Source of the DNA: a virus
Length of the DNA stretch: 64,000 nucleotides
Reading direction: 5' to 3' (one strand)
Virus record (IMG/VR): IMGVR_UViG_3300042892_005063
Coordinates: 43,041-107,040 of that record
Shown: piece after piece, positions 1 to 64,000 of the stretch
Numbering within the stretch: the first letter of the stretch is position 1
Layout of the letters: every line of letters begins with the position of its first letter
Position numbers and translations under genes: made by a program
Notes under the pieces: generated by a model
The model's input: only the letters and a program-made list of their open reading frames with translations
What the model was told of the DNA's origin: nothing
Databases searched by the model: none

Positions 1-2
1 AG

Positions 3-131
3 ACCCCCGACGAGATGAACGTCATCCTGAAGGAACTTTCGGCCGCGTTGACCAACATGCGCGATGAGCAGAAGCGGGCCCGCGACCGCTATGTGGTTCT
101 CGTTTCTCTCCTGCTGCCACCACCACAATGA
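3..131 (+). CDS. C-terminal end of an array paralog (partial)
   Basis: An open frame enters from the left edge and stops at TGA 129-131, overlapping the next start as ATGA. The visible 42 residues are a charged helix (DEQKRARDRY) followed by a hydrophobic end. The same charged-helix-then-hydrophobic ending closes each of the five downstream genes, so this is probably the sixth visible member of that tandem family. Function unknown. Confidence 0.6.
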   Translation, partial: TPDEMNVILKELSAALTNMRDEQKRARDRYVVLVSLLLPPPQ

Positions 132-490
132 TCGCCCTGTACCCCAAGGACATCGTTCCTGGATGCATTCTGATCTTCATGAACTGCAAGGCGGGGACCT
201 GGGCGGCCTACCGGGCTTCGACAGCGGATATTTCCGACTACGGCGCCGAACTCATCGAGAGCAGCGGCCAGCGGTGGGACCGCGCTTCGTCGGCACCGCC
301 GCCTCGCAGCATGAAGCTCACCATCAACCCCTACGACAGCAACTGTTCGATTTTCTCTGCCGACGATGGCGAGTCCATCTTGCCGGTCATCCGGCAGGCA
401 TTCGCAGAGAAAAACAAATCGGTCGCGGAGGCCGAGGGCAAACTGCGGCTTAAGCTCGCCCTGACGGTTCCGGGGTTCGAACTCTCATGA
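128..490 (+). CDS. Array paralog 1, unknown function
   Basis: 120 residues. Near residues 12-26 it carries the array core: a hydrophobic strand followed by a small turn and a tryptophan (ILIFMNCKAGTW). The C-terminus is a charged helix (VAEAEGKLRLKLAL) as in its neighbours. It overlaps genes on both sides by four bases, implying coupled translation within one operon running from before the window to 1952. No signal peptide or membrane segment is seen. I recognise no named domain; small single-domain phage protein of unknown role. Confidence 0.8.
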   Translation: MIALYPKDIVPGCILIFMNCKAGTWAAYRASTADISDYGAELIESSGQRWDRASSAPPPRSMKLTINPYDSNCSIFSADDGESILPVIRQAFAEKNKSVAEAEGKLRLKLALTVPGFELS

Positions 491-885
491 TCACCGTGGA
501 CGATCTAAAGGCACGGCGGAAAGAAGAGCTTGCGCTGAATCGCTTCCCAAGGGAACTCGTCGGTCGCATCAAGACCGGCAACATGATTCTGACGGTAAAC
601 CAGGACTGGTGGAGCCTCGACGTCGTCACGCGCTCCCCCAACATCGACGACGCGAACGGGCGGTGGATGAAGGGTTTTCGAATTGAAGGAAGCCGCCCCC
701 AGCAGGAACAAATCTACATCGACTCACGAGCCATCGTGGGCATATACGATGATGAGGGGCCCGCTGAGCATATCATCGAGATGATGAGGGTGGCCCATGC
801 TGAACTCATGGAGACGGTGCGCCCCGCTCGTGAAAAATTCCACACCGTGGCTGCCCTGATGGGGACGGAGGCACGCCGTGGATAA
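487..885 (+). CDS. Array paralog 2, unknown function
   Basis: 132 residues. The core motif appears as MILTVNQDWWSLDVV around residue 35, followed by a central beta-rich stretch and a C-terminal helix ending PAREKFHTVAALMG. The order and spacing of these blocks match the other array members, although overall identity is low, so these look like old tandem duplicates. Start ATG overlaps the upstream TGA (ATGA). Confidence 0.8.
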   Translation: MITVDDLKARRKEELALNRFPRELVGRIKTGNMILTVNQDWWSLDVVTRSPNIDDANGRWMKGFRIEGSRPQQEQIYIDSRAIVGIYDDEGPAEHIIEMMRVAHAELMETVRPAREKFHTVAALMGTEARRG

Positions 886-1237
886 TATTCGGACTTGGCC
901 CGAGGTCGCAGTGGTCCGCCCCGGTCAATACGTTGTCGTCGCCAATACGGACGGCGATTGGAACATTGTTCAAGCCGCGTCTCTCGACAATGGCGACGTC
1001 CGTTGCAACACAGATTTCTCGTCTCCAGAAGACAACACGCTAATGGATGTGGACCCCGATTACTATGGTCACGGTGACCCGGTGGTTTTCATGCAAAACG
1101 TTCTGGCCGTGTCCGACACTCTTGCGGAAGCCCAGGAAATCGCCGAGAGTGTAGAGGAAGCGCGCCTCCGCTACGTCCAAGAGATCAAACCGTCGCGCGA
1201 TAAACTCCACTCGAAACTGTTGTTGCTTAAATGTTGA
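878..1237 (+). CDS. Array paralog 3, unknown function
   Basis: 119 residues from a GTG at 878 that lies eight bases inside the upstream gene. Core motif YVVVANTDGDWNIVQAAS near residue 20; C-terminal helix ends KPSRDKLHSKLLLLK. The acidic segment in the middle (EDNTLMDVDPDYYGHGD) has no equivalent in the shorter members. GTG is the only start that leaves the core motif intact. Confidence 0.78.
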   Translation: MDNIRTWPEVAVVRPGQYVVVANTDGDWNIVQAASLDNGDVRCNTDFSSPEDNTLMDVDPDYYGHGDPVVFMQNVLAVSDTLAEAQEIAESVEEARLRYVQEIKPSRDKLHSKLLLLKC

Positions 1238-1602
1238 TTGAACGTCTCCCCGTCGAGAAATCCCGAGAGAACCTCCACGAGGGAAACTTCGTCTTGATCA
1301 TCGACGACAAGCTGCAATGGAATTTCTATCAGTGTAAGCGGCTCTTCAACGCTACCCTGTCCAAGGCTTTCTTGGGTGGCCACTGCCGGTTCACTCGCCC
1401 GAACATCAACCCCCATGGTGCGAAATCCAATGAGGGTGATGAACAGACCATGATCGCGATGGCAGCCCTCGTGAAGATCATCCCGACCGAGGAAGAGGCC
1501 GAAAATCTCTACGACGGTATGATGGCCGCCCACGAACGTCTGGAAGCGGAGACCAAAGGCCCGATGGCCAAGTTTGCGGCGGCGGTGCGCCTGCTCGTAT
1601 GA
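1231..1602 (+). CDS. Array paralog 4, unknown function
   Basis: 123 residues. Core motif NFVLIIDDKLQWNFYQCKR near residue 18, then a segment rich in basic residues and a C-terminal helix ending GPMAKFAAAVRLLV. Overlaps the upstream gene by seven bases and the next by four. Same presumed fold as its neighbours; function unknown. Confidence 0.8.
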   Translation: MLIERLPVEKSRENLHEGNFVLIIDDKLQWNFYQCKRLFNATLSKAFLGGHCRFTRPNINPHGAKSNEGDEQTMIAMAALVKIIPTEEEAENLYDGMMAAHERLEAETKGPMAKFAAAVRLLV

Positions 1603-1952
1603 CGTTCTCTGGCGATGACGTGAAGAATCGCTGTGTCATCTGCGTTGATGACACCGGTCAGTGGGGAATCTTCATTACGGAGGACAAGGTGTTCTCGAAA
1701 GCGATTGGCCGGAACACCAAAAAGACCACCGTCATCATGATTCATAAGCATCTCCACGGCACCGTCGTGAAGGGGATGCGGATGAACACGACAACCGGCC
1801 AGTGGTGGGCCCCGGTCGATAAAATCGCAGCCATTATTGACCGCAAGGACGTCGGCCAGCACGTCACCTACCTCAAGGAGGCCGAACTGGCTCTCAAGGA
1901 TGCCCGCAAGGCCTTTCTGATGAAGGCCATGCTGGTGAGCCTCACTCCATAA
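1599..1952 (+). CDS. Array paralog 5 (last of array), unknown function
   Basis: 117 residues. Core motif CVICVDDTGQWGIFITEDK near residue 11 and the C-terminal helix DARKAFLMKAMLVSL identify it as the last array member. It begins with an ATGA overlap and is followed within ten bases by a hairpin that ends the operon region. Confidence 0.8.
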   Translation: MTFSGDDVKNRCVICVDDTGQWGIFITEDKVFSKAIGRNTKKTTVIMIHKHLHGTVVKGMRMNTTTGQWWAPVDKIAAIIDRKDVGQHVTYLKEAELALKDARKAFLMKAMLVSLTP

Positions 1953-1979
1953 AAAATGGGGGCGGCCGAAGCCACCCCC
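1951..1979 (-). terminator. Rho-independent terminator for the 2009-2898 minus operon
   Basis: A GC hairpin (GGGGGCGGC / GCCACCCCC, loop CGAA) at 1958-1979 is followed on the minus strand by six T residues (complement of 1951-1956). The T-run orientation suits the minus-strand genes; the plus side has only a weak TTTT. Confidence 0.75.
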
Positions 1980-2008
1980 TAGAGTTTTAATCCGATGCTA
2001 CGGAAAAG

Positions 2009-2659
2009 TTAGCCGACCCGAGCCGCGCCGGTCTTCTTGGCAGCCGTGGCCTTCTTGGCAGGCGTGGCGGTCTTGACCGCTTCCACCACCGGGGCCGGAC
2101 GCAGAGAGGCGTCATGGCTGTAGGCGGCGGCCCGCTTGGTCGCGGCGATGGTCTCAAGGTCAATCGCTTCAGCCAGGAGATTGGCGGCGATTCGCTTGCT
2201 GGCGTCCGAGGAATCATTCTCGGCCGTCTGACCATAGGGATTGTACTTCGGTTCCTGCGGAACCTCAGCCGGGGCTTCCGACGACAGCGGCATGGCGTCG
2301 CCGTTTTCGGACATCTGTTCCAGAACCTTGCGGAGCGGGAACGGCATGTTCGGCATCGGCATCATGATCACGTTGTCCACCGGGGTGGCGTGCAGGAGAC
2401 CAGCTTCGTGCAGGACTTGCAGGAAGTGGCTTCCCGTCTCGGGGACCATGCGCCGACCCAGAACATGGGCCAGGATTGGCGTCGATTGCGCTTCGGGGCT
2501 CTCCAGAATGGACATCAGGGGAGCTTCGATGCGTGGCGGAAGGCTGTCCGTGGCTACGACGAGCGCGTAGTCAGGACGGTCGGGGATTTGCATGAACACC
2601 ACGACGCACCGTTGATCGGTGTTGCGGAGTTTCCCGACGTGCTTCTTCATGCCCGACAT
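2009..2659 (-). CDS. Unknown protein with histone-H1-like C-terminal tail
   Basis: 216 residues. The first ~110 residues look globular with several hydrophobic strands; residues ~115-150 are Pro/Glu/Asn rich; the last ~25 residues are a Lys/Ala/Thr tail (TPAKKATAAKKTGAARVG) resembling DNA-binding basic tails of H1 or AlgP type. This suggests nucleic-acid contact by the tail, but that is inference from composition only. Second gene of a two-gene minus operon with the small protein at 2659-2898; stop and start overlap. Confidence 0.8.
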   Translation of the reverse strand: MSGMKKHVGKLRNTDQRCVVVFMQIPDRPDYALVVATDSLPPRIEAPLMSILESPEAQSTPILAHVLGRRMVPETGSHFLQVLHEAGLLHATPVDNVIMMPMPNMPFPLRKVLEQMSENGDAMPLSSEAPAEVPQEPKYNPYGQTAENDSSDASKRIAANLLAEAIDLETIAATKRAAAYSHDASLRPAPVVEAVKTATPAKKATAAKKTGAARVG

Positions 2660-2898
2660 CAGGCGCCTTCACCTGGAGCGACGGGGACAGCCACGCTGGC
2701 GACGAAGCGAGCGAGCTTCTCGCGGGTTTCGAAGACTGAGGTGATGACTTCCCAGCCCTTGAATGCGCCCTGTTGGCAGGCGTAGTCAATCGCCGCGATG
2801 GCGGACTGGATGTCGTTGATGCTCAGTTGGGGGGAGGGAGCGGAGGCCTGATCGACCTGGGTTTCGCTCACAACGGGGGTAGTCTTTTTGGTAGCCAT
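2659..2898 (-). CDS. Small T4-like phage protein (unknown)
   Basis: 79 residues: a low-complexity N-terminus and a helical core LSINDIQSAIAAIDYACQQ followed by GAFKGWEV and a second helix. The pattern of a two-helix unit with a central R/QGAFK motif resembles small conserved proteins I associate with marine T4-like phages; no function is established for them. A Shine-Dalgarno AGGAG lies just upstream and a strong promoter at 2932-2961. Confidence 0.75.
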   Translation of the reverse strand: MATKKTTPVVSETQVDQASAPSPQLSINDIQSAIAAIDYACQQGAFKGWEVITSVFETREKLARFVASVAVPVAPGEGA

Positions 2899-2931
2899 AG
2901 TATTGGTAAAACTCCTAAGGAATATTCACCA

Positions 2932-2961
2932 ATACTAGGCCACCTATACTTGAGTTGTCAA
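2932..2961 (-). promoter_or_regulatory. Early-type promoter, minus strand
   Basis: On the minus strand TTGACA (2956-2961), an 18-nt spacer and TAGTAT (2932-2937) precede the 79-residue gene. Confidence 0.7.
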
Positions 2962-2963
2962 AA

Positions 2964-3512
2964 TTATCTTTCAACAACATTGATCAATTCTGGCTTCCAT
3001 CCCAGGTAATAGCCCCACGATTCGTGTGGAACGTAGATCGGATACTGTTGAGCCTTCTCAACCATCTCGTAGTAAGACGGAACATAGGGCTCACGCATCG
3101 GCCTGATCTTGGTATTCGTCGCCCGCGCGAGGTTGCACGGTCCACAAGCGGCCGAGATGTTAGCCCAGTTCTTGGGTCCGCCGTGCGACCTGGGTTGCAC
3201 GTGGTCCATGGTGAGCTTGGTCTCCGGGAAGACCTCGCGGCAATACTGGCACGTGAACCGGTCACGAAGGCACAGGTTGTGCTTCGAGAACGAGACATGA
3301 CGCTTGTATTTCTTGTAGGTCGTGTTGACCAGAACAGCAGGCACGTGGAACTGGGCACGGGGGCTGCGCACAATCCAATCCTCGTAGACGTGCAGGACTT
3401 GGGCGCCGTCTTCGTAGATTGTCTTGATCGCTCCTTGCCAGTCCTTCGCCTTGATGGGGAGAAGGTTCATCGGAGAACCGTCTGCGTTGAGGATTAGGGT
3501 GTGCTTTTTCAC
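2964..3512 (-). CDS. HNH endonuclease
   Basis: 182 residues. An HNH core is plain: zinc ligands C88-x2-C91 and C123-x2-C126 flank the catalytic DH pair (D103-H104) and N115 in the order expected for CxxC-type HNH nucleases. The N-terminus (LILNADGSPMNLLPIKAKDW) matches the family of free-standing phage and bacterial HNH proteins that start with a LNAD-like strand. It could be a homing nuclease or a genome-processing enzyme; no intron or split gene is next to it. AGGAGG Shine-Dalgarno upstream. Confidence 0.88.
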   Translation of the reverse strand: MKKHTLILNADGSPMNLLPIKAKDWQGAIKTIYEDGAQVLHVYEDWIVRSPRAQFHVPAVLVNTTYKKYKRHVSFSKHNLCLRDRFTCQYCREVFPETKLTMDHVQPRSHGGPKNWANISAACGPCNLARATNTKIRPMREPYVPSYYEMVEKAQQYPIYVPHESWGYYLGWKPELINVVER

Positions 3513-3568
3513 CGCAGCCTCCTCGTCTTTACGTGCTTGTTGGTCATTTTCATCTTCCAGACTGTTGG

Positions 3569-3576
3569 TATTTACC
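3569..3576 (-). promoter_or_regulatory. Late-promoter-like octamer, minus strand
   Basis: GGTAAATA on the minus strand, 57 bases upstream of the HNH gene start; variant of the T4 late consensus TATAAATA. Confidence 0.4.
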
Positions 3577-3602
3577 GGTCCAGAAGTTGCAATAACTTGG
3601 AC

Positions 3603-4748
3603 CTAGTGCATGTTGTAGTTCAAGTGGTGAAGTCCGTTTTCAGTGAATCGGAAATCTGCTGTTGAGAGGTGGCCCCCTTTACCGGAGCCGGTATCGAGGA
3701 ATACGGCTCGACCGCCATTTTCGTTGGTGCACACATACGGCGACATCATCGACCGAATGTCGTGGCCGACCATGACGGTCTTGCCTGCGGGAATGGAATC
3801 CACCCAACGGTATGATCGGACTGGTTGATCGGGTTTCGAGAGATGGTCGTCGATCTCGCCAAAGAATGCGGCGTTCTCAACAGTCCTATCAATCTGGCCT
3901 TCGTCCCACAGAGCCGAGTGAGCGGCTCCGTGAACAAAGATCACATCGCCAATCTGCCGGAATAGTCGTGAGCGGGAATAAAGGCCCCGAAATCGTCCGA
4001 GCCACCGAGATTTCGCGGTGTCTCCGAGAGCGGATAGGGCGTTCGTGGTGACACGGTTTCCGTTGCTGAGACGAACCCGCTGACCGTCTGCCCAGCGCAT
4101 GATTTTGCGCTCGTGGTTTCCGACCACGAGTTCCGCTTCTCCACGCATGACAAGACGATAGACTTCATCACCAACTTCCAGTGTCGAGGCTCCATAATCC
4201 AAAATGTCGCCGAGGAAAAGCATAAAATGGTTCCGGTCTCGGGCCCACTTGATCACGTCGAGCAACGATTGATACATACCGTGCACGTCTCCCACCACAG
4301 TGATGCCGCTCCAGTTGCTCTGGATTGCCTCCAGGGGGTCCTCCGGCAGGGGCTGGACGGCATGCACATCATGTAGGCGGAGATCGATCACATCTGCCAC
4401 TCCATCGCCTCTGGAGGCCTCTGTGTCGGTTCCACCGTCAGTGACGTAAAAGATCGGCACGCCAACCTGGGCAGCCGCGCTCGTCAATCGAGCCCGCTGA
4501 CCACGGTCAAGGCTCTCGCCAACAATGACGACCCGCTGACCAATGCGAAGCTTGATAGCCATCCTGCGCTGAACCTCAGCGAAAATGAGATCAGACAAAG
4601 ACCAATGGGGTGGAGCATCACCAATGAGGTCTTTCTGAACCTCCGTGGGGTCGATGACTTCATGGCGTGGGAAGATGCTCACCCACCCCGCGATACGCTG
4701 GACGGGCGGCAGAACAACAACCACACAATGAAGAGGCACGATTTTCAT
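3603..4748 (-). CDS. Pnkp-like metallophosphoesterase with degenerate kinase half
   Basis: About 381 residues from ATG 4748 (the frame stays open to a TTG at 4829; I prefer 4748 because the domain begins there). The C-terminal half is a calcineurin-type phosphatase: GDVHGMY, GDILDYG and GNHERK metal-binding motifs in order, then HG and GHD histidines. This matches the phosphatase half of bacterial polynucleotide kinase-phosphatases. The N-terminal ~150 residues follow the Pnkp kinase outline (DPTEVQKDLIGD; an R-x-R-L helix after a strand) but the P-loop is replaced by LPPVQRIAGWVS, so kinase activity is probably lost. Likely role: end-healing or nucleotide phosphatase. Confidence 0.85.
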   Translation of the reverse strand: MKIVPLHCVVVVLPPVQRIAGWVSIFPRHEVIDPTEVQKDLIGDAPPHWSLSDLIFAEVQRRMAIKLRIGQRVVIVGESLDRGQRARLTSAAAQVGVPIFYVTDGGTDTEASRGDGVADVIDLRLHDVHAVQPLPEDPLEAIQSNWSGITVVGDVHGMYQSLLDVIKWARDRNHFMLFLGDILDYGASTLEVGDEVYRLVMRGEAELVVGNHERKIMRWADGQRVRLSNGNRVTTNALSALGDTAKSRWLGRFRGLYSRSRLFRQIGDVIFVHGAAHSALWDEGQIDRTVENAAFFGEIDDHLSKPDQPVRSYRWVDSIPAGKTVMVGHDIRSMMSPYVCTNENGGRAVFLDTGSGKGGHLSTADFRFTENGLHHLNYNMH

Positions 4749-4829
4749 CTTTATACTATATATGATGCAGTATCGGTGGGCGATTTCTTTGTCGGCCAAT
4801 CCTCTATTATATTTGACCAAGTAGAGCAA

Positions 4830-5594
4830 AGGATTCTACCTTCCACCATATCTGGCGTTTCAGAGACAAGGTTTCTGGGCGCCCGGTATCATATCCATCA
4901 GGGGTTAATCGCGGCCAACCCCGCCGCGCGACGCAGACCGGGACGAATTTCGAAGGCCGTAAGGCCGATAGACCGGCGAGTATGAGGTAGATGGACCAGC
5001 GAGACGGATTCGGGGATTAGAACCCCCGTGACGGCAACTCGGCACGACCACTGTGGTCTCGTGTAAAAGTGCACCCCGCATACGCTATACGTGTATGCAA
5101 AAAAGATGATAGCTCTGTCTTCACGCTTTGACATCTATCGACCCGGCACGATCATCCATTCAGTCATGCCGGGAGCTTAGAACTCACCCTTCTATAACCG
5201 TTTCGATCATAACCTTCGGCCAGCGGACAACCATGGACCGTCGAGGTTAACTTGCCCTGTGCGAGACCTCGCGATCAGCCATGCCGCAGATCAGGACCCG
5301 AAAGATCAAGATATGGTGGCTATAAGCAGGTTTCGGGAAACCACCTGCTGGCGTTTATGCGCCTCGTCACTGAATGGACGGCTAGTAAACTCAGGATACT
5401 CGCTTCACTCTTCCGCGCTTTCAGTAATTCTCCAATTGCCCCCAAGGAGATTACTGGGGGCGCGGGAGAAAAACGGACCTGAAATCTAGGATTTGAAAAC
5501 CATGATGGTCTGTCAGTCTTCGAGATAGAGATGAGGGATGAAGGCGAACGTCAGTGAGCCGGGTCCCTCAGATCAGGGGTTGAGAGCGAAGCGA
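4830..5594. other. Gene-free tract, possible structured RNA
   Basis: No credible gene lies in this 0.76-kb stretch. It contains several perfect short inverted repeats (GGCCGTAAGGCC at about 4955; GACCACTGTGGTC at about 5046; AGGTTTC-GG-GAAACC at about 5329) and, on the minus strand at 5012-5028, a T-arm-like GGGGG-TTCTAAT-CCCC without a partner acceptor strand. Composition resembles the other gene-free tracts at 58.1 and 61.0 kb. The short open frames here lack start context. Confidence 0.45.
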
Positions 5595-6233
5595 TCACAC
5601 CCCTCGCGGAAGTCCAGACCACCGAGTGTATACCGACGAAACCTCGTCGATGTGGCAGTTCGACTCCAAGGCCTTCCCATACGGGTCTTCGATCTCGAAA
5701 GTTCGAGTGCGAGTCGAATTCCCAGGTTGCCCGGCGAGTTCGAAATTCGTCGGGGTATTTGCCCCCATGGTGCCGACGACAGTGCAGATCACGTTGATGT
5801 GGTCGATGGGATGATCGGACGTGTTCGTCACAGTGACGGACATCTGGCCCATGTCACATCCCCGGCAGACTTCCGAGAACTGGACGTCGGACAACTCAAC
5901 CGACGTGTTCATGATCATCTGGTAGTTGGCCGGAAGGGGCTGGCGATCAGTGAACGCAGTCAGGTAGAGGTCCCGGCCGGTGTTAATGACGAACGCCGAA
6001 GACATCCAGACCACCGCGACCAGGGCGAGGAAGATCATCGTGGCCCAGAACCCGCCGATCTCAGGCATATTGAACGTCATACCGCTCGGGTCATCGTTCT
6101 CATAATCGAGACGATTGTCGAAGTTGTTCAGGAACCTGTCGGTGTCCCGCTTCGCCATGCGCTTGCCCTTGTCGGCGAACATGGTCGCGACGCCAGCGAA
6201 GATCGCCGTGTTGGCCAGCCACTTCAACATCAC
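5595..6233 (-). CDS. Membrane protein with Cys-containing beta domain (paralog of 6230-6619)
   Basis: 212 residues. Residues ~62-83 (FWATMIFLALVAVVWMSSAF) form a membrane span; an N-terminal hydrophobic patch (ANTAIFAGVATMFA) may be a second. The C-terminal ~120 residues look like an extracytoplasmic beta-sandwich with four cysteines (EVCRGCDM, NVICTVV, SNCHID). The upstream gene encodes a shorter version of the same layout, and the two overlap by four bases. No known family recognised; a host-envelope or superinfection role is possible but unproven. Confidence 0.8.
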   Translation of the reverse strand: MMLKWLANTAIFAGVATMFADKGKRMAKRDTDRFLNNFDNRLDYENDDPSGMTFNMPEIGGFWATMIFLALVAVVWMSSAFVINTGRDLYLTAFTDRQPLPANYQMIMNTSVELSDVQFSEVCRGCDMGQMSVTVTNTSDHPIDHINVICTVVGTMGANTPTNFELAGQPGNSTRTRTFEIEDPYGKALESNCHIDEVSSVYTRWSGLPRGV

Positions 6234-6619
6234 AGCACCCTCATCATTTCAAACGATTTCCTGCACGCACTCGGATTCTCTATGCGGCCCTCGCCGTAGA
6301 AACGAACCTCGCCCTCCACGGTCTCGCCAGGATTGACGACCTTGATGAACGGCGTCGAGTTGCCGAAGCGACTGCACTCGAACCTGATCAGGCGGATTTG
6401 TTGTTTGGGCGTGTCATTCCGAACCGTGAAGTGCAGAGTCTGCCCGAAAGCATTGGCGGTGGTGAACACATTGGATACCACGACCTTGCGATCATAGTAG
6501 GAGTCCCACGGCAACATGACAGCCCTGGTTGCTAGAGCGACCACGCTCAGGACAATAAGTCCGAAGACGATCTGTCGCCAGAACGCCACCATTAGACCCA
6601 AGAGACCAGCAAGAACCAT
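6230..6619 (-). CDS. Membrane protein, short paralog of 5595-6233
   Basis: 129 residues from ATG 6619, chosen over an upstream GTG because GGAAGG sits eight bases before it. An N-terminal hydrophobic block (residues ~1-35) is followed by a beta domain with two cysteines; RFECSRFGNSTPF and GETVEGEVRFYG align with ICTVVGTMGANTPTNF and GNSTRTRTFEIE of the neighbour. First gene of a two-gene operon. Confidence 0.8.
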   Translation of the reverse strand: MVLAGLLGLMVAFWRQIVFGLIVLSVVALATRAVMLPWDSYYDRKVVVSNVFTTANAFGQTLHFTVRNDTPKQQIRLIRFECSRFGNSTPFIKVVNPGETVEGEVRFYGEGRIENPSACRKSFEMMRVL

Positions 6620-6641
6620 GTTCAAAACCTTCCTTGACCTC

Positions 6642-6669
6642 ACTCTATCGTGAAATTATGTCTTGTCAA
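6642..6669 (-). promoter_or_regulatory. Early-type promoter, minus strand
   Basis: TTGACA (6664-6669), 16-nt spacer, TAGAGT (6642-6647) on the minus strand, just before the 6619 start. Confidence 0.6.
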
Positions 6670-6763
6670 GAAAATAATACTTGACTTCGTGTTTGGGTTC
6701 CGATAACCGGGCCGGTTTTTTCGGTGAACGAGAATATTGACCAAACCTCTGATGACCTGTCAG

Positions 6764-6771
6764 AGTAAATA
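6764..6771 (+). promoter_or_regulatory. Late-promoter-like octamer
   Basis: AGTAAATA lies five bases before the 6777 start, so a transcript starting here would have almost no leader. Lysis genes are expected to be late. Confidence 0.4.
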
Positions 6772-6776
6772 CAGAC

Positions 6777-7250
6777 ATGTTCCTACTCTCAATCCTCACG
6801 GGCGGTGCCCGCCTATTCACAAACAAATCGACCATGCCCTTCATGATCGGTGGCATCTTGATTGCCCTGGTCCTCGGTGCTGGCGTCTGGGGTTGGAGCA
6901 CGATTGCTGATCTCCGCCGCGACAAGGTCGAAACCGCTCTCAAGACTGAGAATGAAGACCTTCAGGAAACAGTGGCGGAACACAACGCCATGATTGCCCG
7001 GATGTCGGCTGCTCAGGCGGACTTCGAAAATCGTGTCGGTCTGATCGCCAATGAGATGGAAGGCCTGAACCGCCAACTGTCCCGCAATGTGGTCCGCCGC
7101 CAGCAGACCTATGACAGCCTTACGGCTCCCACGGTTCCGGGTCAGCCCGTCAACACTGCTGACCTGGAAAGCCGCGCCAACACGGGCATGTCATCGCTTT
7201 TCGGCGAACTCGAAACCCACAGCCAGGAGGTCGCCAATGCGCCCCGTTAA
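6777..7250 (+). CDS. Candidate inner-membrane spanin (i-spanin)
   Basis: 157 residues: one membrane span near residues 20-42 (PFMIGGILIALVLGAGVWGW), then a long coiled coil rich in Asp, Glu, Asn and Gln up to ~110. This is the architecture of an i-spanin. It overlaps the following lipoprotein gene by 14 bases, the usual arrangement of spanin pairs. No sequence-specific motif proves the assignment, so it is made on topology and context; a different envelope-spanning protein is possible. Confidence 0.65.
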   Translation: MFLLSILTGGARLFTNKSTMPFMIGGILIALVLGAGVWGWSTIADLRRDKVETALKTENEDLQETVAEHNAMIARMSAAQADFENRVGLIANEMEGLNRQLSRNVVRRQQTYDSLTAPTVPGQPVNTADLESRANTGMSSLFGELETHSQEVANAPR

Positions 7251-7644
7251 ACTGATCGCCATTCTCGTGGCCTCGACCGCACTCTCTGGATGCGGCGGCC
7301 TGTTCGGAGGTGGACGTTTCACTCTACCCTCCTTGGTCGAAAACAAGCCCGTCCCGATCACCATCGTGCAACCCACGCCGATGGAACTCAACGACGTCAC
7401 CTGGAAGGTCTACACGCCGGAGACCCTCGCCGCTGAGGTTCAGCAGGCGCCGACCGGCACTGTTTATTATGTCCTCACCCAGGACGAGTACAATGTGCTG
7501 GCCATGAACCTGTCCGAGATGCGCCGCTACATCGAAGACCAGTCGGCGGTGAACGCCACGCTCATTAACGCGATCAAGATCAATGAGGGTGAGCGAACTC
7601 CCGCCGTTGAAGTCTCGCCCCCCGCCGCCCGTCCCGCGCAGTGA
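7237..7644 (+). CDS. Lipoprotein, candidate outer-membrane spanin
   Basis: 135 residues. Signal peptide with a lipobox ending LSGC (cysteine at about residue 18), then a C-terminal block YVLTQDEYNVLAMNLSEMRR, a pattern I know from lipoproteins of large phages located beside coiled-coil membrane proteins. AGGAGG sits six bases before the ATG. Paired with the i-spanin candidate it would span the periplasm and disrupt the outer membrane at lysis. The alternative is an unrelated phage lipoprotein. Confidence 0.7.
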   Translation: MRPVKLIAILVASTALSGCGGLFGGGRFTLPSLVENKPVPITIVQPTPMELNDVTWKVYTPETLAAEVQQAPTGTVYYVLTQDEYNVLAMNLSEMRRYIEDQSAVNATLINAIKINEGERTPAVEVSPPAARPAQ

Positions 7645-8456
7645 ACGACCCCCATAGTGTTCTCGGCGTCGCGCGAGATGCAGATGCCGCGACGATCAAA
7701 TCCGCCTATCGGAAACTTGCCAAGAAGTGTCACCCGGACCTCCACCCAGGTGACGACAAGGCTGAGGCGCGCTTCAAGGAAATTACGGCCGCCTACGATG
7801 CCTGTATGAAACCGCAGGGCCAGAGCGGACAGCAAGGCCAGCGCGAATGGGCCAACTACGACAACATGTCTGGCTTCAATCGGGCATCGTTCGAGGAAAT
7901 GTTCCGTCGCGCCGGTTTCAACGTCGAGCCGACCCTTGACGTCAACGCTGTCTGCGCGATCTCGCTTGAAAACGCTTTCTCCGGCTGTGAGATCGACGTC
8001 CAGATGCAGAGCACGGGTCAGGTTAGACGCGTCACCATTCCGATGGGGGTGCAGGATGGCCACCGTCTCAAGGTGTCGGGTGGCGGACGTCAGGGGCCGA
8101 GCGGCGTGGGTGACCTCATCCTGACCGTCCGGGTGCAGCAACATCCTGTCTGGGGTCGCGAGGGCGACGTCCTCATCCGTACTTTCGAACTGGACGCCCT
8201 GACCGCCGTAGTCGGCGGCAAGGTCATGGTCGAGACCATGGAGGGCGAAATCGTCGAGGTCGAGATTCCGGGGGGCATGCAGCACGGCGCCTATGTGATG
8301 GTCCCAGGTCGCGGAATGCCTCACGGGACGATGAATGCCCGTGGAGACATGGCAATTATCGCACAGATTGTGGTTCCCCAAAAAATTGGCCCAGAACACG
8401 CTAAAACGATCAAACGGCTGAAAGATTTATTGGCGGCCTCGAAAAAATCGGCATAG
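7641..8456 (+). CDS. DnaJ/CbpA-like co-chaperone
   Basis: 271 residues from GTG 7641 (GTGA overlap). J domain at residues 2-60 with the HPD motif at 31-33, a short Gln/Gly linker, then two C-terminal substrate-binding beta domains (VRRVTIPMGVQDGHRLKVSG; VEVEIPGGMQHGAYVMVPG) as in CbpA. There is no cysteine-rich zinc domain, so it resembles CbpA rather than DnaJ. It should recruit host DnaK through HPD. It sits upstream of ClpA, suggesting a protein-folding and turnover group. Confidence 0.92.
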   Translation: MNDPHSVLGVARDADAATIKSAYRKLAKKCHPDLHPGDDKAEARFKEITAAYDACMKPQGQSGQQGQREWANYDNMSGFNRASFEEMFRRAGFNVEPTLDVNAVCAISLENAFSGCEIDVQMQSTGQVRRVTIPMGVQDGHRLKVSGGGRQGPSGVGDLILTVRVQQHPVWGREGDVLIRTFELDALTAVVGGKVMVETMEGEIVEVEIPGGMQHGAYVMVPGRGMPHGTMNARGDMAIIAQIVVPQKIGPEHAKTIKRLKDLLAASKKSA

Positions 8457-8511
8457 GGTTCTCGAACACGGGGAGGCATTTTGCTCCCTGTCGGTGTGAC
8501 GAGTTTATTTT

Positions 8512-9153
8512 ATGCATACGGTTGGTGATTTTGATACCCACGCATCCATCCCCTACTACCCGACCCGCAAGCCCTACTGGGGCCGTTTCCCATACCGGGT
8601 GTCCATCCTCATAGACACCAAGACGGCTTCACAATACCGCAAGCTCGGCCCGCACTGGCTGGCCCACAAACGCAAGCAGCTTCTGGGCGGCGTGGCCGGG
8701 GCCGAATCGGCTGACAAGATGACGTGGCTGGCGGGCGGCGTAGCGTTTTTCTTCGATGACGCCGAGGTGGCCAAAACTTTCATCGACGCCAACGTGACCA
8801 TCATCGAAGACGTGCATCGCCCGGTCGGCGGCCAGGAAGCCGTCATGGCCGACCCCAAGGTCCGCGTGCAGAAAAATCTCTACTGGCTCCAGTTCCGATA
8901 CAAGATCAGCTTCAACGTCAAAACCTACCTTCGCGACGACTCCCGCGTGGCCGAGCTTGACGAATGGGCCCTGACTGAGTTCCCGTTCGATGACACGGAC
9001 GGGCGCGGCCTCTATAGCGTATCGGACATCCGCACCCTCTACCTTCGGGACGAGCGCGACATTCTCCTTACCCAACTGATGGTTGGCCATCATGTCAAGG
9101 ATATCGAGAAGGTTATCCTGTTTAGCGAACTCGGCAGCGACAACGAGATTTAA
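8512..9153 (+). CDS. Unknown protein with a repeated strand-helix unit
   Basis: 213 residues. Two halves each end in a hydrophobic strand followed by an acidic turn and helix: VAFFFDDAEVAKTFID near residue 75 and LYLRDERDILLTQLM near residue 185. The unit resembles the tail signature of the dispersed small-protein family in this window, so this may be a two-copy member. No catalytic motif recognised. Confidence 0.75.
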   Translation: MHTVGDFDTHASIPYYPTRKPYWGRFPYRVSILIDTKTASQYRKLGPHWLAHKRKQLLGGVAGAESADKMTWLAGGVAFFFDDAEVAKTFIDANVTIIEDVHRPVGGQEAVMADPKVRVQKNLYWLQFRYKISFNVKTYLRDDSRVAELDEWALTEFPFDDTDGRGLYSVSDIRTLYLRDERDILLTQLMVGHHVKDIEKVILFSELGSDNEI

Positions 9154-9166
9154 TCGAACTTTTCGG

Positions 9167-9194
9167 TTGCCAGATTTTCATTTTGCTCTATACG
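9167..9194 (+). promoter_or_regulatory. Promoter for clpA
   Basis: TTGCCA (9167-9172), 16-nt spacer, TATACG (9189-9194), about 40 bases before the TTG start. Confidence 0.55.
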
Positions 9195-9234
9195 TTGGGG
9201 CAATCCGTTTCACCGCTTATTTGCGAGAAATACC

Positions 9235-11553
9235 TTGAACTCAGATTCCAGCCATCCCGAACTCATTCGCTTCGCGTCGCAGATGGTGGACATCGCCCGT
9301 CGCCAGAAGCACGAAGCCGTCATGCTCGAACACGTCGTCATGACGTGCTTGAAGTCGGACGACGTCATCGAAGCCCTCGAAAAGCTGGACGTGGACGCCG
9401 AGGATGTCGAGGACGACCTGATCAACTATTTCAAGTCGGGCTACATCCCGCAAGTCCAGAATGCGAACCCGCCGCTCAGCACCACCGTCAACGAAGTGCT
9501 GTCGCGTGCCGCCCACTCGGCGAAGTCGCAGAGCCGCGCCGTCACCGGTCTGGATATCCTCGTGAAGGTGTTCGGCTATACGGCCGAAGACAGTTTCGCC
9601 GTCGAGGTTCTGACCAAGAACGGCCTGACGGGCTTCAAGCTGTCCAACTACATGGGCGAAGCCTCGGGTGAAGACCCCGCACTGGCCAACGGCAATCATG
9701 GCGGCGGCGCGTTCCAGATCACGAACGCCGACGAGGCCCGCATTTTCCTCGCCAAATACTGCGAGAACCTCAACGACCGCGCCAAGGAGTCGAAGATCGA
9801 CCCCCTGATCGGTCGCGAGGATGAAGTCGCCCTGATCGTGCAGATCACGGCCCGTCGCACCAAGAACAACGCCATCCTGGTCGGTGAACCCGGCGTCGGC
9901 AAGACCGCCATCGCGGAGGGTCTGGCCAAGCAGATCGTCGAGGGCAACGTGCCCGCCATTCTGGCCAACGCCGAAGTGTGGAGCCTCGACGTCGGCGCCC
10001 TGATGGCCGGAACGAAATACCGGGGCGAAATGGAAGAGCGTCTGAAGCAGACGATCAAGGCGTTCGAATTCATCGACGAATCCATCGTCTTCATCGACGA
10101 AATCCACACCATCATGGGTGCGGGCGGCGGCGGCTCCGCGCTCGACATCGCCAACCTGCTGAAGCCCGCCCTGTCCAAGGGCACGCTGCGCTGCATCGGT
10201 TCCACGACCTTCGAGGAGTTCCGCAAGCACTTCGAGAAGGACCGCGCCTTGCTGCGCCGGTTCAAGCGCGTGGACGTCAACGAGCCCTCGCTCGAAACGA
10301 CCAAGCTCATCCTGGCCGGGCTGAAGTTCAAATACGAAGAGTTCCACGGCGTCACCTACACCGACGAAGCCATCGACGCGGCGGCCGATCTCACCTACCG
10401 GTACATCAACAATGCCCTGCTGCCCGACAAGGCCATCGACATCATGGACGCCGCTGGTGCGGCCCAGAAGGTTCGTGGCGAGGAAGGCCTGAAGGTCATC
10501 ACCCTCGGTGAGATCGAGACCGAAGTCGCCAAGGTGGCCCGCATCCCGCTCAAGACCATCGCGGAAGACGAGACCGACAAGCTCACCCATCTGGAAACCG
10601 ATCTCCAGAAGAGCGTGTTCGGCCAGGACAAGGCCCTGACCGCCCTGTGCGACGCCGTGTTCGTCACCCGCGCCGGTCTGCGCGACACCAACAAGCCCTC
10701 GGGCTCGTTCCTGTTCGCCGGTCCCACGGGCGTCGGCAAGACCGAGGCCACGCGCCAACTCGCCGACACGCTGGGCGTGCCGCTGATCAAATACGACATG
10801 TCTGAGTTCATGGAGAAGCACACCATCTCCAAGCTGATCGGTTCGCCTCCGGGCTACGTTGGCTACGAGGACGGCGGCGCCGGGTCGGGCAAGCTCGTCA
10901 ACGACATCGAGACGCACCCCTACTGTGTCCTGCTGCTCGACGAAATCGAGAAGGCTCACCCGGACATTTATTCGATCTTCCTTCAGGTCATGGATGACGG
11001 CGTCCTGACGTCCTCGTCCGGCAAGAAGGTCGATTTCCGCAACGTCATCATCGTCATGACGACGAACGCGGGCGCGTTCGAGCAGAGCCGGAACACCATC
11101 GGTTTCGGGGTGCAGACGGGCGGCGACCCCATGGAGGCGATCAAGCGGCTCTTCACGCCGGAGTTCCTGAACCGCCTCGACGCCATCGTGGGCTTCAACC
11201 GCCTGTCCCAGGAGCACATCCTGAAGGTGGTGGACAAGTTCCTGCTCAAACTCGCCGAACAGGCCGGGGAGCGCGGCGTTACCATCGACGTCGGCCCGGA
11301 AGCCCGCACGTGGCTGGCCAAGCACGGCTTCGACGACAAGATGGGCGCGCGTCCGCTCAACCGGTCCATCCACGACCACATCAAGACGCCGCTCAGCCGT
11401 CAGATGACCATCGGTGATCTGAAGTTCGGCGGCACCGCCACCGTGACCGTGGACGGCGACAAGCTGGTCATCACCTCGGTGGCGGCCCCGGCCAAGCCGG
11501 TCATCGTTCCGGTGATCGAAGCCGAAGAAGAGAAGAGCGCGGTCTCGGTCTAA
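9235..11553 (+). CDS. clpA: ATP-dependent Clp protease ATP-binding subunit ClpA
   Basis: 772 residues, full length for ClpA. It has a Clp N-domain (to ~150), AAA+ module 1 with Walker A GEPGVGKTA (~220-228) and Walker B IVFIDEIHT (~285), then AAA+ module 2 with Walker A GPTGVGKTE (~496-504) and VLLLDEIEKAHPD. TIGFGV in the second module occupies the place of the IGL/F loop that docks onto ClpP, so it probably works with host ClpP. No clpP is in the window. Start is TTG 9235, placed to keep the helical N-domain. As ClpAP can degrade ALAA-tagged proteins, it pairs logically with the tmRNA at 62.9 kb. Confidence 0.96.
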   Translation: MNSDSSHPELIRFASQMVDIARRQKHEAVMLEHVVMTCLKSDDVIEALEKLDVDAEDVEDDLINYFKSGYIPQVQNANPPLSTTVNEVLSRAAHSAKSQSRAVTGLDILVKVFGYTAEDSFAVEVLTKNGLTGFKLSNYMGEASGEDPALANGNHGGGAFQITNADEARIFLAKYCENLNDRAKESKIDPLIGREDEVALIVQITARRTKNNAILVGEPGVGKTAIAEGLAKQIVEGNVPAILANAEVWSLDVGALMAGTKYRGEMEERLKQTIKAFEFIDESIVFIDEIHTIMGAGGGGSALDIANLLKPALSKGTLRCIGSTTFEEFRKHFEKDRALLRRFKRVDVNEPSLETTKLILAGLKFKYEEFHGVTYTDEAIDAAADLTYRYINNALLPDKAIDIMDAAGAAQKVRGEEGLKVITLGEIETEVAKVARIPLKTIAEDETDKLTHLETDLQKSVFGQDKALTALCDAVFVTRAGLRDTNKPSGSFLFAGPTGVGKTEATRQLADTLGVPLIKYDMSEFMEKHTISKLIGSPPGYVGYEDGGAGSGKLVNDIETHPYCVLLLDEIEKAHPDIYSIFLQVMDDGVLTSSSGKKVDFRNVIIVMTTNAGAFEQSRNTIGFGVQTGGDPMEAIKRLFTPEFLNRLDAIVGFNRLSQEHILKVVDKFLLKLAEQAGERGVTIDVGPEARTWLAKHGFDDKMGARPLNRSIHDHIKTPLSRQMTIGDLKFGGTATVTVDGDKLVITSVAAPAKPVIVPVIEAEEEKSAVSV

Positions 11554-11570
11554 CCGAACTGCAAACGGCA

Positions 11571-11597
11571 GGTGGGAGGTCGCGGGGGCCTCCCACC
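11571..11597 (+). terminator. Strong hairpin after clpA
   Basis: A perfect 9-bp stem (GGTGGGAGG / CCTCCCACC) follows the clpA stop by 17 bases. There is no T-run, so it may protect the 3' end rather than terminate. Confidence 0.5.
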
Positions 11598-11617
11598 GGG
11601 GATAATGACTTCCGCTG

Positions 11618-11836
11618 GTGCACACTGTGCCCCTCACATTGAAGAATGCTGCCGACAAGCTGGTCGGTCCAATATTTTCTTGGAAAAATCAGCAAGGTCA
11701 GATGACCGTCGTGGATATGCGGAATGTCTCCGTGATCTTCGAGAACAATCTCCTGATATCCGGGGTGTGGTTCAACCCGCACGCCTACACGCACAAGGAA
11801 CTACTCGACCTCTGGGACGAGTGGCGCGGCAAATGA
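11618..11836 (+). CDS. Small unknown protein
   Basis: 72 residues from GTG 11618. Beta-rich core (GQMTVVDMRNVSVIFENN) followed by an acidic/aromatic helix LLDLWDEWRGK. Isolated between clpA and the 11922 gene. No family recognised. Confidence 0.6.
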   Translation: MHTVPLTLKNAADKLVGPIFSWKNQQGQMTVVDMRNVSVIFENNLLISGVWFNPHAYTHKELLDLWDEWRGK

Positions 11837-11921
11837 CTTCACCTGGGGCGTCGTTATTGGCGTTCCGGGCATCTACATACTTGACCTCAGACCGGGCCCG
11901 CCCGGAGAAATATTTTTCGAA

Positions 11922-12329
11922 ATGGACATCACCCTAGCCCGCAAGCTGATCGCCAAGGGCGCCATCCGCCAGAAGACCGAGATCGACGCCAAGTTCCGGG
12001 GCGTCGGCATCGACGGCAAGCGTTCTGCCCTCACACAGGGGACCTTCTTCATCAAGGGCGCCCGCATGACCGTGGACAACCTCATCTTCGAGGCCGTAAA
12101 CACCCAGGATGGCGACACCATCCGCATCGACGTCAACGACATCTACAAGGTCGATGGCATGGAGCCATCCCGTTTCGCCCAGATCAATGGTCTGGACGGC
12201 GACGGGGAGCCGGTGAAGCCGGGCAAGCGTCGTGGGCGGCGGACCAACGCAGAGAAGGCCGCCATGGCGGCTGCCGCCGAAGGCCTGTCAGACGATGATG
12301 ACGATGATGATTTCGAGGATGACGCATGA
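11922..12329 (+). CDS. Unknown protein with basic linker and acidic tail
   Basis: 135 residues. Residues 1-90 form a beta-rich domain (FFIKGARMTVDNLIFEAVN, then DTIRIDVNDIYKVDGMEPSR). A basic patch GKRRGRRTNAEK and an acidic tail ending DDDDDDDFEDD follow. A charge-segregated tail like this often mediates protein or nucleic-acid contacts. First gene of a four-gene run that overlaps to 13100. Confidence 0.78.
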   Translation: MDITLARKLIAKGAIRQKTEIDAKFRGVGIDGKRSALTQGTFFIKGARMTVDNLIFEAVNTQDGDTIRIDVNDIYKVDGMEPSRFAQINGLDGDGEPVKPGKRRGRRTNAEKAAMAAAAEGLSDDDDDDDFEDDA

Positions 12330-12532
12330 CCGATCTCAAAGAACTCCTTCAAGCCAGAGACGAAGCCTTGAAGGCCCGCGAGGAAGGACGCGTCCTCGTG
12401 TTCCCCAAAGGCGTCTCGCTCGACGAAGCCAAGCACATCCACGCGAAGTTCCTCGAAGCCGGTGGAGGCAATATCCAGTTTCCCGATGATGAGGAGATTC
12501 GAGACTGGCTCCTGTTCGGAGATCAGGTCTGA
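12326..12532 (+). CDS. Small unknown protein
   Basis: 68 residues, helical N-terminus (DLKELLQARDEALKAREEG) then a short alpha/beta core. ATGA overlap with the upstream gene and CTGA overlap with the next. Confidence 0.72.
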   Translation: MTDLKELLQARDEALKAREEGRVLVFPKGVSLDEAKHIHAKFLEAGGGNIQFPDDEEIRDWLLFGDQV

Positions 12533-12798
12533 AAGTTCTGAATAAAAAGAAGGTCGGGGTTCCTCCGGGCGCGGTCTACATCGGCCGGGGCTCACCGTGG
12601 GGGAACCCCTTCGTCATGGGGCGGGATGGTGACCGAGACGCGGTCATTCGGAAGTTTGAGACCTACGCGCGTGACCGCCTATCCCGTGAGCCCGATTGGT
12701 TCTCCGCCCTACGGGGGCATGATCTCGTATGTTTCTGCGCGCCCCTGGCCTGCCACGGCCATGTGATCGCGATTCTGATTGAGGAAGAAGGCGCATGA
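12529..12798 (+). CDS. DUF4326 protein, apparent CTG start
   Basis: 89 residues. The pattern PPGAVYIGRGSPWGNPF ... CFCAPLACHG is the DUF4326 signature, found in phages and bacteria; function unknown, conserved cysteines suggest metal binding. The domain requires residues (KVLNKKKVGV) upstream of the first ATG at 12616. The only plausible start is CTG 12529, which overlaps the upstream stop as CTGA, mirroring the ATGA couplings elsewhere. Confidence 0.8.
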   Translation: MKVLNKKKVGVPPGAVYIGRGSPWGNPFVMGRDGDRDAVIRKFETYARDRLSREPDWFSALRGHDLVCFCAPLACHGHVIAILIEEEGA

Positions 12799-13100
12799 AC
12801 AATTACGTTCAGGTGTGGGACGACGCTGATCATGTTTTCAAGATCGCCGAACTCGTGTCCGCTGGCTGGCATCTCATCTACGCCGAAATACCCTACGGGC
12901 GAATGGAAACCGCGAAGACATGGTGTTCGGCAGCGGGCGAGGACGTTCTGCTGATCGGAGAGTTTGTCGAAGACAACGGCGAGGAAGACGAAGAAGAGGA
13001 AGATGAGGTCTACGAGATAGACCCCAACACCAGGGTCCGACACATTCTGCTGATCAAAGACAAACTGCGCGCCGCGCAGTTCTGCCTAGAGTTCCTCTAG
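12795..13100 (+). CDS. Unknown acidic protein, possible tail-signature member
   Basis: 101 residues with an acidic run (EDNGEEDEEEEDEVYE) near residue 58 and an ending HILLIKDKLRAAQFCLEFL that fits the tail signature loosely. Its stop overlaps the convergent gene at the palindrome CTAG. Confidence 0.75.
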   Translation: MNNYVQVWDDADHVFKIAELVSAGWHLIYAEIPYGRMETAKTWCSAAGEDVLLIGEFVEDNGEEDEEEEDEVYEIDPNTRVRHILLIKDKLRAAQFCLEFL

Positions 13101-13606
13101 GAAAAAATGCGGGACATGTTGGCCGGGAACAGAGACAACTCTTCGGGCGTGACGTCGATCACGGCGACGTCCTGCGCATCCTCGATATCGCGGATGGCCC
13201 GCTTGAGGCCGATGTAGCCGCTGTCGTCCTCGGACAGCTTGTCCATCAGAGCCGCGACCGCGTTCTGGCATGCGTCCATCACGCCGCCGTCGTCGGCGGA
13301 CTTGCACGCCTGCGGGGCGAACGGGTCATTCTCTTCATCCTCATCGTGGAGGAAACGCTTGATGGCGTCCTGTGGAATCTCCACACCCATCCGCCACAGC
13401 GATTCGGTCTCGCGCTGATCATCCTGGAGGTTGACCATCCCGGTCAGCCGTTGGGACACGAGCGCGGCGAACATCCTGGTGGACATCGGGATACCCATGA
13501 CGCACGCGAGCATGATGGTCTCGCTACCGTCCGAGTAGGCACGAAAGCGCGCATCCTCGGCGAGGTAGGAGGTCAGAAGCTCGTTGTTGATCGTCTTAAT
13601 AAGCAT
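13097..13606 (-). CDS. Unknown protein
   Basis: 169 residues, mostly helical; acidic middle (HDEDEENDPF) and two cysteines near residues 101 and 112. No motif recognised. It overlaps the downstream end of the nucleotidyltransferase-like gene by 11 bases, so the two form a minus operon. Confidence 0.72.
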   Translation of the reverse strand: MLIKTINNELLTSYLAEDARFRAYSDGSETIMLACVMGIPMSTRMFAALVSQRLTGMVNLQDDQRETESLWRMGVEIPQDAIKRFLHDEDEENDPFAPQACKSADDGGVMDACQNAVAALMDKLSEDDSGYIGLKRAIRDIEDAQDVAVIDVTPEELSLFPANMSRIFS

Positions 13607-14192
13607 CCTGGTCCAGTTCGATCATGAAGTTCGCTCCCACGTGTTTCTCCTGCAATCCGTCCACGATCTTGCCCAACGTTCCAGCCTCGGGAGTGAACCC
13701 GCTGCGGCAGTATTTGGCCAGCCGGAACATAGATTTCCGAGCGGGCCCGAGCAGTCGAAGAACCTTACGCTCGCAGTCCAACCATGCTTCGTCTCTTCCC
13801 AGAACGGATACACCATCTGTGGCAAACCGGCAAACACTAAAATCGAAGTCGTCGAAGAGTTCATTCAGGCTTTCGAAGTAATTGCTCGTGATTAGCTGAA
13901 TGCGGACGCCCCTGACCTTGAACTGATGGAAAGCCTTTGTGATCACCTCGTCATACAGGGTGTGATAGGCGTCGGTGAACCATTTCATGGTTGCCTTGTA
14001 TTGGTCCTCGTTGGCGAAGAAGATGTCGATGTCCGAGTTGCCTCGTTCGAGATGTTGGGAAATCTTCATCGCGGCACCACCCGCGACCCACGGCCCCTTC
14101 TCGTAGTCGATGAAGTCCATTTCACTAATAACGCTGGTGAATATTCCAGTCATCGTAATCGGCTTGGTGGTGCATCCCTGAAGGGTGTTCAC
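13596..14192 (-). CDS. Nucleotidyltransferase-fold protein
   Basis: 198 residues. VAGGAAMKISQHLERGNSDIDIFF near residues 36-59 fits the nucleotidyltransferase pattern GG/GS...DxD, and DDFDFSVCRF (~115) could supply the third acidic residue. Such proteins transfer nucleotides to RNA, proteins or small molecules (tRNA CCA-adding enzymes, MNT toxins-antitoxins); the substrate here cannot be told. A later start at the second Met (codon 14) is possible. Confidence 0.75.
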   Translation of the reverse strand: MNTLQGCTTKPITMTGIFTSVISEMDFIDYEKGPWVAGGAAMKISQHLERGNSDIDIFFANEDQYKATMKWFTDAYHTLYDEVITKAFHQFKVRGVRIQLITSNYFESLNELFDDFDFSVCRFATDGVSVLGRDEAWLDCERKVLRLLGPARKSMFRLAKYCRSGFTPEAGTLGKIVDGLQEKHVGANFMIELDQDAY

Positions 14193-14220
14193 AAAAAATC
14201 TCTGAGAAAAATCTACTGCG

Positions 14221-14228
14221 CATAAATA
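14221..14228 (+). promoter_or_regulatory. Late-promoter octamer
   Basis: CATAAATA, 28 bases before the first fibre gene start, matching the T4 late consensus at seven of eight positions. Confidence 0.7.
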
Positions 14229-14255
14229 TCGGGTCTTCTACATTGGTGTCAAAAT

Positions 14256-15602
14256 ATGTCTCTGCCGAACATCACGCTTCTATCGTCAACCCAAGGTGAA
14301 GTTAGCGTCACCGGTTCCGCCAAGCGTGCTAGCGGGTCGTCCCGCTCTGTCGGCAGCCTCTATACTGTCGTCATCACATCTCTGAACCTTCAGGGTCGCG
14401 TCTACATTGAGGGAACTCTCGCGGCTTCGCCGACCGAGTACGACTGGTTCGCTATCCCGATGCCGGACTCGGACACCCCCTACATTGAGTTCCCCGAAAT
14501 CCTCGGCGGCAACACCAGCGGCGCCCAAAACGTCGGCTTCAATTTCAAGGGCAATCTGGTCTGGGTTCGCGCTCGTCTCGACCGAGAGCACATGGACCTG
14601 GACGGCCTCTCCGAGCAGGCCCTGGCAGCCTACGGGTACATCGACCAGATCGTCATGAACACCGGTTCGTGGGTATCCGAAGACGGTCTTCCCGCATCCA
14701 TCGTGGATGGCGGCGTCGGCGTCACCTCGGTGCGAGGCAACAACCTCGGCACGGGTGAGCGCATCTATACGAGTTCGGTCGGTCAGGCCAACGTACTCCT
14801 CAACTTCAAGACCCTGGTCGCTGGCAGCAACGTCAGCATCACGTCGAACGCGAATTCGATCACGATCAACTCCACCACCGATGGCTCTGGTGGTGGCGGA
14901 GATTCGGGACCAGTCTCGTTCCTGGACCTCACCGAGGCCCCGAGTGCGTTTGCGAATGGTATTGTGGCCGGTCGCAACGGCGATCTTGAGTTTCTGTCCG
15001 CTCCCACCGCAGCGAACCAGTCATTGCGCTGGAACGGCTCCGCCTATTACTGGGCCAACCCGGACGCCCAGTCCCCGACTAACCTCATCATCAAGGACGA
15101 CGGCACCGTGGTGACCAACACGGGGGGCGAGATCAACTTCGGCTCGGGTCTGGCCGTCCAGAACGTCGGCGGCGTCCCGCTCGTCACGGTGCCGGTGGGC
15201 TCGGCGGCTACCGCCGACCGCGAATACGTCATGCTCCAGTACACTGCTGGTAGCTCGGGCAACCTCAACTCGGTCGATGCCATCATCTCGCAGACGAGCG
15301 GCGTGACCGTCACGATCATCGACCCGGTCAACTGCGTAGTCGAGTTCACTTTTGCAAACCGCCAGTTCCCACCGTCATCCATCGCGCTTATGGGTCAGGC
15401 CCAGCAGACCAACGATTTCATTTTCTCGAACGTCAACCCCAGCATCGGCACCCGCAAAATTCGCGGTGGCGGTTCAGCGGCTTCGCCGACCCTGCTTGGT
15501 TCTTTCGCAGGCCCGATCACCCTCCAGATTCGTATGTCAGACGTCTCGGCCAGCGCAGCGGTTGGTCAGCGGGCCAAGGCCGTCGTGATGTTCAGGTTCT
15601 AA
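14256..15602 (+). CDS. Fibre/structural protein
   Basis: 448 residues, rich in Gly, Ser, Thr, Asn and Val with few charged helices, typical of trimeric beta fibres or baseplate attachments. N-terminal ~110 residues look like a folded attachment domain (YTVVITSLNLQGRVYIEGTL; FKGNLVWVRARLD); the remainder alternates short beta segments. It opens a run of four late structural genes to 20410. Exact virion position unknown. Confidence 0.8.
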   Translation: MSLPNITLLSSTQGEVSVTGSAKRASGSSRSVGSLYTVVITSLNLQGRVYIEGTLAASPTEYDWFAIPMPDSDTPYIEFPEILGGNTSGAQNVGFNFKGNLVWVRARLDREHMDLDGLSEQALAAYGYIDQIVMNTGSWVSEDGLPASIVDGGVGVTSVRGNNLGTGERIYTSSVGQANVLLNFKTLVAGSNVSITSNANSITINSTTDGSGGGGDSGPVSFLDLTEAPSAFANGIVAGRNGDLEFLSAPTAANQSLRWNGSAYYWANPDAQSPTNLIIKDDGTVVTNTGGEINFGSGLAVQNVGGVPLVTVPVGSAATADREYVMLQYTAGSSGNLNSVDAIISQTSGVTVTIIDPVNCVVEFTFANRQFPPSSIALMGQAQQTNDFIFSNVNPSIGTRKIRGGGSAASPTLLGSFAGPITLQIRMSDVSASAAVGQRAKAVVMFRF

Positions 15603-15611
15603 GGAACACCT

Positions 15612-17582
15612 ATGAGTTATTTTGACGTCCCGGCCAAAGTTCTTGAATGCTTCGTTGAAACCCAGACGGGTGAAGAGTTCTGGCCGTTCGATGATGGCAC
15701 CAACGACCCGTTCTGGCGATTTGGTCGCTCACCGAGAGACTTCCGGTGGAAGCTCACCATGCGAGTCACCGAACAGCGTCATAGCAGCCACAAAACCCGC
15801 GACCCCTATGTCTACAACGGCATGGATATCAAGGTCGGCGACTACGTCGCGAGTGCAACAGACGGCGTGGCCGTTCGAGTTGTCCGCATCGACCGCAAGA
15901 CCGAAGACAGCGTAGTGTGCGTCGTAGAAGACGTTTTCCGCTACAACACCTTTCGGGACACCGCAGGGCTGGGTAACGGTATCTTCTCGTCCCCGACATC
16001 GGCCGTTGTATTCGAGGCCAACGATGCGGGCGTGCCCGTTGTTGACCCTCTCCCGGCATCCGGCGTCGGGCCCACGTTCTATGCCAACCTGATGTCGCGT
16101 TTCCAGAACCTGGAGAAAAACTCACACTTCCTGCTCTGGAAACCAAACCACGGCTTCGAGGTCGGCCAACTTGTGTCGGCGGACGCGGACAACAACTCCT
16201 TCGCCTTGACCGACGACGGCAACCCGTTCCTGGTCGGTCGAGTGTCGTTCGTCTATGGCGACAACCACTTCACCATCAACCCCATCCAGAAAATCATCGA
16301 TAATCTCGACAGCCTCGTCGGCGCGGTCGGCGATGTCCTCTACGCGGACCCCACAGTTCCGGGCGGCGTGACCATCAACGAGGGCACGAACGCGGTCATG
16401 ATCAAGCTCAGGGAACTCTCTGAGACTGAAATTATAGGAACGGTCATCGACGCCAGTACCGATGACGGCAACGCCATGCTGGTCAACGGCGTTGAGGTCC
16501 ATATACCAGATGGCTCCATGGAGGCATTCTGTGAAGCTATCAACGATTCGACTGATGATCACGGCGTGACTGCTCGCGTGGCGCCGATCTCGACAGTCTC
16601 CAAGACGGTCATTGATCTCATCAATACCTTTTACGACGAACCCCTGCTGGCCATCGACCGTTCTGGGCCCGGTCGCCCTTCGGCCACCATCAACGGCGTC
16701 GTGGTCGAGTTCGACACAACCCGTATCGGGGAACTCAAGTATGATGAAACGCTCGCCACCGCCGAGGACATGGCAGAAGACATCAATGCAGCCAACATCC
16801 CAAACCTGAAGGCTTCGTTTGTCGGCGTCTCTCTGGTTCTCACCCATGAACTCGGTTCGCCGATCAACATCACGAACGTTTCGCCGGATGCTCGCTCGCA
16901 CAATTTCGCGGGCTCGAACTCTGGCTCCGGCCTTCGCATGGCGGAGTTCCCCGTTGAGGGAGAATACGTCCGTCTTGCCGCCATAGACGCTCGGGCAATC
17001 AACCTCGCAAACCTGATCGGAGACCCGGTCGATGATTTCGGTCTCTACAGTGTCGAGAACGGCGTCAAGGCCGCCGCCCTTTACGTCGAGCAAGGCATTC
17101 GTCAGGCCAGCAACCTCATGGTCCCCGACATCGCGTCCAGGAATGCCCTCGTGGCCATCCCTGGCGATCAGTCTTACGTGATCAACAAAGGCGATGGTGA
17201 GTGGGGCCAGTATATCTACGATGGTTCCCAGTGGCGCATGACGACCTCACAGGAAACCTCCAAGGTTGATTCGGACACCTACTCGGCCGAGGTCATGAAC
17301 TCCACGGCCACGGTCGCTCTGGGTGAAGTCGGTGCCGGTTGCAAAGTCACCACGGTGATGATCGAGGTCACCCACGCATTCGCGTCTTCGGCCACGATCT
17401 CGGTTGGAGACGCGGCCAATAACAGCCGACTAGCCGCCAATGATCACATCGACCTCTCCACGGTCGGGACCTATGCGGTTACGCCTAGCTACATCTACTC
17501 TGTTGACACCACGATCAACGTTTACATCACCGCCGCACTGTCCAACACTGGCCGCGCCATCGTGAGTATTACCTATCAATAA
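15612..17582 (+). CDS. Large fibre/adhesin protein
   Basis: 656 residues. N-terminus FDVPAKVLECFVETQTGEEF-WPFDDGTNDPF resembles large structural proteins of T4-like phages. The middle contains repeated beta units (NGVEVHIPDGS; NGVVVEFDT). The last ~85 residues form a module (KVTTVMIEVTHAFASSATIS ... GRAIVSITY) that recurs at the end of the 17645 protein, so the two fibres share a C-terminal cap. Confidence 0.82.
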   Translation: MSYFDVPAKVLECFVETQTGEEFWPFDDGTNDPFWRFGRSPRDFRWKLTMRVTEQRHSSHKTRDPYVYNGMDIKVGDYVASATDGVAVRVVRIDRKTEDSVVCVVEDVFRYNTFRDTAGLGNGIFSSPTSAVVFEANDAGVPVVDPLPASGVGPTFYANLMSRFQNLEKNSHFLLWKPNHGFEVGQLVSADADNNSFALTDDGNPFLVGRVSFVYGDNHFTINPIQKIIDNLDSLVGAVGDVLYADPTVPGGVTINEGTNAVMIKLRELSETEIIGTVIDASTDDGNAMLVNGVEVHIPDGSMEAFCEAINDSTDDHGVTARVAPISTVSKTVIDLINTFYDEPLLAIDRSGPGRPSATINGVVVEFDTTRIGELKYDETLATAEDMAEDINAANIPNLKASFVGVSLVLTHELGSPINITNVSPDARSHNFAGSNSGSGLRMAEFPVEGEYVRLAAIDARAINLANLIGDPVDDFGLYSVENGVKAAALYVEQGIRQASNLMVPDIASRNALVAIPGDQSYVINKGDGEWGQYIYDGSQWRMTTSQETSKVDSDTYSAEVMNSTATVALGEVGAGCKVTTVMIEVTHAFASSATISVGDAANNSRLAANDHIDLSTVGTYAVTPSYIYSVDTTINVYITAALSNTGRAIVSITYQ

Positions 17583-17609
17583 AACAGCGTCTAACATTCC
17601 TCTCATTTG

Positions 17610-17617
17610 CGTAAATA
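17610..17617 (+). promoter_or_regulatory. Late-promoter octamer
   Basis: CGTAAATA, 28 bases before the 17645 fibre gene. Confidence 0.6.
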
Positions 17618-17644
17618 GAGAGATACTATTACTGAGGGAGCGGC

Positions 17645-19816
17645 ATGTCTTCTACTAAGAATTTCGGTGTGGATGGCATTGGTTCGAATGTCCAGTTCGG
17701 CAAGGGCGGCTCTCGAATCGCCAATGACAGCGGAAGCCTGAAAGTCCTGAACCCATCCGGCGCCGCATTGGCGACACTCCGAGTCGCGTCTCCGGTTGCC
17801 GATGAAGACGCGATCACGTTTCTGCTCCACAAAAACGATCTCGGGACGATCAAGACCAACGTTGGCCTCGACGGCAACGGGCATTATGTCGCGAACACGT
17901 TCTCATCCTATATTGCGTCCGCCACTTCGTTCAAGACCGCAGATGACGCTCTGGACGGCGCGCTTGCCGCGCTTCAGATCGAAGTCAACTCTATAGAGAC
18001 CGGGACGGGCCTCAACGCGAACGGGACCCTGACCGTTCCTGGCTCCACCTATCTCGCCAACTCGACATCACTCCTTAACGCGATCACTAAACTGGACACC
18101 GCTCTGAACACCGTTCAGGGCGAGTTGAACGTCACCCAAACCGGCGTCGGACTATCTACGAGCGGCACCTACGTGGTGCCGACTGGAACCAACTATCTTT
18201 CGGGCTCGACCACCCTGGCCTCGGCGACCATTCTTCTGGATACGGCCATCTTCGCCGTTCAGGGCGAACTCAACGTAGTCGAAACTGCGGTTGGTCTCGG
18301 CGGCGATGGCACCCTTCCTGCCTGGACGACCCCGAACTACATCAGCGGTTCGACCTCTCTCATCCAGGCCATTTCGTCACTCGACGATCAACTCAAGTCC
18401 ACCAACGACACCCTGACCTCAATGGGTTCCGCGCTCTCGTATCGCGGAACCGTGGCGGGCGGCGCCGCAGAAATTTCCGCGTTCGATCTCGATACCCTGT
18501 CCGAGACTACCGGCTCGTATTACAAGGTCTCGCAATCTGGTCATTTCTCTTATGACGGAGGAGACACGTTCTTCGCCAACGTCAATGACGGTATCGTCAA
18601 GAACATGGACGGTGGTTGGGATATCATCGACAACACCAACGCGGCTGTCTTTGGTTCGTCAAACCGCATCGCCGTCACGGGCTCGCTAGATGATGGCTTC
18701 ACGGTCGATATATCGTCCTCCTACGTGGGCCAGTCATCAATCACCACGCTGGGCACCATCACGAACGGCGTCTGGAACGGAACCGCTATCTCGGCCGTGC
18801 GCGGCGGCACCGGCCAGACCGTCTACGCGGTTGGCGATATTCTGGTTGCGACGTCCACGACTGCTCTGGAGAAACTCCCCCGTGGTTCTGCCAAGCAACA
18901 GCTTCGCATCAATAGCGCAGGTGAAACTCTCGAATACGCCGATCTCATTGCTGCGGACGTTGCGTTCTCGGATGGCTCGTACACAGCCACGAACGCATCG
19001 ACGGCCCTGATTGAAGTCCGCACCAAGGTCAACGCGGTACAGACCGGCGCCGGTCTGACCAGCGCGGGAGACTTCGTAGCGAACACGTCCACTACCTACA
19101 TTGCTGCCGCGACCTCGCTCAAACAGTCCGACAATCTTCTCGATGTAGCCATTTCCACTCTTGCGACCACGGTTGGGAACATGACGGAGGCGGAAATCTT
19201 TTCTCCGAACACGTTCTACTCTGTCAAAACGACCAACACCCAGACGGAGTTCTACGGCAATGTCAACGCGGCCAAGGTTCTGGTCGGCAAGGTGGTCTCG
19301 GGGAACAACACCAACACGCGTTTCTCCATCGACATGGCGACCGCTGGCCGCGCCAAGCTGGCTGTCGAGAGCGGCACCCTCTCCAACGCAGACCTCGCCC
19401 TGGTCCCGCTCGGAACCGGTTCCATTGATGCCAGCGGCGCCCGGATGACCAATCTCGCCAACGCGACCCAGAACGCGGACGCCGTGAGCTTCGGTTTCGC
19501 AAAATCGACCATGACCTCATATAAGACCGTGGCTTTCACGGAAGCCAACGCACCCGTCTCGCTCGGGACCCTGAACGGCCTCGTCAAGCGCGTCATCGTG
19601 CAGATCAACGATGCGTTCGCCGCCCCCTCCGGGGTGACGGTGGGAACGTCCGGGAACACCTCCCTTCTTGTCACTGGCGCCGACATCGACCACTCCGAAG
19701 AAGGTATCTACATCGTAGACGTCATCGCCTCGGTGAACGCAGTGGTCTCCGTTTACATCTCCGGGTCCGGTGCGGGCACCGGCACGGTGATCGTCGAATA
19801 TCTCGCGAGTCAATAA
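17645..19816 (+). CDS. Repeat-containing tail fibre
   Basis: 723 residues. At least five copies of a ~50-residue repeat (pattern TGxGLxxxGxYV...TYIxxATSL...Dx-LD-A) lie in residues ~75-260 and again ~455-515, separated by a non-repeat section. Similar repeats are known in T4-like marine phage fibres. The C-terminal ~85 residues (VKRVIVQINDAFAAPSGVTV ... GTVIVEYLA) match the cap of the 15612 protein. Likely a long fibre shaft with receptor-facing end. Confidence 0.85.
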   Translation: MSSTKNFGVDGIGSNVQFGKGGSRIANDSGSLKVLNPSGAALATLRVASPVADEDAITFLLHKNDLGTIKTNVGLDGNGHYVANTFSSYIASATSFKTADDALDGALAALQIEVNSIETGTGLNANGTLTVPGSTYLANSTSLLNAITKLDTALNTVQGELNVTQTGVGLSTSGTYVVPTGTNYLSGSTTLASATILLDTAIFAVQGELNVVETAVGLGGDGTLPAWTTPNYISGSTSLIQAISSLDDQLKSTNDTLTSMGSALSYRGTVAGGAAEISAFDLDTLSETTGSYYKVSQSGHFSYDGGDTFFANVNDGIVKNMDGGWDIIDNTNAAVFGSSNRIAVTGSLDDGFTVDISSSYVGQSSITTLGTITNGVWNGTAISAVRGGTGQTVYAVGDILVATSTTALEKLPRGSAKQQLRINSAGETLEYADLIAADVAFSDGSYTATNASTALIEVRTKVNAVQTGAGLTSAGDFVANTSTTYIAAATSLKQSDNLLDVAISTLATTVGNMTEAEIFSPNTFYSVKTTNTQTEFYGNVNAAKVLVGKVVSGNNTNTRFSIDMATAGRAKLAVESGTLSNADLALVPLGTGSIDASGARMTNLANATQNADAVSFGFAKSTMTSYKTVAFTEANAPVSLGTLNGLVKRVIVQINDAFAAPSGVTVGTSGNTSLLVTGADIDHSEEGIYIVDVIASVNAVVSVYISGSGAGTGTVIVEYLASQ

Positions 19817-19821
19817 CGGGG

Positions 19822-19857
19822 CTCCCTGACATAAATACGTCTGACGTATTCAGGGAG
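19822..19857 (+). promoter_or_regulatory. Late promoter inside an inverted repeat that covers the next ribosome site
   Basis: CTCCCTG (19822-19828) pairs with CAGGGAG (19851-19857), and AATACGTC pairs with GACGTATT inside it. The late octamer CATAAATA (19830-19837) lies in the left half; the right arm contains the GGGAG ribosome-binding site of the 19862 gene. Read-through RNA could hide the site, whereas RNA started at the late promoter would lack the left arm. Confidence 0.65.
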
Positions 19858-19861
19858 AACC

Positions 19862-20410
19862 ATGAAAGTATTTGATACTCGAAACTCGGGCGGGTCTTTG
19901 GTCGTTCTTGGCCAGTCGCTCGTGCTCCCGAAGGAAACCCTTGACGGGACCGCGACTATTCACGGTGCCCTGCGCTATAATTCATCTCTTAACCGGGTCG
20001 AGTTCCGATCATCCGGCAACGCGTGGAACCCTCTCGCCAGCGATGCTTCCACCTGGGAAAACTGGACACCGACGATCACCACGACTGTCGCTGCTGGCTC
20101 GGGTTTCGCCTACACGGTCGTGTCGGCCCGCTACACCGTCCTGAACAAGCTCGTTGTCGCCACGTTCACGGCCACCATCACCAACCTGGGCACGGGACCA
20201 TCTGCTTCTGGGTTGGTGAATGCGACGATGCCCTTCGTGGCAGCGTACCCCGCATGCGGGCAAGGCTCCGAACCCGGCATCACCGGCCACTTCCTTCAGG
20301 CCAACATGTCGTCTGCATCTAACCTCTTGACGATCAAGAAATACGACGGCTCGTCGCCAGTCGTCCTCAACGCCCAGATTCGGGCCACCATTACCTACGA
20401 GGCCCAGTAA
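19862..20410 (+). CDS. Small fibre-tip or fibre-associated protein
   Basis: 182 residues. N-terminus carries the fibre-neck phrase GALRYNSSLNRVEFRSSGNAW, common at the base of phage tip proteins; the rest is a Thr/Ala-rich beta domain ending IRATITYEAQ. Follows the long fibre, so probably its tip, chaperone-like cap or a short fibre. Confidence 0.75.
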   Translation: MKVFDTRNSGGSLVVLGQSLVLPKETLDGTATIHGALRYNSSLNRVEFRSSGNAWNPLASDASTWENWTPTITTTVAAGSGFAYTVVSARYTVLNKLVVATFTATITNLGTGPSASGLVNATMPFVAAYPACGQGSEPGITGHFLQANMSSASNLLTIKKYDGSSPVVLNAQIRATITYEAQ

Positions 20411-20412
20411 GC

Positions 20413-20955
20413 ATGTCCAGAGCAGCCCCAGCCCGAAAGCCCGCGACCCGCAAGGCGCCGCCGAAGGTTGTTCCGGCTCTTCCCAAGACCCCTTTCTGGT
20501 ATTCCTGGCGCCACCTTGCCGCCTACATCTACCTCTTCATCTGCTTCTTCGATTTTGTCGCCATGCCGGTCTATTACGAGTTCGCCCACAAGCCTCTCTC
20601 GAAGACCGAACTCGTGCGACTGGTCACCGGTCTCGACCCCACCAATCAGGTTCAGGCCATGCAGATTATCTCGACCGAGCAGCGTTGGGAGCCCCTGACC
20701 CTCGGCGAGAGCGGCCTATTCCACCTCGCCTTCGGCGCCATCCTGGGTGTCGCCGCGTGGACCCGTGGTAGCCAGCGTGGCTCCAGCAGCCGCCCCGGCT
20801 ATTTCGACAGCTACGCTGGCGGCGAGCGGGGCGATGACGATTTCGAGTTCGAAGAAGAAGAAGAACCCGCCCCGACCCGCAGTCGCGTAGATCGTTCCGC
20901 CGAAACAGCCGATGGTCTCGACCCGTTTGCTGACAATAGCGGAGGAAACACATGA
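20413..20955 (+). CDS. Holin-like membrane protein
   Basis: 180 residues. A basic N-terminus is followed by two clear membrane segments (LAAYIYLFICFFDFVAMPVY near 35-54; LFHLAFGAILGVAAW near 101-115) and an acidic C-terminal tail. The motif W-x-PLTLGESGLFHL before the second span resembles the three-span holin/gene-transfer-agent holin family, where it faces the periplasm. Probably the lysis-timing protein, though it is 13 kb from the spanin candidates. Confidence 0.68.
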   Translation: MSRAAPARKPATRKAPPKVVPALPKTPFWYSWRHLAAYIYLFICFFDFVAMPVYYEFAHKPLSKTELVRLVTGLDPTNQVQAMQIISTEQRWEPLTLGESGLFHLAFGAILGVAAWTRGSQRGSSSRPGYFDSYAGGERGDDDFEFEEEEEPAPTRSRVDRSAETADGLDPFADNSGGNT

Positions 20956-21596
20956 CCCAACTACCCCTCGACGTGGCCCAATATATCAGCCTCATCAGCG
21001 CAGAGCCGCTCGCCGAAGACGTGTCTCGTCTGTGGTTCCACTGCGTGTGCGAGAACGCCCCGTCCGGCGTCGTGACCACTCTCCAGTGTGATTCCGGGAC
21101 CGAACTCAAATCGGTCTGCATGGTGGCCCGCAAAACCGAAGACGGGACCTCCTACGTGGTTCCGGTCACCCGCGCCCTGGCCGAGCGCGAAGTCGAACGC
21201 GTGGTCAACGCTTTCACCGAAGCCTACGACGGCGACTTCGACATTGAAGCCACCACCGTGCCGCAAGGCCAGTTGACTTCCAAGGACGCGGGCCCCTCGC
21301 TCGACATCGACGAAGAACACTATAAGGAACTTTGCGCCGCGTGGGCAAAGCGGAAACACAACGAGTGGGTGAAGTCCCGCACGGAATCCGGCTGGCGTTT
21401 CGGGCAACGGGTCAGCCTGAAAGACAAGACCCATCCGCTGCTGCGCCCGTGGGATGATCTCCCAGCGACCGCCCGCCAGACCGACATGGACGAACCTCAG
21501 GAACTTCTCGATCTCATCGACGCCCACGGATACGTCGTGGTGACCAAGTCCGACCTCGAAACCCTGATGGGGCTTGTCCGTCGCGCCAAGATGTAG
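20952..21596 (+). CDS. RyR-domain protein
   Basis: 214 residues. The C-terminal ~75 residues (HNEWVKSRTESGWRFGQRV, HPLLRPWDDLPATAR, then HGYVVV) fit the RyR domain pattern known from ryanodine receptors and many phage and bacterial proteins, which is thought to bind ligands or nucleotides. The N-terminal ~120 residues are unrecognised. ATGA overlap with the holin-like gene. Confidence 0.8.
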   Translation: MTQLPLDVAQYISLISAEPLAEDVSRLWFHCVCENAPSGVVTTLQCDSGTELKSVCMVARKTEDGTSYVVPVTRALAEREVERVVNAFTEAYDGDFDIEATTVPQGQLTSKDAGPSLDIDEEHYKELCAAWAKRKHNEWVKSRTESGWRFGQRVSLKDKTHPLLRPWDDLPATARQTDMDEPQELLDLIDAHGYVVVTKSDLETLMGLVRRAKM

Positions 21597-21712
21597 GGTG
21601 CGACATTCCGCCACACATGTTGTGACGTCAGCGGAACTTGCGGAAGAAACGGAGATCGACTAGATAGGCATCACGGTCACCTTGATCGTGTGTCTTTCGA
21701 CGGAGTTCTTTA

Positions 21713-22090
21713 ATGACACGCACTCGCCCATCTTCACCCTTCGACACCAGCGACGCCCGCTGCAAGTTCCCGGTCTTCGGCGCCACCTGCGACGCGGCCC
21801 TGACGAAATCTGGCCGCACCGCGTCCGACATCGCCCGCGAATGCAAGATTTCGCCCGAGATGATGCGCGCCTATCGCCGGGGCTTCGCCTACCCCATGGA
21901 TTCGACCCTGGCCAAGCTGGAAGCCGCCCTCGGCGTCACGCTGTCCGACAAGCCCAGGACCGGCATCATGGTTCGCGACGTCGATCTGGCCACGCTGGAC
22001 GCCATCGCCGCGCTGGCCACGGGTGCCGCGCAGGTTTCCCGCGACGGTGACCAGTACGTCTTCACCGTCCGGGTTCCTGCGGCGGCATAA
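21713..22090 (+). CDS. Helix-turn-helix (XRE-like) DNA-binding protein
   Basis: 125 residues. GRTASDIARECKISPEMMRA followed by an R-R-G-x-A-x-P segment (~35-65) is a Cro/XRE-type helix-turn-helix, and KLEAALGVTL follows as the usual last helix. The C-terminal ~55 residues may be a dimerisation domain. Sits alone between the RyR gene and a terminator, so it is probably a single-gene unit; target unknown. Confidence 0.75.
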   Translation: MTRTRPSSPFDTSDARCKFPVFGATCDAALTKSGRTASDIARECKISPEMMRAYRRGFAYPMDSTLAKLEAALGVTLSDKPRTGIMVRDVDLATLDAIAALATGAAQVSRDGDQYVFTVRVPAAA

Positions 22091-22127
22091 TCCCCTCGGG
22101 GAGTTCGGTGTGGTGCTGAACGGAAGA

Positions 22128-22152
22128 GGCGGGGCGAAAGCTCCGCCTTTTC
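22128..22152 (+). terminator. Rho-independent terminator
   Basis: GGCGGGGC-GAAA-GCTCCGCC stem-loop followed by TTTT, after the HTH gene. Confidence 0.75.
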
Positions 22153-22155
22153 ATT

Positions 22156-22184
22156 TTGGTTTCCCAAAAGAGTGTGCATATACT
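22156..22184 (+). promoter_or_regulatory. Promoter for DNA ligase; predicts a leaderless RNA
   Basis: TTGGTT (22156-22161), 17-nt spacer, TATACT (22179-22184). The ATG begins seven bases after the -10 element, where transcription would start. Confidence 0.65.
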
Positions 22185-22190
22185 GCGTAC

Positions 22191-23555
22191 ATGGACGCAT
22201 CAGACATCATCGAACGCCTTGCGGCAGAACCAAGCCGCACCGGCAAAGAACAAATTCTCTATGACGCGTTCCAGAACGGTCACCGAGACTTCTTCATCGG
22301 CGCACAACTCGCCTACGACGCTCTCGTGAGCTTCGGGGTCAAGAAAGTCGCCAGCATCGAAGAGCCCGACGATGGCGACCCCGGCACCTATACGTTCAAG
22401 GACTTCCTCGAACTCGCCGATGATCTGGCCAACCGCCGTCTGACCGGCCACGCCGCGCGCGACGCCATCAACGACGCCGCCAGCCGCTGCAACATCCGCA
22501 CATGGCAGACTTTCTACCGCCGCGTTCTCCTGACGGATTTCAAATGCGGGTGCGAGACTTCCACGATCAACAAGATTCTGAAGAAGCTCAGCCAATCGAA
22601 CCCCGAGGCTGAGAAATACATGGTCCCGGTCTTCGGCTGCCAGTTGGCCAAGGACGGCGCCGACCCCGCGCACGAGAAGAAGATCAAGGGCGTGCGGATG
22701 CTGGACGTCAAGCTCGACGGCGTCCGCCTCATCACCGTTCTGGACAAAGAAGCCGGAATGGTCACCCAGTTCAGCCGCAACGGCCACGTCGTCGAGACTT
22801 TCGCTGAGGTCCGCGAGGCCCTGATGGGCCTGCTCGACGAACTGCCGGGCAGCGTCGTCCTCGACGGCGAGATCACCGCAGCATCCTTCCAGACGCTGAT
22901 GACCCGCCTCCAGCGCAAGGTCGGCAAGAACACCGTCGAAGCCAAGCTGGCCCTGTTCGACATCATCCCGCTCGAAGATTTCCGCAACGGTTTCTGCGCG
23001 ACCTCGCAGCGGGAACGCCACGCTCACCTGATCTCGCTGGTGACCTCCGGCCTCCTGAAGGCCAAGACCGGCACTCTCTGCTACGTCGTGCCCAAGATCG
23101 AACTCGATCTCGACACGCCCGAGGGCCAGGAGGCTTTCGCCGAGTTCAATCGGCAAGCCATCGAAGCCGACTACGAAGGCATCATGATCAAGGACCCCGA
23201 GGCCGCCTACGAGATCAAACGCTCTATTGCGTGGCTGAAGATGAAGCCCTTCATCGAAGTCAGCCTGACCGTGACGGAACTCCAACAGGGTGAAGCGGGC
23301 TCGAAATACGCCGACGTTCTCGGTGCCCTGATCTGTGAAGGCCGCGAAGACGGTAAGGACATTCGGGTCAGCGTCGGCTCCGGCATCACGGATGCGGAAC
23401 GGAAGCTGTGGTGGAACAACCCCGGCCTCGTGAAGGGTTTCATCGCTGAGGTTCGCGCCGATTGCTTCAGCAAGGCACAGGACGGAGAAATCTGGTCGTT
23501 GCGTTTCCCCCGCCTGAAGGGCTGGCGCGGCCGGGTCGCTGGTGAGAAGCTCTGA
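22191..23555 (+). CDS. ATP-dependent DNA ligase (T4 gp30-like)
   Basis: 454 residues. Nucleotidyltransferase motifs: I KLDGVR with the adenylated lysine at 174, FSRNG (~194), III DGEI (225-228), IV EGIMIKDP, V WLKMKP; a ~190-residue N-terminal helical domain precedes them and an OB domain follows. Length and layout match T4 gp30. Seals nicks in replication and recombination. I start at ATG 22191 rather than an upstream frame extension that crosses a terminator and promoter. Confidence 0.93.
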   Translation: MDASDIIERLAAEPSRTGKEQILYDAFQNGHRDFFIGAQLAYDALVSFGVKKVASIEEPDDGDPGTYTFKDFLELADDLANRRLTGHAARDAINDAASRCNIRTWQTFYRRVLLTDFKCGCETSTINKILKKLSQSNPEAEKYMVPVFGCQLAKDGADPAHEKKIKGVRMLDVKLDGVRLITVLDKEAGMVTQFSRNGHVVETFAEVREALMGLLDELPGSVVLDGEITAASFQTLMTRLQRKVGKNTVEAKLALFDIIPLEDFRNGFCATSQRERHAHLISLVTSGLLKAKTGTLCYVVPKIELDLDTPEGQEAFAEFNRQAIEADYEGIMIKDPEAAYEIKRSIAWLKMKPFIEVSLTVTELQQGEAGSKYADVLGALICEGREDGKDIRVSVGSGITDAERKLWWNNPGLVKGFIAEVRADCFSKAQDGEIWSLRFPRLKGWRGRVAGEKL

Positions 23556-23970
23556 GGTCAGGTGGGCCCCTCGGGCTACCTTCAAGGAAACCGGCAGCGT
23601 GGACCTGAGCGGCTACTTCAACGATTTCTGGCCTTGTGACCACTGCGCCGCCGCGACCGGTTATGTCGGCCTAGGCGATGCTGACCACTATGCGCGCACG
23701 CCAACGCGCATGATGCATGAGGAAGAGTTCCTCCCGATGATGGCGGCAAGGGGGTGGACTCGATTCGATTTCACCCGAAGGGAATGGCGCCCTACGCCGA
23801 CGACCATGACTTTGCGCCTGAAGCCGTGGACGGTTATCCAACCTGTGCACTATTTCGATATGGCCAAGTTCCCTGATCTCAACGGAGACCATGACCCCAT
23901 CCTGGTCTTCATGTCTGACCCCGAGGAATATTCTCGGCTGTTCTTCACACTAGGAATGCCCAATGGATAA
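23542..23970 (+). CDS. Tail-signature protein
   Basis: 142 residues from GTG 23542, overlapping the ligase gene by 14 bases. Contains CDHC near residue 32, then an ending PILVFMSDPEEYSRLFFTLG that fits the tail signature. Function unknown. Confidence 0.72.
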   Translation: MRSSEVRWAPRATFKETGSVDLSGYFNDFWPCDHCAAATGYVGLGDADHYARTPTRMMHEEEFLPMMAARGWTRFDFTRREWRPTPTTMTLRLKPWTVIQPVHYFDMAKFPDLNGDHDPILVFMSDPEEYSRLFFTLGMPNG

Positions 23971-24280
23971 TCTCACCGATAGCGCAGTCGCGTGGATAGT
24001 AGACCCGTTGGGGGACTATACGCCGGGGCGCGGCAAGGAGATCGTCGATTGGTTGGATGCTTGGGGGAAACCATTTTTCCCCTCTGGTCGCTACTATATG
24101 CTCAAGCAGCACGGTGACATGATCTGGGCTGGCTACAAGTTCCATATCGGTCTCGCGACCGAAGAAGACGCCGACGAGTTCATCACGCGCTGGGGCGGAT
24201 TCAAGTCTCCTGGTTCGGTGGCCAACGGCTCCTTCGTCACTGAGCCCGCGAACGCATGGGACCAATTCGGCCGTGGGTAA
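23963..24280 (+). CDS. Tail-signature protein with extended C-terminus
   Basis: 105 residues. FHIGLATEEDADEFITRWGG near residues 60-79 is the signature, followed here by ~25 further residues. Overlaps neighbours on both sides by eight bases. Confidence 0.72.
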   Translation: MDNLTDSAVAWIVDPLGDYTPGRGKEIVDWLDAWGKPFFPSGRYYMLKQHGDMIWAGYKFHIGLATEEDADEFITRWGGFKSPGSVANGSFVTEPANAWDQFGRG

Positions 24281-24776
24281 AATCTACACCACGGCGGAGG
24301 CTCAATCCCGTGCCCTGTTCCTGTTCCAGAAACCGACCCGACATATGTCGAACTGGACAGGCGACATTGAGCGCGAATTCCCGCACGTGGCCTCGATTCA
24401 CCAGAGCTATTTTGTCGTTTTCCAGGACTACCGGGACGACGATCAGTTCACGCCGATCACGCACCGAGACACCTACCTCTTCGTTGAAGAGAACTGCGCC
24501 CACGACGCCATCATGCGCCACACCGAGGTGGAGTTCTATTTCACGCCGGATTACAAGGTCAGAGAGGCACAGAAGAAATTCGTGTCCAGCTACGAGATGC
24601 GCCAGTCGGTGAAATCAGGCTGGGTGGAGTTTTTCTTCCGCTCCCACTCCGACCTCCTATTGTTCGTCCTTCATTTCGGAGAGGTGTGCTCGATCAGAGA
24701 TGATCTCGTGCATCCGAACCGCAATTTCTCCGACACTGAACGGGCCTCTATTTCGAAGCACTCGGTGCTGTTTTAA
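24273..24776 (+). CDS. Tail-signature protein (internal signature)
   Basis: 167 residues from GTG 24273. Signature WVEFFFRSHSDLLLFVLHFG at ~115-135, followed by a further ~30 residues of unlike sequence. N-terminal half beta-rich with many aromatic residues. Confidence 0.7.
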   Translation: MGKIYTTAEAQSRALFLFQKPTRHMSNWTGDIEREFPHVASIHQSYFVVFQDYRDDDQFTPITHRDTYLFVEENCAHDAIMRHTEVEFYFTPDYKVREAQKKFVSSYEMRQSVKSGWVEFFFRSHSDLLLFVLHFGEVCSIRDDLVHPNRNFSDTERASISKHSVLF

Positions 24777-24859
24777 TTTTGAATCTCGCCTACCAAAAAA
24801 CGTAGGGTGTCTTTGCCGGTCCAGTCGGGCCGGATATTTCAAAGGACACTTTACTCCCT

Positions 24860-25117
24860 ATGGCACTGAACAATCTCTCCCAGGACGACCAGCGCAAGCT
24901 CAACGAGTTCATGGACGCTGGCCTGCGCATCCTGCAAGACCAAGCTGACCTCCGTGAAGGTCTGTCGGAAAAGGCGAAAGACCTCGCCACCCACCTGGAC
25001 ATCAAGCCCGGCCTTCTGATGAAGTCGCTGCGCTCCGCCTTCAAGCAAACCCTGGCTGCCGACAAGGAAGTCATGGAAGGCGTCGAGGACATCCTCGAAA
25101 TCACTGGCCACGCCTAA
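24860..25117 (+). CDS. DsbA-like dsDNA-binding protein (late transcription)
   Basis: 85 residues, all helical: LNEFMDAGLRILQDQADLRE, then EKAKDLATHLDIKPGLLMKS and a final acidic helix. Size and helix pattern fit the T4 DsbA family, a small protein that binds double-stranded DNA near late promoters. The match is by pattern, not strong identity. A terminator follows eight bases downstream, so it is a single-gene unit. Confidence 0.68.
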   Translation: MALNNLSQDDQRKLNEFMDAGLRILQDQADLREGLSEKAKDLATHLDIKPGLLMKSLRSAFKQTLAADKEVMEGVEDILEITGHA

Positions 25118-25124
25118 GGAGCGG

Positions 25125-25144
25125 GGGCGGGGAAACCCGCCCTT
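25125..25144 (+). terminator. Hairpin terminator
   Basis: GGGCGGG-GAAA-CCCGCCC followed by TT. Confidence 0.6.
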
Positions 25145-25150
25145 CATCCC

Positions 25151-25522
25151 ATGCAGAGGCCGACGCGCGCGGACGCTATCCGCATCATCCGTGAAATGCT
25201 CTCAACGAGGCGAAACCTTATGGGCGATATGACTGGTGAGCAGGAGACCGCCTTCCTGTTCGCCGACGACTGGACCGTCGTCGCCGACTGCTCGAACCTG
25301 ACGGATTGCCACTGGGCGCATGAAGTCGTGATGACGGTCGCCGAACTTCACCAGACGCTGGGTCATCACAAGTGGTGCGTGGCCAACTGCGAGGAAAACT
25401 GGTCGTCTTATCGACAAAATCTCCGCAGCATGCAGAACAGAAACGTGATTTTTACTTTCCGTTCCCCAAAGGATGCCACGAAGTTCATTCTCCGTTTCTG
25501 TGATCAAGTGGTTCACAATTGA
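25151..25522 (+). CDS. Tail-signature protein
   Basis: 123 residues. Ends VIFTFRSPKDATKFILRFCD plus five residues. Contains three cysteines (ADCSNLTDC and VANCEEN) upstream. Unknown function. Confidence 0.72.
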   Translation: MQRPTRADAIRIIREMLSTRRNLMGDMTGEQETAFLFADDWTVVADCSNLTDCHWAHEVVMTVAELHQTLGHHKWCVANCEENWSSYRQNLRSMQNRNVIFTFRSPKDATKFILRFCDQVVHN

Positions 25523-25524
25523 TT

Positions 25525-25554
25525 TTGATTCCAGAGTAATGAAACAACTACTAT
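25525..25554 (+). promoter_or_regulatory. Early promoter; predicts a leaderless RNA
   Basis: TTGATT (25525-25530), 18-nt spacer, TACTAT (25549-25554); ATG at 25561 is seven bases after the -10. Confidence 0.55.
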
Positions 25555-25560
25555 GGAGTC

Positions 25561-25950
25561 ATGAAACCTCACTTCCCTTGGATGCTCGAATGGACCGCCG
25601 ACGACGTCGAGTGGGGGTTCTTGTCTGAGTGCAAGACCTTCGATTCCGCCTACGTCTTCGTGGACGCCATGACGTTCAAGATTCCAGTGGGGCTCTCACC
25701 TGTTCACGCCGAGGCTATCGGAATGGATGAACCCCTGCTGGCTTGTTACGCCAAGCCCGAGGACGACGACTACGATGTTCTGGTTTGGTGCGCGGACAAC
25801 TGCCGTGGACGGTGGGGCGCGGTCGGCGAAGAGCAATGGGTTTCAATCACCCGTGGCGAGTTCGCCCTCATTGTGAAGTTCGAAGATCAAAAGGACGCCG
25901 CGCTCTTCCGGCTCTCCTTCAAAAACGCCGAAGAGTTCGAGACCGCCTGA
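25561..25950 (+). CDS. Tail-signature protein preceding DNA polymerase
   Basis: 129 residues. Signature FALIVKFEDQKDAALFRLSF near the end, with ten extra residues. Overlaps the polymerase start as TGATG, so the two are co-translated. Confidence 0.75.
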   Translation: MKPHFPWMLEWTADDVEWGFLSECKTFDSAYVFVDAMTFKIPVGLSPVHAEAIGMDEPLLACYAKPEDDDYDVLVWCADNCRGRWGAVGEEQWVSITRGEFALIVKFEDQKDAALFRLSFKNAEEFETA

Positions 25951-27644
25951 TGTCTTATGTCGATGCAATGTATGACCGCGCCAAGGACATCATCCACGTT
26001 GTGGAGCGCGTCAATGGTGAGCGAATCTATCGCGAGGACCGGGTAGAACACGTCTTCTACTACGGCCACCCGATGGGGACCCACAAGTCGATTTTCGGCG
26101 ACCCCTGCAAGCGATTCGCCATTCAGGATGGTCGCAAGTTCCGCAGCGAGGTCTTCAAGAAAAAGAAAGCCGGGGTCGAAATCTTCGAATCCGACATCCG
26201 CCCAGAGTTCCGCTATCTGGCCGATCACTACATGGGGGCCGAGACCCCTATCCTCAATGTCGGCTTCTTCGACATCGAGGCCGACTTCGATCTCGAACGC
26301 GGCTTCGCTCCGACCGATGACCCGTTCAACGCCGTGACGGCGATCACGCTGCACATTTCCAGCATGGACCGTCTCTTCACCCTGGCCCTCATCCCCCCGA
26401 CCATGACGCTCGAAGAGGGCATCGCCATCGGGGAGAAGTTCGAAGACACGATGATCTTCGACGATGAAGCGGAGATGCTGAGCAGTTTCCTCTACCTGAT
26501 CGAAGACGTCGATGTCCTCTCGGGCTGGAACTCCGAAGGCTACGATATCCCCTACTTGGTCAACCGGGTGAAGCGTCTGCTCGGCAACGAGGCGTCAAAG
26601 CGTTTCTGCCTCTGGGACCAGTTCCCCCGCACGCGCGAGTACCTGAAGTTCGGCAAGGCCTTCAACACCTACGATCTCGTGGGCCGAGTTCACCTCGACT
26701 ATCTGCTCCTCTATCAGAAGCACAACCCGCAACAGCTTCACAGCTACCGGCTCGACTACGTGGCTGAGATTGAAGTCGGGGACAACAAGGTCCCCTACGA
26801 GGGAACCCTCGACGATCTCTACAAGAAAGATTTCGAGAAGTTCATCGACTATAACCGCCAGGACGTCGCCCTGCTGGTCAAGATTGACGCGAAGCGGAAG
26901 TTCATCGAGCTAGCCAACCAGATCGCGCACTCAAACTGCGTGTTGCTGAAGACCACGATGGGCTCGGTGGCTCTGGTCGAGCAGGCGATCATCAACGAGA
27001 TGCACAATCTGGGCTTCGTCGTGCCAGACCGGGTTCGCGAAGAAAAGCAGGAAAGCCTGCGACCAAAGCTGGCTCCGGCCGAAGACGATGATGAAGACGA
27101 GGATGAAGACGATGAGCGCACGCCCGTCGTCGGTGCCTACGTGGCCAAACCCAAGACGGGCATCCACCGAGAAGTCGCCTGCGTGGACATCAACTCCCTG
27201 TATCCGTCGTGCATCCGCGCGCTCAACATGTCGCCCGAAACCATCTTCGGACAGGTGCGCCCAGATGAGACCATGGCACTCGTTCATGAGCGTATTGCGG
27301 CCGGGGTTCCGAGAGCAGAAGCATGGGAGGGGTTGTTCTGCACCCTGGAAGTTTCCCATATGATGGACCGGGATGACGCCCAACTCACGGTGGATTTCGA
27401 GGACGGGTCAACGGTTGTGATGACTGGGTCGCAACTTTACGATCTGGTATACGACCCCGCCTCTAGCCTGTGCATAACTGCAAACGGAACGCTTTTCCGA
27501 ACCGACAAAGAAGGCATCATTCCCCAGCTTTTGGCGCAATGGTATTCGGAGCGTCAGAGCATGCAGGCGAAGGAAGCTGCTTTCAAAATTGCAGCCGGTG
27601 GCGTCGAGATTGATGACGAACTTGCTGTTTTGCTGGCCAACTAA
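25950..27644 (+). CDS. B-family DNA polymerase, N-terminal part only (gp43-like, split)
   Basis: 564 residues, T4 gp43 type. Exonuclease motifs are intact: ExoI FDIEAD (~106), ExoII NSEGYD (~192), ExoIII YNRQD (~301). Palm motif A DINSLYPS lies at ~412. An acidic insert (EDDDEDEDEDDE) precedes motif A. The frame ends after DKEGIIPQLL and a finger helix, before motif B (K-x3-NSxYG) and motif C (DTDS); neither occurs elsewhere in the window. gp43 is normally ~900 residues. Split gp43 genes are known in some T4-like phages, with separate subunits assembling, so this is probably a functional N-part whose partner lies outside the window. Confidence 0.9.
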   Translation: MSYVDAMYDRAKDIIHVVERVNGERIYREDRVEHVFYYGHPMGTHKSIFGDPCKRFAIQDGRKFRSEVFKKKKAGVEIFESDIRPEFRYLADHYMGAETPILNVGFFDIEADFDLERGFAPTDDPFNAVTAITLHISSMDRLFTLALIPPTMTLEEGIAIGEKFEDTMIFDDEAEMLSSFLYLIEDVDVLSGWNSEGYDIPYLVNRVKRLLGNEASKRFCLWDQFPRTREYLKFGKAFNTYDLVGRVHLDYLLLYQKHNPQQLHSYRLDYVAEIEVGDNKVPYEGTLDDLYKKDFEKFIDYNRQDVALLVKIDAKRKFIELANQIAHSNCVLLKTTMGSVALVEQAIINEMHNLGFVVPDRVREEKQESLRPKLAPAEDDDEDEDEDDERTPVVGAYVAKPKTGIHREVACVDINSLYPSCIRALNMSPETIFGQVRPDETMALVHERIAAGVPRAEAWEGLFCTLEVSHMMDRDDAQLTVDFEDGSTVVMTGSQLYDLVYDPASSLCITANGTLFRTDKEGIIPQLLAQWYSERQSMQAKEAAFKIAAGGVEIDDELAVLLAN

Positions 27645-27751
27645 GCTGAAAAAACACCGCGAGATGAAAAAAAATGTGAATGATTTTCTCGGGATACCAG
27701 TTTTTCCACTACTGCGAAGATCGCCGCAGATGGTCAACGGGATAAATCAGT

Positions 27752-27916
27752 ATGATGTCTCCTACAACCATTGAAATCATTAAGCTATTTGTCCAAGTTT
27801 GGTTGGGTGGTGCGGCCTTGATGTGGGCCTTCCAGTTCTTCTCTAACAAGGAACCAGACACATTCGACGTGGCATTGTGGCCTATAAAATGGCTCTATGA
27901 TCTGCTCTTCAAGTAA
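27752..27916 (+). CDS. Small membrane-associated protein
   Basis: 54 residues from ATGATG at 27752. A hydrophobic stretch (IIKLFVQVWLGGAALMWAFQ) followed by DTFDVALWPIKWLYDLLFK. Probably a single-span or surface-bound peptide. It lies between the polymerase half and the MucR-like gene; start context is modest. Confidence 0.6.
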   Translation: MMSPTTIEIIKLFVQVWLGGAALMWAFQFFSNKEPDTFDVALWPIKWLYDLLFK

Positions 27917-27923
27917 AAAGTAG

Positions 27924-27951
27924 TTGACGACGTCTTCAGTCTGACTATCTT
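27924..27951 (+). promoter_or_regulatory. Promoter for the MucR-like gene
   Basis: TTGACG (27924-27929), 16-nt spacer, TATCTT (27946-27951). Confidence 0.6.
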
Positions 27952-27988
27952 CTCCCAACATGCTCATTAGGGAGCACGGAGAAGACTG

Positions 27989-28624
27989 ATGACTGACACC
28001 ACTGCCCCCTCGGGCGAAACCACGAACACCCACATCGGCCTCGTCGCCGACATCGTCGCCGCCTATGTTTCGAACAACATCGTGCAGGCGTCGGACCTGG
28101 GCACCCTGATCTCGAACGTCGATCAGGCCATGCGCGCCATCGTCGGCGGCACGACCGAGGTCGAGCCCGCCGCCCCCGCCGAACCGGCCGTGCCGATTCG
28201 CAAGTCGATCACCCCCGACTTCCTGATCTGCCTCAACGACGGGCGCAAGTTCAAGTCGCTGAAGCGGCACCTGCGCACCAAATACAACATGAGCCCGGAA
28301 GACTATCGGGCCCAGTGGGGTCTGCCGCGCGACTACCCGATGGTCGCCCCGAACTACGCGCAGGCTCGTTCGGAACTCGCCAAGTCGATGGGCCTCGGCC
28401 GCAAGGCTGGTGAAACCGGCGCCGCCCACTCGGAACGCACCAAGACCGCTCCGAAGGCTTCGGCTCCGAAGGCCGCCGCCGTGAAGGCTCCGAAGGCCGC
28501 CAAGGCTCCGAAAGCCGCCGCGCCGAAGAAGACCGCCTCGAAGGCCGCTCGCCCGGCCAAGACGGTGGAACGCGAGTCCACCCAGGCCGCCGCTGATCTG
28601 GCCGCCCCGGTTTCCGCCGAATAA
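27989..28624 (+). CDS. MucR/Ros-family regulator with a histone-like tail
   Basis: 211 residues. Residues ~14-55 match the MucR N-terminal oligomerisation region; residues 69-140 match its DNA-binding core: SITPDFLICLNDGRKFKSLK with C81 and H94 ligands, then WGLPRDYPMVAPNYA, nearly as in cellular MucR. Residues ~150-200 are a Lys/Ala/Pro repeat tail (KAPKAAKAPKAAAPKK) absent from usual MucR. MucR proteins are H-NS-like silencers of A+T-rich DNA in alphaproteobacteria, so the phage copy may compete with or replace the host protein. Own promoter and terminator, so highly expressed alone is plausible. Confidence 0.9.
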   Translation: MTDTTAPSGETTNTHIGLVADIVAAYVSNNIVQASDLGTLISNVDQAMRAIVGGTTEVEPAAPAEPAVPIRKSITPDFLICLNDGRKFKSLKRHLRTKYNMSPEDYRAQWGLPRDYPMVAPNYAQARSELAKSMGLGRKAGETGAAHSERTKTAPKASAPKAAAVKAPKAAKAPKAAAPKKTASKAARPAKTVERESTQAAADLAAPVSAE

Positions 28625-28650
28625 TCCATCGGCGGATTTGAGATGAATGA

Positions 28651-28680
28651 CCCCGCTCGGGAAACCGGGCGGGGTTTTTC
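28651..28680 (+). terminator. Rho-independent terminator
   Basis: CCCCGCTCGG-GAAA-CCGGGCGGGG followed by TTTTT. Confidence 0.85.
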
Positions 28681-28697
28681 TTAGGTGAACCAAAATA

Positions 28698-28727
28698 TTG
28701 CGAGGTCATTCCCGGACAGGGTATTGT
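28698..28727 (+). promoter_or_regulatory. Early promoter; predicts a leaderless RNA
   Basis: TTGCGA (28698-28703), 18-nt spacer, TATTGT (28722-28727); the ATG at 28734 is seven bases after the -10. Confidence 0.5.
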
Positions 28728-28733
28728 CTGTGA

Positions 28734-29348
28734 ATGAGTTCAACCCGTAAAAAGAAGATCGTTGAAGAAGTAGAACAGGGCGTAGTCCGGTTCGCCCTGC
28801 GTGACCCCAACACGGGTCTCTATTGGGATTGCCAGTTCCCCAAGGTTTCACGGAACCGCCGTTTCTACTGGGAGAGCCGCTCTCCACCCCCGGTGCTGGA
28901 ACCGGTATTTCAGGCCCAGCCCACCTATCATGCTCGCCGCAACTTTCTGTCCACGATCTACACCAAGTATGAGATCGAGAGACGCTGTCGGGCCGAGGGG
29001 CTGTCCGAGTTGCCCAAGCTCGAAATGGTCGAACTCCGCGCCGTCTTCACAGTGGCCACGACATCCGAAATCGAGATCGACGACAACATCATTCAGGCCG
29101 AGCGCATCAAACGCATCCACGGCACCGTGGTGGGAGATGCGGCCAACATCCTGGTTCAGCGGGGCGAGCGGTTGGCCGATTTCGAGTATGCGATCAAGCG
29201 CAAGGGCTCGACCTTCCTCCTCCTTCAGGAAAGCATGCCAGAGGCTCGAAACGCCAACATGGTGACCTTCCTCAAGAGCGAGAAGGATTTGTTCCAGGCC
29301 AAGTTGCTCATCTCGGAAAGCATCACCAAGGTCTACAAGCTCAGATAG
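28734..29348 (+). CDS. Unknown protein, tail-signature-like end
   Basis: 204 residues. Basic N-terminus, Pro/Arg-rich segment near 40-65, then a long alpha/beta region; near the end MVTFLKSEKDLFQAKLLISE resembles the tail signature. No enzyme motif recognised. Confidence 0.75.
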   Translation: MSSTRKKKIVEEVEQGVVRFALRDPNTGLYWDCQFPKVSRNRRFYWESRSPPPVLEPVFQAQPTYHARRNFLSTIYTKYEIERRCRAEGLSELPKLEMVELRAVFTVATTSEIEIDDNIIQAERIKRIHGTVVGDAANILVQRGERLADFEYAIKRKGSTFLLLQESMPEARNANMVTFLKSEKDLFQAKLLISESITKVYKLR

Positions 29349-29405
29349 CGGTTGCCTTGTAGGCATGATGTGATAAAAGCGGTCCACCAAAAAAAGGAAA
29401 CTGAC

Positions 29406-29861
29406 ATGACTGCCCTGATCGAGAAGATCAAGTCCGACCAACTCCAGGCCCGCAAAGATCGCAACCCGGTCGCGACCGCAGTGCTGACCACCCTCATCGG
29501 TGAAGTCAGCAAGGTGGGCCCGGATGGCAATCGCGAGGTCACGGACGCCAAGGTGGTCAAGACCCTGAAGTCGTTCATCGGCAACATCGACCTCAGCCTC
29601 GTCGGAGACCCCGGAGAAGGCATCAAGCCCCTGCCTGAGACTGAAGTCGATACCCGTACCCGCCTGCAAACCGAGCGGGACCTCCTGGTCGCCTACGTTC
29701 CGCCGCAACTCACCGAGGCCGAACTCCGCGCCGCCATTGCGGGCGTGGCTCCGGGCGAGACCCTGACCATGCGGGACACCGGCCGCATCAAGGGCCTGCT
29801 GGAAGACCTTCACCCCGGCGCCGTGGACGGCAAGATGCTCTCCATGGTCCTCAAGGGCTGA
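29406..29861 (+). CDS. GatB/YqeY domain protein
   Basis: 151 residues. Pattern AVLTTLIGEVSKVGPDGNRE near the start, LLVAYVPPQLTEAELRAAI in the middle and GRIKGLLEDLHPGAVDGKML at the end match the YqeY family, which shares the tail domain of the amidotransferase GatB that contacts tRNA. Free-standing YqeY proteins occur in bacteria and some phages; a tRNA-related role is plausible and fits this phage's translation theme. Confidence 0.88.
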   Translation: MTALIEKIKSDQLQARKDRNPVATAVLTTLIGEVSKVGPDGNREVTDAKVVKTLKSFIGNIDLSLVGDPGEGIKPLPETEVDTRTRLQTERDLLVAYVPPQLTEAELRAAIAGVAPGETLTMRDTGRIKGLLEDLHPGAVDGKMLSMVLKG

Positions 29862-30076
29862 TGGCCAAGAAAACGGCCAAGATCGACGTCGCGATGTGCG
29901 AGCGCGTTGCTGGGTCAACCGGCATGCTCGCCATCGTGGCTGGTCTTCGACAGATGAAAGAGTGGGCGGCCCTTCACGACCGGACTTTCAAATACGGAGC
30001 CCGCTCGATGAGGTTCACATTTGCGAGTTCGGAAACCGCCGATTCATTTCGCGCCACGTTCGGAGAGGCCGAATGA
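29861..30076 (+). CDS. Small tail-signature protein
   Basis: 71 residues, TGATG overlap with the upstream gene. Ends SMRFTFASSETADSFRATFG plus two residues. Confidence 0.72.
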   Translation: MAKKTAKIDVAMCERVAGSTGMLAIVAGLRQMKEWAALHDRTFKYGARSMRFTFASSETADSFRATFGEAE

Positions 30077-30246
30077 GTCTGTGGCCCTTCAATCTGTCGC
30101 CGAGTTTCTGGACCAACCGGAAGCCCGGCAACGGCAATCGCCGCTACCGGTGCAGTGATAAGACCTGTCCCCACAAGACGACCAAGGGCCAACTCAAGGT
30201 CAACGGCGGCGTCTGTTTCTCCTGCAAGAGCCCGATAACGCGATGA
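30073..30246 (+). CDS. Small zinc-finger-like protein
   Basis: 57 residues. Cysteines CSDKTC and CFSC, about 20 residues apart, suggest a zinc ribbon; the rest is basic (RKPGNGNRRYR). ATGA overlaps on both sides link it to CoaE translation. Confidence 0.7.
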   Translation: MSLWPFNLSPSFWTNRKPGNGNRRYRCSDKTCPHKTTKGQLKVNGGVCFSCKSPITR

Positions 30247-30854
30247 TCATACTGGGCATGACTGGCGGCATCGGGGTCGGGAAATCGACCATCACTGCCG
30301 TGTTCCGCGCGACGAACATTCCGGTCCTCGACATGGATGCGGTCGTCCACGCCAGCTACGCTTCTGGCGCACACGGCGCGAAAGTGATCAAGCGACTCTT
30401 TCCATCGGCCATGAACGATGACGGGTCGGTCAACCGGACCAAGCTGTCCGAGATCGTCATGAATGACCCCAAGAACCTCGACGCTATCGAGGAAGGTATG
30501 TCCCCGATGATGGCCCTGAAGATGGGTGAGTTCGTCGGCACGCAGTCCCGTCTTCGCGCCCCCTTGGTCGTTATCGACGCCCCGACCCTGCTCGAAATGG
30601 GCTACAACCATTTCATGAGCCGCGTCCTGGTCGTGACGTGTGACCCCGAGGAACAGCGCAGGCGCGTCATGGCCCGCCCCGGCATGACGGAGGAAAAGTT
30701 TGCCTTCATAAACTCAAGGCAAATGCCCGAGGTCGAAAAGCTCAAACACGCCAACCACGTTATCGACACCACGGGTTCCATCCAGGAAACTGTTGAAAAA
30801 GCCGAACGTCTTCTTGTAGAACTGGCCCTTCTCGACGGAGTAGTAGAGGGGTGA
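30243..30854 (+). CDS. coaE: Dephospho-CoA kinase CoaE
   Basis: 203 residues, same length as bacterial CoaE. P-loop MTGGIGVGKS (6-15), LDMDAVV (~29-35, the DAD-like substrate aspartate), a lid region and VLVVTCDPEEQRRRVMAR, with a C-terminal HVIDTTGSIQETV strand typical of CoaE. Catalyses phosphorylation of dephospho-CoA to CoA. Phage dNMP kinases share the fold, but the GGIGVGKS and HVID-x-G blocks favour CoaE. The preceding enzyme, CoaD, is encoded at 55659. Confidence 0.88.
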   Translation: MIILGMTGGIGVGKSTITAVFRATNIPVLDMDAVVHASYASGAHGAKVIKRLFPSAMNDDGSVNRTKLSEIVMNDPKNLDAIEEGMSPMMALKMGEFVGTQSRLRAPLVVIDAPTLLEMGYNHFMSRVLVVTCDPEEQRRRVMARPGMTEEKFAFINSRQMPEVEKLKHANHVIDTTGSIQETVEKAERLLVELALLDGVVEG

Positions 30855-30860
30855 TTTTTT

Positions 30861-30888
30861 ACTTGACGAGTAATACTTTCCTGTTACC
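30861..30888 (+). promoter_or_regulatory. Early promoter
   Basis: TTGACG (30861-30866), 16-nt spacer, TACCCT (30883-30888), before an AGGAGG site and the 30909 start. Confidence 0.55.
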
Positions 30889-30908
30889 CTAAGAGCAGGA
30901 GGAAGATC

Positions 30909-31160
30909 ATGTCTCGCCAAGAAAACGCCGAAATCGCCATCGCAGACGTTATGCTGATGCGCGTGGGTGTTGCTCTCGACGAGATCGATTACAGCTTGAT
31001 GGCCGGGTATGTGGCCAGCCTGCCCTGTGATCGATATTCGGCCGAGGCGCCGACGTTCTTCCGTTCCTATCTGGAAACCGCGACGTGCGCCCGCCCCGAC
31101 ATCGAGCATTACGATGCCCTTGTCTCCCGCGTGGCCACCGCCTTGGGGAACGTTTACTGA
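30909..31160 (+). CDS. Unknown helical protein
   Basis: 83 residues, helical throughout, with YSLMAGYVASLPCDRYSAEA in the middle. First of a run of overlapping small genes reaching 32758. Confidence 0.75.
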   Translation: MSRQENAEIAIADVMLMRVGVALDEIDYSLMAGYVASLPCDRYSAEAPTFFRSYLETATCARPDIEHYDALVSRVATALGNVY

Positions 31161-31555
31161 TGACCGATGCTGCTCCCGCCGACACCCGTGTCGTTCTGTC
31201 CTTCCCGCTCGGCGAACCCGAAGCGATGACCCTGACCGGCGAAAGCGTCCGTCTGATCAAGACGCTGGAAGACCTCGATATGGCCTCCATTCTGAAAAAG
31301 GCCGATCTCCGCCCCTGCACGCGATACGAGGTCGTGATCAGCGTCAAGATGGAGCGCACCACCAGCGGCAGCCTGTGCGTGTCCGACACCCCGGTGATCG
31401 AGGCGGTGCTGCGCGGCTCCGGCGCAGGCCGCAAGCTCGCGAGCCTGCTCCAGAGTGAGGAGCATCCCGACAGCAAAATCCACAGGGCATACCGCATCTA
31501 TTCGTTCTTCGAAGACGGCTTCCAGTCCGTCGTGGAGATTCCGGCCAATGTCTGA
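31160..31555 (+). CDS. Unknown protein
   Basis: 131 residues from ATG 31160 (TGATG coupling). Alpha/beta mix with RYEVVISVKMERTTSGSLCV in the centre and an aromatic C-terminus (YRIYSFFEDGFQSVVEI). No motif recognised. Confidence 0.75.
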   Translation: MTDAAPADTRVVLSFPLGEPEAMTLTGESVRLIKTLEDLDMASILKKADLRPCTRYEVVISVKMERTTSGSLCVSDTPVIEAVLRGSGAGRKLASLLQSEEHPDSKIHRAYRIYSFFEDGFQSVVEIPANV

Positions 31556-31694
31556 CGCCATTTTGCTGTCCGCCGCCATGGCCCCGCCCATTGTCCTGAT
31601 TGTGGCCACTTTCTGGGAAATGCGTCCTCGGCTGTCCCCCGCGACGATCACGGCCATGCGCCACGCCGTCGATGAATGGGAGAGAAACCACTGA
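31548..31694 (+). CDS. Small membrane protein
   Basis: 48 residues. One hydrophobic segment (AILLSAAMAPPIVLIVATFW) followed by a short charged tail. Overlaps its neighbour upstream by eight bases. Confidence 0.65.
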   Translation: MSDAILLSAAMAPPIVLIVATFWEMRPRLSPATITAMRHAVDEWERNH

Positions 31695-32011
31695 TGAAAA
31701 ACTCTGACCGCCCCATCCGCATCGCCGCGCACATCGAATGCGTCCTCATGGACGAGAGCCGCGAGGTCGAGTCCCGTAGCGAAGACTACGTCAACAAGAG
31801 CGAAGCCAAGGCCTTCGCCCGTGGCGTCTCCAAGGGGTTGTCCGACGCCGCCTCCATCGTTCGGGTCGAGACCGACAAGGTCACCCGTAGCCCGGCCGCC
31901 CTGTTGGCCGACCGCTGCTTCGAAGCTTCCCTGGCTTGTCCGGGAAGCCCGATCTCGGCTCTGCTGGTTGAGGTCGGCAACTATCTCGATGTCTCGCAGG
32001 CCCGTGGCTAA
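31694..32011 (+). CDS. Unknown protein
   Basis: 105 residues, start ATG 31694 in a TGATG overlap. Strand-rich N-terminus and two helices (SEAKAFARGVSKGLSDA; AALLADRCFEASLA). No family recognised. Confidence 0.73.
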   Translation: MKNSDRPIRIAAHIECVLMDESREVESRSEDYVNKSEAKAFARGVSKGLSDAASIVRVETDKVTRSPAALLADRCFEASLACPGSPISALLVEVGNYLDVSQARG

Positions 32012-32246
32012 GCGAATTCGGCGCATCAAGAACAAGGACGGCCTCTATACGCCGTCAGGTTTGAAAGGTCGCCTGATTGCCGAGGAAGGTATCGGCGTCC
32101 TCTTGGAGGAACTCCGCGAACGCGGATATAGCCATTGGGACGCCCATCAACTAATGTTGGATGTCCTACAAGGACCGTGGGAAACATTCCTCCAAGTTGG
32201 CGACATCATTGCAAAACGAGAACCCCTCTCCGACGACGACGATTGA
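31989..32246 (+). CDS. Unknown basic protein
   Basis: 85 residues from ATG 31989, overlapping the previous gene by 23 bases. Very basic start (RRPVAKRIRRIKNKDG), then a helix-rich body (IGVLLEELRERGYSHWDAHQ). Confidence 0.68.
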   Translation: MSRRPVAKRIRRIKNKDGLYTPSGLKGRLIAEEGIGVLLEELRERGYSHWDAHQLMLDVLQGPWETFLQVGDIIAKREPLSDDDD

Positions 32247-32409
32247 AGACCGCGACTATCTTGTGGCCCGCGACCGCGCCGACCGCGAACTCCGTCTCGA
32301 AGCCTTGACCCTGGCGGTCAAGGTCTGCAACAACGACCCCTACGTGTGCATTCAGATCGCCGCCGACTTCGAGAACTATCTGAGGAACGGACTACAAGAT
32401 GGCGTATGA
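32161..32409 (+). CDS. Unknown helical protein, start uncertain
   Basis: Open for 82 residues from ATG 32161, but the first ~27 codons lie inside the upstream gene and read as low complexity. The credible body starts at EDRDYLVARDRADRELRLEA. An ATT at 32242 that overlaps the upstream stop (ATTGA) would give a 55-residue protein and match the coupling style here; ATT starts are rare. Confidence 0.6.
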   Translation: MSYKDRGKHSSKLATSLQNENPSPTTTIEDRDYLVARDRADRELRLEALTLAVKVCNNDPYVCIQIAADFENYLRNGLQDGV

Positions 32410-32758
32410 AGGCGACCACAGAGAGCCCGTCTACCTGACTTTCGGGGCTCTCGACCGCTTCCCAAGCGATTGCCCGTTCAGGAGAGATCGCCAGCCCCGC
32501 CGTGAGACCATGTCTGCTGAGGCCACCGCGATGGGCTGGGAAACATGCTGCCTGATTCCTCTTCCCGATACGCTGAACATGACGAGCATGAAAAGCAGTC
32601 TTCGTCGTCTCTACGGCCTTCGGGACGAGATTGACTCCTATAAGGAGGGCAACACGACGTGGCTGCTGAACAACAAATATCGAATAGAACTCGGTGGCCA
32701 TTGGGCCGTGCTGGGCCTCACAGATAGTGACGCCGTGAAATTGAAAATGTTATGGTAG
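32399..32758 (+). CDS. Tail-signature protein
   Basis: 119 residues. The end HWAVLGLTDSDAVKLKMLW is the clearest W-type form of the signature. Upstream ~100 residues include a basic patch and a helix. Unknown function; directly precedes pyrB. Confidence 0.75.
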   Translation: MAYEGDHREPVYLTFGALDRFPSDCPFRRDRQPRRETMSAEATAMGWETCCLIPLPDTLNMTSMKSSLRRLYGLRDEIDSYKEGNTTWLLNNKYRIELGGHWAVLGLTDSDAVKLKMLW

Positions 32759-32761
32759 AGC

Positions 32762-33676
32762 ATGCATATCCTTTCCGTAGATCAGTTTGATCGTGCCTTC
32801 ATAGATCGTCTCTTCTATCGCGCTGGTCGCTACGACCGCCTTTCCGCCAGGGAGCGGCATCGCGAAAGCCCGGCCGCGAACAAGCTCCTGACCAATCTCT
32901 TCTATGAGCCGAGCACGCGAACGTCCTCGTCCTTTCATGCCGCGATGACGAAGCTCGGCGGCTCCGTCATCCCGATCAACGACGTCACGTATTCAAGCGT
33001 GTCCAAAGGCGAGACCCTCGAAGACACCATACGGACGATGGCCTCCTACAGCGACGTCATCGTTCTCCGCCACACCGAGGTCGGCGCCGCTGCTCGCGCC
33101 GCTGCCGTGTCCCCGGTCCCGATCATCAACGCCGGGGACGGCGTCGGTGAGCACCCCACGCAAGCCCTTCTTGACCTCTTCACCATCCTGTCCGAGCAGG
33201 ACCGTATCGACGGCATCACAGTCACGCTCGTGGGCGATCTCAAGCATGGTCGGACGGTCCACAGCCTGTCGAAGCTCCTCCGTCTATTCGACGTCCAGGT
33301 CAACTTCGTCGCCCCTTCTCATCTCGGGATGCCAGACCAATACACTCGCCCCGAGGATGGTTTCTCCTCAACGCTCGGAGATTTCATCGACACCTCAGAC
33401 GTCATCTACATGACGCGGGTCCAGAAGGAGAGGTTCGTGGCGCGCGACCCATGGCCGGGTCAAATCGAGACCGACCCTGTTCTTGCCGACACCGACTATG
33501 GCATCACCGTCGATGACATGAAGGCCGCCAAGCCGACCATGTCCCTCATGCATCCGTTCCCCCGGAACGAGGAAATTCCAGTCGAAATCGACGCCGACCC
33601 GCGAGCGGCTTACTTCCGCCAGATGCGCAACGGCCTCCTGGTCCGCATGGCCCTCCTGGAAAGCGTTCTGGCGTGA
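32762..33676 (+). CDS. pyrB: Aspartate carbamoyltransferase catalytic chain
   Basis: 304 residues, normal length. Carbamoyl-phosphate motif STRTS (51-55), loop SKGETLEDT (81-89), and GDGVGEHPTQALLDL (126-140), with VGDLKHGRTVHSL in the aspartate domain, identify ATCase. Substrates are carbamoyl phosphate and L-aspartate, the first committed step of pyrimidine synthesis. The C-terminus ends with RMALLESVL as usual. No pyrI is nearby, so it would not have the E. coli-type regulatory subunit. It sits between orphan small genes with tight overlaps. Phage-encoded PyrB is uncommon. Confidence 0.95.
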   Translation: MHILSVDQFDRAFIDRLFYRAGRYDRLSARERHRESPAANKLLTNLFYEPSTRTSSSFHAAMTKLGGSVIPINDVTYSSVSKGETLEDTIRTMASYSDVIVLRHTEVGAAARAAAVSPVPIINAGDGVGEHPTQALLDLFTILSEQDRIDGITVTLVGDLKHGRTVHSLSKLLRLFDVQVNFVAPSHLGMPDQYTRPEDGFSSTLGDFIDTSDVIYMTRVQKERFVARDPWPGQIETDPVLADTDYGITVDDMKAAKPTMSLMHPFPRNEEIPVEIDADPRAAYFRQMRNGLLVRMALLESVLA

Positions 33677-34014
33677 TTCTCTGCGACAACAGCAACCTGC
33701 GAGACATCGGCACGGCTGGCTATCTCCTCGATAAGATTGAAGACACATTCCCAGAAGAACGTGTCGGCGCCGGGTCCATCAACCAGTGCGTTCTCGAATG
33801 GTGCGCCGCAGTTAATGGAACGCCGGATGCGAAAACGACCGACCACGATCAAGAGCACGCCCGCCTGCGAGAAATTCTCGCCGACGTAGAGCACCTTGGG
33901 TACTACTGGGTACGCGATTTTCGACGACGCCATTGCGAACCCAAGTCCCCCGGTTTCTGGGTCATCTACGGCTTGAGCGACCGCGACGTCGTCAAGCTGA
34001 AGGTAATGTGGTGA
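33673..34014 (+). CDS. Tail-signature protein
   Basis: 113 residues from GTG 33673 (GTGA overlap with pyrB). Ends FWVIYGLSDRDVVKLKVMW. An internal Asp/Glu-rich helix precedes. Confidence 0.75.
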   Translation: MILCDNSNLRDIGTAGYLLDKIEDTFPEERVGAGSINQCVLEWCAAVNGTPDAKTTDHDQEHARLREILADVEHLGYYWVRDFRRRHCEPKSPGFWVIYGLSDRDVVKLKVMW

Positions 34015-34244
34015 CCGCACCGCTCAGCACGTTCGAAGTCAAGGGAACCGACGCCACTGTGGTGGTCGAGTTCGATGACCGCAATTACTTCGATGAGTTC
34101 CTTAGATTTTGCGGCATCCTCTATGAGGTGACGGGTAAATACACAACCAGGAACGTCATCGAAGGTGGGGATGAGAAGGGGGCATGGTGGAAAGTTATCG
34201 GCCTGACCGATGCACAGGTTATTCAGATCAAAATGCTGTGGTGA
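34011..34244 (+). CDS. Tail-signature protein with two signature-like units
   Basis: 77 residues from GTG 34011 (GTGA overlap). Besides the end WWKVIGLTDAQVIQIKMLW it has ATVVVEFDDRNYFDEFLRF near residue 15, which looks like a second copy, so the fold may be a duplicated strand-helix unit. Confidence 0.72.
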   Translation: MTAPLSTFEVKGTDATVVVEFDDRNYFDEFLRFCGILYEVTGKYTTRNVIEGGDEKGAWWKVIGLTDAQVIQIKMLW

Positions 34245-34507
34245 TCAACGTGGACTGGATGCCCAGCAAGCCAGTTGATGTCCTTACCGCAGATGGCCCG
34301 AGCCGGTGCGTGCTACAGTCGCATACCCGATACACTCACAAGTTCCTCAGGCAAATAGACGAAAAGGAACTCGTCTATGAAATCCTGGGCCGCGTGGTTG
34401 AAGTCATCCGCCATATTGGACGCAATGACCAATGGGTTGTTGCCCACGACGTTACTGACTCGGAAGCCGTGATGCTGAAAATGATGTGGCCTCTTCTTAA
34501 GAAATAA
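34241..34507 (+). CDS. Tail-signature protein
   Basis: 88 residues from GTG 34241 (GTGA overlap). Ends WVVAHDVTDSEAVMLKMMW plus PLLKK. Third in a direct row of such genes. Confidence 0.72.
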   Translation: MINVDWMPSKPVDVLTADGPSRCVLQSHTRYTHKFLRQIDEKELVYEILGRVVEVIRHIGRNDQWVVAHDVTDSEAVMLKMMWPLLKK

Positions 34508-34543
34508 TTCGGGTTCTGCTTTGAGTCCGAGTAGTATCTAGGG

Positions 34544-34930
34544 ATGAAAGACACAAAAGTCATCCAACTGTTCGGCAACGCTCCTCCGGTCACCACCTTC
34601 ATCGTGGAAACCGAAGAAGACGCCCTTCAGAAGTTTTTCGACGCCCTCAAGGAACGTCGTGCGATCTTCGAACACATCACCGAAGAAACGCAGATGGATT
34701 TTGTTCTCTTCATCAACGCAACGGAGACTTGCCAGTATCGGCAAATCGTCTCCGAGATCATAGCCGACGAACGCAACCAGGACCCTGTGTCGAACGAACT
34801 GTTCCTCACCCGTTTGGTTGAAGACCTCGTCTTCGATGGCGTATCCCCTCCCGGCACCTCCATGGCGGTCTTCGTGGACCCGTGGAACACCTATATGGAA
34901 GATGTCCGCACGGTCCTGCGAGGCGAGTGA
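34544..34930 (+). CDS. Unknown acidic protein
   Basis: 128 residues, acidic, with helix EEDALQKFFDALKERRA and strand MDFVLFINATE. Preceded by TAGTAT seven bases before the ATG, another candidate leaderless start. No family recognised. Confidence 0.75.
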   Translation: MKDTKVIQLFGNAPPVTTFIVETEEDALQKFFDALKERRAIFEHITEETQMDFVLFINATETCQYRQIVSEIIADERNQDPVSNELFLTRLVEDLVFDGVSPPGTSMAVFVDPWNTYMEDVRTVLRGE

Positions 34931-34971
34931 TTTATTTTGCAGATTTTGGACCACCCGGCTAATGAGCAGGA

Positions 34972-35253
34972 ATGGACAATCTCTTCCTCGACGTCGAAAC
35001 CCCTTACGCCGATGTTCGGCGCCAGATGGAAGCGAACTTCTTCGCCACCCGGCAGCCCGGCCAGTATGATTTCTGGGTCCGCAAGGGTATCCCGACCTGG
35101 GGCGCCGTGTCAGTCTTCGACATGCCTCCCCTGCTTGACGACGAGGAGCCCTGCAAGGTGGTCCGCTTCCAGTTTGATTCTGACAACGAAGCCCTGGCTT
35201 TCTACCTCCGCAACGCCAACATCTTGCTCCGCATGGAGGGCATGACGAAGTGA
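34972..35253 (+). CDS. Tail-signature protein
   Basis: 93 residues. Signature KVVRFQFDSDNEALAFYLRN with a ~12-residue extension. Start ATG 34972. Confidence 0.73.
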   Translation: MDNLFLDVETPYADVRRQMEANFFATRQPGQYDFWVRKGIPTWGAVSVFDMPPLLDDEEPCKVVRFQFDSDNEALAFYLRNANILLRMEGMTK

Positions 35254-35510
35254 AAGCCAACAGCGCGGCTATGGGCTTGCTTCCAACCTTGGCCGATCTC
35301 ATGGAACGCAATCCAGAGGCCGAGCCCGGCGATCTCGATGTGGCTTTCACTGCGGTGAATCAACCGGCCTTCCGGGAATGCGCTCGCTATCTCGGCTACA
35401 CCCCTGATCATGGCTTCGTCTATCGGCTTCGCTTCCCGACCCGGAACGACGCGCTTGAATATCTCCTCCGGCACAACCCCAGCTACTGGTTATATCGTGA
35501 TCATCAATGA
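35250..35510 (+). CDS. Tail-signature protein
   Basis: 86 residues from GTG 35250 (GTGA overlap). Signature FVYRLRFPTRNDALEYLLRH with an aromatic extension (YWLYRDH). Close relative of the flanking genes. Confidence 0.72.
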   Translation: MKANSAAMGLLPTLADLMERNPEAEPGDLDVAFTAVNQPAFRECARYLGYTPDHGFVYRLRFPTRNDALEYLLRHNPSYWLYRDHQ

Positions 35511-35775
35511 GAGCCATGAGCACCTGACGTTGGACCGATCAGATTTCGGACCACCGGGCCCTGATGAATATGACTTCGCCATCAAGCGAAATTCACCCAC
35601 CATCAACAACCTGAATGGCGAATGCATCGGTAACTGGGAGATTGACCAGTCTCAGATAGAACGTCGGCGAAACCTCATGCACGGTTATCTGTACCGGCTC
35701 CGGTTTCCTTCAGAGACAGCCGTGCTGGCCTTCTACATGACCCACTCCGACTACGTGATCTGGTTCAGGAATTAA
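35497..35775 (+). CDS. Tail-signature protein
   Basis: About 92 residues; start taken as GTG 35497, overlapping the previous gene by 14 bases; no strong ribosome site decides it. Signature LYRLRFPSETAVLAFYMTHS, then DYVIWFRN. The RLRFP block is shared with the previous gene, suggesting recent tandem duplication. Confidence 0.68.
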   Translation: MIINESHEHLTLDRSDFGPPGPDEYDFAIKRNSPTINNLNGECIGNWEIDQSQIERRRNLMHGYLYRLRFPSETAVLAFYMTHSDYVIWFRN

Positions 35776-35810
35776 TTGACCGGTTTCGGTTTCCCCAATA
35801 GGGTGCCGAA

Positions 35811-36215
35811 ATGCAGGAGCCACTCTACAGAACAGGCACGAGCCTCCGTGTCCCATATTTTCGGGATGATCTCCTGCTCGTGAACTGCACGTCCGAGGAT
35901 GCGAGCATCGTCGTGCTCGTTATCGCTGATGGGGAACGCGAGGGCATCCTGGCTCGATACACGCCCGTCCTGCGGGGATGGGCCTATCAGTTGCACACTC
36001 GCTCCTTTGAGCTTCTCTCCCAGCCCCTGCTGGACCCTTATGAAACCGAACCCCGCAATCCCCAACCGGGCATTCGAGATGTCTTCGCCACCATCAATGA
36101 CGTCTGTAAGGGCCGCTGGGGTTTCAACGGGCGTGACATGATCGACGGCGTCGTCACTCTCATTTTCGAGGACGAACGGGACGCGGCAGTGTTCAGGCTG
36201 GCCGACCGATGGTGA
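35811..36215 (+). CDS. Tail-signature protein
   Basis: 134 residues. Ends VVTLIFEDERDAAVFRLADRW. The upstream part is beta-rich (ASIVVLVIADGEREGILARY). Preceded by TTGACC and a weak AATAGG. Confidence 0.75.
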   Translation: MQEPLYRTGTSLRVPYFRDDLLLVNCTSEDASIVVLVIADGEREGILARYTPVLRGWAYQLHTRSFELLSQPLLDPYETEPRNPQPGIRDVFATINDVCKGRWGFNGRDMIDGVVTLIFEDERDAAVFRLADRW

Positions 36216-36490
36216 ATGAGATCATTTGGCAAGGAGACCCCGTTCGGGCTCCCCGGTGCGTCCTCTCGACCAAGATCACCCACACGGGCAATTCGTCGCC
36301 GGACTACCACAGCCACATGGCTGAGCGCGACACCCTTGTCGCCCTCATCGAAGAGCTTGCCCTGAAGTCCTATGCGTCCGGCCGCCTGCTCTTCAAGCGT
36401 CAGGGCGTCGCCCGCTATGACGGCGTGTGGGAAATCTATTGGTTGAGCGACGCCGACGCCATGGCCCTCAAGATCGCGTGGGAAGGATGA
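36209..36490 (+). CDS. Tail-signature protein
   Basis: 93 residues. Ends VWEIYWLSDADAMALKIAWEG. The middle helix HMAERDTLVALIEELALKSY is amphipathic. ATG 36209 and GTG 36212 are both possible starts. Confidence 0.74.
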   Translation: MVNEIIWQGDPVRAPRCVLSTKITHTGNSSPDYHSHMAERDTLVALIEELALKSYASGRLLFKRQGVARYDGVWEIYWLSDADAMALKIAWEG

Positions 36491-36912
36491 TTCGCAAACC
36501 CTTCAGAGAGATGGTGGGTCTACACAGTTTTGGGGCTGTGGCCGACTGGATTGTCAGTCACCCCCAGGTCTTGATCGACAATCAGAACACATCCATGCGG
36601 CTCTTTTTCGCAGCCCGGTATGCCGCTCATCTCTCCCCGGTCATCGTCTGCCCGGACTTCGAGATCAAGAAGGTGAGCTTCAACATGAGACAGCCCGAGG
36701 GGCGGTTCATCTATGGGGATATGTTGATCGTGTGGTCGGGGGCCAAAGACTTCAACCCGTTCACCGGATTTGAGAGCAGTGGTCTCGTTCTGACCGGACG
36801 TGGTTGCGCGACCCGCGACGATGACGAAAACCAACGTCACCGGTATGATGTTAGGTTCACGCGCACGGTCTGGCACCGGATGATCACTCGCATGATGTTG
36901 GAAGCCGAATGA
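36487..36912 (+). CDS. Unknown protein
   Basis: 141 residues from ATG 36487. Contains two cysteines (VIVCPDFEI; GRGCATRDD) and several strands; the C-terminus RFTRTVWHRMITRMMLE is only faintly like the tail signature. Confidence 0.72.
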   Translation: MIRKPFREMVGLHSFGAVADWIVSHPQVLIDNQNTSMRLFFAARYAAHLSPVIVCPDFEIKKVSFNMRQPEGRFIYGDMLIVWSGAKDFNPFTGFESSGLVLTGRGCATRDDDENQRHRYDVRFTRTVWHRMITRMMLEAE

Positions 36913-37295
36913 CGATGCTGCGATTCTATGCTATCGACGAGGACGGTATCGAGATCAGGACCGCTCATCTGATGCGCGTGAACCCGTTCGGCGCCGAGCA
37001 CGACAAAAAAAATCGCCCGATTCGAAAAGGGACGTTTGCGCGGTATCGGAGAGGGGTTCCCAATCCCTTCATCTGCGCGCGGTTTTCCCTCCAGGCCGCC
37101 GACTATTATTCTGGGTGCCCCGTAACTCGTGATCGAATTCAGTGGATTCACGACAACACAACCGGCTGCTGGTCGATCTATTCGTACACCACGAAGGCCG
37201 CCCGCCGCATGGGTTCCTCCAATGATCTTTGGTGGTTCACCTTCGGGTTTCAGGACCGCGCCGATGCCGCCAAATACAAGATGGTGTGGGAATGA
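36909..37295 (+). CDS. Tail-signature protein
   Basis: 128 residues, ATGA overlap. Ends WWFTFGFQDRADAAKYKMVWE. N-terminal part has a basic loop (KKNRPIRKGTFARYRRG) that might bind nucleic acid. Confidence 0.75.
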   Translation: MTMLRFYAIDEDGIEIRTAHLMRVNPFGAEHDKKNRPIRKGTFARYRRGVPNPFICARFSLQAADYYSGCPVTRDRIQWIHDNTTGCWSIYSYTTKAARRMGSSNDLWWFTFGFQDRADAAKYKMVWE

Positions 37296-37498
37296 CCTCA
37301 ATCTGCCTACCGAGTAATCTCTGTGATATCGAGTTCCGACGCGCTGGCACGACCGACGCCGTGTTGAAATGGTGTGAGGAACACATAGGAAACCGCGTCG
37401 AGGTCAAGGCCGAGTGGATTACTCGACGATATGCGCAGGTGTGGATGCATTTCGAGCGCGACACGGACTTCGTCGCCTTCAAACTAGCGTGGCTCTGA
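37292..37498 (+). CDS. Small tail-signature protein
   Basis: 68 residues, ATGA overlap. Ends WMHFERDTDFVAFKLAWL. Three cysteines in the N-terminal half. Confidence 0.73.
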   Translation: MTSICLPSNLCDIEFRRAGTTDAVLKWCEEHIGNRVEVKAEWITRRYAQVWMHFERDTDFVAFKLAWL

Positions 37499-37839
37499 TG
37501 GACGAAGATGCAGAAACTGAGATCGAAGCTCTTAAGGCCAAGATCGTCACCATGTTTCACAAGTCTCAAAATTTCTTGCAAGAGAAAAAAGAGGCCGATG
37601 AAGCGGCGAACTTTATGTGGACGGTGCTGAAGAATCTCAACGATGGCTGGCATGCTTTCCATACGGCACCCCTAGACGAAGACGACAAGAATGCAATTCT
37701 CCGCTGGGTTCGCCGCTATGTGGACATGCCAGACCGGACGTGGTGCTATCGAGAGTACGGTTCCAGGATGTCCTTTATTTTCGCCTTCCGCCACGCCAGT
37801 GATTGCGCGAAGGCCAAGCTGATGTTCGATCATGATTGA
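37498..37839 (+). CDS. Tail-signature protein
   Basis: 113 residues, TGATG overlap. Helical N-terminus (ETEIEALKAKIVTMFHKSQN), ending SFIFAFRHASDCAKAKLMFD plus HD. Confidence 0.74.
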   Translation: MDEDAETEIEALKAKIVTMFHKSQNFLQEKKEADEAANFMWTVLKNLNDGWHAFHTAPLDEDDKNAILRWVRRYVDMPDRTWCYREYGSRMSFIFAFRHASDCAKAKLMFDHD

Positions 37840-38074
37840 CGAGAACTCCCACCCGGACCTCCACACAGCCAACCTGCTCTTGAAGCTCCACAACGTCCCG
37901 GCGATCATCAAGGACCGGAGCTATCGGGCCGACCGTGACCCCCGCCCGTATCGGCTCTCCTATGGGCTGGCGCGGTTTAACCGTGAGGCAGACAACGCTC
38001 GGTCCTATGAGTGGACCCGCGTATACAAGACGCCCGCGAGCCTCCTGGCTGGCGTGAGGAGACTGGTAGAATGA
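37832..38074 (+). CDS. Unknown small basic protein
   Basis: 80 residues, rich in Arg and Tyr (DRSYRADRDPRPYRLSYGLA). Overlaps both neighbours by a few bases. No family recognised. Confidence 0.7.
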   Translation: MIDENSHPDLHTANLLLKLHNVPAIIKDRSYRADRDPRPYRLSYGLARFNREADNARSYEWTRVYKTPASLLAGVRRLVE

Positions 38075-38418
38075 ACGACGATTTCATCTACGACGCCGAA
38101 CTGAAGAGGAACGTCTTTGTCGGCGATCTCGAAAAGTTGAAGGCGTCGTTCATCTGGGACAAGCCACCCGACGATCTTGATATCGCCACCTATACGGTTG
38201 CTGGTCGAGGCTTTGTCTGGCACGAGCTAAAGCGTGCCGAACTCCATTTGCTTCGGGCCGCGTTCGCGGCTGACACCTTCGAGGACTTCGAACGCCACAT
38301 GGCCTCCGCGCAGAAAACGCGGTGGGCGGCCCGCTATGCCCTACCGGTCGATGACTATTTCCACCCAGACGCTGAGGCGGCACGCCAAAAGACTATCTTG
38401 GAGAAGATGCGTCGGTAA
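38071..38418 (+). CDS. Unknown protein
   Basis: 115 residues, ATGA overlap, mostly helical; HELKRAELHLLRAAFAADTF and a C-terminal charged helix (AARQKTILEKMRR). No motif recognised. Confidence 0.72.
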   Translation: MNDDFIYDAELKRNVFVGDLEKLKASFIWDKPPDDLDIATYTVAGRGFVWHELKRAELHLLRAAFAADTFEDFERHMASAQKTRWAARYALPVDDYFHPDAEAARQKTILEKMRR

Positions 38419-38422
38419 TTAC

Positions 38423-38450
38423 TTGACGTGTGTGTCCAGTAGTGTAAAGG
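38423..38450 (+). promoter_or_regulatory. Early promoter
   Basis: TTGACG (38423-38428), 16-nt spacer, TAAAGG (38445-38450), eight bases before the ATG at 38458. Confidence 0.55.
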
Positions 38451-38457
38451 TTTTGGG

Positions 38458-38892
38458 ATGAAACTCGCGACCTATCAGTGCCAGTCCTGCAACAAGGATT
38501 TCGCCGCCCGCCCGGTTGACCGTGCGCGAGGCTGGGCGCGCTTCTGCTCCAAATCCTGCAAGGGTATTCGGCAGAAACAGAACGGCGGCACCCTCCCGAG
38601 GAAAGCCAAGCACGTGGCCGCGAACAAGACCCGTGCGGCGAACCGCAACGCGGGGATGACCGAGGTTCAAAAGCTTCGGGCACGCGCCGCAGGAGCCGCT
38701 CGCGCACAGGGCGTGGATATCAGGACGTGGTTGGAATACCGGCACACCTACGGGGGCAACCCGCAGTTTGATCGCCGGGGCAACTACGAGGGTTTCTCGG
38801 CTCGGTTCTCTGAGGAGGTCGAATACGACGAGTTCGAAGACCTCTACCGGGACATGAACATCGACAAGGTGGACGACGGCGGGCATCTGTGA
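38458..38892 (+). CDS. Zinc-finger protein
   Basis: 144 residues. CQSC (8-11) and CSKSC (~30-34) form a treble-clef-like zinc finger separated by ~20 residues, similar to fingers in HNH-associated and phage regulatory proteins. A basic middle (KAKHVAANKTRAANRNAG) and an acidic, tyrosine-rich end follow. No catalytic HNH residues are seen. Probably nucleic-acid binding. Confidence 0.76.
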   Translation: MKLATYQCQSCNKDFAARPVDRARGWARFCSKSCKGIRQKQNGGTLPRKAKHVAANKTRAANRNAGMTEVQKLRARAAGAARAQGVDIRTWLEYRHTYGGNPQFDRRGNYEGFSARFSEEVEYDEFEDLYRDMNIDKVDDGGHL

Positions 38893-39107
38893 GCGACGTC
38901 GAGATCGACCTTATAGTTCGGTCATCCGACCTCAGCTACGGAGTCCTCTCGCGCGAGCGAGAGGAACTCATCCAACTGGTCCAGCACGTTTCTCCAGGAT
39001 GGGCGTCCCATTTTGCGCTGCGATGGCCAACTGACCCCACCGAGCCCCGATGGACCGTACTCGGCCTCACCGCCCACGAGGGAAGCAAGGTCATGCTGCT
39101 ATGGTAG
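38889..39107 (+). CDS. Small tail-signature protein
   Basis: 72 residues from GTG 38889 (GTGA overlap). Ends RWTVLGLTAHEGSKVMLLW. Confidence 0.72.
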   Translation: MSDVEIDLIVRSSDLSYGVLSREREELIQLVQHVSPGWASHFALRWPTDPTEPRWTVLGLTAHEGSKVMLLW

Positions 39108-39451
39108 AGGGAACGTGGTTCTGGTCCCACGGCTTCAAAGCCCTTGAGCCCGATCAGGCACCGCGCCCGTTTCGCTATACGCTGAGTCAGCTTGAGGCGA
39201 TGTCATGGGAAGACCAGATCAAGTCATTCCTGTCGAGATGGAACGTCACCGCAGAGGGCGAGGAAAAACCCATCGAGCGAATGGCGTTCATCCTCGAACA
39301 CGGTATCAAGTTCCATAGCCATGTGGAACACCTGTCACGCGAAATGGCGACTTTCTACTATGTGAGCGTCCTCCTGCCCCCACGCCGCGCCGTTGAGTTC
39401 ACACTCCGGTGGGATTTCTGGATGGAAGACGAATCGCCGGTCCCCAGCTAG
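39101..39451 (+). CDS. Tail-signature protein
   Basis: 116 residues from ATG 39101, which overlaps the upstream TAG by seven bases. Signature YVSVLLPPRRAVEFTLRWDF with nine more residues. Confidence 0.72.
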   Translation: MVEGTWFWSHGFKALEPDQAPRPFRYTLSQLEAMSWEDQIKSFLSRWNVTAEGEEKPIERMAFILEHGIKFHSHVEHLSREMATFYYVSVLLPPRRAVEFTLRWDFWMEDESPVPS

Positions 39452-39470
39452 GCATAAATCGACGTTGTTG

Positions 39471-39478
39471 AATAAATA
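39471..39478 (+). promoter_or_regulatory. Late-promoter octamer
   Basis: AATAAATA, 31 bases before the 39509 gene; a second weaker copy CATAAATC lies at 39453. Confidence 0.6.
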
Positions 39479-39508
39479 TGGGTCAACCCCTCTTGCAGGA
39501 GACCCCAC

Positions 39509-39916
39509 ATGGTCGATATTACTGATTTCAACGCTGATTGCGCCCGCTCGTCACTTGACGACGTGCTCAAGCACCTTCCCGGCATCGTCGCCGACGTCTA
39601 CAACGATTCCGTCGTCACTGTCGCCGGAACCGCCTATACCCTCGACCCCCTGACTTCGGGCAAGGTCATTGAGTTCACCGCTGGCACCGCCGTAACGGTC
39701 ACCCTGCCGAACTCGCTGCCGGTCGGCTTCCAAGTCACCGTTCGCCAAGCTGGCGCCGGTCAGGTCGGTTTCGCGGTCGCTTCTGGCGCAGTTCTCCGCA
39801 ACCGCGCTTCGCAGACCAAGCTCAACGCCATCTGGGCTGTCGGCGCCCTGGCCGTTCGTGCCAACTCCAACGGAGCCACCGCAGAATACGTTCTGAGCGG
39901 CGACACCGGAGCCTAA
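39509..39916 (+). CDS. Small virion/fibre beta-sandwich protein
   Basis: 135 residues. After a short helical start, the segment YTLDPLTSGKVIEFTAGTAV and TLPNSLPVGFQVTVRQAGAG is a beta unit common in phage fibre and capsid-decoration proteins. Late promoter upstream and hairpin downstream support single-gene late expression. Position on the virion unknown. Confidence 0.75.
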   Translation: MVDITDFNADCARSSLDDVLKHLPGIVADVYNDSVVTVAGTAYTLDPLTSGKVIEFTAGTAVTVTLPNSLPVGFQVTVRQAGAGQVGFAVASGAVLRNRASQTKLNAIWAVGALAVRANSNGATAEYVLSGDTGA

Positions 39917-39922
39917 TACCAA

Positions 39923-39944
39923 GAGGGGCACTTCGGTGCCCCTC
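39923..39944 (+). terminator. Hairpin terminator
   Basis: Perfect GAGGGGCAC-TTCG-GTGCCCCTC stem after the 39916 stop; T-run absent. Confidence 0.6.
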
Positions 39945-39983
39945 GCCCCTTGCACCAATATGGTGTTTCGCCGTAGATCGACT

Positions 39984-40178
39984 ATGGCCAGAATCGATCT
40001 TCCGATCAAAACACAAGACCTAAAACAACTCCCCATCGAGTTGGATTTTCTGTGCGATCTCATGCGCTCCTACGAAATCAGCTATCAGATAGTGTGGCCG
40101 CCAAACAAAAACTGGTGGTTCTGGTCTATCAGTGGCCTCGACGATAGCGACGCGACCAAACTGACGCTGCTGTGGTGA
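39984..40178 (+). CDS. Small tail-signature protein
   Basis: 64 residues from ATG 39984 (an earlier ATG at 39960 is possible). Ends WFWSISGLDDSDATKLTLLW. Last gene before the tRNA cluster promoter. Confidence 0.68.
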   Translation: MARIDLPIKTQDLKQLPIELDFLCDLMRSYEISYQIVWPPNKNWWFWSISGLDDSDATKLTLLW

Positions 40179-40216
40179 CCGGCCGGAAATAAATCTCACC
40201 ACCCGCATTTTTCTTA

Positions 40217-40247
40217 TTGACGCCAAATCGTCCTCGAAGTATAAATA
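40217..40247 (+). promoter_or_regulatory. Combined early/late promoter of tRNA cluster 1
   Basis: TTGACG (40217-40222), 17-nt spacer and TATAAA (40240-40245); the latter is also part of a perfect T4 late octamer TATAAATA (40240-40247). One site could therefore serve both sigma factors. Confidence 0.75.
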
Positions 40248-40254
40248 GGACGTT

Positions 40255-40362
40255 ATGTTGATCCTGTTCACCCTCGCTGCTCTGACCGCAGCCGCTGCCA
40301 TCGCAGCGGGACAGGCCCCCGTGCGCTTCGCACCAGCCCCGGCTAGCCGACCGCGACCCTAA
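40255..40362 (+). CDS. Ala/Pro-rich leader peptide of tRNA cluster 1
   Basis: 35 codons from ATG 40255, directly after the promoter. It has a hydrophobic start (MLILFTLAAL), then 12 Ala and 5 Pro in total, ending ASRPRP. All four Ala codons and three Pro codons (CCC, CCA, CCG) are used. The genes that follow are tRNA-Ala and tRNA-Pro. A small inverted repeat (ACCCT-AA-AGGGT) covers its stop codon. It may be a regulatory leader, a tiny membrane peptide, or chance. Confidence 0.5.
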   Translation: MLILFTLAALTAAAAIAAGQAPVRFAPAPASRPRP

Positions 40363-40445
40363 AGGGTAGCGGTATATAAGCAGCCAGGATGGTGATCGGC
40401 GCGATGCCGATACGTCCAGCAAAACAATCTAGGAAACGTGGCCTT

Positions 40446-40521
<76 letters not shown>

Positions 40522-40546
40522 CGTCCTAGTATTCACGATGTGTCAT

Positions 40547-40623
40547 CGGGGTATAGCTCAGTCTGGTAGAGCACTCGCTTTGGGAGCGAGGGGTCAAGAG
40601 TTCGAATCCCTTTACCCCGACCA
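40547..40623 (+). tRNA. tRNA-Pro (TGG)
   Basis: Acceptor CGGGGTA/TACCCCG, C1-G72 as usual for tRNA-Pro, anticodon TGG (40581-40583), T-loop TTCGAAT, encoded CCA. Confidence 0.96.
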
Positions 40624-40653
40624 CACGTGAATCCTTCAAGGTATCTGCTCAGT

Positions 40654-40727
40654 CGGGGTGTAGCGCAGTCTGGTAGCGCACTGGTCTCGGAGTCCAGGGG
40701 TCGTAGGTTCGAGTCCTACCGTCCCGA
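40654..40727 (+). tRNA. tRNA-Pro (CGG)
   Basis: Acceptor CGGGGTG/CGTCCCG, D-arm GCGC/GCGC, anticodon CGG (40688-40690) in loop CTCGGAG, T-loop TTCGAGT. The 3' end is ACTG, so CCA must be added after transcription. Confidence 0.92.
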
Positions 40728-40748
40728 CTGAACAGATAGTTTGATCAT

Positions 40749-40801
40749 CGGGGGAGGCCGTGAGAGGCCAGTGCACTGAGGTGAAAATCCTCCACCCCCC
40801 G
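40749..40801 (+). ncRNA. Mini tRNA-like element without D/anticodon arms
   Basis: 53 bases: CGGGGG (40749-40754) pairs with CCCCCG at the end; inside are a GGCC...GGCC hairpin and a T-arm-like GAGG-TGAAAAT-CCTC. Too short for a cloverleaf. Lies between tRNA-Pro(CGG) and tRNA-Ala(GGC). It could be a tRNA relic or a processing signal. Confidence 0.45.
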
Positions 40802-40814
40802 TCCAAACCATCTT

Positions 40815-40890
40815 GGGGTCTTAGCTCATCTGGTAGAGCGCAACACTGGCAGTGTTGAGGTGGCGGGTTCGAGTCCCGCAGATTCCACCA
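40815..40890 (+). tRNA. tRNA-Ala (GGC)
   Basis: Acceptor GGGGTCT/AGATTCC with G3-U70, anticodon GGC (40848-40850) in loop CTGGCAG, T-loop TTCGAGT, encoded CCA. Confidence 0.95.
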
Positions 40891-40994
40891 TTCATGGGCG
40901 TGTCGGCGACAACGGGGGCTACCCCGCTAGGCCACCTGCGGTCGGCCCGAAAGGGGGCTTCAGGGAGAGGTGCAAGGCCTCTCGCGTTCCACCA
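40891..40994 (+). ncRNA. tRNA-like 3' half ending in CCACCA
   Basis: GAGAGG-TGCAAGG-CCTCTC (40965-40983) is a T-arm-like stem, followed by GCGTTCC and ACCA. No matching 5' acceptor strand is found upstream, and several hairpins fill the rest. Possibly a degraded or permuted tRNA-like RNA. Confidence 0.35.
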
Positions 40995-41027
40995 ACCCCG
41001 GCGCAATCCCGCGCCACGAGAACCGAT

Positions 41028-41198
41028 ATGGACAAGAAGACGGAGAAGAAAAAGAAGAAACTGCTAGATCGCATCGCCGAACTGGAAACCGAACTCCGGC
41101 AGTCGCTGGGGAAGAAGGATAGTCGCACCGTCGAGATCGACGTGCCGTCCCAGATGCGGAAGATCGCCGATTTGCAGGCACAAGTATCGCGGATGTAA
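41028..41198 (+). CDS. Small coiled-coil protein inside the tRNA cluster
   Basis: 56 residues from ATG 41028: Lys-rich start (DKKTEKKKKKLLDRI), heptad-like AELETELRQSL, then the block DSRTVEIDVPSQMRKIADLQ and a second coil. I have seen this KDS-R-TVEIDVP pattern in small proteins of unknown function in other phages. Only protein gene between the tRNAs besides the AlaRS-like gene. Confidence 0.75.
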   Translation: MDKKTEKKKKKLLDRIAELETELRQSLGKKDSRTVEIDVPSQMRKIADLQAQVSRM

Positions 41199-41204
41199 AT
41201 CCAC

Positions 41205-41279
41205 GGGGATATAGCTTAACGGGTAAAGCGCGCCCCTCGCACGGGCAAGTCTGCGGTTCGATTCCGCATATCTCCACCA
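41205..41279 (+). tRNA. tRNA-Ala (CGC)
   Basis: Acceptor GGGGATA/TATCTCC with G3-U70, anticodon loop CTCGCAC, T-loop TTCGATT, encoded CCA. Completes reading of all four Ala codons with TGC and GGC. Confidence 0.95.
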
Positions 41280-41284
41280 ACAAC

Positions 41285-41356
41285 GGGCGGCACAGCCAGT
41301 GCAATGGGAATAAGCTTTCCCAGAAGAGTGGGAGTGGCTCTCCCCTCCGTCCACCA
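41285..41356 (+). ncRNA. tRNA-like RNA with G3-U70 and CCA
   Basis: 72 bases. Acceptor GGGCGGC pairs six of seven with TCCGTCC, including G3-U70, followed by ACCA. Inner hairpins TGGGAA/TTCCCA and GGGAG/CTCCC are present, but the D-arm is not recognisable and the T-loop is abnormal. Its ends carry the alanine identity pair. Confidence 0.5.
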
Positions 41357-41361
41357 AACAG

Positions 41362-41440
41362 GGGCCAGAGAACCACAGGCGTGGTTCGACGGTGAAGGGG
41401 GTCGCTCCTCCATGGGGTTCGATGCCCCACTGGTCCACCA
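41362..41440 (+). ncRNA. tRNA-like RNA with G3-U70, T-arm and CCA, abutting the AlaRS-like gene
   Basis: 79 bases. Acceptor GGGCCAG/CTGGTCC forms seven pairs including G3-U70, then ACCA; the T-arm TGGGG-TTCGATG-CCCCA (41413-41429) is standard. The D and anticodon arms are replaced by a perfect GAACCAC-AGGC-GTGGTTC hairpin and a GGGGG/TCCTCC stem, so there is no anticodon. It ends 30 bases before the likely start of the AlaRS-like gene, so it could be a charged RNA or a tRNA mimic controlling that gene. Confidence 0.6.
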
Positions 41441-42323
41441 TTTCAACACCAACATCCTGGGAGGATGCTATGACACTGCGGGACGCCTAACAGAGACCTA
41501 CCGGACTTTCTGCCTCGAACGCGGCATTGAGTTTCATGAGGTCAAGAGTGTGAGACCACACGACAACACGACCTTGTTCTGCCCTGCGGGGATGCAGCAG
41601 TTCAAGGAAGACTACCGGGGACATCGTCGCGGGACCGTATCCAATATTCAGTCCTGCATCCGGCTCAATGATCTGGATGAAATCGGCGACCAAACCCACC
41701 ACCTAACCTTCGACATGATCGGGCTGTTTTCGTTCCGTGACATGAGCGTTCTGGAGACCATCGATTTCTGGTTCGAATTCCTCTCCAAGATTGGCATCAA
41801 GCCCGACGTGGTCACCATCCACCCGGACAAGATGCTGGACTGGCGAGAACTCTATCGGGGCCGCGACGTAGAAATACGGCCGGACCCGGAGTGCACGTGG
41901 TCGGACGGCGGCATGGGTGGATACTGCACGGAGTTCTACGTCAGAGGCGTGGAGATCGGCAACATCGTGAATACCAACGGAGATTCAATCGACGTCGGTT
42001 TCGGGATGGAACGCCTTCTCTGGGTTCTCGGCGAAGAAACGCCACCGCGTGGGGACATCCTGGTCCGCACCATCGACCGCATCGTTGAGTCGGGATACCG
42101 GCCCAGCGGCAAGCAGCAGGGTCATGTGCTCCGGCGCCTGATCGGGTTGCTGACAGACGAGGGCAGCCATCCCAACCACCCCGAGGTCGTCAGCGAGACG
42201 TCCAGACGGGTGAAGCTCTCGGAACGCTTCGACCGCCTTTGGCCGAAGCATCAAGACAAGTCGCCAGAGTGGTGGCTGGACACCCACGGTATCGTGGTGT
42301 CTGAAATGGTCCTCAGGGTGTAG
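41412..42323 (+). CDS. Minimal alanyl-tRNA synthetase-like protein
   Basis: Up to 303 residues from ATG 41412. Class II AlaRS catalytic blocks are in order: NTTLFCPAGMQQFKEDYRG (motif 1 region), DQTHHLTFDMIGLFSFRD (motif 2), SIDVGFGMERLLWVL (motif 3), then GKQQGHVLRRLIGLL and WWLDTHGIVVSEM at the end. Cellular AlaRS is ~870 residues; the editing and C-Ala domains are missing here. It lies in a cluster of tRNA-Ala and G3-U70 tRNA-like RNAs. The true start is unclear: ATG 41412 lies within a tRNA-like T-arm, while the best ribosome site (GGGAGG) serves ATG 41470 in another frame. Its stop lies inside the next tRNA. Confidence 0.85.
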   Translation: MGFDAPLVHHFNTNILGGCYDTAGRLTETYRTFCLERGIEFHEVKSVRPHDNTTLFCPAGMQQFKEDYRGHRRGTVSNIQSCIRLNDLDEIGDQTHHLTFDMIGLFSFRDMSVLETIDFWFEFLSKIGIKPDVVTIHPDKMLDWRELYRGRDVEIRPDPECTWSDGGMGGYCTEFYVRGVEIGNIVNTNGDSIDVGFGMERLLWVLGEETPPRGDILVRTIDRIVESGYRPSGKQQGHVLRRLIGLLTDEGSHPNHPEVVSETSRRVKLSERFDRLWPKHQDKSPEWWLDTHGIVVSEMVLRV

Positions 42324-42388
42324 CTCAGTGGCAGAGCGCACGGTCGGGAATCGTGAGGCCGGGATTTCAAAATTCCCCACCCTGACCA
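42314..42388 (+). tRNA. tRNA-Pro (GGG), unusual C33
   Basis: Acceptor CAGGGTG/CACCCTG with C1-G72 and A73 as in tRNA-Pro, D-arm GCTC/GAGC, anticodon loop TCGGGAA giving GGG (42346-42348), T-loop TTCAAAA, encoded CCA. Position 33 is C rather than the near-universal U. The first ten bases overlap the end of the AlaRS-like gene. Confidence 0.82.
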
Positions 42389-42420
42389 TTTCATCTGAAC
42401 CTCAGCACATGAGGTCCGAA

Positions 42421-42428
42421 GATAAATA
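42421..42428 (+). promoter_or_regulatory. Late-promoter octamer
   Basis: GATAAATA, six bases before the HNH gene start at 42434. Confidence 0.5.
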
Positions 42429-42433
42429 GATGC

Positions 42434-42862
42434 ATGAAGTCATGCACCAAATGTAAACACATACTCACAGACGATCAGTTCTCAGCGAAAAATTTGACTA
42501 AAAACGCTGCGTGGTGTCGCCCCTGCATCAAGGCATATGATCAGGCCAGATGGTCTGCCGGTTCTCGACGAGAAACCAAAATCGAACAGACAAAAATTTG
42601 TCGCCGAAGAAACCGTCAGCATGTTTGGGACTACCTGACTAGGAATCCATGTCCTTGCGGCGAGACAGACCCCATCGTTCTAGAATTTGACCACCGCGAT
42701 GGAATGGAAACAAAACGAGGCAATATATGCGAGATGGCCTCACGGGGCCTGTCGATAGAAACTATCGATGCGGAGATCGCCAAATGCGACGTGCTATGTG
42801 CGAACTGCCATAGACGAAAAACGGCAAAGCAGTTCGGCTGGCACGCCGATCTTATTACTTGA
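42434..42862 (+). CDS. HNH endonuclease with zinc fingers, A+T-richer
   Basis: 142 residues. N-terminal CTKCKH...CRPC finger, then CPCGETDPIVLEFDHRDG and LCANCHRRKTAKQFG: the H-N-H pattern with DH and CxxCH typical of phage homing-type HNH nucleases. Codon use is visibly more A+T-rich than in its neighbours, suggesting recent transfer. Its place right after the tRNA cluster is typical of free-standing homing nucleases. Confidence 0.87.
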   Translation: MKSCTKCKHILTDDQFSAKNLTKNAAWCRPCIKAYDQARWSAGSRRETKIEQTKICRRRNRQHVWDYLTRNPCPCGETDPIVLEFDHRDGMETKRGNICEMASRGLSIETIDAEIAKCDVLCANCHRRKTAKQFGWHADLIT

Positions 42863-42886
42863 CAAGTATCCCACGGCTGCTATGTT
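42859..42886 (+). promoter_or_regulatory. Early promoter
   Basis: TTGACA (42859-42864), 16-nt spacer, TATGTT (42881-42886); overlaps the HNH stop. Confidence 0.65.
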
Positions 42887-42915
42887 GGTCCCTACACAGA
42901 CCCGAGGAACGCCCC

Positions 42916-43233
42916 GTGGACGCCATCGATTTCCAAGACGCCAAGCTGCGCATGATGCCGACCGGCCAGGAGCGGGAACTCGCCCTGATGCTGTGGCGCG
43001 CGCAAGCCGAGGTCAAGCGTGCCGAGGAGGCCATGGAAGCCTACTACGCCCCGCTCGTTCATGCCTGCTCGACCCCGGAAGAGTTGCAGAAGATCATGCC
43101 CCGGATGCCCGACGCGGTGTTCAAGGTCTTCGTCTGCGACTATCTCAAATACGGTCGCGACTGGTCGAAGACCCACGAGGCCAGCGAAGCCGCTCGCATC
43201 GCCGCCAACGAAGCCAGGAAGGCCGCCCAATGA
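42916..43233 (+). CDS. Unknown helical protein
   Basis: 105 residues from GTG 42916, chosen because the promoter lies inside the longer frame and GAGGAA precedes GTG. Helical, with RAQAEVKRAEEAMEAYYAPL and an Ala/Arg-rich end. Starts a five-gene overlapping run. Confidence 0.72.
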   Translation: MDAIDFQDAKLRMMPTGQERELALMLWRAQAEVKRAEEAMEAYYAPLVHACSTPEELQKIMPRMPDAVFKVFVCDYLKYGRDWSKTHEASEAARIAANEARKAAQ

Positions 43234-43400
43234 CCGAAGCCGAACTCCTCAAGATCGAGGACAACGAGGAATTCCTCAAGGCCCTCGCAGCCACCCTGTC
43301 GCCTGCTCTGCGGGAGCGCGTCGTGGATTGCGCCGATTCGCTTGGCAGCTACGCCGCTGACGACTATGACCGCCAACAAGGAGACGGAACGTGCCGTTGA
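43230..43400 (+). CDS. Small unknown acidic protein
   Basis: 56 residues, ATGA overlap. TEAELLKIEDNEEFLKALAA is an acidic helix; two cysteines follow (VDCADSL; GTC). No family recognised. Confidence 0.68.
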   Translation: MTEAELLKIEDNEEFLKALAATLSPALRERVVDCADSLGSYAADDYDRQQGDGTCR

Positions 43401-43648
43401 GACCTGAACTCCAGCCCGCCTTCAATGCCGCACAGGACGAGCGGGACAAATGGCTCAAGGCCGCGCTGAAGCACAAGCGGCCCAGCGGCGCCCATTCCGA
43501 CCACGCTGCTCGCGATCTCGAACGCGCCAAGATCGCGCAGAACATCATGAATCGCATCGAGGCCATTCAGCCCATGTCCGAAGCAGAATCCGCGTATACG
43601 GGTCCTGATGCGAAAGCATGGGAACGGTTAGAGGGAGCGACCGGGTGA
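43391..43648 (+). CDS. Small unknown helical protein
   Basis: 85 residues from GTG 43391; basic helices DKWLKAALKHKRPSGAHSDH and DLERAKIAQNIMNRIEAIQ. Overlaps neighbours on both sides. Confidence 0.7.
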   Translation: MPLRPELQPAFNAAQDERDKWLKAALKHKRPSGAHSDHAARDLERAKIAQNIMNRIEAIQPMSEAESAYTGPDAKAWERLEGATG

Positions 43649-43917
43649 TGATCGACCCCAAGGACCCCTGGCTCAAGATGGCCGAAGAGTGCCGCAAGAT
43701 CGGCCCCCGGCCCGCGAACCCCGCTCTGGGCTTCGTCGCCAACCTGATCATTCAGGACCCCGAGATCGTCTCCCGCACCCACGACGAGGGCTTTGACGCC
43801 CGCGTGGCCGGGAAGACGCTGGACGAAAACCCCTACCACCTCGACGGCACCTACGGGTTCTGGCGCACTGGCTGGTTCGCCGCCGACAGCGAACTCGACC
43901 AAGGAGACGAAGCATGA
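43648..43917 (+). CDS. Rmf/CrpP-fold protein
   Basis: 89 residues from ATG 43648 (TGATG). The C-terminal half reads EGFDARVAGK...NPYHLDGTYGFWRTGW, the G-x-x-A-x-x-G ... NPY ... W-x-x-GW pattern of ribosome modulation factor and its relatives such as CrpP. Family members act in ribosome hibernation or have disputed antibiotic-modifying roles; phages carry short versions. A ribosome-related role would fit the window, but is inference. Confidence 0.72.
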   Translation: MIDPKDPWLKMAEECRKIGPRPANPALGFVANLIIQDPEIVSRTHDEGFDARVAGKTLDENPYHLDGTYGFWRTGWFAADSELDQGDEA

Positions 43918-44117
43918 GGAGCCTCATCAACAACGTGACCGGCTGGGTCGCGGCACTGCTTGCGATCTTTGGCGTCCTTGCCATCGCCGATGGTGGCCAG
44001 CCGTGGTTTTTTTTCTCCTGCATGGGTGGAGCCGTACTGGCCCTGGTGGTCGGCGTCGGCTCCCGCATCGTGTTCGACCGCTTCGGCGCCCCCGACATCA
44101 TCGCGGACGACGATTGA
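43914..44117 (+). CDS. Small two-span membrane protein
   Basis: 67 residues: two hydrophobic segments (VAALLAIFGVLAIA; FFFSCMGGAVLALVVGVG) and an acidic C-terminus. ATGA overlap. No family recognised. Confidence 0.72.
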   Translation: MRSLINNVTGWVAALLAIFGVLAIADGGQPWFFFSCMGGAVLALVVGVGSRIVFDRFGAPDIIADDD

Positions 44118-44154
44118 TTTTCGACTTCCATGAAGGCATTTGCCATAATGTCTC

Positions 44155-44592
44155 ATGGACCTAGAAATCAAAGTAGACGAGCACGGACAGCGATGGTTGG
44201 TTGATGTCCAGGTTCCCTGCGAGCCTAACGATCACCTTCAGTTTTACGGCCACTACGAGTGCCTCGTCCGTCTCGAAGGCGACGAAGACCCGTTCAGTGG
44301 CGAAGGCCGCTGGGAACATTTTGCGCCCCGCCCGTTCTTCTACCTTCAGCGCGTGACCGGCGTCGCCACCGTGAACCAGAAACGCCGGGCGTTCTTGATG
44401 CGGTTCGACTACGAGCGCATCGGCGACCTCATCGACGTGGCTGCCGGTCTGGCCCGCGAATCCTGGAGCATCGTCTCCGACTACAGCGAAATCCATTTCT
44501 GCTTCGAGAGTGAGCGGGACTGCATGGAATTTTCGCTGTCGTGCCCGGAGACCATCCGCCACGCCGAAAGCATAATAATGTTGAATGATTGA
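44155..44592 (+). CDS. Tail-signature protein
   Basis: 145 residues. Signature EIHFCFESERDCMEFSLSCP with ~15 more residues. CATAAT ends five bases before the ATG, another candidate leaderless start. Confidence 0.74.
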   Translation: MDLEIKVDEHGQRWLVDVQVPCEPNDHLQFYGHYECLVRLEGDEDPFSGEGRWEHFAPRPFFYLQRVTGVATVNQKRRAFLMRFDYERIGDLIDVAAGLARESWSIVSDYSEIHFCFESERDCMEFSLSCPETIRHAESIIMLND

Positions 44593-44598
44593 CGATCT

Positions 44599-45099
44599 GT
44601 GATAGTAGAACCCATGGTTCACCTGATCAGACGTCGCCCGGAAGTCGCTCCTGTTTCGCGCCTCAACGCCGCGATGGACGCAGAGACTGTCTACTTCACG
44701 TTCAAATATGACATCTCGGTCGGTGATCGGGCTCTGATCGCCGAAACTCTCGCCGACAAACACTTCGGCTATTCGCTGGCCGCGTTCCGCATCGAGTGTG
44801 TGGATATCGACGACAGTGAGTTCAACGCCGCCATTCGAGTTGATGGCCGCCTTGCTCGCCTGAGCCTCACGCCGCAAGAACACATCGTGGTCCTGCTCGC
44901 CTATCCGAAACAAGCATCAAACTGGGCGAACGTCCAAGACTCTCTCTTCACCGACACGACTGACGCCATCGACTGGATTGCTCAGAACACGAAGGGGCTC
45001 TGGTCGATGATGCCCGCTATCCTACCTGATCGTCTTGCTCCGGCGTTCTCGTTCACGGATGAGCGAGAGGCCCTGACCTTCCAGATGACCTTCGGCTAG
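44599..45099 (+). CDS. Tail-signature protein
   Basis: 166 residues from GTG 44599 (ATG 44614 is an alternative). Ends PAFSFTDEREALTFQMTFG. The first half contains VYFTFKYDISVGDRALIAET, possibly an older second copy of the unit. Confidence 0.73.
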   Translation: MIVEPMVHLIRRRPEVAPVSRLNAAMDAETVYFTFKYDISVGDRALIAETLADKHFGYSLAAFRIECVDIDDSEFNAAIRVDGRLARLSLTPQEHIVVLLAYPKQASNWANVQDSLFTDTTDAIDWIAQNTKGLWSMMPAILPDRLAPAFSFTDEREALTFQMTFG

Positions 45100-45100
45100 A

Positions 45101-46447
45101 TCACCCGATTTGGGCGGCGATTTCACTCGACGCCACCTGGAGGTACTGAACAGTCGTCGTGCTCGCTTCCGCAACTGCGACGAGGTTCGGGGTCGTCAGA
45201 GCCAGCCACCAGCATGCCGTGGTCGCGACAAGCATCACGGCGCGGCTCAACCACCGTCCCTTCGGCTGAACGACCGGCACCACAACCGGCACAGCAGGCC
45301 GTACAGGGGTGACCGGCGTCGCCGTCTGAACTCGCACAGGCTTGGCGGCTTTCGGTTTCTCAATCGCCTTCGGGTGAGAGATTATTTTCTCCATATCGAT
45401 GCGGGTCCGTTGCACCATCTTGGGCACACCGTTCTCGTCCAGGAGGGACACCAGGGCCTCACCAACGCCGAGCGTTTGAATCGTCTGGGCGGTGTCGAAG
45501 GCCGGGTTCGGCCGGAACGAGGACGCGGCTGCCTTCAGGGCTTTCTGCTCGGTCGGCGTATAGGCCCGCAGCGCGTGCTGGATGCGGTTGCCGAGTTGGG
45601 CGAGCACCGGGTCCGGGATGTCGGCGGGGCTCTGGGTGACGAAGTAGACGCCAACGCCCTTGGAGCGAATCAGGCGCACAACTTGCTCGACTTTCTGGAG
45701 GAAGGTCTTGGACGCGTTCTGGAACAAGAGGTGGGCTTCGTCGAAAAAGAATACCAGCTTGGGCGCGGGCAGATCGCCGACCTCGGGCAGTTTGCGGAAC
45801 AGTTCACTCAGGAGCCAGAACAGGAACACGGCATAGACGCTCGGCTCGTGAATCAAATCCTCGGCGCGGAGGATGTTGACGCCCGGCTTGATGTCGTTGA
45901 TCGAGAAGTTGGTCTTGCCGAAAAACTTCCCGGCCCCGCCTTCGCGGAGCATCAGGAGCTTGCGCTGAATGGTGGCAATCGTTCGGGCATCGACATGGCC
46001 GTAGTCCTGAGCCACGGCGGCTTGGTCCTCGACGATGGTATTGAGAACCTTGCGGACGTCCAGCAGGGTTTCCAGCTTGAGACCGTTCTCCCGCGCGTAG
46101 ACGAACAAGATCGTGACGACACCTTCCTGAGTTTCGTTCAGATCGAGCAGACGCGAAAACAGCGTCGAGCCAATGTCATGGACCGAGACGGTGATTCGTT
46201 TGCCCCGCTCCCCGCCCAGGTCCCAGAACACGGTCGGGGTATTGGACGAGATGGCCGACAGGTCGCCCTTCACATCGGGGGCGAATACGGGCACGCCTTG
46301 CTCGGCCAGCCGAATCGCCAGGGTCTGGAGCGTGACGGTCTTGCCGGTGCCGGTCGCACCAGCAACGACCCCGTGGCGGTTGATGCGGCGGAGCAGAAGG
46401 GTTTCATCGCCCTGATCAGATGCGCCAACACGAATGCCAATGGTCAT
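45101..46447 (-). CDS. HerA-like (DUF853/YjgR) ATPase with C-terminal membrane span
   Basis: 448 residues from ATG 46447 with GAGGA upstream. Walker A GATGTGKT (30-37), VPVFAPDVKGDLSAIS, and Walker B LVFFFDEAH match DUF853, a HerA/FtsK-superfamily ATPase of bacteria. A Pro/Val-rich linker near 375-410 leads to a hydrophobic segment (RAVMLVATTACWWLAL) not usual in YjgR, which may anchor it to the membrane. Possible DNA pumping or genome-handling motor; real role unknown. Confidence 0.88.
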   Translation of the reverse strand: MTIGIRVGASDQGDETLLLRRINRHGVVAGATGTGKTVTLQTLAIRLAEQGVPVFAPDVKGDLSAISSNTPTVFWDLGGERGKRITVSVHDIGSTLFSRLLDLNETQEGVVTILFVYARENGLKLETLLDVRKVLNTIVEDQAAVAQDYGHVDARTIATIQRKLLMLREGGAGKFFGKTNFSINDIKPGVNILRAEDLIHEPSVYAVFLFWLLSELFRKLPEVGDLPAPKLVFFFDEAHLLFQNASKTFLQKVEQVVRLIRSKGVGVYFVTQSPADIPDPVLAQLGNRIQHALRAYTPTEQKALKAAASSFRPNPAFDTAQTIQTLGVGEALVSLLDENGVPKMVQRTRIDMEKIISHPKAIEKPKAAKPVRVQTATPVTPVRPAVPVVVPVVQPKGRWLSRAVMLVATTACWWLALTTPNLVAVAEASTTTVQYLQVASSEIAAQIG

Positions 46448-46472
46448 TTTCAGTCCTCGTTTTTCTGTTCCC

Positions 46473-46500
46473 CTTTTAGACGAAAACCTCGTTCTGTCAA
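46473..46500 (-). promoter_or_regulatory. Promoter for the HerA-like gene
   Basis: Minus strand TTGACA (46495-46500), 16-nt spacer, TAAAAG (46473-46478). Confidence 0.65.
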
Positions 46501-46569
46501 CATTTGATTGACAAATGAAGCCAACCATTCGGGTTGACATTTGGTTGATTATGCCGTTGATCTATTTGG

Positions 46570-46845
46570 ATGTCGCGCGAACTCCTTGAAGACGAATACC
46601 GTATCCTGATGAAGATCATTTTCCGCCTCAGTGCTGGGCGCGATGATTTCTTCGAGGGCGAGAAGGTCATAGATTGCGGGTTCGATCTCAAGGTCACCAC
46701 TATGCCGTCCATGGCGGGCACTCGCTACTGGCTCTTTCAGGCACCGACCTGGACCGCCAACATCCACCTCACCGATTTGGTCGAGTTCTCTGACGCCGAC
46801 CAATTTGACCGCGACCTTGTCGCCATCCGGCTCGCAACATCATGA
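46570..46845 (+). CDS. Unknown protein
   Basis: 91 residues; helix LLEDEYRILMKIIFRLSAG then strands GFDLKVTTMPSM and ANIHLTDLVEFSDADQFD. Divergent from the HerA-like gene. No family recognised. Confidence 0.72.
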   Translation: MSRELLEDEYRILMKIIFRLSAGRDDFFEGEKVIDCGFDLKVTTMPSMAGTRYWLFQAPTWTANIHLTDLVEFSDADQFDRDLVAIRLATS

Positions 46846-47156
46846 AGCCGAAATGGAGAGAAGCCACCGTCGCGGAGATCGACATTGCGAGACAGGTCTT
46901 TCATCTCGGCGTTACTGCCTCGCGAGGAAGACGCGGCCCAGCTTGGAAAGATGAATGGCACGCCTCCGTGCACCTAAACGGCGTGACAGTTCATGTCCGG
47001 GGTGGCGACTCGCCGATGTGGGTCTCGGGAGGCTCCGGCAAGACCCGTTGGCGAATATCGCTCGGTGACCGTGCCGGTAGTTTCTTCGGCGTGCGGGCAT
47101 TCTGCGAGGAGACGCTGAAACGTGACCTCGCCAAAATCATGCTGGTGATCGACTAG
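46842..47156 (+). CDS. Unknown protein
   Basis: 104 residues, ATGA overlap. Beta-rich with ASVHLNGVTVHVRGGDSPMW; C-terminal helix CEETLKRDLAKIMLVID. Ends base-to-base with the convergent gene. Confidence 0.72.
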   Translation: MKPKWREATVAEIDIARQVFHLGVTASRGRRGPAWKDEWHASVHLNGVTVHVRGGDSPMWVSGGSGKTRWRISLGDRAGSFFGVRAFCEETLKRDLAKIMLVID

Positions 47157-47627
47157 CTATTCGTCGGCGCCGAAGGTCCCCCAGAGTTTGGGGTCACCAT
47201 AGTAGGTGTGAATTTCTTCCTGATCGGCCGGGTCCTGTAGGTCCAACACCGCATTGGGTCTGCCGGGAAAAATCTTGGCCCAACTGTCAATCAGGTAGCG
47301 ACCGTCCAGAACGGCGAAGTCGTGCCCGTCATAGCCATCGGCGTGAAGGGCAGGGGAGTTTTTCGACAGCACGTATTTGATCTCGGCACGGTCACCGTAA
47401 TGGTCTCGCACCATGCGGGCCCAGTTCGTACAGGTGGCGGCGTATTTGCCGTTGGGTAGATGTGACGCCCCCATATCGCGCTCGGGGTCGTCGCCTTCTT
47501 CGGCATCCGGGTAATGGATGCCCCAGTCCTCATCCTTGTCTCGGCCCCAGTGGGCTTCGAGGTCGGCCTTGCTCTCCGGCTGTTCTCCCAGGATGCTTTC
47601 AACGATGATGTCTGCGTAGGTCTTCAT
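47157..47627 (-). CDS. Candidate papain-like cysteine hydrolase
   Basis: 156 residues from ATG 47627. TCTNWARMVRDHYG (cysteine heading a helix), then DGHDFAVLDGRYLIDSWAK gives a Cys...His...Asp order on strand-turn-strand, the layout of papain or transglutaminase-like hydrolases. The N-terminus (KTYADIIVESILGEQ) resembles leader segments of phage internal proteins. A late-type octamer ends five bases before the ATG. Catalytic assignment is by motif layout only. Confidence 0.7.
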   Translation of the reverse strand: MKTYADIIVESILGEQPESKADLEAHWGRDKDEDWGIHYPDAEEGDDPERDMGASHLPNGKYAATCTNWARMVRDHYGDRAEIKYVLSKNSPALHADGYDGHDFAVLDGRYLIDSWAKIFPGRPNAVLDLQDPADQEEIHTYYGDPKLWGTFGADE

Positions 47628-47632
47628 GGGCG

Positions 47633-47640
47633 TATTTAGG
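47633..47640 (-). promoter_or_regulatory. Late-promoter octamer, minus strand
   Basis: CCTAAATA on the minus strand ends immediately before the 47627 start; would give an almost leaderless RNA. Confidence 0.4.
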
Positions 47641-47653
47641 TGAAAAAAAGTTA

Positions 47654-47682
47654 TTGACACATGGTGGAGCTTCAGGCATATT
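47654..47682 (+). promoter_or_regulatory. Promoter of a candidate small RNA
   Basis: TTGACA (47654-47659), 17-nt spacer, CATATT (47677-47682). Confidence 0.6.
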
Positions 47683-47689
47683 GATCATG

Positions 47690-47796
47690 CAGAAAGCGCA
47701 TAGGCGTGCTTCCTTCTATTTTATTTTTGGAAAAAACCAGCTACCTGATTTGCTGTCTGCACCTGAAAGGGCCCCTCCTCGGAGCGGGCCTTTTTC
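47690..47796 (+). ncRNA. Candidate ~105-nt small RNA ending in a terminator
   Basis: Between the 47654 promoter and a stem-loop with T-run (GCCCCTCC-TC-GGAGCGGGC, then TTTTT, 47766-47796) there is no complete gene: the only open frame runs through the terminator. Promoter plus terminator define a short transcript of unknown role. Confidence 0.5.
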
Positions 47797-47813
47797 AATT
47801 CCAGATTATTTGG

Positions 47814-47841
47814 TTGACGAAATAAAGTCACCGGCATAGGT
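47814..47841 (+). promoter_or_regulatory. Promoter for the RING/TerD gene
   Basis: TTGACG (47814-47819), 16-nt spacer, ATAGGT (47836-47841). Confidence 0.5.
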
Positions 47842-47865
47842 TGTCCTCAAATCGTGAGGACTACA

Positions 47866-50016
47866 ATGCAAAACGAACTCCTGATCAGCCTGTTCAACCG
47901 CATCCGCGTCACCGAGCCGACGAGCGGCGAAACCGTTGACCCGACCTGGGTCCATGGGCTGAATCTCGAACTGGGCGTTCTGGGCTTCACCCTCGACGGT
48001 CCCACCATGGACGCCATCAAGGGCCTGTCCAGGGATGCCTTCATCGCCCTTCAGAGCGAAGTCCGCACCGCCGTCGTGACCATCTCGGGCACGGGCGTGA
48101 ACCACCGCGTGCTGTTCAACAAGTTCCCCTACGCGACGCCGGAACAGAACCTCTACATGGCCAAGCGCATTCTGGGTCATTTCGATTCCCAGACGGCGTC
48201 CAACTATCAGGTGCTGTCGTGCGGCCACGCCATCGACCCCGATCTCTTCAACCTGTCGGATTTCGGCGCGTGCCCGATCTGCCAGCGTGAGGTTCCCGAA
48301 CTGGCCTCGAACGAAAACATCCGTCACGACTTCCGCTCCATCACGCCGCTGCGCGTGCTCGGTGCCGCCGATGACGCCTTCCTTGCGGAGGCCGCCACCG
48401 CCCTGCTGGGCCGCACCTCCTCGCTGTCCGTGCAGGAGCGACAGTTCGTCCTTGAGGCCGCCACGTTGGTGGAAATCACGGGACCGACCCAGACCTTCCG
48501 CGAAACCCTGCCGCTCGTCTACGCCGTATCGGGTGTCGAGGGCGTGCGCCCGCTGGTCAACTCGGCCACGGATGTGCTCCGCATCGCCACGTTCCTGAGC
48601 GACGTCAACTCGGACCTGTCGCTGTCCACGAACGTGAAGTTCAAGATCAAGACGCGCGACAAGAAGAACCTCCTGTCGTTGCTCGACCAGACCGGCAACC
48701 TCGGCGAAGACATGATGCGTCATCGCGAGCGGTGGCTCCGCTTGGGCGAACGCCTGAACCCGGCTGCCAAGGTCAACGCCGCCCGCTATCCGTTCGCCGC
48801 CAAGGCCTTCGACGAACTCCGCAACGCGCCCAAGACGATCTCGACGTTCAACCGCGTCGTGGAGAAGAAGACGCGCGCCTACCAGATCGACACCGTCCTG
48901 CTCGAAACGCTCAAGAAGCGTCCGGGCGAACTGATGCGCCGGTTGGACAATCTGCTCCGTCACGCGGGCGATGACGTGACCTCGGCAAAAGTTCTGGCCG
49001 CCCTCGACGACGTCCTGCACTCCGTACCGACGAAGCTCATCTTCGACGTGCTGAAATATTTCAACCACCGTCTGTCCGTGCAGGGTGCGTCCGCCGACCG
49101 GGTGTTCTTCCTCAAGGGCGAGAAGACCAAGATGGTCGTCATCCCCGATAACAGGCTGCCGGTCGATGCTACGAGCATCACCCTGGCCTGCAACCTGATG
49201 CGCGGCGAGCTTCAGCGTCGTTTCGCTAAGCTGCCCCGGATGGGCAAGGTCTTCCTGGCCGAAGACCTCAAGGGCGTCGTGCTGCCCTTCAACCGTCGCG
49301 GCGACTCGGCGACCGCCCAACCGGTCGTGAAGGGTTCGCGGTATCCGATCAACCCTCTGACGGAGGTCGTCCGTCTGTTCGTATGGTGGAAGGGATACAT
49401 CGACGTCGATCTGTCGGCCGTCCTGCTGGGTGAGAACTTCGACTACGTCGAGCAGGTTTCCTATACGAACCTGCGCTCGCGCAAGGTCGTGCACAGCGGC
49501 GACGTACAGTCGGCCCCCAACGGAGCCACGGAGTTCATCGACTTCGACATCGCCGATCTGCGCCAGCAGGGCATCCGCTACGTCGCCATCGCGGTCATCT
49601 CGTATCGCGGTCAGGCCTTCAATGAGTTCCCGTGCTTCGCCGGGTTCATGGAGCGCGACGGGCTCAAATCCGGCGCCCGCTACGAGCCCGAGTCGGTGCG
49701 GCTGAAGTTCGACATCGACACCAACTCGACGTCGCACCTCCCGCTTGCGTTCGACCTCGAAACCCGCGAACTCGTCTTCGTCGATCTCACCCAACAGGCC
49801 GGTCGTCACCAAGGGGTGGCCGGTCAAGGCGACCGCTATGCCGCCGCGACCCGCTCCGTGCTGGAGACCACCCAGCGGAAGCCGACCTTCCACGATGTCC
49901 TGTTCGCCCACGCGTTGGCGCGCGGAACCATCGTCTCCACTCGCGAGGAGGCCGACACCGTCTATGAACTCGACGGTCTCGATATCGAAGCCATCATGGG
50001 GGAGATGCTTGCCTGA
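47866..50016 (+). CDS. RING-like plus TerD-domain protein (MXAN_6230/SCO0854-like)
   Basis: 716 residues from ATG 47866 (GAGGA upstream). Residues ~119-146 hold a RING/U-box-like half-finger: CGHAI ... FGACPICQREV. A long helical region follows. Residues ~505-650 match TerD: YIDVDLSAVLL, SYTNLRSRKVVHSGDVQSA, PNGATEFIDFDIADL and CFAGFMERDG. The combination recalls the bacterial MXAN_6230/SCO0854 family of RING-domain proteins linked to tellurite-resistance (Ter) systems, which have been tied to phage and stress response. A phage copy is unexpected. Biochemical function unknown. Confidence 0.85.
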   Translation: MQNELLISLFNRIRVTEPTSGETVDPTWVHGLNLELGVLGFTLDGPTMDAIKGLSRDAFIALQSEVRTAVVTISGTGVNHRVLFNKFPYATPEQNLYMAKRILGHFDSQTASNYQVLSCGHAIDPDLFNLSDFGACPICQREVPELASNENIRHDFRSITPLRVLGAADDAFLAEAATALLGRTSSLSVQERQFVLEAATLVEITGPTQTFRETLPLVYAVSGVEGVRPLVNSATDVLRIATFLSDVNSDLSLSTNVKFKIKTRDKKNLLSLLDQTGNLGEDMMRHRERWLRLGERLNPAAKVNAARYPFAAKAFDELRNAPKTISTFNRVVEKKTRAYQIDTVLLETLKKRPGELMRRLDNLLRHAGDDVTSAKVLAALDDVLHSVPTKLIFDVLKYFNHRLSVQGASADRVFFLKGEKTKMVVIPDNRLPVDATSITLACNLMRGELQRRFAKLPRMGKVFLAEDLKGVVLPFNRRGDSATAQPVVKGSRYPINPLTEVVRLFVWWKGYIDVDLSAVLLGENFDYVEQVSYTNLRSRKVVHSGDVQSAPNGATEFIDFDIADLRQQGIRYVAIAVISYRGQAFNEFPCFAGFMERDGLKSGARYEPESVRLKFDIDTNSTSHLPLAFDLETRELVFVDLTQQAGRHQGVAGQGDRYAAATRSVLETTQRKPTFHDVLFAHALARGTIVSTREEADTVYELDGLDIEAIMGEMLA

Positions 50017-50017
50017 A

Positions 50018-50378
50018 ATGGAAACGGTGGAGATCACGAACGTAGAGCGCGCATTTCTCATTAACGTGCTGGAGGAGGTTGCTCCTGGCATATCGGATAC
50101 GCACTCCATCGAGCCGTTTGGGAGTCCCCGGCGTTTACTCCGTGATGGTCGGCGGCATCAACATGACCGCCACGCTGATCGGAAACCACAAGAAAAATAT
50201 TGCGACCGAATACATCCTTGAAGGAGACGGGTGGCTTCTATTCTACAGAATCATTGCTGGAGAAACAGACGAAACCACCATCGCCACATCTGGTTGTACG
50301 ATTTCCAACCGAGAACACTACCTCCGTCAACTGGCCATTTTGCGCCTAGCAGGGATTGAACTATGGCCTACACAGTAA
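50018..50378 (+). pseudogene. Small gene apparently broken by a frameshift
   Basis: Frame 1 from ATG 50018 gives a sensible helical start (VERAFLINVLEEVAPGIS) but after about 50115 turns into an Arg/His-rich stretch to 50221. The next frame, open 50079-50378, becomes sensible at the same point (GVPGVYSVMVGGINMTATL) and ends LRLAGIELW. Together they read as one ~119-residue protein. Either a real frameshift, a programmed shift or a sequencing error; two overlapping genes are less likely. Confidence 0.55.
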
Positions 50379-50710
50379 ATTTCTTCGGCTGGTGCACCGA
50401 CCAGGGCCACGACAAGGTCTGGGGCTACGTCACTCTCGGCGGTGGCGAACTCTATAATTTCTGGGGCAAGCGCGGCGCCAAGTTCACTTTCCAGGAGCAT
50501 CCGGGGTCCTATCGGGATTCCATCATGCTCCAGAAGCGTGCAGCCCAGAAGGTCCGTCGCCGCGCCAATGGCCGCTATGACGAGATCGACGTCACCAAGA
50601 TCGAGACAGTAATCCCCGGCTTCTACGACGAGTTCGAGAAGCAGTTGATGATGGCCAAACTGTTCGACAATTTCTTCGGCAAGAAACCAGACGAGAAGGA
50701 CGACGGATGA
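50363..50710 (+). CDS. WGR-like small protein
   Basis: 115 residues. KVWGYVTLGGGELYNFWGKR followed by a basic AAQKVRRRANGRYDEI and a helical end resembles the WGR fold (a W-G-R strand pair that binds nucleic acid) but the exact W-G-R is only approximate. Overlaps the previous frame by 16 bases. Confidence 0.7.
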   Translation: MAYTVNFFGWCTDQGHDKVWGYVTLGGGELYNFWGKRGAKFTFQEHPGSYRDSIMLQKRAAQKVRRRANGRYDEIDVTKIETVIPGFYDEFEKQLMMAKLFDNFFGKKPDEKDDG

Positions 50711-51420
50711 CCTATACGATGACCCTGATGCCTCGCGAAGAGGACGAGGCGACGAAGGCCCGCAACGCCCAGAGGGAAGCCGTGCGGGACATGTTCGCCG
50801 ACTCCCTGAAATATCCCAAGATCGAGCCCAAGCTCGATGCGGTGATGCGCGAGGCGCCGATGTGGGACATGGCACCGGCCAGTCAGCGCGACAAGCCGCC
50901 TGTGTTGGCCATCATCGGGCCGCAGCACGAGGCCCTGGTAGAGTTCCAGCAACTCTCGTTCGAGACCACGGACGGTGTCCGGCGCATGAAGGCCCAGCCA
51001 GCCATCGCCAAACGGGGCTCCTTCGGAGGTCAAGAACATGGCCCATTCCGCAAGCCGCTTCGTCTACCGAAGGTTCCCGAGCACGTTACCTTCAACGTCA
51101 GTGATCTCTCGGCTTTCGAGCGGGAGTTCTCGGCATGGTGGGCGAAAAACCGCACCAAGGCCCGCGAGGCACTCTGGGGACTCCCGGTCGAGGAAGTCTA
51201 TTTCGCCATCGGCTTCGGTGGCAAATACGAGATGCGGGGGCCGAGTTTCACGGTCGGCCTCCACGGCACCGACAAGCTTTCGGCCTTGAAAGAAGCGAAG
51301 GCCTACATCGACCGCCACTGCACGGGCAAGCACGTCATCATCTTCGACGGCCCGCAGCGGCCGGAGACGCTGGTGCAGTTCTTCACACCCGTCGCGAAGT
51401 CCAGCGTTCGATTTACTTGA
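50707..51420 (+). CDS. Unknown protein
   Basis: 237 residues, ATGA overlap. N-terminal charged helices (EDEATKARNAQREAVRDMFA), a middle basic segment with RKPLRLPKVPEHV, and a C-terminal alpha/beta region. GRGSL-type motifs are absent. No family recognised. Confidence 0.75.
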   Translation: MTYTMTLMPREEDEATKARNAQREAVRDMFADSLKYPKIEPKLDAVMREAPMWDMAPASQRDKPPVLAIIGPQHEALVEFQQLSFETTDGVRRMKAQPAIAKRGSFGGQEHGPFRKPLRLPKVPEHVTFNVSDLSAFEREFSAWWAKNRTKAREALWGLPVEEVYFAIGFGGKYEMRGPSFTVGLHGTDKLSALKEAKAYIDRHCTGKHVIIFDGPQRPETLVQFFTPVAKSSVRFT

Positions 51421-51467
51421 CAAGTCTCTCCGTTGGTGGCACAAGAGATCATCAACGGAGAGCAGTC

Positions 51468-51665
51468 ATGCCCAACACGGAACTCGACAACGCCCGCACC
51501 GAATGCCGCAAGCACGCGTTCGGCACGCCGGAATACGACGCCGCGTTCGCCGCTGTGCAGGCCATCACCCGCCGCCTCACCGACGCCGAAGTCGGCAAGC
51601 ACGTCTACAACTCCATTGAGGGTGACGTGTTCGCCCCGCCGCAGACCGGCCGCCGTAGCTGGTAA
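51468..51665 (+). CDS. Small unknown protein
   Basis: 65 residues from ATG 51468; ribosome site GGAG upstream. Helices ELDNARTECRKHAF and DAAFAAVQAITRRLTDAEVG. TTGACA at 51417 is a possible -35 but the -10 is poor. Confidence 0.72.
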   Translation: MPNTELDNARTECRKHAFGTPEYDAAFAAVQAITRRLTDAEVGKHVYNSIEGDVFAPPQTGRRSW

Positions 51666-51910
51666 TGCGCCAGCTTCATCCCACCTATCATACTGACAAC
51701 GGCTACCCGTTCACCATCCGCGCGAAATGCGTGGATACGCTGTGGCTGGAACTCTTTCTCGATCACGAGCAACAAGTCCACCGTTTCGGAAAATGGGTGG
51801 TCCTGCTTGAAACCGATGAGCGTCAGTTTCCAAGCGGGAACGTCATCATCTCGTTCGCCCGGCAGGAAGACGCCATCGCGGCAGCCCTGCTCCTGGACGG
51901 TCCCGTCTGA
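51665..51910 (+). CDS. Tail-signature protein, tandem duplicate a
   Basis: 81 residues, starts within the upstream stop (TAATG). YPFTIRAKCVDTLWLELF and HRFGKWVVLLETDERQFPSG align with the next gene; ends VIISFARQEDAIAAALLLDG. Confidence 0.76.
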   Translation: MRQLHPTYHTDNGYPFTIRAKCVDTLWLELFLDHEQQVHRFGKWVVLLETDERQFPSGNVIISFARQEDAIAAALLLDGPV

Positions 51911-52176
51911 TGGCTCGCAGGTTGGACTGGGAGTTCGCCACTAGGGAAGAACAGTATCCGTTCACGATCATAGTCCGCTGCGTTTCCCACAGCCGTCTCG
52001 GAGACCTGGGATTCGCGGAGTATCGGCTCGACTACGAGCAAGACGTGCACGTCTTCGGGGACTGGGTGACATGGTATGAAATCAACGACGAGCGTCCTAC
52101 CGGTAATGCGTTCATGGGCTTCAAGACCGCAGAGGATGCCACGATGGCGGCCCTGCTCCTGGATGAGACGGCCTAG
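51910..52176 (+). CDS. Tail-signature protein, tandem duplicate b
   Basis: 88 residues. YPFTIIVRCVSHSRLGDLGF, HVFGDWVTWYEINDERPTGN and the end AFMGFKTAEDATMAALLLDE mirror the preceding gene, a clear tandem duplication. Stop overlaps the convergent gene at CTAG. Confidence 0.76.
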   Translation: MARRLDWEFATREEQYPFTIIVRCVSHSRLGDLGFAEYRLDYEQDVHVFGDWVTWYEINDERPTGNAFMGFKTAEDATMAALLLDETA

Positions 52177-52340
52177 GCGGTTTCTTCTTCTACCGTCTGC
52201 GATACCACAATGGTGAATTTCTTGTTCCGAATGACCTCCGACATGGCTTGGCTTTCGGCGAGGAGATCGGCAACAGCCTGCTCCAGTGCTTCCTTTGCTG
52301 CCAATGCTTTTGCTGCCCTGTTGCTTCGGGGTGCGCTCAT
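52173..52340 (-). CDS. Small protein under a late promoter
   Basis: 55 residues on the minus strand. Helix SNRAAKALAAKEALEQAVAD then strand KKFTIVVSQTVEEETA. ATG 52340 has GGAG upstream and a late octamer 25 bases before it, which supports this very short gene. Stop shares the palindrome CTAG with the convergent neighbour. Confidence 0.7.
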   Translation of the reverse strand: MSAPRSNRAAKALAAKEALEQAVADLLAESQAMSEVIRNKKFTIVVSQTVEEETA

Positions 52341-52364
52341 TGCGGTCTCCGGTGGTTGGATTTA

Positions 52365-52372
52365 TTTATCCA
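52365..52372 (-). promoter_or_regulatory. Late-promoter octamer, minus strand
   Basis: GATAAATA on the minus strand, correct distance from the 52340 start. Confidence 0.6.
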
Positions 52373-52424
52373 ATTGTACGGAAGCGTTCACAAACCAAAA
52401 AATGCCGAAAATGCTAAATAAGAT

Positions 52425-52453
52425 TTGACAGCAGGAACCCTCCTCTGTATATT
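52425..52453 (+). promoter_or_regulatory. Promoter of tRNA cluster 2
   Basis: TTGACA (52425-52430), 17-nt spacer, TATATT (52448-52453), close to the bacterial consensus. GCTAAATA at 52413 is a weaker late-type site. Confidence 0.8.
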
Positions 52454-52462
52454 CGAGAAACT

Positions 52463-52576
52463 ATGACAAACCTGTTCAACACGTCTGGCCTGAACGCCGC
52501 CCTCCTGGGCGGTCGCGGTGGCGTGCGCGGTGCTGGGGAACGAGAACGTTCCGCCGGGCTGCGAGGTTGTCTCTAA
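52463..52576 (+). CDS. Gly-rich leader peptide of tRNA cluster 2
   Basis: 37 codons from ATG 52463, ten bases after the -10. Nine Gly (GGC, GGT and GGG codons), two Glu and six Arg; core LLGGRGGVRGAGERERSAG. The downstream tRNAs are Gly and Glu. The layout (promoter, tiny frame, tRNAs) copies cluster 1. Could be regulatory or chance; no strong ribosome site. Confidence 0.45.
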   Translation: MTNLFNTSGLNAALLGGRGGVRGAGERERSAGLRGCL

Positions 52577-52647
52577 ACACCTCTTCCTTCCTATAGGAAC
52601 AGTCCGGCGAAGATCACATAGGTTGGCCCCTGTGTGACATTGCTGAT

Positions 52648-52721
52648 GCGGGTGTAGCTCAATGGTAGAGCCGCTGCCTTCCAAGCAGAAGACGAGAGTT
52701 CGATTCTCTCTATCCGCTCCA
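52648..52721 (+). tRNA. tRNA-Gly (TCC)
   Basis: Acceptor GCGGGTG/TATCCGC, anticodon TCC (52680-52682), T-loop TTCGATT, encoded CCA. Confidence 0.95.
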
Positions 52722-52736
52722 GCAAATCTCCAGTCT

Positions 52737-52808
52737 GTTCCAGTAGCTTAAAGGCAGAGCAACTGATTTTCAATCAGTCAGGTGGCGGTTCGACTCCGCT
52801 CTGGAATA
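52737..52808 (+). tRNA. tRNA with anticodon TTC (Glu), atypical
   Basis: Acceptor GTTCCAG/CTGGAAT, anticodon stem ACTGA/TCAGT with loop TTTTCAA (TTC), T-loop TTCGACT. CCA is not encoded. The body is unlike the neighbouring tRNA-Glu, so identity is less certain than the anticodon suggests. Confidence 0.72.
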
Positions 52809-52809
52809 C

Positions 52810-52884
52810 GCGGCTATAGCTCAGTGGTAGAGCGTCTGCTTGCCAAGCAGAAGGTCGGGGGTTCGAGCCCCCCTAGCCGCTCCA
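52810..52884 (+). tRNA. tRNA-Gly (GCC)
   Basis: Acceptor GCGGCTA/TAGCCGC, anticodon GCC (52842-52844), T-loop TTCGAGC, encoded CCA. Starts two bases after the previous tRNA. Confidence 0.95.
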
Positions 52885-52918
52885 TTCCTCCAACGCATAC
52901 CCCATTACTCATCTTCGC

Positions 52919-52993
52919 GGTCCCTTCGTCTATCGGTTAGGACGCTAGACTTTCAATCTGGAAAGACGGGTTCGATTCCCGTAGGGACTACCA
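52919..52993 (+). tRNA. tRNA-Glu (TTC)
   Basis: Acceptor GGTCCCT/AGGGACT, D-arm GTC/GAC as in bacterial tRNA-Glu, loop CTTTCAA with TTC (52952-52954), T-loop TTCGATT, encoded CCA. Confidence 0.94.
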
Positions 52994-53007
52994 AGAATAT
53001 TGGCTCT

Positions 53008-53082
53008 GTCGCCGTAGCTTAACGGTGGAGCGTCCGCTTCTCAGGCGGTTGGTTGCGAGTTCGATTCTCGTCGGCGACACCA
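53008..53082 (+). tRNA. tRNA-Glu (CTC)
   Basis: Acceptor GTCGCCG/CGGCGAC perfect, loop TTCTCAG with CTC (53040-53042), T-loop TTCGATT, encoded CCA. Confidence 0.94.
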
Positions 53083-53115
53083 ATTTTCTTGTAATATAAT
53101 AGTCCGAAGTCGGAA

Positions 53116-53123
53116 CATAAATA
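53116..53123 (+). promoter_or_regulatory. Late-promoter octamer
   Basis: CATAAATA, 31 bases before the 53154 start. Confidence 0.6.
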
Positions 53124-53153
53124 CCTCGAAGCCCCAACAGAGGAGGCCAAGAG

Positions 53154-53348
53154 ATGAAGACGTATACACGCCCAGAGTGGCAGATTGTTTCGCGGACAGG
53201 TTTCCGCCAAGACCTCTCGAAAGAGATCAAGACCGTGCTGAGCGAGTGTCATGTCCGCGCGAGCGTGATCTGGGACCGCAACGGACCCTGCGTGGCCTTC
53301 GAGACCGAGGCCGACCGCAAAGCGTTCGACGACCACTTCCACCACTAG
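53154..53348 (+). CDS. Small tail-signature protein
   Basis: 64 residues. Ends PCVAFETEADRKAFDDHFHH, a histidine-rich version. Late octamer upstream; stop overlaps the convergent gene at CTAG. Confidence 0.74.
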   Translation: MKTYTRPEWQIVSRTGFRQDLSKEIKTVLSECHVRASVIWDRNGPCVAFETEADRKAFDDHFHH

Positions 53349-53758
53349 AGGGTCGTCAACATCCGATATTTGGTAGCGTCGGCCACGGAATAGAAACCGA
53401 ACGTCATGTCAATGTGACGGGTGTAGTGGATGGTGGGCCCAGGACGAATGTATGCGACGGTCACGTCAATGATAGTCCACGGGTCCACTGAACTTTCTTC
53501 TATAAGTTCGGCCTCGACTTCAACGGCGTTTTCGAAGTCCCTGTACGGCCTTTCCTCTGACCACTTGACGGTGATTTGATGATCGAAGTCGGCGTCGAAC
53601 GCCATCTTGGGAAAGAATAGTCCGAGACCCAGGCGGGTCCCCTTTATGATCACCATGGGGCCACCACCGGACAACCCGCTGAATTTGGGGTTAACGCACA
53701 GGCCGGGGGTGGGTTTGAAGGTGTTGGGGTCTACGAAATCGGAGAAGAACGGTCTCAT
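53345..53758 (-). CDS. Tail-signature protein
   Basis: 137 residues from ATG 53758. Ends HIDMTFGFYSVADATKYRML plus TTL. N-terminal part has Gly/Pro loops (FSGLSGGGPMVIIKGT). TGATG coupling to the upstream minus gene. Confidence 0.74.
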   Translation of the reverse strand: MRPFFSDFVDPNTFKPTPGLCVNPKFSGLSGGGPMVIIKGTRLGLGLFFPKMAFDADFDHQITVKWSEERPYRDFENAVEVEAELIEESSVDPWTIIDVTVAYIRPGPTIHYTRHIDMTFGFYSVADATKYRMLTTL

Positions 53759-54132
53759 CAGAACGCCAGTTGAAATTGGACAGCTTCTCGGGGGTCGTCG
53801 AAACCCCACACGCCTCGCCCCTGATAACCCCACCGTCCAGGAAACATGTGGTCAAGCCAGTCTGCCGCCGCCTGCCAATCCGGGGGCCAGTTGGTGATGC
53901 GGTGGGCCCTGGTACATGGCGCCACCAATGACGCCGGAACCAAGATGTCTCGTTCAATCCATCCACGCACGACGGCGACCACGTTACCTTCGCGCACCTC
54001 TGTGACGATTCCGAACTGTTCATCACCGATAAGGCCAATGACGGGGACCTTGAGTATCGAGAGCCTGGGGCCGGAGAAAAGTTTCTCAAAAGCCAGCCAA
54101 GGCATCCCCGAGTAGAAGTTATTATCGCTCAT
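53758..54132 (-). CDS. Tail-signature protein
   Basis: 124 residues from ATG 54132 with AAGG upstream; a longer frame to 54468 is antisense to the 54196 gene and is not used. Ends GVWGFDDPREAVQFQLAF. Includes beta-rich VIGLIGDEQFGIVTEVREGN. Confidence 0.73.
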   Translation of the reverse strand: MSDNNFYSGMPWLAFEKLFSGPRLSILKVPVIGLIGDEQFGIVTEVREGNVVAVVRGWIERDILVPASLVAPCTRAHRITNWPPDWQAAADWLDHMFPGRWGYQGRGVWGFDDPREAVQFQLAF

Positions 54133-54160
54133 GGCCGACCTTAACTCGCCCGCGCCCAAA

Positions 54161-54168
54161 GATAAATA
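54161..54168 (+). promoter_or_regulatory. Late-promoter octamer
   Basis: GATAAATA, 28 bases before the 54196 start. Confidence 0.6.
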
Positions 54169-54195
54169 TTTCCATGAAGGCTTTCCGGTAAGCTC

Positions 54196-54534
54196 ATGGA
54201 CGACCGTCTCGCCTATTGGTTCGACGGTGGACATCAACCAGATCGGCACGTGCCGGTCAGGGTGCTGGTCGAGTCTGAGGTCTTCGGGGACATCAACGCC
54301 TACGACCGCGTTCTCAATCATCTGGCCTACATGGGCTTCTCCCACATCGTCGAAGTAGCCTACGACCCAGAGATCAAGGTCGAGACCTGTCTGGCCATCC
54401 ACGACACCTGCCATGAGTTCGCCTACGCGTGCAGCGGCGAGTGGACGTCTTTCTATTCCCACGGCCACAAGGCCGTCATGATGGTCTTCGTCGAAGAGCG
54501 TGACGCCTTCACCCTCCGTCTATTTTTTGGTTGA
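54196..54534 (+). CDS. Tail-signature protein
   Basis: 112 residues. Ends KAVMMVFVEERDAFTLRLFFG. The region VRVLVESEVFGDINAYDRVL may be a second, weaker copy of the unit. Confidence 0.75.
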   Translation: MDDRLAYWFDGGHQPDRHVPVRVLVESEVFGDINAYDRVLNHLAYMGFSHIVEVAYDPEIKVETCLAIHDTCHEFAYACSGEWTSFYSHGHKAVMMVFVEERDAFTLRLFFG

Positions 54535-54558
54535 TCGAACTGAGGTCTCCTCTATAGC
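54531..54558 (+). promoter_or_regulatory. Early promoter with hairpin over the ribosome site
   Basis: TTGATC (54531-54536), 16-nt spacer, TATAGC (54553-54558). GTCTCC...GGAGAC (54545-54564) is an inverted repeat whose right arm holds GGAG just before the ATG. Confidence 0.55.
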
Positions 54559-54564
54559 GGAGAC

Positions 54565-55017
54565 ATGCACCATCCGGCCTTCAAACCTACGCCGCCGCCA
54601 GAGCGATTCGAAGACGTCTTCGATGACTATTCGTTCCTCATCGACCCAAGCTCGTTCCGGTGGGTGCGTTCCTTCAGCGGGTCTGGTGAGGAAACATCTT
54701 CGAGGGTCGAGTATGACCGCTCGGCCATCAGCCGCGAGGGAATGTTCTACGCTGGCGTAGTCCTTCAGCGACGAACGCCTCTCGACCAGTTCAAACGTGC
54801 GACTTACGAAATCACGATGGGGACGCAGCGGTCTGGGCGCGGCGCCGTCGAGATCGCCCTGGCGAAAATGTTCGCTCACCTGAACGACATTCGTCCCTGC
54901 ACCCTTCGCCCTCGCTATTCGAGCGATAAGGTGCTGGGCTCTGTTGTCGATCTCGACGAACAACACCTGATGATTTTGCGAATGATCTTCAAGGACTACC
55001 TGCCCAAACTTCCTTGA
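54565..55017 (+). CDS. Unknown protein, tail-signature-like end
   Basis: 150 residues. Ends GSVVDLDEQHLMILRMIFKD plus YLPKLP, a relaxed signature. A Pro-rich N-terminus and RVEYDRSAISREGMFYAGVV follow. No other motif. Confidence 0.73.
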   Translation: MHHPAFKPTPPPERFEDVFDDYSFLIDPSSFRWVRSFSGSGEETSSRVEYDRSAISREGMFYAGVVLQRRTPLDQFKRATYEITMGTQRSGRGAVEIALAKMFAHLNDIRPCTLRPRYSSDKVLGSVVDLDEQHLMILRMIFKDYLPKLP

Positions 55018-55041
55018 CAAGTAAACGATCACCGCTATGCT
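55014..55041 (+). promoter_or_regulatory. Early promoter; predicts a leaderless RNA
   Basis: TTGACA (55014-55019), 16-nt spacer, TATGCT (55036-55041); the ATG at 55048 is seven bases after the -10. Confidence 0.65.
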
Positions 55042-55047
55042 TCCAGA

Positions 55048-55662
55048 ATGGCATCCATCCGCGACAGACTGATAAGGAACTCACGCCCCGCCGTGAAATC
55101 CGAATGGGTTGACGTCGCGCGCAGCATTGATCTCGATGGGCTGGGTGAAACCATCGTGGCTCTGCGGTTTTGCCGCCAGATCGAATGGTTCCGCGATAGC
55201 GAGAGCCGCGTTGATATCGTGATCGAAGGAAACCGCCACGCTATATCTGGCACCTACAACGATTTCTACGGTCTGATGACCTCCAAGGACGACCCGTTGG
55301 AGATGGCCCCCAAGCTGGCCTCGGGCCGGGGCATCGGTCGCACATCCGCAGAAGCCGTAGAGGTGATCATCAACATCATTGACCACGCGGGCGTTGTTCC
55401 GCCTCGTGGCGTCATGGACGGGCCCTACTACGGCAATTTCCCCTACGTGTTGGTCCCCGACGATTGGGCTCTTGACGACGCCCAGTTTGAGCGATGGCTC
55501 AAGCTCACAGAAGGCGACGGACACGCTGATCGTTTCCTCGAAATCAACCGTCGAAACTTCGTTAAAGACATGATAAAGCCGGTCGATCTCATCATCTGGT
55601 CGTCCCGGAACACCGCCGCCGAAAACGCCGCCGCCCTGACCCAACTGGATGCTTTCCGATGA
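55048..55662 (+). CDS. Unknown protein upstream of coaD
   Basis: 204 residues. Strand/helix mix with ETIVALRFCRQIEWFRDSES, VDIVIEGNRHAIS and TSAEAVEVIINIIDHAGVVP. ATGA overlap couples it to coaD, so it may belong with CoA metabolism, but no motif supports that. Confidence 0.75.
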   Translation: MASIRDRLIRNSRPAVKSEWVDVARSIDLDGLGETIVALRFCRQIEWFRDSESRVDIVIEGNRHAISGTYNDFYGLMTSKDDPLEMAPKLASGRGIGRTSAEAVEVIINIIDHAGVVPPRGVMDGPYYGNFPYVLVPDDWALDDAQFERWLKLTEGDGHADRFLEINRRNFVKDMIKPVDLIIWSSRNTAAENAAALTQLDAFR

Positions 55663-56159
55663 AAACTTTCGCCCTCTACGCCGGTTCGTTCGACCCCATC
55701 ACCAAGGGGCATCTGAACATCGTTGAGCAAGCCCTGACGATGTTCGACCGCGTTCACATCGGCGTCGGCCGCAATCCGGGAAAGACGGGTCGCTTCTGGC
55801 CGAGCATCCGCTCCGATCTCATCAAGGGAGCCATCGACCAAGCCCTACCGGAATCGCTGGATAGAATTTCTGTGGGTCAGTTCGACGGCGGCCTCGCCCC
55901 CTATGCACGTGAGCTTGGCTGCACCCACATCGTGCGCGGCCTGCGCCAGATCAGCGACTTCAACGATGAGTTCACCCTGCACGGCGTCCTCCAGCGAATC
56001 TCGCCCGACATCCCGATGGTGCACCTGATCTGCCAGCAGCAGTTCCTGCACGTGTCGTCGTCCACGGCCCGCGCGCTCGCTGATCTGAAAGAAGACCTCT
56101 CCTGGTTGGTGACCGATAATGTCGCCATGGCACTGAGGAATTACAAATGTCCCAAGTAG
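55659..56159 (+). CDS. coaD: Pantetheine-phosphate adenylyltransferase CoaD
   Basis: 166 residues, usual length. YAGSFDPITKGH (7-18) is the T/HxGH nucleotidyltransferase motif; RGLRQISDFNDE (93-104) and VSSSTAR (132-138) complete the CoaD signature. Transfers AMP from ATP to 4'-phosphopantetheine to make dephospho-CoA, the substrate of the CoaE at 30243. Overlaps the next gene by 13 bases. Confidence 0.95.
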   Translation: MKTFALYAGSFDPITKGHLNIVEQALTMFDRVHIGVGRNPGKTGRFWPSIRSDLIKGAIDQALPESLDRISVGQFDGGLAPYARELGCTHIVRGLRQISDFNDEFTLHGVLQRISPDIPMVHLICQQQFLHVSSSTARALADLKEDLSWLVTDNVAMALRNYKCPK

Positions 56160-56368
56160 TCAATGGTCTCCTGGAAGTCATCGACGGTGATGAAAAGCTC
56201 CGCAAGCAGATGCTGCGTAACCTCGGCTTCATGAACGCCGAACTCCTCGCCGAAATGCCCGACGAGGAACGGGTCGCCACCATCCAGAAGTGCATCATCG
56301 AAATGATCGATCAGATCGGCTCTCAGGCAGAGCGTGCCGCTATAATTCTCGACCGTCTCCGAGAGTAA
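56147..56368 (+). CDS. Small helical protein
   Basis: 73 residues, entirely helical (GDEKLRKQMLRNLGFMNAEL; EERVATIQKCIIEMIDQIG). Converges with and overlaps the 56340 gene by 29 bases. No family recognised. Confidence 0.72.
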   Translation: MSQVVNGLLEVIDGDEKLRKQMLRNLGFMNAELLAEMPDEERVATIQKCIIEMIDQIGSQAERAAIILDRLRE

Positions 56369-56816
56369 CCTTCTCCTGGTCGGGCTCGAAGGTGAGAACC
56401 CGGCGCCCTTCGCCTTCCAGTTCCGTGATGACGGCGTAGCGGAGCGCATCCCTGGCCTGCTTGGCGTTTCTCTCTGCCATCCAGATAGCATCTTTCTTGG
56501 CTTTGAAATCCGCGAATCGCCAGCCTTCGGCGCGTTGGAATTTCTGCACCGCCAAAATGGCCGCATCAAGCGTTGTGAACACCGAGACGAACAGGTTCTT
56601 GAGGAGCTTCTCCTCATGTGGCCCCATGTCTCGCAACGTCGCCTCCACGAAGGTCGGGTCATTCGCCCTAGTGGTGTCGTAGACGGGTAGGCAGATAGCC
56701 CAGAGGACGTCCTTGTGGTTGAGGAACTTGTAGACCTTCAATCCCTCGTCTGATGGGACGATGGCGAACTTGTGGGTCTCAAACAGGCCGTCGAGAACGT
56801 CGAAGGGTCTGGTCAT
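56340..56816 (-). CDS. Unknown protein
   Basis: 158 residues, alpha/beta: DVLWAICLPVYDTTRANDPT, helix KLLKNLFVSVFTTLDAAILA and a charged C-terminal half. Second gene of a minus operon with the 56813 gene (ATGA overlap). Confidence 0.74.
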   Translation of the reverse strand: MTRPFDVLDGLFETHKFAIVPSDEGLKVYKFLNHKDVLWAICLPVYDTTRANDPTFVEATLRDMGPHEEKLLKNLFVSVFTTLDAAILAVQKFQRAEGWRFADFKAKKDAIWMAERNAKQARDALRYAVITELEGEGRRVLTFEPDQEKVTLGDGREL

Positions 56817-57589
56817 GACAGGGGGTCCTTACCCAGCATCTGGGCCTGTGTGAGCGGTGACATCTTGAGAGCGAACTCGGCCGTCAAGCTGGTATGGCGC
56901 GTCTCATAGTACGGCGTGTCGAGCCACTTCATCAACTCGGTCGAGGTATGGAGACCTTGCGGCAGTCTGCGGAAGTGCTCCGCGATGGCGGCTTCGCGGG
57001 CGATGCGGCTGGCGCGTTTTCCGATGTCGGGCTGATTGGCTTCGATCATCTGTGATGTTGGTCCGAGGCGGGCATCGTTGTTGATGATCTTGGCGATCAG
57101 GCCCAGGTCGGCCGGTACATACGAACTCGAAAAGATTTGATTCCAGACATCGCGCCGGGCGGCCCATTCGGTCTTGGTGATCGATTCGGGTCGGTCTGTG
57201 CTGTCCTGATAATGCCAATCATGAACACCCGGTTGTGCGAGCATGTCTTTCCGCCAGTCACCGTAGAGGATGCCGTAGACGCGTCCCGCCAACGGGATGA
57301 AGCAAATCTGGCATGAGATGTCGATCTCGGGGTCGGCGTGCCCGCCCTCCGTCTTGTTGATGCGGCCCTGCAAATCCTGGTAGGATTTCGACATGTAGTT
57401 GATGTGGCCGGTCGGGGATGGGATGGTGACGAAACGGTCGAGGTCCATCCGATAGGCGATGTCCGTGGCCAGAAATACCGCGAGGCGGTCCATTGCCAGC
57501 GGGATGAAGGCCTTGCGGATTTGCTGCGACAGAGCAACCATGTCGTTCATGTCGCCGTCGAACGCGAAACCGTTTATATTCTTGCTCAT
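56813..57589 (-). CDS. Unknown protein
   Basis: 258 residues. Helical start (NDMVALSQQIRKAFIPLAMD), central CQICFIPLAGRVYGILYGDW, and basic helices after 180 (IGKRASRIAREAAIAEHFRR). Divergent from def with only 27 bases between, so the promoters overlap. No family recognised. Confidence 0.76.
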   Translation of the reverse strand: MSKNINGFAFDGDMNDMVALSQQIRKAFIPLAMDRLAVFLATDIAYRMDLDRFVTIPSPTGHINYMSKSYQDLQGRINKTEGGHADPEIDISCQICFIPLAGRVYGILYGDWRKDMLAQPGVHDWHYQDSTDRPESITKTEWAARRDVWNQIFSSSYVPADLGLIAKIINNDARLGPTSQMIEANQPDIGKRASRIAREAAIAEHFRRLPQGLHTSTELMKWLDTPYYETRHTSLTAEFALKMSPLTQAQMLGKDPLS

Positions 57590-57616
57590 CTGTTTCTTGT
57601 ATATTATTGATCAGAT

Positions 57617-58111
57617 ATGGCAACCCAAAATATCCCTCCCCTCGTCCTTCTCCCGGACAGCCACCCGATGCTCCATCAGGCCTTGCCTGAGTTTGAGTTC
57701 GGCATTCCGGGCATCGACCCAGTCGCCCTAACGGATGCGATGTGGGAGTTCCAGCACAGTCAGAACGCCATCGGACTGGCGGCCAATCAGGTCGGCCTCA
57801 ACTATCGGGTCTTCGTCATGGGCGACGAGGAGAAAATCGTCTGCTTCAATCCCAGCGTGGTCGAAGAGACGGTGTCGGTCGTCGGGCCCGAGGGATGTCT
57901 GTCCTTCCCCGGTCTAGCCCTCAACGTCGTGCGGCCAGACCGCGTTCTGGCTCACTTCCAAACCGCAGACGGGACCCGCATCGAGCGCGAGTTCACCGGC
58001 ATGCTGGCGAGGTGTTTCTGCCACGAGACCGACCACCTCAACGGGGTGACCTTCACTGAGCGGGTCTCGAAGCTCAAGCTCGAAATGGCCCGCAAGCGGA
58101 TGCGAAAATAA
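57617..58111 (+). CDS. def: Peptide deformylase
   Basis: 164 residues. Motif 1 IGLAANQVG (52-60), motif 2 EGCLSFPG (92-99, metal ligand C94), motif 3 HETDHL (136-141, ligands H136/H140, catalytic E137). Removes the formyl group from nascent N-terminal Met. Phage deformylases are known in marine T4-like phages; here it accompanies an initiator tRNA at 60873. C-terminal tail is short and basic. Confidence 0.95.
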   Translation: MATQNIPPLVLLPDSHPMLHQALPEFEFGIPGIDPVALTDAMWEFQHSQNAIGLAANQVGLNYRVFVMGDEEKIVCFNPSVVEETVSVVGPEGCLSFPGLALNVVRPDRVLAHFQTADGTRIEREFTGMLARCFCHETDHLNGVTFTERVSKLKLEMARKRMRK

Positions 58112-58116
58112 ACTCG

Positions 58117-58146
58117 TTGACGAAAAGTGCCCACCGGAGGTAAAAG
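58117..58146 (+). promoter_or_regulatory. Promoter into a gene-free tract
   Basis: TTGACG (58117-58122), 18-nt spacer, TAAAAG (58141-58146), right after def. Confidence 0.55.
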
Positions 58147-58149
58147 GTC

Positions 58150-58590
58150 CGGTCATCCAATAGATGGTCACGGTGGTGGTGGGCTTAAGGGCAGCCATCC
58201 ATAAAGAGTTGCGAGAGGAAGAAAGTAGGCGCGAGCCAAAATCAAGAGTCCCGTCTGCTATGATGGGGGTGTAATGACCTCCTAGCTTGGATACCTGAAC
58301 GGACGGGCTTAGAACCTCAGGGAGTGTGACAGACTACAAAACGCCCGGAAGGCGTGGGAAGCCCAAGGCCAGCGATGGTTCTGAGTTCCGCCCTGCTTCA
58401 CTGGAGTCGAAAACGTCGGGTAGCACAGTTGCAGTTTTGCCCGCGTATTACAAGCGGAACTGCGGGTTTGACTTGGGAGCCGATGGTGTAGGTAGCCGGA
58501 GCTTCTGGGGACGACTGCAACGGCCCTTAGAGCATTTAGCGTAGCAGCAAGCCACTGTGGCCTTCTATTGGATGATGAGTTGGAGGAATA
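58150..58590 (+). ncRNA. Gene-free transcript, probable structured RNA
   Basis: 0.44 kb with a promoter at its start and no convincing gene (the 72-codon frame at 58326 has no supporting context). Rich in short complementary blocks (CGCCCGGAAGGCG; CCCGCG...AAGCGG near 58440; GCCACTGTGGC near 58552). It could be an independent RNA or a long leader of the ATP-grasp gene. No tRNA, RNase P or intron core recognised. Confidence 0.5.
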
Positions 58591-58591
58591 A

Positions 58592-59518
58592 ATGAGCGGC
58601 CATATCGAACGCCTGCACGACCTCGCCGACGCCCTGGCAGCGCACGCCCTGCTCGATACCGATCTTCAGGTGATGGCCCACGACGCCGCTCTGCACGCGG
58701 TCGATCTCCGTGCCCTGCTGGCCGGGCAGTCCAAGTCGGTCACCTGGGTCCTTGAGAGCAACGTCTTCGCCGAAACCTGCTTCGACCGCATGATGGAACA
58801 TTTCCGTCAGCGCGGCGTCGAGCACCACGTCGTGCGCATCATCCCCTTCGTCCATGAGATCGAGGGACGGGTTCCCGACGTCAATGGACCGTGCGTGGTC
58901 TATGGAAGCATCGGCATCCAGAAACTGGCCGACCGCCACGGCTGGTCGCCCGGCGTTTTCCCGGTCCCGACCGAGGACGAGGCCGCCATCGCGCTCGGCG
59001 ACCTGTATTTGAATTCCGACGCCATGATGATGAAGATGTCCGAGGTCGAAGCCTATCTGGCTAAGACGATCACGGGCGAAGAAGTTTTCATCAAGCCCGA
59101 TACCGACACCAAGGAGTTCGCCGGTCAGGTGATCGACGCCGCCCAGTTCTCGTCCTGGTATGCCGGGATGATCGATTCGGGCTACCTCGACGGTAACGAT
59201 TTTTACGTCGTCGTGTCCTCGCCGAAGAAACTCGGCTGCGAGTGGCGTGTGGTGGTCGTGGACGGCAAGATCGTCACGTCGTCCCTCTACCGGCAGTGGG
59301 GCATGGTGAAGGCCGAGGAGCATATCCTTCCCGAGGTGGTCGAGGTCGTCATGGCTGCGCACGCCAAACTGGTCCCTGGCCCCGTCTATGTGATCGACAT
59401 CGCCCAGCACGGTGATGAGTTCAAAGTCATCGAATACAACACCTTCAACTCGGCGGGCCTCTATGAGTGCAACGTCGAGGCCATCATCGACGCCGTCTCG
59501 GAGTATGTCGGGCGTTGA
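58592..59518 (+). CDS. ATP-grasp protein (DUF4343-like)
   Basis: 308 residues. ATP-grasp features: EEVFIKPDTDTKEFAG (the lysine strand), DFYVVVSSPKKLGCEWRVVV, then GPVYVIDIA and VIEYNTFNSAGLYECN (metal-binding E/N). Resembles DUF4343 proteins of large phages. ATP-grasp enzymes join a carboxylate to an amine or thiol via acyl phosphate; substrate unknown. Start ATG 58592 with GGAGGA upstream. Confidence 0.87.
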   Translation: MSGHIERLHDLADALAAHALLDTDLQVMAHDAALHAVDLRALLAGQSKSVTWVLESNVFAETCFDRMMEHFRQRGVEHHVVRIIPFVHEIEGRVPDVNGPCVVYGSIGIQKLADRHGWSPGVFPVPTEDEAAIALGDLYLNSDAMMMKMSEVEAYLAKTITGEEVFIKPDTDTKEFAGQVIDAAQFSSWYAGMIDSGYLDGNDFYVVVSSPKKLGCEWRVVVVDGKIVTSSLYRQWGMVKAEEHILPEVVEVVMAAHAKLVPGPVYVIDIAQHGDEFKVIEYNTFNSAGLYECNVEAIIDAVSEYVGR

Positions 59519-59532
59519 AGGGTCACCTCACC

Positions 59533-59796
59533 ATGTCGGTGGACGAGGTTCGTGATGCCATTCGCGACGACAGGGCCAGACTAGAAATCGAACTCGTCCT
59601 CCGCGTCGGATATGATGCGAAGATCGATTACATCCCGCACACCAAGGGGTACAAGATCGGCGGCGGATGGTCGCGTATGCGTGCCAACGTTCGCCGGTCC
59701 AAGAGACCCTTCGTGATTATCATGCCGGGCGGTACGTCTCGCTGGCGCCGGTTCGAAACCTGGGAAGCCCTGTCCGAAGCCGTGCAGGCAATGTGA
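59533..59796 (+). CDS. Small basic protein
   Basis: 87 residues from ATG 59533. Helical acidic start, then YIPHTKGYKIGGGWSRMRA and a W-R-R-F ending region. Basic, possibly nucleic-acid binding. TGATG coupling to the next gene. Confidence 0.7.
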   Translation: MSVDEVRDAIRDDRARLEIELVLRVGYDAKIDYIPHTKGYKIGGGWSRMRANVRRSKRPFVIIMPGGTSRWRRFETWEALSEAVQAM

Positions 59797-60371
59797 TGGA
59801 AGTCCTCTTCAATACATTGCGGGCAGTGGGCGCCGTCTTGCTCTTCGTCGGCATCCTCTATGGAGGCGGCAAGCTTATCCAGAAAGCCACCATGGCCCCG
59901 ATGGGCTGGTTGTTGCGCGGGTGCATGAAAGATTTCTGGTTCCATCTTCAGTCCGCCATGCCGGGAAACTACGAGGTCAACAAGATCATCTATAGCAGGG
60001 CCCCGACTTTTCTCAGTCGGTTCTCTCCGTATCGGCATTTCCTTATCCTAACCCCCATCGTCGGATGTTTGGCACTAGATGCCATCACGCGAGATATGCG
60101 ACGTGAGAGCAAATGGATTGCGCGCGGCCTCGGCGTATGGGGGCTGGACAGCTTTCGAAAGCATTTCTATCAGAACGATATCGAAATCATCGAATGGTTG
60201 AGCGACAACTGCGAAGGCAAGTTCGAGTTCATCTTTACTGAGATGGGCCGCCGCATACCGAGTCGTTTCTCTGTGTCCCAGCGGGACGTGATGATTTCGT
60301 TCTCGTCCCCGGCCGATTTCCTCAAGGTCAGATTGGTGTTCGACGCCAAGCTGCCATCGGAACATAATTGA
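59796..60371 (+). CDS. Membrane-anchored tail-signature protein
   Basis: 191 residues from ATG 59796. Hydrophobic segments at ~8-25 (LRAVGAVLLFVGILYGGG) and ~83-97 (FLILTPIVGCLALDA), then a soluble part ending VMISFSSPADFLKVRLVFD. The only signature member seen with membrane anchors. Confidence 0.74.
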   Translation: MEVLFNTLRAVGAVLLFVGILYGGGKLIQKATMAPMGWLLRGCMKDFWFHLQSAMPGNYEVNKIIYSRAPTFLSRFSPYRHFLILTPIVGCLALDAITRDMRRESKWIARGLGVWGLDSFRKHFYQNDIEIIEWLSDNCEGKFEFIFTEMGRRIPSRFSVSQRDVMISFSSPADFLKVRLVFDAKLPSEHN

Positions 60372-60844
60372 TGATCTGGCTCTGTCAGCGGTTTAGGCAC
60401 CAGACTGGCTGGGAGGGTGCCGACGAATGGGAGTCGCCGAGAAGACGCGCCACAAGACTTAACTGCAAGACCTTTGTGTTCGAGTTTTCTACCGGAGTCG
60501 CGCACCTGTTCCGCCGCTATCGCCAGCCTCTGCGTTTCCCCCTGTCAGGCTTTCCGTTCAGCCCGGCAGACTGGCAGGCCACGATCTCTCTGCGGACCCA
60601 TCTGAAACGCTCGGTCGATACGACCGACGACCATTTGCCCATCTTCCCCATTGGTGAAAACGACGCCCTCGACTGGCTGATCAAGAACCTCAAAGGGAAG
60701 GTGAAGTTCACCGCTGTCCTCGACCGAAATGACGTAGCTGGTCTCGTCAACGATGCCGCGTATGCCGTCCTGGCATTCACCGACACCCGCGATGAAGCCG
60801 CCTTCCAACTTTTTTTCGATGGCGGCGAAGTTTTTATTGACTAA
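60371..60844 (+). CDS. Tail-signature protein
   Basis: 157 residues from ATG 60371 (TGATG). Signature YAVLAFTDTRDEAAFQLFFD with eight further residues. N-terminal part is basic with several aromatics. Confidence 0.74.
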   Translation: MIWLCQRFRHQTGWEGADEWESPRRRATRLNCKTFVFEFSTGVAHLFRRYRQPLRFPLSGFPFSPADWQATISLRTHLKRSVDTTDDHLPIFPIGENDALDWLIKNLKGKVKFTAVLDRNDVAGLVNDAAYAVLAFTDTRDEAAFQLFFDGGEVFID

Positions 60845-60866
60845 AGGTCACCCGTGATACTAAATA
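60837..60866 (+). promoter_or_regulatory. Promoter of the initiator tRNA
   Basis: TTGACT (60837-60842), 18-nt spacer, TAAATA (60861-60866), the latter part of a late-type octamer ACTAAATA. Seven bases before the tRNA. Confidence 0.65.
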
Positions 60867-60872
60867 GGGGCT

Positions 60873-60949
60873 CGCGGGGTAGAGCAGTCCAGTAGCTCGT
60901 TTGGCTCATAACCAAAAGGTCGGCGGTGCGAATCCGTCTCCCGCACCCA
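60873..60949 (+). tRNA. Initiator tRNA-fMet (CAT)
   Basis: 77 bases. Begins CGCGGGG and ends TCCCGCACCCA, giving the C1-A72 mismatch diagnostic of bacterial initiators; D-arm and loop AGCAG...GTAGCTCG follow E. coli tRNA-fMet closely; anticodon CAT (60907-60909). The anticodon stem is TTTGG/CCAAA, so only two of the three hallmark G-C pairs remain (29-41 is U-A), and the T-loop starts TGCGAAT. Confidence 0.93.
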
Positions 60950-60954
60950 TTTCG

Positions 60955-60985
60955 AAAAGCCCTCGGTCTCACCGGGGGCTTTTTC
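60955..60985 (+). terminator. Rho-independent terminator after tRNA-fMet
   Basis: AGCCC-CGGT-CTC-ACCG-GGGCT stem with a bulge, followed by TTTTT. Confidence 0.8.
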
Positions 60986-61000
60986 AATTCTATTTTTTGG

Positions 61001-61029
61001 TTGACATAAAATCCGACTTCGGCGATAAC
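61001..61029 (+). promoter_or_regulatory. Promoter into the 1.1-kb gene-free tract
   Basis: TTGACA (61001-61006), 17-nt spacer, GATAAC (61024-61029). Confidence 0.65.
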
Positions 61030-61034
61030 GGCGT

Positions 61035-62143
61035 CGAGGTTAACTCGCAACGATAGAGCAACGGCCCGGAGGGACCGGGACAGGCAGCGGTGTCTGTTCT
61101 AGGCTGACGGCGGCACTCTAGAGGGGCTTGCAGACGGGGATAGGGCCCACCAGCCCGATTCCCCGTCGCCTCAATGTGGTCAGATGGGTCTCCGTCTGGC
61201 ATCACCATCCTAACCTTCATGGACGTTGGTGCGTTCGCCGGAGGGACAAGTATGTGAACGCGGCCCTCAAAAGCCGAAATGTTGCTGGGTCAGGCGCAGT
61301 GCGCGCTGAGACCAAATACTGGAGTTGGGCGGTGGTCCTTCTGACCACATTAGGTCTTTGACATTCGTCGCCTGTCTTTGATAGGGCGTAGGTCGATGGT
61401 CGGGCCCGTGGTCGCCCGCACTCAAGCGAGTGGTGGGGTTCGATTCCCCGAGGCCCGGTGTAGTTCTCGAATGGATAAGCGGTTCGTCCCTCATCCGAGA
61501 TCGTTTGCGCCTACAGGCGACGTCTACTAAAACTAAGGGGCTAGTCCTGGCCCGCTGAGAAGTGTCGCCCGACCAGCCAAGAGTGCTCCGGGATAGTCGC
61601 TCAGCATAAGCCTACAGGACACACCGTGGGGCGCGACACCCCGCGATGAACACGCGTTGCTATTGCGCGTCCGGGAAACAACTGTTGGTCCGGTTAACTG
61701 GCAAACACTTAGATTAGTCGGGATTTTTTTCCGACTTATACCCTCCCTCTATACCTGTCGGCCCCGATGTGCTGTTTAGAGCAAAGCATATCCCCGACTG
61801 ACTGCACCAGATGCGGCTGAAATGCCAAATCGTCTACCCAGTATACAGGCGTATGCTGGGGGTCTTGAGCGCAAGGTCTGAACGCTTCGGCGTTCCGGTG
61901 GGGGAAGGGGGCTCTGTTGGTGGCGCAGATGCGCCTAGGCTGTGGGTCCACGTCAACTGAACGGCCCCATTAGATTTCGGTGCCAGGGGTGGAAGGCCTT
62001 CCTGAACCTGTGGCTGGAGTCTCGAAATGCAGTCGAGGCGGGTAGAAAGCGAAACCGGACTGGGACTGACCCTAGCACCGGGCCGCGTTGACAAGCACCG
62101 CCCCGCAAGCGCGGGTAAGTCGTGTGCGCTTCCTACAGACGAA
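61035..62143 (+). ncRNA. 1.1-kb gene-free transcript, structured RNA of unknown type
   Basis: Promoter at 61001 and terminator at 62144 bracket ~1.1 kb without a credible gene; open frames inside are short and unsupported. Numerous perfect stems occur (CCCGGAGGGACCGGG near 61061; AGTCGG...CCGACT at 61715; GGCGCAGATGCGCC near 61922; CCCCGC..GCGGG near 62102). A T-arm-bearing element at 61401-61458 is the only recognisable part. It may hold several RNAs. No rRNA or RNase P core seen. Confidence 0.5.
61401..61458 (+). ncRNA. Mini tRNA-like element
   Basis: 58 bases: acceptor CGGGCCC/AGGCCCG (six pairs), one hairpin CACTC-AAGC-GAGTG, and a canonical T-arm TGGGG-TTCGATT-CCCCG. No D-arm, no anticodon loop of normal size and no CCA. 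Same plan as the element at 40749. Confidence 0.5.
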
Positions 62144-62172
62144 GGGGCGGGGGAAACCCTGCCCCTTTTTTT
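62144..62172 (+). terminator. Rho-independent terminator
   Basis: GGGGCGGG...CCCTGCCCC stem with a GGAAA loop and a run of seven or more T. Confidence 0.85.
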
Positions 62173-62173
62173 C

Positions 62174-62201
62174 TTGACAAGATTTCCGTCCGTGGTAGCA
62201 G
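62174..62201 (+). promoter_or_regulatory. Early promoter
   Basis: TTGACA (62174-62179), 16-nt spacer, TAGCAG (62196-62201), before the 62222 gene. Confidence 0.55.
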
Positions 62202-62221
62202 TACGGAAACAGGAGAGTCTT

Positions 62222-62887
62222 ATGAACCGTCGTACTTTCTTCGCCAGCATTCTCGGCGCCTCAGTTGCGGGCACGCTCGGCAGTCTCGCAGTTCCCGCAT
62301 GGGCGCGCGCCGACGAGAGCCTGAACATCTATGTTCGCCTGATCGACCTCCAGAAGGCGATGCTGGCCAACCACGAAACCTGGAAGAGCGGCCCGGCGTT
62401 CGCCCACGTGCCCGAACTCGACGACCCCTTGGATACGCGCCCCGATGTCGAAAAGCGTCGCCGCCACCTCGTCGAACAGCGAATCGCTGACCGCCACGCG
62501 GCCCGCAAGAACTACGATCTGACCCCGGCTGACGCCGTCCTCGCGCACCTGAACGCCCATTTCGCCCCCGACGCCAGCGACGTCAGCGAGGCCCTCGTGC
62601 GCCAAGCCCGCGCCGAGGCCAACGCGGTTGGCGGCGTGAAAATGTCCAGAACGGATTTCCGTCGCGAGGTCGCCATTGAGCAGGCTCGGCGAGAAGTCCG
62701 GGCCGTGTTCAACCGAGAAATCGAGATCGACACCATGTCGGAGGCCAGCATGCGCCGCGTGCTGAAATCGACGGTCGCCGTCGCGGTCGTCAAGGGCATG
62801 CTGTCGGTGCACAAGATGCCCCTCGACCCCAAGAAGATGGGCGCCTTCAACGAGTTCGCGACGAAGTTCAGGCACATCATCCTTTAA
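62222..62887 (+). CDS. Exported protein with twin-arginine-type signal
   Basis: 221 residues. N-terminus NRRTFFASILGASVAGTLGS ending PAWARA looks like a Tat signal peptide (RR followed by a mild hydrophobic core and A-x-A cleavage). The mature part is helical and charged (EKRRRHLVEQRIADRHAARK), without cysteines. GGAG ribosome site upstream. Secreted phage proteins of this kind could act in the periplasm, for example on lysis or exclusion; function unknown. Confidence 0.78.
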   Translation: MNRRTFFASILGASVAGTLGSLAVPAWARADESLNIYVRLIDLQKAMLANHETWKSGPAFAHVPELDDPLDTRPDVEKRRRHLVEQRIADRHAARKNYDLTPADAVLAHLNAHFAPDASDVSEALVRQARAEANAVGGVKMSRTDFRREVAIEQARREVRAVFNREIEIDTMSEASMRRVLKSTVAVAVVKGMLSVHKMPLDPKKMGAFNEFATKFRHIIL

Positions 62888-62888
62888 C

Positions 62889-62918
62889 TTGACAGTTTCC
62901 GGCCAAGGTGATTAAATA
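62889..62918 (+). promoter_or_regulatory. Promoter of the tmRNA
   Basis: TTGACA (62889-62894), 18-nt spacer, TAAATA (62913-62918), immediately after the 62887 stop. Confidence 0.75.
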
Positions 62919-62924
62919 ACTGCG

Positions 62925-63326
62925 TGTTGGTGACCAAATCAACCGCTTAGGCAGGACCGGGGTGCGAATCCCCGCGCCTCCACCAAAAACACATAGCCCG
63001 CTGAGATACGCGGGGAGCCGACTGTCATGTAAGCCGGGTTGGGGTTTCTAGAGCCCTGGCTATCAACGGTAGATCGGGGACAGTCACAAGGCGGCTAGAG
63101 TTCCTTAGCGGGGGCAACAGTCTAGGCTCGCTACGACCGATATGGTCTGTGTGTTTTTGATGGGGGCGAATAGCTATCGACTGATAGGCGTAGAGGCGAG
63201 AGACACCGGTAAGAAACGACCGAAAATCAGTTCAAATTTCTACCTGCCAACGACAACGTTGACATGGGTTCCTACGCCCTCGCGGCGTAAGGAACTCGGG
63301 GCCCACTGGGGGCCTAGCAACAGAAG
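62925..63326 (+). ncRNA. ssrA: Circularly permuted two-piece tmRNA
   Basis: Acceptor piece first: T-arm CGGGG-TGCGAAT-CCCCG (62958-62974), acceptor strand CGCCTCC and ACCA to 62985. The coding piece begins at 63162 with GGGGGCGAATAGCTATCGAC, whose first seven bases pair with CGCCTCC including G3-U70, the alanine identity pair. The tag frame starts at GCC 63246 and ends TAA 63288-63290: ANDNVDMGSYALAA. Sequences near 62943 (GCTTAGGC) and 63312 (GCCTAGC) can form the helix joining the pieces. The 176-nt interval is long for a permuted gene. Rescues stalled ribosomes and tags products for Clp proteolysis. Confidence 0.93.
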
Positions 63327-63355
63327 GGGAGACTTCGGTCTCCCCACCTTTGTTT
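63327..63355 (+). terminator. Terminator of the tmRNA
   Basis: Perfect GGGGAGAC-TTCG-GTCTCCCC stem (63327-63346) followed by a T-rich stretch. Confidence 0.8.
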
Positions 63356-63415
63356 CGGTTGACCGTTTCGAAATCTCCGACTAAACCGGTCTACGAAATA
63401 ATCCGAGAAAAGCCC

Positions 63416-63853
63416 ATGACCATCGAAGCCCGTATCGCCCTCGTAGAAGACGTCCGTCCGCACGGTGATCACATGTCCATCGTGACCATCTCCGGTCATG
63501 AGGTCGTGGCCAATCGTGACGAGAACGGCGAGTTCCGTTTCCGGGTCGGCGAAGCCGCCATCTACGTGCCCGAGAATGCCATCATCCCCGAGGAGTTCCT
63601 CAAAGACCGTGGCTACTGGGACGAGACCAAAGGCAAGGGTCTGCTCGGCGGCTCCAAGGGGAACCGGGTCAAGATGCAACGCTTCATGGGCTTCGAGAGC
63701 CGTGGGTTGGTCTGGAAGGTCCGCGAGTCCACCGAGCCGGGCACCTACATCGTGGACCGTCACTGCGGCAACCCTGGTTTCGAGTCCGGTGAAGCCAGCG
63801 TCGGCGACGACTGTGCTGCATTCTTCAATCTGTCCGAATACGTCGCGGCCTGA
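63416..63853 (+). CDS. RNA-ligase-type OB-domain protein (no ligase core)
   Basis: 145 residues from ATG 63416. EARIALVEDVRPHGDHMSIV, VGEAAIYVPENAIIPEEFL, then KGNRVKMQRFMGFESRGLVW match the N-terminal OB-like domain that precedes the catalytic core in a group of phage RNA ligases. The lysine nucleotidyltransferase motif is absent, so this is either a free-standing RNA-binding domain or one half of a split ligase. Position beside the tmRNA hints at RNA handling. Confidence 0.75.
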   Translation: MTIEARIALVEDVRPHGDHMSIVTISGHEVVANRDENGEFRFRVGEAAIYVPENAIIPEEFLKDRGYWDETKGKGLLGGSKGNRVKMQRFMGFESRGLVWKVRESTEPGTYIVDRHCGNPGFESGEASVGDDCAAFFNLSEYVAA

Positions 63854-63880
63854 TTTTGATCTGAAGTCGAAGGCGCGAAA

Positions 63881-63888
63881 CGTAAATA
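63881..63888 (+). promoter_or_regulatory. Late-promoter octamer
   Basis: CGTAAATA, 34 bases before the gene at 63922. Confidence 0.5.
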
Positions 63889-63921
63889 GCGTATCGCCGA
63901 CGTCGGGAGTAGAATGTCATC

Positions 63922-64000
63922 ATGAGTTTTCTGAGCAAACTTAAAGAGGCCAAAGAAAAGCTGGGAGGCGTCGTCCTCGATAGCAGCAAAGAGGAAGAGC
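63922..64000 (+). CDS. Start of a gene cut by the window edge
   Basis: 26 residues visible from ATG 63922: a Lys/Glu-rich helix (SFLSKLKEAKEKLGGVVLD). GGGAG lies upstream and a late octamer before that. Too little to identify. Confidence 0.6.
   Translation, partial: MSFLSKLKEAKEKLGGVVLDSSKEEE

Follow-up and report, generated by a model that had tools for sequence, protein, structure and literature searches.

What do two tRNA-like elements, T3 and T4, do in front of an alanyl-tRNA synthetase (AlaRS)-like gene of a phage, and how is that gene controlled? Both lie in an island of alanine and proline tRNA genes (Table 1) within the window, the stretch of 64,000 nucleotides analysed here, which comes from a virus record of 107 kb. 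The explanation favoured below, given about an even chance, takes T3 and T4 as alanine-accepting RNAs derived from tRNAs, T4 being non-decoding, and places the control of the AlaRS-like gene in a frame break at its start, not in T3 and T4.

Genomic setting

By its portal (gp20) and capsid (gp23), the phage belongs to the T4-like jumbo phages, and Sinorhizobium phage Phosso, with a capsid 81% identical, is close to it. A second record of 198.5 kb, representing a near-identical strain, overlaps the window: over 20 kb the two show 13 mismatches, and their tRNA islands are identical. Related contigs reach up to 450-608 kb and encode 45-67 tRNAs each. The tRNA genes of the phage are clustered per amino acid: alanine and proline at the island, glycine and glutamate at 52648-53082, serine/histidine/cysteine and leucine elsewhere. 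It also encodes two synthetases, a class I enzyme of 914 aa, IleRS-like by motifs (L101:11407-14151(-)), and a TyrRS of 428 aa (L097:1551-2837(-)). A permuted tmRNA, separate from T3 and T4, is encoded at 62885-63381 of the window (95.3 bits); Phosso has one too, as do several related jumbo phages. Between the tmRNA of the window and a tRNA-Met gene lies an apparently non-coding region of about 1.2 kb (60985-62170), which had no Rfam match at the gathering threshold and includes a tRNA-like stretch with an intact T arm (61401-61458). Several small ORFs of 70-150 aa between 36900 and 45100 share similar terminal F.F....DA.K..M.W motifs and are apparently paralogues.

Table 1. Features of the island and aberrant tRNA-like genes at other loci (L numbers; minus strand given in brackets).
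Feature	Position	Strand	Evidence or remark
tRNA-Ala (TGC)	40446..40521	+	ARAGORN/Rfam
tRNA-Pro (TGG)	40547..40623	+	ARAGORN/Rfam
tRNA-Pro (CGG)	40654..40728	+	ARAGORN/Rfam
T1, possible 57-nt tRNA-like stretch, C1-G72 acceptor, UCCA end, weak	40749..40805	+	fold only, z -1.74
tRNA-Ala (GGC)	40815..40890	+	ARAGORN/Rfam
T2, possible third tRNA-like stretch, GGG...UCC-ACCA, bulged, weak	40897..40994	+	fold only, z -1.07
tRNA-Ala (CGC)	41205..41279	+	ARAGORN/Rfam
T3, tRNA-like RNA, 72 nt, G3-U70, A73, CCA	41285..41356	+	fold and descriptor search
T4, tRNA-like RNA, 79 nt, 7-bp acceptor, G3-U70, A73, CCA	41362..41440	+	fold, descriptor, Rfam
Shine-Dalgarno GGAGG, 5 nt 5' of ATG 41470	41460..41464	+	sequence
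Leader ORF, 6 codons, ATG ACA CTG CGG GAC GCC TAA (MTLRDA, stop)	41470..41490	+	frame differs from AlaRS
GGACGC, proposed -1 frameshift site	41481..41486	+	invariant in 45/45 rhizobial copies, kept in divergent phages
mini-AlaRS coding frame, ~280 aa, -1 relative to leader ORF	41481..42323	+	PF01411 66.5 bits, structure model
tRNA-Pro (GGG), 5' end overlaps AlaRS-like stop codon	42314..42388	+	ARAGORN/Rfam
Trp(CCA), D-armless, G73	L194:6703-6794		anticodon fits discriminator
His(GTG), C73	L199:13471-13545(-)		anticodon fits discriminator
Cys(GCA), U73	L199:3514-3590		anticodon fits discriminator
Aberrant, G3-U70, TGC	L194:12839-12915		
Aberrant, G3-U70, CGC	L196:3413-3487(-)		
Aberrant, G3-U70, TGC	L199:14113-14188(-)		
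tRNA-Ala type with CATGTxCCAAGG..GGCGA	L283:1087-1163; L257:3842-3918; L203:2125-2203; L194:12839-12915; L196:3413-3487(-)		
D-arm-less tRNA-like genes	L194:6703-6794; L196:1857-1940(-); L193:6551-6630(-); L224:531-612		
tRNAs with G-[GC]-C-[AG]-G T-loop	L199:10227-10301(-), 12887-12962(-), 13471-13545(-), 14113-14188(-), 920-995(-); L196:3834-3909(-)		

Structure of T3 and T4

Sequence and fold bear out the coordinates, the G3-U70 pair, the A73 and the encoded CCA that a first-pass annotation had assigned to both elements. Each acceptor stem comprises G1-C72, G2-C71 and G3-U70, followed by C-G at position 4-69. In T4, all seven acceptor pairs form (pair probabilities 0.97-1.0), and the T arm UGGGG-UUCGAUG-CCCCA has a complete stem (5/5); the 7-bp acceptor, the TTCRANN loop and the CCA end are those of a canonical tRNA. 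A D-like hairpin of 7 bp with the tetraloop AGGC has a pair probability near 1. A third hairpin, formed in 40% of the ensemble (pair probability 0.4), abuts the T stem in the position of a variable arm. No anticodon arm is found in the normal place of T4; an alternative arm CGAC/GUCG was rejected, being 7.8 kcal/mol worse with a pair probability of 0.

T3 has the acceptor GGGCG(G)/(C)CGUCC. At minimum energy it folds into a cloverleaf: the D arm has 4 bp, the anticodon-like arm 6 bp with the loop UAAGCU, and the bulged T arm 8 bp, so that acceptor and T arms total 13 pairs, split 5/8 rather than 7/5. The CCA end is that of a canonical tRNA; the acceptor of 5-6 bp and the T-loop UGGCU are not. 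This T-loop is fully complementary to the D-loop AGCCA. A Watson-Crick match of 5/5 bases, noticed after the fact, has a chance of about 1 in 1000, and the pairing would rebuild the tRNA elbow. A canonical anticodon arm, i.e. 5 bp and a 7-nt loop in the normal position, was found in neither element by ARAGORN, Rfam or folding. The initial description of both as lacking normal D and anticodon arms is thus apt for T4, with its D-like hairpin and its third hairpin in variable-arm position, and fails for the cloverleaf of T3.

ARAGORN, and Rfam at the gathering threshold, called neither T3 nor T4. The best sub-threshold match of T4 was tRNA-Sec (RF01852) with the anticodon arm deleted, scoring 25.8 bits against a cut-off of 47, and an assignment as tRNA-Sec was rejected on this score. 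Both elements were also considered as pieces of the permuted tmRNA, a reading that was discarded after only weak T-arm matches. Their fold energies are below those of shuffled sequences (z -2.65 and -2.07 for the two elements). A descriptor of a CCA end, a 6-7 bp acceptor and an abutting T-hairpin, applied to the 190-nt spacer holding both elements, matched exactly T3 and T4. Among 1000 dinucleotide shuffles of this spacer, 14 gave one match of any kind, and none gave even one match with G3-U70 plus A73. T3 and T4 look like genuine tRNA-like elements beyond chance. Two weaker tRNA-like stretches nearby, T1 and T2, are absent from the first-pass annotation; T2 can form G3-U70 with a bulge.

Aberrant tRNAs in related phages

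Exact patterns derived from T3 and T4 were found only in the near-identical strain, in an identical copy, and a distant DNA search of phage records for relatives returned chance matches only. Related jumbo phages harbor many CCA-ended tRNA-like genes missed by ARAGORN: in the regions scanned, 50 aberrant candidates, some of which will be chance, stand next to 307 called tRNA or tmRNA genes. In several of the missed candidates, the anticodon agrees with the discriminator base, and aberrant alanine-type tRNAs with G3-U70 and the anticodons TGC, CGC or GGC recur (Table 1). Since aberrant CCA-ended tRNAs recur in this way, strange tRNA bodies appear common in the clade, with T3 and T4 as extreme cases.

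Further peculiarities were observed among these genes. An aberrant tRNA-Ala type with the D region CATGTxCCAAGG..GGCGA recurs in unrelated phages, and its L257 copy is located just downstream of a mini-AlaRS gene. D-arm-less tRNA-like genes with a long variable region, missed by ARAGORN, include some with the anticodon CCA (Trp, with G73) or TCG (Arg). In some tRNAs, the T-loop sequence G-[GC]-C-[AG]-G replaces T-T-C-R-A, positions 54 and 58 both being G, as if co-changed. Two tRNA-like genes (L195:4176-4289(-) and 5138-5252(-)) have anticodon loops enlarged by inserts of about 40 nt that are related in sequence (AAGCCTATnAGGCG...).

The mini-AlaRS

The AlaRS-like gene belongs to a family of proteins of about 280 aa, mini-AlaRS. 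Its members occur in phages as well as in over 40 genomes and plasmids, nearly all alphaproteobacterial; those of Rhizobium are annotated as 'alanine--tRNA ligase-related protein', and a rhizobial example is RL_RS26335 on pRL9. Mini-AlaRS scores 77 bits against TIGR00344, far below the equivalog cut-off of 457. Its AlphaFold model (mean pLDDT 91) was aligned end to end, over 278 residues, with positions 6-415 of E. coli AlaRS (Z 23.6, rmsd 4.7). By alignments and fold, mini-AlaRS retains the catalytic-core motifs and the alanine-pocket residues at the positions of E. coli W170, N212 and D235. In E. coli, G3-U70 is recognized by N303 and D400. A WWxDTHG motif covers the D400 region, and the aspartate is retained in the window enzyme and most family members. 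The window enzyme has a glycine at the N303 position, and the G010 copy (L188) has an alanine at the D400 position. The fold alignment and the D400-region motif indicate a minimal AlaRS that likely reads the acceptor stem only. In several phages, mini-AlaRS is located within a tRNA cluster, and in two it adjoins a permuted tmRNA. In the huge phage LR745206, mini-AlaRS is immediately preceded by a gene (L203:2700-2958) with a class II synthetase-like end (LEIALGVDRVLY).

Frame break at the mini-AlaRS start

T4 had been described as ending just before the AlaRS-like start. This wording needs revision, since the AlaRS-like frame downstream of T4 contains no ATG, GTG or TTG. A Shine-Dalgarno sequence and ATG 41470 do follow T4, but they open a short leader ORF in another frame, relative to which AlaRS is read at -1. 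The same layout was found at 60 loci of phages and Rhizobiales (the window, L188, L203 and L302-L348), among them G010 (leader MSSRDA, then stop), LR745206 (MKRLDAF, then stop) and 45 rhizobial and related copies. In general, the start codon belongs to a short ORF that contains ...(G)GAC-GCN or (A)AAC-GCN, and the reading of AlaRS goes on at -1 to it. The break is present in all 60 loci carrying the GGACGC or AAACGC site, and the codon after GAC or AAC is an alanine codon in every one. The leader starts with ATG in 56 loci, GTG in three and TTG in one; GGAGG or longer stands 5-9 nt 5' of the start in 54/60, and five AT-rich phages show none. The base before the slip codon is G for GAC (56 loci) and A for AAC (four). 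It equals the first codon base and therefore fits the need of re-pairing one base back. GGA CGC is invariant in 45/45 rhizobial copies, while 79 of 80 downstream third positions vary and one is invariant. A conserved out-of-frame start and invariant junction nucleotides, the marks of a programmed frameshift, are thus both found. The break is confined to one part of the family, because about 50 other phage copies of mini-AlaRS start in frame with ATG.

An assembly error was rejected as the source, the break being identical in 60 loci. An in-frame upstream start was likewise dismissed: 29 of the 60 loci have no ATG, GTG or TTG upstream in the AlaRS frame. Reinitiation immediately 3' of the leader fails as a general answer, the codon there being CTG, CTA, TTG, ATT, AAC or AAT.

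The position of the break at an alanine codon, common to phages and rhizobia, suggests a translation controlled by alanine starvation. Translation of mini-AlaRS would start at the out-of-frame start codon. With GAC in the P site and the alanine codon GCC in the A site awaiting alanyl-tRNA, the ribosome would slip -1 at GGAC-GCC, tRNA-Asp moving from GAC to GGA. Since the slip would happen during the wait at an alanine codon, scarce alanyl-tRNA would promote the shift and switch the synthetase on, low Ala-tRNA giving more AlaRS. Beside slippage, a two-base reading of GCN by a tRNA-Ser may be a second route to the -1 shift; it is considered because non-cognate -1 shifts were traced to two tRNAs, one of them a tRNA-Ser that reads alanine codons. 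The slippage route is weakened because tRNA-Asp would pair only partially on GGA, because no conserved stimulatory structure or hairpin was seen by eye 3' of the site, and because a slow A site usually counts as a stronger factor in +1 shifts than in -1 shifts (PMC5009743). No natural trans-frame protein from hungry-codon frameshifting was known to Atkins et al. in 2016 (PMC5009743). A literature search, with subscription papers outside its reach, gave no precedent for a phage tRNA-like/AlaRS arrangement or for frameshift control of a synthetase.

Alternative explanations for T3 and T4

An operator mimic for autoregulation was proposed for T4 in the first-pass annotation. In this view T4 (and T3) would imitate a tRNA and let AlaRS repress its own mRNA, a mechanism known from E. 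coli ThrRS. The end of T4, 20 nt 5' of the Shine-Dalgarno sequence, would suit such a role. This idea is now very improbable: no tRNA-like element was seen upstream of mini-AlaRS at the other start regions inspected, phage or rhizobial, including those of genes about 61% and 55% identical, T4 has an encoded CCA end as in a processed tRNA, and the gene carries a conserved leader and frame break of its own. In the best reading, the regulator is the frameshift site (41460-41490), and the notion of autoregulation moves there from T3 and T4.

Quite possible, though on balance doubtful, is a decay of tRNA-Ala gene copies, in which the acceptor end was left, the body was rearranged and no function remained. 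The confinement of T3 and T4 to one near-identical strain pair, their odd central regions, the weak stretches T1 and T2 alongside, and the large tRNA sets of the clade, which vary between phages, agree with decay. Against it, every helix is intact, from the acceptor and T stem of T4 to the complementary D- and T-loops of T3, and two separate elements both retain G3-U70 and A73-CCA. Decoding by aberrant tRNA-Ala, through UCGCU (CGC) in T4 and UAAGCU (AGC) in T3, is improbable. An alanine anticodon does occur within a hairpin loop of both, and related phages possess aberrant tRNA-Ala with ordinary anticodon loops. However, the T4 hairpin stands against the T stem, 10 nt from the D stem, in variable-arm position, the loop of T3, 6 or 8 nt in size, lacks a U33 ahead of AGC, and an NGC triplet is not rare in such loops. 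The earlier statement that the elements cannot decode is accordingly likely for T4, which has no normal anticodon arm, and uncertain for T3 with its anticodon-like arm.

Alanine acceptance and significance

The earlier proposal of potential alanine acceptors stands as a plausible prediction from identity elements. The bacterial alanine set comprises A73, G2-C71 and G3-U70, with G-C listed at 4-69 (PMC9976931). Alanine acceptance is supported by the presence of the first three, by the adjacent mini-AlaRS with its D400-position aspartate and by three tRNA-Ala genes in the same island. It is weakened by C-G at 4-69 against the listed G-C (PMC9976931), by the absence of T3 and T4 from related phages other than the near-identical strain, and by the replacements at N303 in the window enzyme and at D400 in the G010 copy. 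According to the favoured explanation, T3 and T4 would be cut from the tRNA transcript like the neighbouring tRNAs, and either the AlaRS of the host or the mini-AlaRS encoded next to them would alanylate them; they may be chargeable because AlaRS reads the acceptor stem, not the anticodon. T4 would be unable to decode, and both would be extreme members of the clade's structurally aberrant tRNA population. A broader reading is tentative and rather unlikely as a whole: in jumbo phages and rhizobia, a shortage of Ala-tRNA would turn on mini-AlaRS via a -1 slip at a hungry codon, with T3 and T4 as its non-decoding acceptors.

Natural non-decoding alanine acceptors, if confirmed, would bring the concept of tmRNA, and what minihelix experiments have taught, into phage genomes. 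The neighbouring gene is the larger point: should mini-AlaRS depend on a -1 shift at an alanine codon for its expression, it would represent both a natural case of hungry-codon frameshifting and the synthetase equivalent of the release-factor-2 frameshift switch.

Comparison with known systems

The acceptor and T arm suffice for AlaRS. Bacterial tRNA-Ala and alanine minihelices share G2-C71, G3-U70, A73 and CCA with T3 and T4, which in contrast to the minihelices are natural genes and have C4-G69. Compared with bacterial tRNA-Ala, T4 is without an anticodon arm, and in T3 the acceptor/T helix is divided differently and a D/T-loop kiss is potentially added. The tRNA-like domain of tmRNA is also an alanine acceptor without an anticodon, whereas T3 and T4 are contiguous, 72-79 nt long and without a tag frame. 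The long D stem with a tetraloop in T4 is shared with tRNA-Sec and allo-tRNAs; T4 differs by its 7/5 branch, not 8/5, 8/4 or 9/3, and has no anticodon arm. As in the E. coli thrS operator, a tRNA-like structure is located upstream of a synthetase gene, but T3 and T4 are not conserved with the gene and have a CCA end like mature tRNA. Relative to full AlaRS (PF01411, TIGR00344), mini-AlaRS contains the class II catalytic core and the region up to the D400 motif in about 280 aa, with a compressed recognition region and without the editing and C-Ala domains. The likeness proposed for its start is prfB (RF2), a translation-factor gene whose early stop is passed only by a frameshift that senses the activity of its own product. 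The shift proposed for mini-AlaRS is -1 instead of +1, the slow step would be an alanine codon instead of a stop codon, and the gene encodes a synthetase, not a release factor.

What the first reader, a model, noticed from the sequence alone, without database searches (positions are those of the whole stretch)
41412..42323. Minimal alanyl-tRNA synthetase-like gene embedded in a tRNA cluster
The protein keeps the three class II AlaRS catalytic motifs in ~300 residues but lacks the editing and C-terminal domains. Its neighbours are three tRNA-Ala genes and tRNA-like RNAs with the alanine identity pair, and the phage also has a tmRNA, which must be charged with alanine. I know of no described phage system of this kind. 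It may charge phage RNAs, or act as a non-canonical alanyl-transferase module.
Basis: partly seen in the sequence, partly recalled or inferred. Interest (0 to 1): 0.93.

Follow-up and report, generated by a model that had tools for sequence, protein, structure and literature searches.

The report
Mini alanine enzyme with frameshift switch
A giant phage carries a stripped-down enzyme that loads alanine onto tRNA, and its gene appears to be read only when the ribosome slips one base at an alanine codon; the same arrangement, with a histidine codon, sits in the phage's mini histidine enzyme, which suggests a new way for a cell or virus to sense that a charged tRNA is running out.

Summary
The gene is real. 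It encodes a ~280-residue alanyl-tRNA synthetase (AlaRS) core with all tested ATP- and alanine-pocket residues, no editing domain and no C-Ala domain. It belongs to a coherent family (~65 viral contigs, 49 bacterial loci, mostly Rhizobiales) under purifying selection, separate from canonical AlaRS.

In the window and about 60 relatives there is no ordinary in-frame start near the N-terminus. Instead a start codon opens a short leader in another frame (window MTLRDA*, 41470-41490). The leader reaches an invariant (Asp/Asn)-Ala dicodon, and the synthetase continues in the -1 frame. All other relatives examined have an in-frame ATG. The base that varies is the wobble base of the leader's alanine codon, so selection acts on that codon.

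The same phage's mini-HisRS independently shows a conserved +1 shift at a histidine codon (16 sequences, including an isolated Sinorhizobium phage).

Best reading: an emergency synthetase made when ribosomes stall at its own amino acid's codon, like the release-factor-2 switch. A 2016 review knew no such natural case. Shown: sequence pattern. Inferred: shifting, starvation gating, charging. The tRNA-like RNAs are partly real; their role is unknown.

The parts
40446..40521 (+). tRNA-Ala(UGC), G3:U70, CCA encoded
   Evidence: ARAGORN; Rfam RF00005; G3:U70 read
40815..40890 (+). tRNA-Ala(GGC), G3:U70
41205..41279 (+). tRNA-Ala(CGC), G3:U70
41285..41353 (+). weak tRNA-like RNA, acceptor GGGCGG/CCGUCC with G3:U70 and ACCA; odd T arm
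   Evidence: folding and reading
   Evidence: strict descriptor; absent from shuffles
41459..41464 (+). Shine-Dalgarno GGGAGG of the leader
   Evidence: sequence; AGGAGG conserved in Rhizobiales relatives
41470..41490 (+). leader ORF ATG ACA CTG CGG GAC GCC TAA (MTLRDA*), zero frame
   Evidence: same leader design in about 60 loci
41482..41487 (+). predicted -1 frameshift site: P-site GAC, A-site alanine codon GCC (re-read as GGA CGC)
   Evidence: A,C,G,C invariant in 36/36 distinct contexts, Ala wobble base free
41484..42323 (+). mini-AlaRS coding region in the -1 frame (RLTETYR...VLRV*)
42314..42388 (+). tRNA-Pro(GGG) overlapping the last codons of the mini-AlaRS gene

Best explanation
The gene makes a minimal, acceptor-stem-only alanyl-tRNA synthetase that is switched on by shortage of charged tRNA-Ala. 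Translation starts at ATG 41470. When alanyl-tRNA is plentiful the ribosome reads GAC-GCC and stops at TAA, giving a 6-residue peptide. When the alanine codon in the A site stays empty, the tRNA on GAC slips back one base to GGA, the ribosome enters the -1 frame at CGC, and the ~280-residue synthetase is made. The enzyme then recharges tRNAs that carry the G3:U70 pair (the phage's own three tRNA-Ala and probably the host's), which closes the loop. SHOWN (by comparison): family, fold, retained active-site residues, purifying selection, conserved out-of-frame leader, invariant alanine codon, and an independent histidine version in mini-HisRS. INFERRED: that the shift occurs, that it depends on the charging state of tRNA-Ala, and that the enzyme charges tRNA.
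For: Catalysis: equivalents of E. coli R69, W170, N212, V214, D235, G237 and R242 are invariant in 53/53 aligned members (numbering checked). The G3:U70-reading residues are kept in most: N303 equivalent in 35/53, D400 equivalent in 45/53 (window: Gly and Asp). AF2 pLDDT is 90.5 when the chain begins at the proposed shift point, and the PDB hits are AlaRS. dN/dS is about 0.04-0.13. Frameshift: with regex scoring, 57 loci carry the element and 58 have a plain in-frame ATG at the same place. Inspection of the 'other' loci with complete starts added only more of the same two types. At least 16 frameshift loci have no ATG/GTG/TTG at all between the upstream stop and motif 1. They include finished genomes such as R. 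johnstonii 3841 pRL9. RefSeq start codons for five Rhizobium copies scatter (ATC, ATG, TTG, CTG, ATG) and are all in the -1 frame relative to the leader. Selection on the alanine codon: the fixed bases include the wobble positions of the -1 frame, while the wobble base of the zero-frame GCN varies (C26/A9/T1 of 36). The base before the P-site codon always repeats its first base (GG or AA), as -1 re-pairing needs. Replication: mini-HisRS of the same phage and 15 others shifts +1 at (G/C)TT-CAY; CAT/CAC variation is silent in the zero frame but changes Ile to Thr in the +1 frame.
Against: No expression data. GAC to GGA re-pairing is weak (G.U in the middle, mismatch at wobble) and no classic slippery heptamer is present. 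Many of the 36 contexts are close Rhizobiales relatives. The AGGK motif-2 loop with E. coli K73 is missing; K73A abolishes alanylation in E. coli (PMC6209979), although A. fulgidus AlaRS also lacks that lysine (same paper). The window copy has lost the N303 equivalent. tRNA-Ala is not significantly the nearest tRNA to mini-AlaRS (3 of 17 arrays, 2.5 expected).
Confidence: 0.6

Rival explanations
1. The enzyme is a true mini-AlaRS, but the leader is not a starvation sensor: the frameshift is constitutive, or the gene is read by re-initiation at a non-AUG codon (for example CUG overlapping the leader's UGA).
For: In most Rhizobiales the leader stop UGA overlaps a CUG in the AlaRS frame, and RefSeq uses that CTG as start in R. 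beringeri. AlaRS differs from plain-ATG relatives by only a few N-terminal residues, so no coding information must be joined.
Against: The window and L075 have CTA there, and Bacteroidota-type phages have other codons. Re-initiation does not explain the invariant GAC/AAC-GCN. For mini-HisRS it is excluded as a general answer, because about 25 N-terminal residues in the zero frame align with continuous relatives.
Confidence: 0.2
2. An AlaRS-derived protein that no longer charges tRNA but activates alanine for another acceptor (protein, carrier or glycan).
For: K73 loop lost; Rhizobium copies stand alone without tRNA genes; in one phage group the gene overlaps a dTDP-4-dehydrorhamnose 3,5-epimerase gene.
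Against: Both ends of the tRNA-recognition module are kept, with the G3:U70-reading Asn/Asp in most members. Neighbours are not conserved. An alanine-codon leader makes most sense for a tRNA-charging enzyme.
Confidence: 0.12
3. One reading: a dedicated module that alanylates phage tRNA-like RNAs and/or the phage tmRNA.
For: One solid tRNA-like RNA with G3:U70 and ACCA lies directly upstream; the contig has a tmRNA.
Against: Found only in this phage and its near-identical contig L002; relatives and bacterial copies lack it.
Confidence: 0.06
4. Decaying gene or assembly error; the frameshift is an artefact.
For: Reading frame interrupted near the start.
Against: The same interruption is conserved across about 60 loci including finished genomes; dN/dS is about 0.1.
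Confidence: 0.02

Closest known systems
Tupanvirus mini-AlaRS (TuAlaRS; PMC10036535)
   Same: Virus-encoded AlaRS without editing and C-Ala domains; shown there to charge tRNA-Ala and an acceptor-stem RNA with G3:U70 specificity.
   Different: TuAlaRS has 461 residues with a full tRNA-recognition domain and is related to its eukaryotic host's AlaRS. This family has about 280 residues, lacks the middle of the tRNA-recognition domain and occurs in bacteria and their phages. No frameshift leader is mentioned in the part of that paper read here.
RF2 (prfB) autoregulatory +1 frameshift (reviewed in PMC5009743)
   Same: A short zero-frame leader ends at the very codon that the gene product serves; failure to decode it shifts the ribosome into the main frame.
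   Different: Here the codon is a sense codon served by a synthetase (Ala, -1; His, +1), not UGA served by a release factor.
'Hungry codon' frameshifting (Gallant; PMC5009743)
   Same: Slippage when the A-site aminoacyl-tRNA is scarce.
   Different: Known as an induced error; the review says of regulated trans-frame proteins made this way that 'no examples are known'.
RefSeq 'alanine--tRNA ligase-related protein' of Rhizobium
   Same: Members of this family, annotated automatically.
   Different: No function or frameshift annotated; start codons inconsistent.
tRNA synthetases of huge phages (Al-Shayeb et al. 2020, PMC7162821)
   Same: Huge phages with tRNA arrays and synthetases; LR745206.1 (634,780 bp, the size class reported there) carries this gene.
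   Different: The text as searched does not mention AlaRS or catalytic-core-only forms.

Membership tests
Alanyl-tRNA synthetase (class II) | Class II motifs 1-3 and ATP/alanine-pocket residues | tested here: met
   R69, W170, N212, V214, D235, G237, R242 equivalents 53/53; AlaRS fold
Alanyl-tRNA synthetase (class II) | Asn303/Asp400 that read G3:U70 | tested here: inconclusive
   Family: N 35/53, D 45/53; window: Gly at 303, Asp at 400
Alanyl-tRNA synthetase (class II) | Motif-2 loop with K73 | tested here: not met
   AGGK deleted in all shown members; archaeal AlaRS also lacks this Lys (PMC6209979)
Alanyl-tRNA synthetase (class II) | Editing and C-Ala domains | tested here: not met
   Protein ends at the DTHG motif of the tRNA-recognition domain
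Alanyl-tRNA synthetase (class II) | Charges tRNA-Ala | not testable with these tools
   needs biochemistry
Tupanvirus-type mini-AlaRS | Loss of editing and C-Ala domains only, full tRNA-recognition domain (461 aa) | tested here: not met
   about 280 aa, middle of the tRNA-recognition domain missing
Tupanvirus-type mini-AlaRS | Descent from eukaryotic AlaRS | not tested
   no eukaryotic AlaRS in the tree; minis are one clade, 100/100, against bacterial AlaRS
prfB-type autoregulatory frameshift | Conserved out-of-frame leader ending at the codon the product serves | tested here: met
   Ala codon at the shift in all 36 distinct contexts; His codon in 16 mini-HisRS
prfB-type autoregulatory frameshift | CUU_UGA +1 site | tested here: not met
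   AlaRS: -1 at RAC_GCN; HisRS: +1 at (C/G)TT_CAY
prfB-type autoregulatory frameshift | Shift efficiency rises when the product is scarce | not testable with these tools
   needs reporter assay
T-box riboswitch | Rfam match in the leader | tested here: not met
   no T-box hit at gathering threshold in the window

The most novel reading that the evidence does not exclude
Phages and rhizobia use programmed frameshifting at a starved sense codon to switch on a minimal synthetase for that same amino acid (Ala by -1, His by +1, perhaps Thr): the first natural sense-codon counterpart of the RF2 switch, and an aminoacyl-tRNA sensor that needs no riboswitch or terminator.
Probability: 0.55. Interest if true: 0.95.

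Novelty: new variant of a known kind. Interest (0 to 1): 0.86.

Why it matters
It would be a natural, testable example of hungry-codon frameshifting put to regulatory use, which a major review said was unknown (PMC5009743). It would show that a ~280-residue class II core recognising only the acceptor stem can serve as a working synthetase, which bears on the origin of synthetases and on small orthogonal enzymes for genetic code work. It also suggests how huge phages and root-nodule bacteria respond when charged tRNA runs out, for instance under tRNA-targeting defences. Laboratory systems exist: Rhizobium johnstonii 3841 (AlaRS) and Sinorhizobium phage Phosso (HisRS).

Tried and rejected
In-frame start at 41412 or 41304 (inside tRNA-like RNAs; N-terminus not conserved). 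Pseudogene or assembly error (conserved across about 60 loci, dN/dS about 0.1). Transcriptional slippage (no homopolymer at the AlaRS site; several mini-HisRS sites lack a run, e.g. L217, L228, L229). Mini-GlyRS as a third frameshift case: the members with readable starts have an in-frame ATG or GTG. Mini-AlaRS nearest to tRNA-Ala: not significant. Neighbour-gene function: no conserved operon in phages or Rhizobium. ThrRS as a further case: only one sequence plus its own contig. No paper describing the frameshift was found; GeneTack (PMC3711429) lists one unrelated-looking '+1 tRNA synthetase' cluster classed as PV and states that shifts closer than 50 nt to the start escaped detection. Two canonical AlaRS sequences in the first tree were mis-extracted (L197, L198) and were removed.

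Full report
WHAT IS THERE. The window is bases 43041-107040 of a 107-kb virus record. At 41412-42323 an ORF encodes an AlaRS-like protein. It sits in a cluster with tRNA-Ala(UGC, GGC, CGC) and tRNA-Pro(UGG, CGG, GGG). An identical copy lies on a second contig (L002, 198 kb); the two are identical from 35412 until an indel at 47649.

FAMILY. Scans found about 65 viral contigs, LR745206.1 of 634,780 bp among named phage records, 49 bacterial loci and 89 Rhizobium plasmid records. The bacteria are mostly Rhizobium, Neorhizobium and Phyllobacterium, with Inquilinus, Reyranella, an Armatimonadetes MAG and others. Eight of nine host genomes checked also hold a full-length AlaRS. The small proteins form one clade, support 100/100, apart from canonical AlaRS; the window groups with phage contig L124 and a Caulobacteraceae locus. 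dN/dS is about 0.04-0.13.

ENZYME. Seven ATP- or alanine-pocket residues are invariant in 53 of 53 aligned members. The tRNA-recognition domain keeps its two ends (the PSN...GYVLRR and DTYG regions of E. coli) and loses the middle. The G3:U70-reading Asn is kept in 35/53 and the Asp in 45/53; the window has Gly and Asp. The AGGK loop with K73 is gone. K73 matters for alanylation in E. coli but is absent from A. fulgidus AlaRS (PMC6209979). The AF2 model starting at 41484 has pLDDT 90.5, and its first helix begins at residue 2, that is, exactly downstream of the proposed shift point; its 27 best PDB hits are AlaRS. By contrast, residues 1-20 of the 41412 reading are disordered.

THE LEADER. Half of the family begins with an ordinary ATG about 29-30 codons before motif 1. 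The rest, including the window, has no start codon there. A start codon in the other frame (with AGGAGG in Rhizobiales) opens a peptide of 4-13 residues containing (Asp/Asn)-Ala, and the synthetase lies in the -1 frame. Window: ATG ACA CTG CGG GAC GCC TAA. Rhizobiales: ATG TCA TCG CGG GAC GCC TGA. LR745206.1: ATG AAA AGG CTG GAC GCA TTT TAG. L155: ATG ACA CCG CTA AAC GCA ATG TAA. In 36 distinct contexts the bases A-C-G-C are invariant, the two purines before them are GG or AA, and the next base is C, A or T. If selection kept the -1 frame (Gly/Lys-Arg), its wobble bases should drift; they do not. What drifts is the wobble base of the zero-frame alanine codon. The first scoring used the element itself as the criterion, so the remaining loci were inspected: those with complete starts either have an in-frame ATG or carry the same element; none shifts at another codon.

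A SECOND CASE. The same virus record encodes a mini-HisRS at about 18.7-19.3 kb of the record, near tRNA-His. Its N-terminal part (MLRGTRIITGQEAAAYTNAINTLRGLVH*) is in one frame and the core in the +1 frame. Fifteen further phage sequences show the same, including the isolated Sinorhizobium phage Phosso, whose GenBank HisRS starts at an inner ATG. The zero-frame codon at the shift is CAT or CAC in every one, after GTT or CTT. Continuous relatives (L226, L230, L231, L235, L049, L272) lack the shift. Here both halves are homologous to one continuous protein, so re-initiation cannot explain it. tRNA-His is the nearest tRNA in 9 of 18 arrays (2.5 expected, P 5e-5).

MECHANISM. The parallel is RF2, where low RF2 leaves UGA unread and the ribosome shifts into the RF2 frame (PMC5009743). 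Here an unread Ala or His codon would shift the ribosome into the frame of the synthetase for that amino acid. The same review says that for starvation-specific trans-frame proteins made by hungry-codon frameshifting 'no examples are known'. The shift, its dependence on charging and the enzyme activity are inferences; no expression data were available.

tRNA-LIKE RNAs. One (41362-41440) is convincing and ends 29 nt before the leader ATG, so tRNA-type processing there would leave the leader near the 5' end of the mRNA (inference). It is not seen in other relatives. A role as substrate, decoy or regulator is possible but untested.

LIMITS. Many contexts come from close relatives; the P-site re-pairing for GAC is weak; the window copy lacks one of the two G3:U70 residues; literature coverage is limited to the open library searched.

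Noticed in passing
G000:C1 about 18676-19300 (outside the window); L214-L225, L227-L229; L271 2949-3591 (PV764938.1): Mini-HisRS (about 200 aa) with a conserved +1 frameshift at a His codon; GenBank start of the Phosso HisRS is probably wrong.
   Followed up: yes
L051 1213-1950 (G001), L053-L073, L017 7244-7981: Mini-GlyRS-like cores (about 245 aa) in huge phages, with an ordinary start where readable; tRNA-Gly directly upstream in L060 and L062, and 29 nt away in L070.
   Followed up: partly
L251 about 1225-1252 (507,910-bp contig): A phage ThrRS without in-frame start; an out-of-frame ATG GGA ACG AAA ATT TAG contains a Thr codon where a -1 slip GGA to GGG would enter the ThrRS frame. Single sequence only.
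   Followed up: partly
L017 7152-7229, L139 4848-4923, L170 2099-2174, L126 5032-5108: tRNA-Ala(UGC)-like genes with G3:U70 near mini-AlaRS that ARAGORN misses because of odd D arms.
   Followed up: partly
L017 about 9448-10263: ORF that by eye resembles tRNA-His guanylyltransferase (Thg1) next to mini-AlaRS and mini-GlyRS in LR745206.1; NCBIfam gave no hit.
   Followed up: no
window 62889-63381: Permuted (alphaproteobacterial-type) tmRNA in the phage, tag ANDNVDMGSYALAA.
   Followed up: no
window 42434-42862: ORF resembling the HNH-type endonucleases that also lie beside mini-AlaRS in L007, L011 and L017.
   Followed up: no
L004 6870-7418, L008, L013, L016: dTDP-4-dehydrorhamnose 3,5-epimerase gene overlapping the end of mini-AlaRS in one phage group.
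   Followed up: no
L188-L191 (Rhizobium plasmids): RES/Xre toxin-antitoxin pair directly upstream of the Rhizobium mini-AlaRS gene in four plasmids.
   Followed up: no
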